Assembly (NCBI GenBank): GCA_902362595.1
Contig: CABIXF010000066.1
Coordinates: 1 to 15,483, forward strand
Source of the DNA: Bacteroidaceae bacterium
GTDB lineage: Bacteria; Bacteroidota; Bacteroidia; Bacteroidales; Bacteroidaceae
DNA length: 15,483 nt
Direction: 5' to 3'
The notes under the pieces are model-generated. The model was not told the DNA's origin. It made no database searches and worked only from the letters and a program-made list of their open reading frames with translations. Numbering within the stretch: the stretch's first letter is position 1; each line of letters opens with the position of its first letter. Below are positions 1-15,483 of this stretch, piece after piece. The position numbers and the translations under genes were made by a program.

Positions 1-70
1 CTCGACTTTACATTCTTGGGTGTAAAACTGGGTGTTTGTTTTGCAATTTGCTGATTTTCAGCGTTTGTTG

Positions 71-155
71 CGGAGAGACAGGGATTCGAACCCCGGGTAC
101 CTCGCGGTACAACGGTTTTCAAGACCGCCGCAATCGACCACTCTGCCACCTCTCC
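71..155 (-). tRNA. tRNA-Ser (anticodon UGA)
   Basis: Read on the minus strand, the sequence folds into a tRNA with a 7-bp acceptor stem (GGAGAGG against TCTCTCC, ending in a G-T pair), a discriminator G at position 71, an anticodon loop CTTGAAA giving anticodon TGA (reads UCA serine codons), a long variable arm (TACCGCGAGGTA region) typical of class II tRNAs, and the T-loop GGTTCGAATCC. CCA is not encoded. The length of 85 nt fits tRNA-Ser. It is transcribed away from dsbD and has a good promoter upstream (196-226). Confidence 0.95.
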
Positions 156-195
156 AAAACTCTTTTTAGGAGTGCCTCGTTTATCGAAGACGGTG

Positions 196-226
196 CAAAG
201 GTAGGCATTATTTTTTATTTAGCAAA
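196..226 (-). promoter_or_regulatory. Bacteroidales-type promoter for tRNA-Ser
   Basis: On the minus strand there is TTTG (226-223), a 19-nt spacer and TACCTTTG (203-196), matching the Bacteroidales sigma factor consensus TTTG ... TAnnTTTG. Transcription would start near position 189, about 35 nt before the tRNA 5' end, so the tRNA would be processed from a short leader. Confidence 0.75.
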
Positions 227-362
227 CATTTTCTGAAAAAAATCGTCAGGATGAGGATATGGAGTAGGGTGAATGAATATTCCGAATGTAAAAATTGTCG
301 TATTTGAAATAAAAAACAAGATGGAATAATAGGTAGCCCTGCATTCCCTTTCGAAAAATGAT

Positions 363-370
363 TATCTTTG
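363..370 (+). promoter_or_regulatory. -7 promoter element upstream of dsbD
   Basis: TATCTTTG matches the TAnnTTTG -7 consensus and lies about 50 nt before the dsbD start codon. I see no convincing -33 TTTG at the expected distance (about 340-343), so the promoter is plausible but weak on sequence. It could drive dsbD, the cysteine desulfidase gene and the AlbA-domain gene together. Confidence 0.45.
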
Positions 371-419
371 CGCTACTTTTTACAGAATATAGTTTTATCA
401 CATCACCAAGTGCATATTT

Positions 420-2426
420 ATGAATAAGAAGATTTTTCTTAGCTGGCTTTTAATGGCCATTTTAAGTTTGCCGGTATTCGCCCAAATACAAGAACCGGTG
501 AAGTTTAAAACCGAGTGGAAATCTGTATCCGCTAACGAAGTAGAAATTGTGTTCACCGGAAAAATGGAAAAAGGGTGGCATGTGTATTCCACGGAATTGC
601 CTGACGGAGGTCCGGTATCAGCTACTTTTAATGTAGACAAGCTGGAAGGAGCGGAACTGGTAGGCAAGTTGAAGCCCGCAGGTAAGGAAATTGACAAAAT
701 GGACCCGATATTTGGCATGCAGGTCCGTTTTTTCGAAGGAACAGCTACGTTTGTGCAGAAACTCAAACTGAAAGGAGGAAAATATGAAGTGAGCGGTTAT
801 TTGCAATATGGCGCTTGTAATGATGAGAACTGCTTGCCTCCTACCAATGTGGACTTTTCGTTCAAGGGAGAGGCAGCTGGTGGACAGGCGGCAGCATCGG
901 CTACTGCTGAAGCCGAAACGTCTGATACGGCAGATTCCGATTCATTGACACTGACTCCGCTTCAAATAGGTACGAACTCGAATAATGTGGAAACCTCCGA
1001 TTACTGGAAACCTGTTATCGAAGAGCTGAAAACATTTGGCGGAAATGTGAATAATGAATCACGCTCTTGGCTTTATATCTTTTTTGCTGGTTTCGTAGGT
1101 GGATTGCTGGCATTGTTCACTCCTTGTGTATGGCCCATTATTCCGATGACTGTAAGTTTCTTCCTGAAACGTGCGAAGGACAAACGGAAAGGTATTCGTG
1201 ATGCATGGACGTATGGAGCTTCTATTGTAGTGATTTATGTGGCTTTAGGACTGGCTATCACCTTGATCTTTGGAGCCAGTGCCTTGAATGATCTCTCTAC
1301 AAGCGCTATCTTTAATATTTTCTTCTTCCTTATGTTGGTGGTGTTTGCCGCTTCTTTCTTTGGCGCATTTGAAATCACACTTCCTTCAAAGTGGAGCAAC
1401 GCCGTGGATAGTAAGGCAGAGCAGACAACAGGATTGCTGAGTATTTTCCTGATGGCCTTCACCTTGTCACTGGTTTCTTTCTCTTGTACCGGTCCGATTA
1501 TCGGTTTCTTATTGGTGGAAGTTTCTACTTCAAATAGCATTGTTGCTCCAGCCATCGGTATGCTGGGATTTGCCATAGCATTGGCCTTGCCTTTCACCTT
1601 GTTCGCATTGTTCCCGTCTTGGCTGAAGTCCATGCCGAAATCTGGAGGATGGATGAATGTCATCAAGGTGACGTTGGGATTCTTGGAACTGGCCTTTGCG
1701 TTGAAGTTCCTGTCTGTGGCCGACTTGGCGTATGGATGGCGTTTGCTCGACCGTGAGACCTTCCTTGCTTTGTGGATTGTGATTTTTGCTTTGCTGGGTA
1801 TGTATTTATTGGGTAAAATTAAGTTCCCGCACGATGGAGATGATAATAAGGTAAGTGTGCCGCGGTTCTTCTTGGCACTTTTCTCATTGGCATTCGCTGT
1901 ATACATGGTACCTGGATTGTGGGGAGCTCCGCTGAAAGCTGTCAGCGCCTTTGCACCGCCTATGCAGACACAGGATTTCAATTTGTATAAGAATGAGGTG
2001 CATGCAAAATTCAATGACTTCGATGCCGGCATGGAATATGCCCGTCAGCAGGGGAAACCGGTAATGATTGACTTCACGGGATATGGTTGCGTGAACTGCC
2101 GTAAGATGGAGCTGGCCGTATGGACCGATCCTACTGTAAGCAAGATAATGAATGAAGACTATGTACTGATAACCCTATATGTGGATGAGAAAACGAAATT
2201 ACCGGAACCCGTGAAGGTGACAGAGAATGGCACGGAACGTACATTGCGTACGGTAGGTGACAAATGGAGTTACCTGCAGCGTTCTAAATTCGGAGCCAAT
2301 GCCCAGCCTTTCTATGTGTTGATTGACAATGAAGGAATGCCGTTGAACAAGTCTTATTCGTATGATGAGGATATTCAGAAGTACGTGGAATTCTTGCAAA
2401 CAGGATTAAAGAACTATAAAAAATAA
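420..2426 (+). CDS. dsbD: Thiol:disulfide interchange protein DsbD
   Basis: The 668-residue protein has the three-part plan of DsbD, which carries electrons from cytoplasmic thioredoxin across the inner membrane to reduce periplasmic disulfides and to support cytochrome c maturation. Residues 1-21 form a signal peptide ending VFA. The periplasmic N-terminal domain (about 22-150) has a Cys133/Cys138 pair (ACNDENC). A low-complexity Ala/Ser/Thr/Asp linker (about 152-180) precedes a membrane domain (about 217-510) with the paired cysteines Cys236 (FTPCVWP) and Cys356 (SFSCTGP), the central redox couple. The C-terminal thioredoxin-like domain (about 525-668) carries Cys557/Cys560 in YGCVNCRKME. 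All six redox cysteines are present, so the relay looks intact. It is followed after 6 nt by the cysteine desulfidase gene, a pairing that suggests a shared link to thiol metabolism. Family assignment is firm; the exact partner proteins are not visible. Confidence 0.95.
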   Translation: MNKKIFLSWLLMAILSLPVFAQIQEPVKFKTEWKSVSANEVEIVFTGKMEKGWHVYSTELPDGGPVSATFNVDKLEGAELVGKLKPAGKEIDKMDPIFGMQVRFFEGTATFVQKLKLKGGKYEVSGYLQYGACNDENCLPPTNVDFSFKGEAAGGQAAASATAEAETSDTADSDSLTLTPLQIGTNSNNVETSDYWKPVIEELKTFGGNVNNESRSWLYIFFAGFVGGLLALFTPCVWPIIPMTVSFFLKRAKDKRKGIRDAWTYGASIVVIYVALGLAITLIFGASALNDLSTSAIFNIFFFLMLVVFAASFFGAFEITLPSKWSNAVDSKAEQTTGLLSIFLMAFTLSLVSFSCTGPIIGFLLVEVSTSNSIVAPAIGMLGFAIALALPFTLFALFPSWLKSMPKSGGWMNVIKVTLGFLELAFALKFLSVADLAYGWRLLDRETFLALWIVIFALLGMYLLGKIKFPHDGDDNKVSVPRFFLALFSLAFAVYMVPGLWGAPLKAVSAFAPPMQTQDFNLYKNEVHAKFNDFDAGMEYARQQGKPVMIDFTGYGCVNCRKMELAVWTDPTVSKIMNEDYVLITLYVDEKTKLPEPVKVTENGTERTLRTVGDKWSYLQRSKFGANAQPFYVLIDNEGMPLNKSYSYDEDIQKYVEFLQTGLKNYKK

Positions 2427-2432
2427 TAGATA

Positions 2433-3728
2433 ATGATTTCGCAGTCAGAAAGAGAACGTATTATCGCACTCATCAAGAGGGAAGTCGTTCCGGCTATCGG
2501 CTGTACGGAACCCGTAGCTGTAGCTCTTTGTGTGGCTAAAGCTACGGAAGTTCTGGGATGCCGTCCGGAAGCAATTACGGCTCAGCTTAGTGCGAATATT
2601 TTGAAGAATGCCATGGGAGTGGGAATCCCTGGCACGGGGATGATTGGGTTGCCTATTGCCATTGCTTTGGGAGCTTTAAAAGGCAAATCAGAATATGGTT
2701 TGGAAGTTTTGAAGGACATTACTCCGGAAAGCGTGGAAGAAGGCAAGCAGATGATTGCCGGTCAAGGCATAAAGATTGAGCTGAAAAAAGACATTGAAGA
2801 GAAATTGTATATTGAAGTGACTTGTACAGCCGGGAAGGATACGGCTACGGCTATCATCAGTGGAGGACATACGAACTTCGTATATGCAGAACGGAATGGT
2901 GAGGTTTTGTTTGATCATAGAGAAAAGGCAGGAGCTGAAGCGGATGTGGAAGAAGTCGATTTGAATCTGAAGAAAGTGTATGATTTCGCTACGACTGCTC
3001 CGTTGGATGAAATTCGTTTCATTCTTGAGGCAAAGCGTCTGAATCTGCAGGCAGCGGAACGTTCTTTCCAAGGGAACTATGGTCATGAGTTGGGCAAAAT
3101 GTTGCGTAGCAGTCAGCAGGAACAGCATATCATGGGTAGCAATACGTTTACCCATATCCTTTCTTATACTTCTGCCGCATGCGATGCCCGAATGGCTGGT
3201 GCCATGATACCGGTGATGAGTAATTCCGGAAGTGGAAACCAAGGTATTGCAGCCACACTTCCTGTGGTAGTGTTCGCTCAAGAGAATCATAAATCGGAAG
3301 AGGAGCTGATTCGTGCTTTGATTTTGAGTCATCTTACGGCTATTTATATCAAGCAGAATCTAGGCCGTCTGTCCGCGTTGTGCGGTTGTGTGGTAGCTGC
3401 CACAGGCAGCAGTTGCGGAATCACTTATCTGATGGGAGGAGAGTATAAGCAGGTAGCTTATGCCGTACAGAATATGATTGCCAATCTGACAGGTATGATT
3501 TGTGACGGAGCCAAGCCGAGCTGCGCATTGAAACTGACCAGCGGGGTTTCAACGGCAGTCTTTTCTGCGATACTGGCGATGGAAGGGAAGTGTGTGACTT
3601 CCGTGGAAGGCATCATTGAAGACAATGTGGATTTCAGTATTCGCAACCTGACTAAGATCGGTTCGGAGGGAATGAATGAAACCGATAAGCTGGTATTGGA
3701 CATTATGACTCATAAACATTGTGATTGA
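2433..3728 (+). CDS. UPF0597 / CyuA-type L-cysteine desulfidase (serine dehydratase alpha-like)
   Basis: The 431-residue protein belongs to the UPF0597 (YhaM/CyuA) family. Known members are Fe-S-dependent cysteine desulfidases that split L-cysteine into pyruvate, ammonia and hydrogen sulfide. Visible family hallmarks are the N-terminal GCTEPVAVAL block with Cys24, a glycine-rich SNSGSGNQG segment (263-271), and the cysteine-rich C-terminal half with CGC at 317-319, Cys328 (GSSCGI), Cys357 (MICDGAKPSC) and Cys364, which would supply the cluster ligands. No signal peptide is present, so it is cytoplasmic. The length is normal for the family and the start is supported by the 6-nt gap to dsbD. 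Co-transcription with dsbD suggests control of cysteine or reductant supply, but that is inference. A related serine or other beta-elimination substrate cannot be excluded. Confidence 0.88.
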   Translation: MISQSERERIIALIKREVVPAIGCTEPVAVALCVAKATEVLGCRPEAITAQLSANILKNAMGVGIPGTGMIGLPIAIALGALKGKSEYGLEVLKDITPESVEEGKQMIAGQGIKIELKKDIEEKLYIEVTCTAGKDTATAIISGGHTNFVYAERNGEVLFDHREKAGAEADVEEVDLNLKKVYDFATTAPLDEIRFILEAKRLNLQAAERSFQGNYGHELGKMLRSSQQEQHIMGSNTFTHILSYTSAACDARMAGAMIPVMSNSGSGNQGIAATLPVVVFAQENHKSEEELIRALILSHLTAIYIKQNLGRLSALCGCVVAATGSSCGITYLMGGEYKQVAYAVQNMIANLTGMICDGAKPSCALKLTSGVSTAVFSAILAMEGKCVTSVEGIIEDNVDFSIRNLTKIGSEGMNETDKLVLDIMTHKHCD

Positions 3729-3738
3729 GTAATAGGGA

Positions 3739-4422
3739 ATGAAACAAACTGCAGAAACAGACTACATACAACAGCTCATCTCGGAGGGTGAGCATGTACA
3801 TCAGGATTTTAAATTTGCCATATCCGATGTAAGGAAAATAGCCAGAAGTTTGTCTGCTTTTGCAAATACCGAAGGAGGACGGTTATTGGTGGGAGTGAAG
3901 GATAACGGCAGGATTGCCGGAATTCGTTCGGAAGAAGAAATTTATATGATTGAAGCGGCTGCCACGATGTATTGTCGTCCTCCGGTAATCACGGAAAACC
4001 GTGTGTACAGGGTGGATGGAAAGGATGTGCTGGAAGTTGAAGTGAAAGAGTGCGCGTGCAAACCGGTTTTAGCCGTCGATGAAGAGGGTAAGTCTTGGGC
4101 TTATGTGCGTATAGCCGATGAGAACATTTTGGCATCTCCTGTCCACCTTCGAATCTGGAATCATGAGAAAAAGGACGAAGTGGTAATGACCTATACCGAC
4201 AGGGAAAAGCGTTTGCTGGAGGTATTGGGTAGCCAGGGGCTGCTTACATTGAATAGGTGTAGCCGCCTAGCTCGTCTTTCCCGTCCGGAAGTATGTCAGT
4301 TGTTGGCCGATTTTATTCGTTTTGGACTTGTAGAGCAGGTTTTTCAGGAGCATACTTTCTTTTACCGTCTAAAAGAAGATGCCGTGTGGGAAGATTCCCT
4401 TTTTCCGGAAGTAAGCCGATGA
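3739..4422 (+). CDS. AlbA_2 (Schlafen-type) domain protein with C-terminal winged helix
   Basis: The 227-residue protein starts with an AlbA_2/divergent AAA-4 domain (about 10-140), recognised by the EGEHVHQDFKF opening (17-26), the FANTEGGRLLVGVKDNGRIAG segment (41-61) and the KPVLAVDEEGKSWAYVRIADEN strand pair (108-129). The C-terminal part (about 150-212), beginning TDREKRLLEVL, is predicted to fold as a winged helix with LSRPEVCQLLADFIRFGLVEQ as the likely recognition region. Proteins of this type are usually annotated as ATP-binding or putative transcriptional regulators; the true activity is generally unknown. It lies 10 nt after the cysteine desulfidase gene and probably shares its transcript. 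This version is short because it lacks the larger C-terminal helicase-like extensions of some relatives. Confidence 0.75.
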   Translation: MKQTAETDYIQQLISEGEHVHQDFKFAISDVRKIARSLSAFANTEGGRLLVGVKDNGRIAGIRSEEEIYMIEAAATMYCRPPVITENRVYRVDGKDVLEVEVKECACKPVLAVDEEGKSWAYVRIADENILASPVHLRIWNHEKKDEVVMTYTDREKRLLEVLGSQGLLTLNRCSRLARLSRPEVCQLLADFIRFGLVEQVFQEHTFFYRLKEDAVWEDSLFPEVSR

Positions 4423-4452
4423 TTGCGTTGTCGGTTTTTTGTATTATCTTTG
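4423..4452 (+). promoter_or_regulatory. Promoter for the 4481 gene
   Basis: TTG (4423-4425), a 19-nt spacer and TATCTTTG (4445-4452) match the Bacteroidales promoter pattern. The element begins immediately after the stop codon of the AlbA-domain gene, so the next two genes can be expressed independently of the dsbD group. The predicted 5' leader is about 20 nt. Confidence 0.65.
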
Positions 4453-4480
4453 TATCCGTAGAATTTAATAAAAAGACATT

Positions 4481-5110
4481 ATGAGTATATTTTCGAAACT
4501 TTTTGGTAAAAAAACTACCGATGGAGCTGACGAAACGGTACGTGTCGGTGGCATGGAAGATTTCATGACCTTGATTCGTGTGTATTATCAGGCAGTCATG
4601 GCGGCTCAGTTGGGTATCAGTAATATTCATTTCTTGCCGGATTTGGCTGTATTCAAACGTACGTTGAAGGTACCAACTCAGAACAATAAGTTGGGGATTG
4701 CGGAGCGTGCACGTTGCCGTAAGATGTTGATGGATATTTATGGGTTGGAGGAATCTTTCTTTAAGGAAATAGACGGGTCTATTAAGCGTAACTGCCGCAA
4801 TGTGAACGATATAAAGAATTATCTGTTTATGTTCCAAGGGTTCAGTCAGGATTTGATGATGGTGATTGGAAACCTGATGCAATGGAAGTTTCGCACACCT
4901 GGAGTCTTCAAGAAGTTGTTGCGCAATATGACGGAAAAGGCCGTACATGACATTCTGACTAAGGTGGACTGGAAAGACGATGGGGTACGTAAAACGTGTG
5001 GAAATATTCGTCAGTATCAGCATGCGCTCGGTTATTCGGAGGCATGGATGACGGAATACGTTTATAAGATTGTGTTGCTGGCTAAAAAAGAACCGAAACC
5101 AAAGGCATGA
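4481..5110 (+). CDS. Conserved hypothetical protein, mostly helical, cytoplasmic
   Basis: The 209-residue protein has no domain I can name with confidence. It has no signal peptide or membrane segment. The N-terminus MSIFSKLFGKK is a short basic amphipathic stretch, followed by a predicted all-helical body (about 22-200) with conserved-looking blocks NIHFLPDLAVFKRTLKVPTQ (43-62) and NIRQYQHALGYSEAWMTEYV (175-194). Two close Cys-Arg pairs (CRK, NCRN) are visible but form no obvious metal site. It has its own promoter and its stop overlaps the start of the downstream glycosylase-family gene (ATGA), so the two are translated from one message. A role in DNA maintenance is suggested only by that neighbour. 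The base composition matches the surrounding host genes, so I treat it as a resident gene. Confidence 0.8.
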   Translation: MSIFSKLFGKKTTDGADETVRVGGMEDFMTLIRVYYQAVMAAQLGISNIHFLPDLAVFKRTLKVPTQNNKLGIAERARCRKMLMDIYGLEESFFKEIDGSIKRNCRNVNDIKNYLFMFQGFSQDLMMVIGNLMQWKFRTPGVFKKLLRNMTEKAVHDILTKVDWKDDGVRKTCGNIRQYQHALGYSEAWMTEYVYKIVLLAKKEPKPKA

Positions 5111-5703
5111 CAGTGAACGAGAATCTGCTTTCAGGAGTGGAATGTCATCCGCTGGAGCCTTTTTTGCCGGAGAATGCGGTCTTGTTGATGTTAGGAAGCT
5201 TTCCTCCACAGAAAAAACGATGGAGCATGGATTTCTTCTATCCGAATCTTCAAAATGATATGTGGCGTATTTTCGGGCTTATTTTCTTTGGCGATAAAGA
5301 ACATTTCCTTAGTCCGGAGAAAGTTTTTGACAAGGCACGTATTGTAAGTTTTCTGCAAGAAAAGGGGATTGCCTTATATGATACAGCTTCGTGTGTCCGC
5401 AGATTGCAAGACAATGCTTCTGATAAGTTTCTGGAAGTGGTTACTCCTACCGATATAGACTTGCTTCTTCAGCAACTTCCTGCATGTCGGGCAGTGGTCA
5501 CTACCGGGCAGAAAGCAACGGATGTATTGTGTGAGCAAATGGAGGCAAAAGAGCCGACGGTGGGAGGAGAGAGCACGTTTTATTTCAGGGATCGTAAATT
5601 ATCTTTGTTTCGGATGCCTTCTTCCAGTCGTGCCTATCCATTGAAGTTGGAAAAAAAAGCAGAATATTATCGCCTTATGTTCAGCCGTTTATCTTTGTTG
5701 TGA
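5107..5703 (+). CDS. Uracil-DNA glycosylase superfamily protein (MUG/TDG-like)
   Basis: The 198-residue protein matches the uracil-DNA glycosylase fold family. The N-terminal motif VLLMLGSFPPQKKRW (25-39) corresponds to the catalytic GxxP loop, and FYPNLQNDMWRIFGLIFF (44-61) follows in the usual place. The C-terminal MPSSSRAYPLKLEKKAEYYR (170-189) corresponds to the DNA-intercalating SSS loop. Members excise uracil or mispaired bases in base excision repair, in the cytoplasm. Substrate preference cannot be read from the sequence, because the loop after GSFPP differs between subfamilies. The start codon overlaps the stop of the preceding gene by 4 nt, which fixes the start and suggests translational coupling. 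Confidence 0.82.
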   Translation: MTVNENLLSGVECHPLEPFLPENAVLLMLGSFPPQKKRWSMDFFYPNLQNDMWRIFGLIFFGDKEHFLSPEKVFDKARIVSFLQEKGIALYDTASCVRRLQDNASDKFLEVVTPTDIDLLLQQLPACRAVVTTGQKATDVLCEQMEAKEPTVGGESTFYFRDRKLSLFRMPSSSRAYPLKLEKKAEYYRLMFSRLSLL

Positions 5704-5735
5704 GAAAAAGACGGTAAAATATTTGGCAGAATCTC

Positions 5736-5765
5736 TTGCGGTTTCCAAAATTTGTACTACTTTTG
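5736..5765 (+). promoter_or_regulatory. Promoter for tRNA-Trp
   Basis: TTG (5736-5738), a 19-nt spacer and TACTTTTG (5758-5765) fit the Bacteroidales promoter consensus. Transcription would begin a few bases before the mature tRNA-Trp 5' end at 5777. Confidence 0.7.
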
Positions 5766-5776
5766 CAACCGCAAAC

Positions 5777-5849
5777 ACGGGAATAGCTCAGTTGGTAGAG
5801 CATCGGTCTCCAAAACCGAGTGTCGGGAGTTCGAGTCTCTCTTCCCGTG
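5777..5849 (+). tRNA. tRNA-Trp (anticodon CCA)
   Basis: A complete cloverleaf is visible: acceptor stem ACGGGAA against TTCCCGT, discriminator G at 5849, D-arm GCTC-AGTTGGTA-GAGC, anticodon stem-loop TCGGT-CTCCAAA-ACCGA giving anticodon CCA, variable loop GTGTC, and T-arm GGGAG-TTCGAGT-CTCTC. CCA is not encoded. The gene has its own promoter and points towards the integrase, so its 3' end is the likely attachment site of the adjacent element. Confidence 0.95.
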
Positions 5850-5851
5850 CC
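5824..5851 (+). other. Candidate left attachment site (attL) at the tRNA-Trp 3' end
   Basis: Tyrosine recombinases of phages and integrative elements commonly use the T-arm and 3' end of tRNA genes. The integrase gene begins 130 nt downstream of this 3' end and phage genes follow, so the crossover core probably lies within the T-arm to discriminator region. The second copy (attR) should lie beyond the right end and cannot be seen here. Confidence 0.4.
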
Positions 5852-5857
5852 GAGATA

Positions 5858-5888
5858 AAAAGCTGTAACTGAATAAGTTGCAGCTTTT
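5858..5888 (+). terminator. Hairpin terminator after tRNA-Trp
   Basis: The arms AAAAGCTGTAACT (5858-5870) and AGTTGCAGCTTTT (5876-5888) pair over 13 bp with one G-U pair and a 5-nt loop GAATA. The right arm ends in TTTT followed by GTCCGTTT, giving an acceptable U-rich tail on the plus strand. The A-rich left flank means it could also stop minus-strand transcription. Confidence 0.65.
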
Positions 5889-5920
5889 GTCCGTTTATAG
5901 GTCGGACAAATTTCGGACAA
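5887..5920. repeat. CGGACAA repeat cluster (one inverted, two direct copies)
   Basis: TTGTCCG at 5887-5893 is the reverse complement of CGGACAA, which occurs at 5903-5909 and 5914-5920. The spacers are 9 nt and 4 nt. The cluster lies between the tRNA and the integrase gene, where recombinase or excisionase binding sites are expected. Function is inferred from position only. Confidence 0.5.
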
Positions 5921-5948
5921 CCAATTTTCATGATGTCAAACCGTACTG

Positions 5949-5969
5949 CGTTTTCGAATTCGAAAAACG
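5949..5969. repeat. Palindrome upstream of the integrase gene
   Basis: TTTTCGAATTCGAAAA (5951-5966) is a perfect 16-bp palindrome, extended by CG on the left and, after one extra A, CG on the right. It ends 9 nt before the integrase start codon, so it could be an operator controlling integrase expression or part of the attachment region. Confidence 0.5.
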
Positions 5970-5978
5970 TAGAAAAAA

Positions 5979-7145
5979 ATGTGTTCATCACTTAGAAAAA
6001 ACGCATCGATTCAGAGTGTAATTTCGTACACAGAACCCAAGTTACATACTGGTAAAACATGGTATATTGACTTCACGGCATACGATCCGCTGGAACAGAA
6101 AATGAAGCGGAAAAAGTATATGCTGGATGGAATACCCAAGCTGACCGACCGTCGCCGCCGGGCAAATGAAATCATCACCAATCTTAATGTAAAGCTTCGT
6201 TCCGGATGGAATCCCTGGGCTAATGTAGAGAACTCCAGGCAATACACCCCGTATATAGATATTATCCAAAGGTATCATATATATCTGGGCAAACTGTATG
6301 CAGCTGGCACCATTAAGGAGAATACCCTGAAGGATTATGAGAAGCGCCTGCGGGTATTTGAGGAGTATACAGCCAAACATATTCCGGCCATCGTGTATGC
6401 GTATCAGATTGACCAGTCTTTCATCTCTGACTTCTTGGACTACGTGCTGCTTGACCGGGATTCATCGGCCAGAACCCGGAATAACTACCGTACCTGGTTG
6501 TCTTCACTCTGTAACTGGATGATGGAAAAGCAATACCTTACTCATAATCCGGTTGAGAAGATTCGACAGCTGGCAGAAGAAGAGAAGAAACGTTCTGCCC
6601 TGACGGTTCCGGATATTCAGAAGCTCAGGAAGTATCTCCAGAAAGAGAATCCGCATTTCCTGTTCTTGTGTCAGTTTGCTTATTACACCTTTATCCGTCC
6701 GGATGAAATCTCCAATATCCGATTGGCTGACATCAACCTGAAGGAACAGAAAGTATTTATCGGCTCCAGTATCAGCAAGAACCGGAAGGATGGCATGGTT
6801 GGACTGAATGATGCACTGATTAAGTCGATGCTTGACCTGGGCGTTTTTAATTCTCCCAATGATTATTATCTGTTCGGTAAGGGCTTCAAGCCCTCACGTG
6901 AGAAGGTGACCACCCGTGTGTACAGGAATTACTTCAATAAGGTCAGAGCAAAACTGAAGTTTCCGGACAGCTACCAGTTCTACTCTCTGAAGGATACCGG
7001 TATCCGTGATTTGGCCAACGCTGAAGGAATCGTCATAGCCCGTGATCAGGCGCGTCATGCGGATATTTCTACAACCAATAAGTACCTGAAAGGGGCAGAC
7101 ATGACAGTGCATGAGGAGACTAAACATTTTGAAGGGAACTTTTAA
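5979..7145 (+). CDS. Tyrosine site-specific recombinase (phage integrase)
   Basis: The 388-residue protein has the usual integrase layout: an N-terminal arm-binding region (about 10-80), a SAM-like core-binding domain (about 88-195) and a C-terminal catalytic domain (about 205-380). Catalytic residues visible are Arg240 (FIRPDEI), Lys267 or Lys270 on the beta-hairpin, His360 (ARHADIST) and the nucleophile Tyr369 (TNKYLK). The second catalytic block, normally HxLR, reads Tyr335-Ser-Leu-Lys338, a variant that I associate with Bacteroidetes integrases of the LKHT/LKDT type rather than with inactivation. It would carry out integration and excision at the neighbouring tRNA-Trp. The gene is convergent with the phage late operon, with 33 nt between the stop codons. 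The ATG at 5979 is the first available after the palindrome; no Shine-Dalgarno sequence is visible. Confidence 0.9.
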   Translation: MCSSLRKNASIQSVISYTEPKLHTGKTWYIDFTAYDPLEQKMKRKKYMLDGIPKLTDRRRRANEIITNLNVKLRSGWNPWANVENSRQYTPYIDIIQRYHIYLGKLYAAGTIKENTLKDYEKRLRVFEEYTAKHIPAIVYAYQIDQSFISDFLDYVLLDRDSSARTRNNYRTWLSSLCNWMMEKQYLTHNPVEKIRQLAEEEKKRSALTVPDIQKLRKYLQKENPHFLFLCQFAYYTFIRPDEISNIRLADINLKEQKVFIGSSISKNRKDGMVGLNDALIKSMLDLGVFNSPNDYYLFGKGFKPSREKVTTRVYRNYFNKVRAKLKFPDSYQFYSLKDTGIRDLANAEGIVIARDQARHADISTTNKYLKGADMTVHEETKHFEGNF

Positions 7146-7178
7146 GTGAAAGGGTAATCTGATTTGAGCTGCTTTTGT

Positions 7179-8909
7179 TTATTGGTCCGCTAAATAAAAT
7201 ATCCCCTCAGCTATTTTATCAATGCCTTTTGATGATATTTTATAATGTATCTCTTTGCAATAATATTTTTTGTTGCAAATTAGAAAAATATTATTCAGTT
7301 CATAAATCCTGTCTGCAATGAATTTGAAATGATATTCCAAGGACGTATCAATGGATCTTTTACTTTTGTATATTTGGTTGAACAAACCATTATCTCCATC
7401 TAATATTAAAGAGTATGATGGTAGCTCCAGTATGGATTGTGAACCGGTCATGGTAGTAGGTTTATTTATGAAATAATTATCATGGCATGACATGGGCATC
7501 TTGTCCCAGTACGCTTCTTCGTGCTCCCCTGTACCCTTGTTAAGCGCTACACAGACTCCGTAATATATGCCGACATATAATTTATCAGGGATGTCACCTT
7601 TTACATCTGCGTTGCCATTGATCAGGTCATTGATTGCCTGGCTTTCCGTTTCAGAACGGACTTTTTTTATAGCAGGCCCTATCAAGTAATGGCTGGTCGT
7701 TTTACTGTATATTTCGATTGCATCTACTTGTGCCGGTATAATATCGAAAGAAGTTTTATTTTGACTTGTCGTATCTCCCGCATCTCTCAGCCTGTCTACG
7801 ATTCTTAATCCTTTTACACTTTCATCGTTGATAGTATATTCTGAGACCACGTATTCCAGGTTGTAGTCTGTTGATGTCAGCAGATAGGGGCCTGAAAAAT
7901 ACTGGTCGTAGTTTGTCTTGAAGTCTCTGTACGAATCTTTCTGTTCTATCGTGCAGACTTCGCGTATGCCATCTTTTAGTTTGAGGTAGTTGTAATAGTC
8001 TTCACTCGGAAGATTGTAAGCTACGTTGTCATACGCATACGAATAACTCGTATCGGTGTCATATACTTTCTCCAGTTCATCCTCTATCACCTCATTGATA
8101 AAGATGATACCTGCGTTGTCAAAGTACCGGTCTATGTTCACTATATTGTACACTCCATTTATCGAATCAATGGATACAATGCATTTGAAGAATACTTCTA
8201 TCTGTTCGAGAAATTCGTTGATTGTCCAGTCTGGAAGCAAGTCTCCCGGGTTGCTATTTTTATAAGGGTTAGCTACGAATATACGGCACCAGGTGTCGTT
8301 TTGCTCCAATTCGTTTTTCCCTTTTGTAAACCCCAATTTTTGTAATAAGTTATCAATGTAATATAGCAGATAATATTGTGGAGCGATATTGTTTGCTCGT
8401 GTAAACGTAATATCTGCACCAACTTCTACCATATTCAATATATTGGAGTTCCCATCCTTGTCTATATAGCTGATAATTGGCGTATACACGGCCTTGTGGG
8501 CAGGATAACTCCCGAAGAGGGTATTAATAGCCTCACTGGGTAATATTGACATTCCATCAAAAGGGAGTTGTCTTATACAGCTATCACCACCTTCATAATT
8601 CAGCTGCGAGTTACCGGCTATAATCTGAATCTTTGCTGTATAGGATTCTATTGAAAGTATTACCTCAATGCCATTAATCGCACACAGTCCGTTCACAATC
8701 AGCATAGCCTTGCGGTTTTTTATGCGGGTGGTTACATCTAATCGGTTGATATTTTTGTATATCTCACGATTGGCAGGGTCTCGCAAGTCTATTTCAATAT
8801 CATAGGTATACGAGCCAACTCTGGTAAAGTATGGATTTTCTGTGACAAGCTCGAGTTCAAATTCACTCGGTAACTTCACTTCTTTAGAATCGATAAACAG
8901 CTGTGTCAT
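7179..8909 (-). CDS. Phage tail or tail-tip protein downstream of the tape measure
   Basis: I do not recognise a named domain in this 576-residue protein. Its place directly after the tape measure gene, with a 4-nt overlap (ATGA), is where siphoviruses encode distal tail or tail-tip proteins, so a structural role in the tail tip or baseplate is likely. The N-terminal part (about 1-110) is rich in beta-strand pattern, with TENPYFTRVGSYTYDIEIDL at 24-43, which resembles a beta-sandwich hub domain. Many Tyr, Asp and Asn residues and few lysines in blocks are consistent with a virion protein. There is no signal peptide or membrane segment. It is the last gene of the late operon before the integrase, so usual downstream tail-fibre genes are missing from this position; a tail-fibre fragment is found instead at the right end of the window. 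Composition is AT-rich. Confidence 0.7.
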   Translation of the reverse strand: MTQLFIDSKEVKLPSEFELELVTENPYFTRVGSYTYDIEIDLRDPANREIYKNINRLDVTTRIKNRKAMLIVNGLCAINGIEVILSIESYTAKIQIIAGNSQLNYEGGDSCIRQLPFDGMSILPSEAINTLFGSYPAHKAVYTPIISYIDKDGNSNILNMVEVGADITFTRANNIAPQYYLLYYIDNLLQKLGFTKGKNELEQNDTWCRIFVANPYKNSNPGDLLPDWTINEFLEQIEVFFKCIVSIDSINGVYNIVNIDRYFDNAGIIFINEVIEDELEKVYDTDTSYSYAYDNVAYNLPSEDYYNYLKLKDGIREVCTIEQKDSYRDFKTNYDQYFSGPYLLTSTDYNLEYVVSEYTINDESVKGLRIVDRLRDAGDTTSQNKTSFDIIPAQVDAIEIYSKTTSHYLIGPAIKKVRSETESQAINDLINGNADVKGDIPDKLYVGIYYGVCVALNKGTGEHEEAYWDKMPMSCHDNYFINKPTTMTGSQSILELPSYSLILDGDNGLFNQIYKSKRSIDTSLEYHFKFIADRIYELNNIFLICNKKYYCKEIHYKISSKGIDKIAEGIFYLADQ

Positions 8910-11900
8910 GATTTTATTGTTCGTGTAACGTTTTTCTTCATTTTTTCTACTAACTGTTGCGCTTCATTTACGCCCATTTTACCAGTCGCTTTAGTATAGG
9001 TAAATATCGGCTCGTTTAATCTTTTGAGAAGTTTCTCCATGCATTTCATATTTTGCAGCATGACTGCCGTTGATTCCTGGCTGGATGATTCGGCAGTCTG
9101 ATAGTAGTTGTTTGTTGTCATTCTATTGGTAGGTGATAATACGGCTGATACGTCTTTTGCAGTCAGGCTGCCGATGGTATTGTTTCGCTGTGCCTGGTCT
9201 ATCAGGTCAAGAACCGGATGGATAGCTGGATTCTGGACGGCGTAACGGTTGGCCACAAATTCTCCGGCATGGACTATTCCTTTGGGTTCGTCATGTCTTC
9301 CGGAGCCGGTGTAGCCACCTTCTTCAAACCCATTTATTACAGCCTTTGCCGTTTGGAAGGCTGCAGTGATTAATGCAATTTCAGCTGCAGCTTTAGCTAG
9401 TCCGATGAAACCTAGGGTTGCAATATTTTTCATTTGCGTTTCAGCTATGTATGCAATCATCATTTTTTGAAGGCTGTCCAGGATTATTTCCAAGGTTGCT
9501 TTCATGAAGTCACCCAAGGACGTTTCGGAGTCTGTCAGCATTTCTGCGAATGCTTCGCCAAACTGCTGACCTATATTCTGTGCGAAGGATAGCTGTTCTC
9601 TTATCTTTCGCTGATTTTCTTCATAATTCTTACGGGATTTTTCAAGGCTCGCCTGTTGTTTTTTGTCAATAATCTCAGCTTTCTTTTCTTCGGAAATTTC
9701 AGAAGAAGAAAGTACCTGGTCGTAATATTCATTCTGAATATCGAGTAGCTGCTGACGGTATTCCTGTTCTGATGAAAGTCCGGCATAATGCTTCTGTGTC
9801 ACACTTTCAATCTCCAGCTGGTACTGTTTCTCTAGGCGGGTAAAGGCTTCTTCAGATGCTTTGTTGGCATCTTCTTCATCCAGCTTGTTGCATTCTTCTT
9901 TGTACTTGATTCGTGCTTCGAGAATTTTCTGTTCAATCTGCTGTCGTTTCTCCGGTTCCAGTCCGGCGATTGCCATCATGTTCTCAAGGTGACGCATCTC
10001 CAGGTCTTCCATGAAACGGGTGTATTCCTGCTGTGTCATCTCATCGCTGGCCAGATAGGTGCGTTTCAAATCGGCCAGTTCATCGTAATAACGCTTGTTT
10101 TCTGCGGTGGACGCAATCTCTGTCGTAGATGGTTTGTTATCTGTCCGAGTTGTTGTTATATCTGTATTAGTATTACCATTTTTATCTGGAGTTACGATTA
10201 TTTCGTCTAATTGATTGACAGCTTTCTGATTTTCTTTGGTCTTGACGATTAAAGCACTAAATTTATTCTCTATTTCTGCGATACGATCATAATCATTTTT
10301 TACTATAGATACATAATCTTTTATAGCATCTTTAGCGTCTGACAAGTCATAGAGTTTTAATGAATTGCCATACTTCTTATATAATGATTTGGACACGGCA
10401 TCTGCAATCTGTTTTTCCGTATATCCTTTTTTTACCATATCATCTACATAGCCTATAACTACATTTCTGATATTATCAGTTGTAGATGAAGTTAGTCTAC
10501 GTGATAAAATGCCTTGAAACTCAGCCATGGAATCGGCTCTATCTTCAAGGGACTTATTTGTTATGTCTGATTTTCTCTTTTCTATTTCTTCTAAGGCTAA
10601 TTTATTCTGTATGGCTACAGAAACGTCTTTATAGGCTTTTGCTATATCACGAACAGAGTCTTTTTCTGAAAGAAGATTATCCAAATAACCACCATATTTG
10701 TCATTGAATTCTTTTATAAGCTCGATTCTGCGTCTGCTACCTTCATTGGTATTTCTGATTGCATCGTAAAGTTTGTAAAGCTCCGTTTGTTGTTGTGTGT
10801 TGTTTGTAGAAAAATTTTTGAAGGCCTTGTCTGCGTCACTTGTATAAGTTATTAACTTATATATACCAAATCCCAACGCTGTTACTGCTGTCGATATGGC
10901 TGCGAAAGGATTAAGTTTTAGGGTAGTGAAGAACATCTTCAATGCTGCTACAGAAAGTCTTATAGAAGTTGTAAGATTGGACATTCTCGTGGTTAGCAAG
11001 AACATTGCAGAAGCCTGCAGATATGAAGCTGCTGTCACTGCTTTGCTCCATGTTACTTTGGCCTTATCTACTATAATACTTGCAGCTTTTGCATCTTTAA
11101 ACTTCTCTTCCCATAATGTAGCCAGTTTTAGAGCTGCCATATATGTGCCTAAACTTCCAACTGTTAGTATAATGAGATCTTTGTATTTGATAAACCAGTC
11201 AATCAGGGTGGGGAGGGACACGATGATTTTCGTAGTCCAGCCGGTAAACAGTGACAACGACGGATTGAGCCGCTCCATCAGTTCGATGCCGGCCTCCTTG
11301 ATGCTGTTGCGGTACTGTGCCATCTTCGCCTCGTTGGTGTCGGAGTTGATGGCTGCTTGTTCCATGGCGATGTTGGTATCCGTGACAGCTTCTGTGTATT
11401 GTCGTACCTTATCGGCATTGTCTATCAGGATGGTGGCAGCCGAGTAGGCTTCCTCACCAAACATGGTTTGGATCTGTGCAGCTGTCAGTGACTTTTTGTT
11501 CAGGTTCTCGAGCGCAGTCTGCAAGCCAACCACTTTCGGATTGGTTTCGTCCGGCCCCGTCTGCAGTACCAGGAAGAACTTGCGTAGTGCGGTACCGGCC
11601 GGCTCTGCCTCCAGTCCTTTTTCTGCCAGCATCTGGATGGTACCCTGCAGCTGCTCGATGCTCACTCCGGCACCGGAGGCGGCTACACCCGCATTCTTGA
11701 TGGATGCAGCCTGAGCGGAAACATCGGCTGCACCTTCTTTGGAACCGGCGGCCAGTACATTCACATAGCGAGCGGCCTGGTCGGCTGATTCTCCGTACAT
11801 ATTGAGGGATACGGTGGTGGCTGTCACGGCATCCTTCAGGTCGATTTTAGCGGCAGCGGCCAGTCGCATGGCTTCGATGGTGACGGCGTTCAGGGCTTCT

Positions 11901-12619
11901 TTATCTTTTAGCAGCTCCGGTTTCTTGGAACCGATAAGCATGTACGCCTGAAGGATTTCGTCTGATGACTGACGGATGCGCAGACCGGATTCGTCCATGG
12001 TCGTGGATAGCTTCTCGGCCTGTTCTGTAAGCCACTGGATGGATGAGTCGTCCAACCCGGTTAATGCCTTCAGTTCTGCCTGAGAGGACTCCTTTGAGTC
12101 GCGGTTGTTGCGAAGGGTATTCAGGGCCATAGACACACCTGTAATGGTGGCTGCACCCGTCGCCAACAAGCCGCCCCATTTCGCAAAACCATTGTTGAAA
12201 CGGGACAACCAGCCTTCAGTCTCCTGTACTTCCGTTTTTATCTTTTGAAGCTCAGCTGTTACCAGCTTGGCCTGCTGCTGGTAGTATTTCCACTCGGCAG
12301 ACCCTCGTTTAATGTAACCGCTATTCAGCTGGCGATTGATGGCTGTCAGTGTGGCGCGAAGTTCTTTTGGGGTTGCTTTGTCGAGGTTATTCATTACCTC
12401 GGTAAGTGCCGTAGTGTCTTTTTTCAGTGTCTTAATCTGGGCTTCTGTCTTGCGAAGTTCAGAAGTGACCTGTTTGATTTTAGATGTGTCACCAGCCTGG
12501 TAAGCATCTGCAAGTTCTTTTTTTAACCCGGAAGCTATCGTTTCCAGATTTTTGAGCTCCTGCTTTGCTTCTTCACCGTTTACGCGGACCTCGACGGTTG
12601 CTACCTGGTCTATAGCCAT
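8906..12619 (-). CDS. Phage tail tape measure protein
   Basis: The 1237-residue protein sets tail length and is carried inside the tail tube, ready to assist DNA passage through the host envelope. Residues 1-135 form a coiled coil rich in Lys, Glu and Gln. A hydrophobic stretch near 147-165 leads to the TP901-type core (about 175-450), with Ala/Gly-rich helices such as DVSAQAASIKNAGVAASGAG. Further hydrophobic stretches lie near 485-600, and a long Glu/Lys/Gln-rich coiled coil covers about 850-1030. Near the C-terminus (about 1097-1130) is the typical tape measure motif with EEGGYTG and GIVHAGEFVANR. The start lies 1 nt after the preceding stop codon and the end overlaps the next gene by 4 nt. 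GC content differs sharply inside the gene: about 57% in sampled stretches of the core region but about 23-32% around residues 700-785, suggesting a mosaic origin. Confidence 0.92.
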   Translation of the reverse strand: MAIDQVATVEVRVNGEEAKQELKNLETIASGLKKELADAYQAGDTSKIKQVTSELRKTEAQIKTLKKDTTALTEVMNNLDKATPKELRATLTAINRQLNSGYIKRGSAEWKYYQQQAKLVTAELQKIKTEVQETEGWLSRFNNGFAKWGGLLATGAATITGVSMALNTLRNNRDSKESSQAELKALTGLDDSSIQWLTEQAEKLSTTMDESGLRIRQSSDEILQAYMLIGSKKPELLKDKEALNAVTIEAMRLAAAAKIDLKDAVTATTVSLNMYGESADQAARYVNVLAAGSKEGAADVSAQAASIKNAGVAASGAGVSIEQLQGTIQMLAEKGLEAEPAGTALRKFFLVLQTGPDETNPKVVGLQTALENLNKKSLTAAQIQTMFGEEAYSAATILIDNADKVRQYTEAVTDTNIAMEQAAINSDTNEAKMAQYRNSIKEAGIELMERLNPSLSLFTGWTTKIIVSLPTLIDWFIKYKDLIILTVGSLGTYMAALKLATLWEEKFKDAKAASIIVDKAKVTWSKAVTAASYLQASAMFLLTTRMSNLTTSIRLSVAALKMFFTTLKLNPFAAISTAVTALGFGIYKLITYTSDADKAFKNFSTNNTQQQTELYKLYDAIRNTNEGSRRRIELIKEFNDKYGGYLDNLLSEKDSVRDIAKAYKDVSVAIQNKLALEEIEKRKSDITNKSLEDRADSMAEFQGILSRRLTSSTTDNIRNVVIGYVDDMVKKGYTEKQIADAVSKSLYKKYGNSLKLYDLSDAKDAIKDYVSIVKNDYDRIAEIENKFSALIVKTKENQKAVNQLDEIIVTPDKNGNTNTDITTTRTDNKPSTTEIASTAENKRYYDELADLKRTYLASDEMTQQEYTRFMEDLEMRHLENMMAIAGLEPEKRQQIEQKILEARIKYKEECNKLDEEDANKASEEAFTRLEKQYQLEIESVTQKHYAGLSSEQEYRQQLLDIQNEYYDQVLSSSEISEEKKAEIIDKKQQASLEKSRKNYEENQRKIREQLSFAQNIGQQFGEAFAEMLTDSETSLGDFMKATLEIILDSLQKMMIAYIAETQMKNIATLGFIGLAKAAAEIALITAAFQTAKAVINGFEEGGYTGSGRHDEPKGIVHAGEFVANRYAVQNPAIHPVLDLIDQAQRNNTIGSLTAKDVSAVLSPTNRMTTNNYYQTAESSSQESTAVMLQNMKCMEKLLKRLNEPIFTYTKATGKMGVNEAQQLVEKMKKNVTRTIKS

Positions 12620-12620
12620 A

Positions 12621-13088
12621 TTATTTCTTGTTTAAGATTACACGAATTTTGTACACAGCAAACAGCACGAAGAGAATAAGTACTACGATGGTGAATACCA
12701 TACAGAACTTTTGCCATGTAGAAAGTTTCTTTTCCACTTCAACCTTCTGCTCTGATTTTTGAATAATCGTACTGTCTTTTCCTGGAATAAATATCGTATC
12801 TGAAGGAACCTTGAAATTTGCCATCAGGTTGCCGATTGAATCCAGTTGAAATTGTAGACGTGCGTTTTCTGACTGTGCCATGTCTAACCAGGAAAGTACG
12901 ACACGACCATTTGAGTCACATTCCAGTAAGGCTCGGATGGATGCGGAGTCAGCTGGCTTGAAAACAGGTATCAGCTTGTCGTGTACGATGATTTGTGTAT
13001 GCTCTGAAGCGAGGTGCTTCCCGGTTTCACAACTGAAAAGCACCGTACTGAAGATAATTATGAAGAAAAGTATATTCAATGATTTCAT
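12621..13088 (-). CDS. Lipoprotein with C-terminal membrane segment, candidate unimolecular spanin
   Basis: I place the start at the ATG at 13088, because it overlaps the endolysin stop (ATGA) and opens a signal peptide. A longer frame from 13172 would add a basic, unlikely leader. The 155-residue protein begins MKSLNILFFIIIFSTVLFSC, a lipoprotein signal with Cys20 as the lipidation site. A periplasmic stretch of about 105 residues follows, and a single membrane segment (about 128-147) ends in the basic tail KIRVILNKK, which predicts a cytoplasmic C-terminus. A lipid anchor at one end and an inner-membrane anchor at the other is the topology of unimolecular spanins such as phage T1 gp11, which join or fuse inner and outer membranes at the last step of lysis. 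Position right after the endolysin agrees. No sequence similarity to T1 gp11 is claimed. It could instead be an unrelated membrane lipoprotein. Confidence 0.7.
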   Translation of the reverse strand: MKSLNILFFIIIFSTVLFSCETGKHLASEHTQIIVHDKLIPVFKPADSASIRALLECDSNGRVVLSWLDMAQSENARLQFQLDSIGNLMANFKVPSDTIFIPGKDSTIIQKSEQKVEVEKKLSTWQKFCMVFTIVVLILFVLFAVYKIRVILNKK

Positions 13089-13498
13089 AGCAGCTCCCAT
13101 CCTTTTTCTACGTCTTCCATTACAGCTGCTACTCCGTTTTCCACTTGTGAGATAGCGGCAGCGAAGGCACACATGGTTGTCTTATCCTCCACATCAGGAA
13201 CGTAGGTTGTCGGGACCTGCATTTCCTGGCATACACGTGAAATATAGCCGGATGTGTTGTTTTCTGTTCTGGGTGCCCACCGGCTGATGAAATCGGCAAT
13301 CGTCTGGCAACCGTACTTCAGTCGGTAGTTCTGCAGCAGCTTGATTAATGCCCGATAACCGTGGGCCATGTCTTCGAATTCTTCGAAGGTCTTGTCTTGT
13401 TTTTTAGATGCAGGAACCTCCCCCTGCCAGTCGGTTGTATCTGAGTTGCGGATGTTGCCTGGGTTGTTATTACGCAGGCCACGTGGTTGTGTTGTCAT
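13085..13498 (-). CDS. Endolysin-like peptidoglycan hydrolase (P5-type)
   Basis: The 137-residue protein opens with RGLRNNNPGNIR (6-17), the hallmark of a family of phage lytic enzymes and virion proteins that includes the PM2 P5 type and acts on the glycan strands of peptidoglycan. It continues with FEEFEDMAHGYRALIKLLQNY (38-58), SRWAPRTENNTSGYI (70-84) and AFAAAISQVENG (112-123), in the order usual for the family. There is no signal peptide, so export should depend on a holin, in line with the holin-like gene two genes upstream. Its stop overlaps the start of the spanin-like gene by 4 nt. The catalytic residue is not certain, but Glu39, Glu40 and Glu42 are candidates. The alternative is a virion-bound lysozyme used at infection. 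Confidence 0.8.
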   Translation of the reverse strand: MTTQPRGLRNNNPGNIRNSDTTDWQGEVPASKKQDKTFEEFEDMAHGYRALIKLLQNYRLKYGCQTIADFISRWAPRTENNTSGYISRVCQEMQVPTTYVPDVEDKTTMCAFAAAISQVENGVAAVMEDVEKGWELL

Positions 13499-13515
13499 AA
13501 AAACTTTTTTTATAG

Positions 13516-13908
13516 TTAATAATCATTTGGCGGTTGTCTTTTCCCGCATCCTCTTACATCACATCTTTTTACAATCAGCTTTTGATTTTCCAATTCCAGT
13601 GTCGTATTTTTCTCCATGAGCTCGCGAATTCGCAGGCGGTCTTCATTCTTTTCCGCATAAAGCTGGTCTATTTTTTTGTCCTGTTCCTGTACTTTCGCTT
13701 CTTTTTTTTCATAAAGTTCTTTCCATTCTGCTGCATAACTGGTAATGTTGTCCGTTTCGGCTTTACGAGCAATAGCTTCTTCCTTTCGAGCAGTTGCTTC
13801 CTCTTTTCTACGTCGTGCGTCATGAAACATGAATACTCCTATTAGCGGAAGGAATATTGAAGAAAGGATGCTGCTGATTGTATTAACGATATCATTTAAA
13901 AACTCCAT
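13516..13908 (-). CDS. Membrane-anchored coiled-coil phage protein with C-terminal Cys pair
   Basis: The 130-residue protein has one N-terminal membrane segment (about 9-29), a basic stretch with a repeated ARKEEA unit (about 31-50), a long coiled coil (about 51-112) and a short tail with the motif CDVRGCGKRQPP. I recognise no named family. Its plan, one membrane anchor followed by a coiled coil, resembles inner-membrane spanins of the Rz type, and it lies between holin-like and endolysin-like genes. The many positive charges immediately after the membrane segment, however, favour a cytoplasmic C-terminus by the positive-inside rule, which would argue against a spanin. It overlaps the upstream holin-like gene by 17 nt and lies 17 nt before the endolysin gene. 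A holin regulator is another possibility. Confidence 0.75.
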   Translation of the reverse strand: MEFLNDIVNTISSILSSIFLPLIGVFMFHDARRRKEEATARKEEAIARKAETDNITSYAAEWKELYEKKEAKVQEQDKKIDQLYAEKNEDRLRIRELMEKNTTLELENQKLIVKRCDVRGCGKRQPPNDY

Positions 13909-14194
13909 ATAGGTAAATAATCAGAACCGCAATCATAGGAAGGAGTACTCCGGCTAAAATGTCCAGCCAGTCCCACTTTCCACCAATGCTTTTTTGAATA
14001 TATTCTACTGCACACATAGCAACAAATACGCATATTGCACCAGTTAATGTAGCTTGTAGGATAGTCATGGTGGTGAGAAGAAGGACTGATCCAATCCAAA
14101 TGATAAAAATAATGATACCTGCTTTGAGGTGTTTCGGGCGGTTACTAATCTTCAGCCACTCGAACAGATTCGATAAATTCGTCATACTTTTCAT
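13892..14194 (-). CDS. Putative holin
   Basis: The 100-residue protein has three hydrophobic segments (about 25-45, 47-63 and 76-97), separated by a short loop containing YIQKSIGGKWDWLD, and a very short C-terminal tail. Size, membrane topology and place at the head of the lysis genes fit a class I-like holin, which would form lesions in the inner membrane and let the endolysin out. An alternative in-frame start lies 9 nt downstream (ATG at 14185, giving MTNLSNLF); no ribosome binding site decides between them, and two starts close together are known for holin/antiholin pairs. A 15-bp palindrome overlaps the first ATG. No named family can be assigned with confidence from sequence alone. Confidence 0.65.
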   Translation of the reverse strand: MKSMTNLSNLFEWLKISNRPKHLKAGIIIFIIWIGSVLLLTTMTILQATLTGAICVFVAMCAVEYIQKSIGGKWDWLDILAGVLLPMIAVLIIYLYGVFK

Positions 14195-14208
14195 TGATTG
14201 TCAATCAA
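14194..14208. repeat. 15-bp palindrome over the holin start codon
   Basis: TTGATTGTCAATCAA is a perfect inverted repeat with 7-bp arms and a central T. It overlaps the first holin ATG and the candidate -7 element, so it could be an operator or a small hairpin that limits translation from the first start. Confidence 0.55.
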
Positions 14209-14213
14209 AATTA
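14206..14213 (-). promoter_or_regulatory. Candidate -7 element for the late operon
   Basis: On the minus strand TAATTTTG matches TAnnTTTG, 12 nt before the first holin ATG. The upstream T-run near 14232-14236 is at about the right distance for a -33 element but is not TTTG. If used, the leader would be very short, which would favour the second start codon at 14185. Confidence 0.35.
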
Positions 14214-14248
14214 TGAAGTTTTCGTGGTGGGTAAAAAGACATAATAAA

Positions 14249-14303
14249 GTAGAAAATGGGTAGAAAAGGACAACTAGTAGTCCTATTTCTACCTATTTTC
14301 TAC
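14249..14303. repeat. 55-bp near-perfect palindrome, possible bidirectional terminator
   Basis: The left arm (14249-14271) starts GTAGAAAATGGGTAGAAA and the right arm (14280-14303) ends CTACCTATTTTCTAC; they pair almost fully, with one G-U/A difference and one extra base. The centre, GGACAACTAGTAGTCC, is itself almost palindromic. Within each arm the unit GTAGAAAA is repeated in tandem. On the minus strand the stem is followed by TTTATTATGTCTTTTT, so it could terminate leftward transcription coming from the tail-fibre region. A protein-binding role is also possible. Confidence 0.7.
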
Positions 14304-14334
14304 CGAATCTTGAATACTGCACGTAATTCCTTGA

Positions 14335-15483
14335 AATCATGAAACTACGCAAGTTCCGGCAGAACTTAGGACGGGTGGGCTTACCATCAGCTTCCTGAAT
14401 GAGTCCGGGGACACTGAAAAATGGGAGTTCGGCGGTGGTTCCTGGGCGATTGGTGGGTTTTCGCAGGTAGGAGCTAAGGAATTTTACAAGTTAGACAATG
14501 AAAAATTAAATAAAAATAATCCAGAACAGTCCGCAATCAAAGATAGTTCAGATACTTTCTATTTTGCAGACTCAAAGGGAAATGTTATTGGGAAACTGGA
14601 TAAGGACGGGTTTAAGGCGATAGAATATCTTCTGAAGGACGGTAAAAAGTTATCAGAAGTGTTGCTATCAAAAACTGAGACTGATAATGATTCCGAATCA
14701 CGGCTGAAGGATAATTCTGACTCTTTTATCTTTTGTGATTCAAAAGGAAATGTAATTTGTCAGATATTAAGAGAAGGTGTTAAGTCTCATGATTTTATCC
14801 TGAAAAACGGGAAAAAATTATCAGAAATAGGTGTGGAGCTGGAGGGGAAAGTAAACAAAGAGGAAGGGAAAGGTCTTTCCTCAAATGATTTTACGGATTC
14901 ATATAAGAAAAAGATTGATGATATTCAGGCTGGTGGAGGTGGAGGGGCTGACGACATAATTAACAGAATGGATGGTTTCTATTTCTGCGACGGAAGTGGA
15001 AATGTGATTCTTAAAATAACATCAGACGGAATATACAACAAGGACGGAACGCCCTTGAAGAATGATGGGAATATCCCGACGAGCTGCATATATGGGAAAA
15101 AACTGTACACTCTCTGTGATTCGTTAGGAACAGCTAATATATGGCAGGAAGAGTTTGCAAAAATAACAGGTTGCATTTTTAACGGTAATGAAAACTACAA
15201 TCAAGGTAATGCGTTCAATTTGTCGGAGGGTGGCACACGGACGCTAGGAAATGACAGGAAATGCGGCCAGATGCGCGCCTTGAAACTTCTAGAACTGCAT
15301 CCTGACGCTGATGTTATATTCTATGAAAACGTCAACGATACATCTGCGAAGAGAGGCTCTATATCTGACGCACCCTTCATGCTTTCACAGATGGTGGATT
15401 ATAATGGAAATATATATGGGAGTAAAGAAGAAGCCCAGGAAGCACTATCTGACGTAATTGAAACGGTTGCGGAAAAGAAAGTG
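14335..15483 (+). pseudogene. Start-less tail-fibre C-terminal cassette with SGNH/GDSL-hydrolase-like domain (runs off the window)
   Basis: The plus-strand frame is open for 383 codons, from the stop at 14332-14334 to the window end. It has no ATG, GTG or TTG near its 5' end; the first in-frame ATG is far inside, at 14968. It begins with the motif ETTQVPAELRTGGLTISFLN, which I associate with the inside of Bacteroides phage tail fibres, not with an N-terminus. Three related repeats follow (from 14542, 14710 and 14962), each around SKGNVI or SGNVI and DG. Between the second and third lies a tail-fibre motif containing EGKGLSSNDFTDSYKKKI. From about 15085 an SGNH/GDSL-like domain starts, with block I YTLCDSLG (Ser at 15121) and a block III-like FYENVND (Asn at 15334). 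Such domains act as carbohydrate esterases. It may be a silent invertible cassette or a true 5' truncation. Confidence 0.75.
14351..14367. other. Dyad AAGTTC-CGGCA-GAACTT, candidate inversion site
   Basis: This is a perfect 6-bp inverted repeat around a 5-bp spacer, placed at the very start of the start-less tail-fibre frame, where it encodes VPAEL. From memory, AGTTC-N5-GAACT is one of the consensus classes reported for invertible DNA in Bacteroides fragilis. A partner copy in opposite orientation would be expected to the right of the window. I found no second copy in the window by eye. Confidence 0.5.

What the first reader, a model, noticed from the sequence alone, without database searches (positions are those of the whole stretch)
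14335..15483. Start-less tail-fibre frame that looks like the silent half of an invertible receptor-binding gene
Seen: a 383-codon plus-strand frame with no start codon, opposite in direction to the adjacent late operon, opening with an internal tail-fibre motif at a short dyad and in good coding condition (no internal stops or frameshifts). Known: in Gin/Min/shufflon-type systems a constant N-terminal gene is joined to alternative C-termini, with the silent cassette lying in reverse at the far end of the invertible segment, its 5' end at the recombination site. The geometry here is exactly that of such a distal silent cassette if the N-terminal gene lies to the right on the minus strand. A simple pseudogene would more probably show decay. 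If right, the prophage changes its tail-fibre enzyme or host range by inversion.
Basis: partly seen in the sequence, partly recalled or inferred. Interest (0 to 1): 0.78.

Follow-up and report, generated by a model that had tools for sequence, protein, structure and literature searches.

The report
Silent half of phage fibre switch
Beside the lysis genes of a gut-bacterial prophage lies a spare tail-fibre ending with no beginning of its own, and related phages indicate that it is one half of a DNA flip switch that exchanges the tip of the fibre; such switches are known, but this version is little described in Bacteroides phages.

Summary
The frame is real: 14335-15483 is open for 383 codons, has no ATG/GTG/TTG before GTG 14659, runs against the late genes and is cut by the window end. 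It begins where fibre homologues have an internal motif, QVPAELRT. Its site (core AGTTCCGGCAGAACTTAG, 14352-14369) recurs as an inverted pair around two convergent cassettes, one fused to a fibre N-terminus and one not, in a Mu-like prophage of Bacteroides mediterraneensis, the window's probable host species, and in virus record G819. In genome G799 three contigs break exactly at such sites, which suggests that both orientations were in the reads. In G799 and G819 the unfused cassette also lies beside lysis genes that read away from it. Best reading: the silent distal cassette of an inversion-switched tail fibre, probably flipped by a tyrosine recombinase; one lies 45 bp from the site in the Mu-like prophage, and that genome has no PF00239 serine recombinase. 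Not shown: the window's own right half, its recombinase, actual flipping, or an effect on host range. New variant of a known kind (Gin/Cin/Min; Rin).

The parts
14335..15483 (+). Start-less distal (silent) fibre cassette, 383 codons, cut by the window end
14352..14369 (+). Putative recombination site, 18-bp core AGTTCCGGCAGAACTTAG (within 23-mer 14350-14372; dyad 14351-14367)
14350..14475 (+). Conserved module at the start of each cassette (about 81% identical to both B. mediterraneensis copies)
15085..15483 (+). Beginning of a probable SGNH hydrolase domain (LCDSLG), by homologues only; bounds approximate
14249..14303 (.). Strong hairpin between lysis genes and cassette, z -9.1 on the + strand and -8.0 on the - strand; probable terminator (the simple terminator scan, limited to loops of 3-8, did not list it)
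13892..14194 (-). Small protein of the lysis side (PHROG 35068, unknown function)
13516..13908 (-). PHROG 32423 protein; the same family lies beside the distal site in G799
13085..13498 (-). Endolysin (PHROG 873)
8906..12619 (-). Tape measure protein (PF10145)
7179..8909 (-). Late protein without family match, conserved in the sister prophages
5979..7145 (+). Tyrosine integrase beside tRNA-Trp; judged not to be the invertase

Best explanation
14335-15483 is the silent distal cassette of a two-way, inversion-switched tail-fibre gene in a prophage of Bacteroides mediterraneensis or a very close species. To the right, beyond the window, should lie a convergent second cassette on the minus strand, a second copy of the site, and the fibre gene's constant N-terminus on the minus strand. 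Recombination between the two inverted sites flips the segment, so that the other C-terminal cassette (here a probable SGNH hydrolase) is fused in frame behind the N-terminus at QVPAELRT. Shown: the frame, the site, and this layout in relatives. Inferred: the window's right half, flipping in this phage, a tyrosine recombinase as the catalyst, and that the exchange changes what the virion binds or cuts.
For: Inverted pairs of the site with one fused and one unfused cassette in the B. mediterraneensis Mu-like prophage and in G819. In G799 the segment contig C3 holds two convergent unfused frames, C13 ends in the N-terminal fibre gene, and C16 begins with the distal flank beside lysis genes; a PHROG 32423 gene lies on the lysis side in both the window and G799. 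C3 overlaps C13 and C16 by exactly 95 bp while its own two ends share no exact run over 26 bp, a break expected if both orientations were sequenced. The 18-mer was found in 2 of 399 family genomes, 2 and 4 copies, with the control pattern at 0. 38 of 39 protein pairs with N-termini at least 90% identical have C-termini at most 25% identical. One cassette occurs both fused (P0022) and beginning at the motif (P0021), 88% identical. A tyrosine recombinase ends 45 bp before the 23-mer in a Mu-like prophage of a genome without PF00239 matches.
Against: The right half is not in the window, and no IMG/VR contig found continues it. No recombinase lies between 7146 and 15483 or, by domain search, in L001's 6.9 kb or G819's 45 kb. 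Backbone relatives L030 and L008 have one fibre gene and no site, and L005 has a 407-residue frame reading with the lysis genes about 100 bp from them. L044 holds the 18-mer once inside a fibre-like frame with no second copy within 2 mismatches in its 99.6-kb record. The dyad is at chance level and differs by one arm base in G799/G819. Constant front with variable tail can also arise by mosaic exchange between phages. In G819 and G799 the unfused frames have a GTG 12 codons past the site, and P0018/P0021 were called with an M before the motif (their DNA was not seen), so independent translation is not excluded. No reads show flipping.
Confidence: 0.85

Rival explanations
1. A relic: the phage once had the switch but has lost its recombinase or its partner site, so the cassette is stuck and silent.
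For: No recombinase is visible beside the site or in L001; backbone relatives L030 and L008 have a single fibre gene without the site.
Against: 383 codons without a stop and 77% identity to P0002 over 73% of the length show no decay; the 23-mer is letter-identical to the copies in other phages.
Confidence: 0.08
2. An ordinary rearrangement or assembly join: a fibre fragment was inserted backwards beside the lysis genes by illegitimate recombination, or the contig is chimeric at the module.
For: The window end is unverified and the left flank matches relatives only up to 14296.
Against: The same junction (unfused cassette opening at the same site beside lysis genes) occurs in G799 and G819, and beside a recombinase in B. 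mediterraneensis.
Confidence: 0.04
3. The resident integrase 5979-7145 is the invertase, or the frame is expressed by itself from GTG 14659.
For: The integrase is the only recombinase seen in the window, and GTG 14659 exists.
Against: A sister prophage of the same kind and site of integration, with its own integrase, lacks the core; no good match to the core near the att region, best 11 of 18; a start at 14659 would drop the conserved module.
Confidence: 0.03

Closest known systems
Rin shufflon of Bifidobacterium prophages (PMC6109161, passages seen) and of Eggerthella lenta prophages (PMC8778435, passages seen)
   Same: Constant receptor-binding N-terminus joined to alternative C-termini at a short repeat at the head of each variable cassette; tyrosine recombinase beside the locus (in the B. 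mediterraneensis relative)
   Different: Several variable genes and an 11-bp site TTCCCTAACCC in Bifidobacterium; here two convergent cassettes, a different site, and no recombinase seen beside the window's site. Kinship of the recombinases was not tested
Second inverted tail locus of Bifidobacterium tRNA-Met prophages (PMC6109161, passages seen)
   Same: No recombinase beside the locus; the authors suggest an invertase supplied in trans
   Different: 8-bp site CAGGGTTA and a segment of about 500 bp
Gin (phage Mu), Cin (P1), Min (p15B) (recalled; named in passages of PMC6109161)
   Same: Two-way flip of fibre C-termini with the silent one reversed at the far end; in the B. mediterraneensis Mu-like prophage the recombinase sits at the far side of the segment, as gin does in Mu (Mu order recalled)
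   Different: Serine recombinases; no PF00239 match in G001 or G819
Inversion of about 2 kb in the putative tail fibre of Bacteroides uniformis phages, group C3 (PMC9727126, passages seen)
   Same: Fibre inversion in phages of Bacteroidaceae
   Different: No site or recombinase in the passages seen; the authors saw no change of host range. Not compared by sequence here

Membership tests
Inversion-switched phage tail-fibre locus (general kind) | Inverted pair of a site flanking alternative C-terminal cassettes | tested here: inconclusive
   Met in the B. mediterraneensis prophage and G819, and in parts in G799; in the window only one site is visible
Inversion-switched phage tail-fibre locus (general kind) | Constant N-terminus on the far side, on the opposite strand | tested here: inconclusive
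   Met in the relatives and in L001 up to its contig end; outside the window
Inversion-switched phage tail-fibre locus (general kind) | Both orientations found in a population | tested here: inconclusive
   Indirect only: contig breaks in G799; no reads
Serine-invertase systems (Gin, Cin, Min) | Serine recombinase in the phage | tested here: not met
   PF00239: no match in G001, G819, L001's record, L005's record or L008's record; the unseen part of the window's phage is not covered
Rin-type tyrosine shufflon | Tyrosine recombinase beside the locus | tested here: inconclusive
   Met in the B. mediterraneensis prophage; not seen beside the window's site or in G819
Rin-type tyrosine shufflon | Short repeat at the head of each variable cassette | tested here: met
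   The core opens the window cassette and the cassettes of the three relatives
Rin-type tyrosine shufflon | Recombinase related by sequence to Rin | not tested
   No Rin sequence was fetched

The most novel reading that the evidence does not exclude
An orphan switch driven in trans: the window's phage (and perhaps G819) carries site and cassettes but no invertase of its own, and is flipped by the tyrosine invertase of an unrelated Mu-like prophage in the same host species, whose site is letter-identical over 23 bp. One recombinase would then set the fibre state of several unrelated prophages in one cell.
Probability: 0.2. Interest if true: 0.75.

Novelty: new variant of a known kind. Interest (0 to 1): 0.52.

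Why it matters
Bacteroides cells vary their surface by DNA inversion (recalled; cited in passages). A phage that flips its fibre tip by a similar route would be a natural counter-move. The cassettes in relatives carry different predicted enzymes: GDSL type, DUF2334, calcineurin-type phosphoesterase (some below the curated cut-off), so one flip could exchange the target. The site gives a sequence handle for finding such switches, and its identity between a Mu-like prophage and a tRNA-integrating prophage of one probable host species makes control in trans testable.

Tried and rejected
The dyad as evidence: rejected, such dyads are common. The integrase as invertase: judged unlikely. The recombinase of the Mu-like prophage as a tRNA-Pro integrase: considered, because tRNA-Pro lies about 0.6 kb away; no att repeat was found in the stretches searched (2440000-2479999), and the phage has a Mu-type portal, a MuB-like ATPase and a PHROG 310 transposase. 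Synonymous conservation at the site: 0 of 6 codons changed against 9 of 26 in the rest of the module, window against the B. mediterraneensis copies; over all 28 pairs 31 of 152 against 227 of 508, pairs not independent; only suggestive.

The window's right side: IMG/VR scans with the frame, tape measure, module, site, recombinase (which found only its own record) and L001's N-terminus gave relatives, but no contig that continues the window. INPHARED: no DNA match, no module match. Relaxed 18-mer in IMG/VR: 9 stretches on 8 contigs; 2 contigs with an inverted pair, L001 cut 27 bp past the core, L044 single in a fibre-like frame, and 4 (L039, L040, L041, L043) in unrelated frames, taken as chance and dropped. 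Module in genomes: 3 of 61 in the genus, two of them weak; 1 of 393 in the order at E 1e-12; 4 of 399 in the family at E 1e-10, of which G704 and G730 have one copy each in a long frame and no core. Structure of P0003: mean pLDDT 54, weak support only; no Pfam family in P0003. In the sister prophage L030 the genes upstream of the fibre that I tested gave no family, so I do not call them portal.

Papers: seven searches listed no report that I recognised of this site or of a tyrosine-recombinase fibre switch in Bacteroidales phages; most subscription journals are not held. Passages seen of PMC6109161, PMC8778435, PMC9727126, PMC5903667, PMC8042965, PMC12135933, PMC2535602, PMC12386605 and PMC10354031; my terms had no hits in PMC11892184 and PMC10939037. 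No paper was read whole.

Full report
What is there. The window holds about 5.7 kb of host DNA, tRNA-Trp (5777-5851), a tyrosine integrase (5979-7145), and phage late genes on the minus strand up to 14194, among them a tape measure and an endolysin. Host stretch 4481-5700 is 96% identical to Bacteroides mediterraneensis NZ_LT635783.1 (handle G001), the next best of 399 family genomes being 85%, so the host is that species or a very close one. G001 carries at tRNA-Trp a sister prophage (L030) with a 716-aa fibre-type gene, lysis-side genes, tape measure, a 576-aa tail gene and an integrase in the same order. A strong hairpin (14249-14303, z -9.1) lies between the lysis genes and the frame.

The frame. 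14335-15483 is open for 383 codons and cut by the window end; its first possible start is GTG 14659. It is 77% identical to P0002 over 73% of its length. In 19 of the 22 proteins with VPAELR[TSK] the motif begins at residue 73 or later, most often 84, so the window frame lacks the front of the gene. The body has diverged repeats (three copies of a 51-nt unit) and ends in the beginning of a probable SGNH hydrolase domain: Pfam finds nothing in P0003, but a profile of seven homologues matches a solved GDSL-like protein (7bxd_A, E 4.4e-6), and a low-confidence model points the same way.

The site in relatives. The 23-mer CAAGTTCCGGCAGAACTTAGGAC was found in IMG/VR in two stretches. One is the B. 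mediterraneensis Mu-like prophage (L002; the same DNA as L004), where it forms an inverted pair 7.3 kb apart, 0 expected. The left copy opens a frame of 675 codons past the site whose first possible start is 168 codons in; the right copy lies inside a 606-aa fibre gene on the minus strand. The copies are 94.5% identical over 165 bp, and continuous identity ends 2 bp outside the 23-mer. The other stretch, L001, is a relative of the window's phage (82.8% over 5.6 kb to the sister prophage): an N-terminal fibre gene runs into the 23-mer, and the contig stops 27 bp after the core. It is the kind of sequence that should lie to the right of the window.

Two further systems came from relaxed searches. 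Record G819 (45,484 bp) has the core at 5502 (+) and 10776 (-): an unfused 763-codon frame beside lysis genes that read away (Amidase_2), and an 804-aa fibre gene on the side of a portal gene. Genome G799 has four copies on three contigs: C13 ends in the N-terminal fibre gene and carries a portal gene, C16 begins with the distal flank followed by lysis genes including an amidase, and C3 (4388 bp) is the segment, with open frames of 699 and 604 codons facing each other. A PHROG 32423 gene lies on the lysis side in the window and in G799. In G819 and G799 the first possible start of the unfused frames is a GTG 12 codons past the site. G819 and G799 share flanks (94.6% over 2.2 kb on the lysis side, 80% over 4.1 kb on the head side) but between the sites only the repeat ends align. 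In the 399-genome family sample only G001 and G799 have the core, and the control pattern gave none.

Is it active? No reads were available. In G799, C3 overlaps C13 at one end and C16 at the other by exactly 95 bp, while the two ends of C3 (first 300 bases each) share no exact run over 26 bp, 18 bp at the site. With a single orientation no 95-base word would be shared, and a graph assembler should have run through; a break at both sites suggests that both pairings were present. This is inference; the assembler and read depth are unknown. At protein level, of 171 comparable pairs among the 22 motif proteins, 39 have N-termini at least 90% identical, and 38 of these have C-termini at most 25% identical (exception P0013/P0016). 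One cassette is found fused (P0022) and beginning at the motif (P0021), 88% identical; P0021 and P0018 were called with an M before the motif, and their DNA was not seen. Mosaic exchange between phages could give the first pattern too.

Which recombinase? In the Mu-like prophage a 391-aa tyrosine recombinase (PF00589, PF13102) ends 45 bp before the 23-mer. That prophage has a Mu-type portal, a MuB-like ATPase and a PHROG 310 transposase (E 3.5e-90), so it probably needs no integrase, and G001 has no PF00239 match. The recombinase sits where Mu has gin (Mu order recalled). For the window's phage the invertase is unknown: none between the integrase and the window end, none by domain search in the 6.9 kb of L001 or the 45 kb of G819. 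G819 may be incomplete: it begins where G799 has a divergent tyrosine recombinase (L037 6273-7553), perhaps that prophage's integrase. An invertase in the unseen part and one acting in trans both remain open.

Against. Backbone relatives lack the site: L030 and L008 have one fibre gene, and L005 a 407-residue frame that reads with the lysis genes about 100 bp from them. L044 shows the 18-mer once inside a fibre-like frame without a partner. The dyad is at chance level, and one arm base differs in G799/G819. Codon conservation at the site is only suggestive.

Verdict. It works like a Gin- or Rin-type fibre switch. Membership in the serine (Gin) kind is not supported; membership in a Rin-type kind is plausible, with the kinship of the recombinases untested. 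A fibre inversion has been reported in B. uniformis phages without effect on host range in their tests (PMC9727126, passages), so a phenotype must not be assumed.

Noticed in passing
L002 4335-7592: In the type strain of B. mediterraneensis an IS21-like istA/istB pair (name from recall of the protein type) sits inside the segment, between the 606-aa fibre frame and a 187-aa piece that looks like the rest of the same cassette: the fused fibre appears interrupted. A second close copy of the pair lies in L030 383-2730.
   Followed up: partly
L008 7285-8187: A 300-aa minus-strand gene lies between fibre and lysis genes, at the place where the window has the silent cassette; this gap looks like an insertion spot.
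   Followed up: no
L035 2-2101; L035 2573-4387; L051 5491-7779; L051 8597-11008: Cassettes of one switch carry different predicted enzymes: DUF2334, GDSL (just below cut-off), weak GDSL, calcineurin-type phosphoesterase.
   Followed up: partly
window 14539-15009: The cassette body holds three diverged copies of a 51-nt unit, perhaps repeats of a fibre shaft.
   Followed up: no
L002 1575-1606: A hairpin (z -5.3) lies just outside the distal site of the Mu-like prophage, as in the window; it may stop the fibre transcript there.
   Followed up: partly
L044 1138-1155: The 18-mer lies once, in frame, inside a fibre-like frame of a 99.6-kb virus record without a partner copy.
   Followed up: partly
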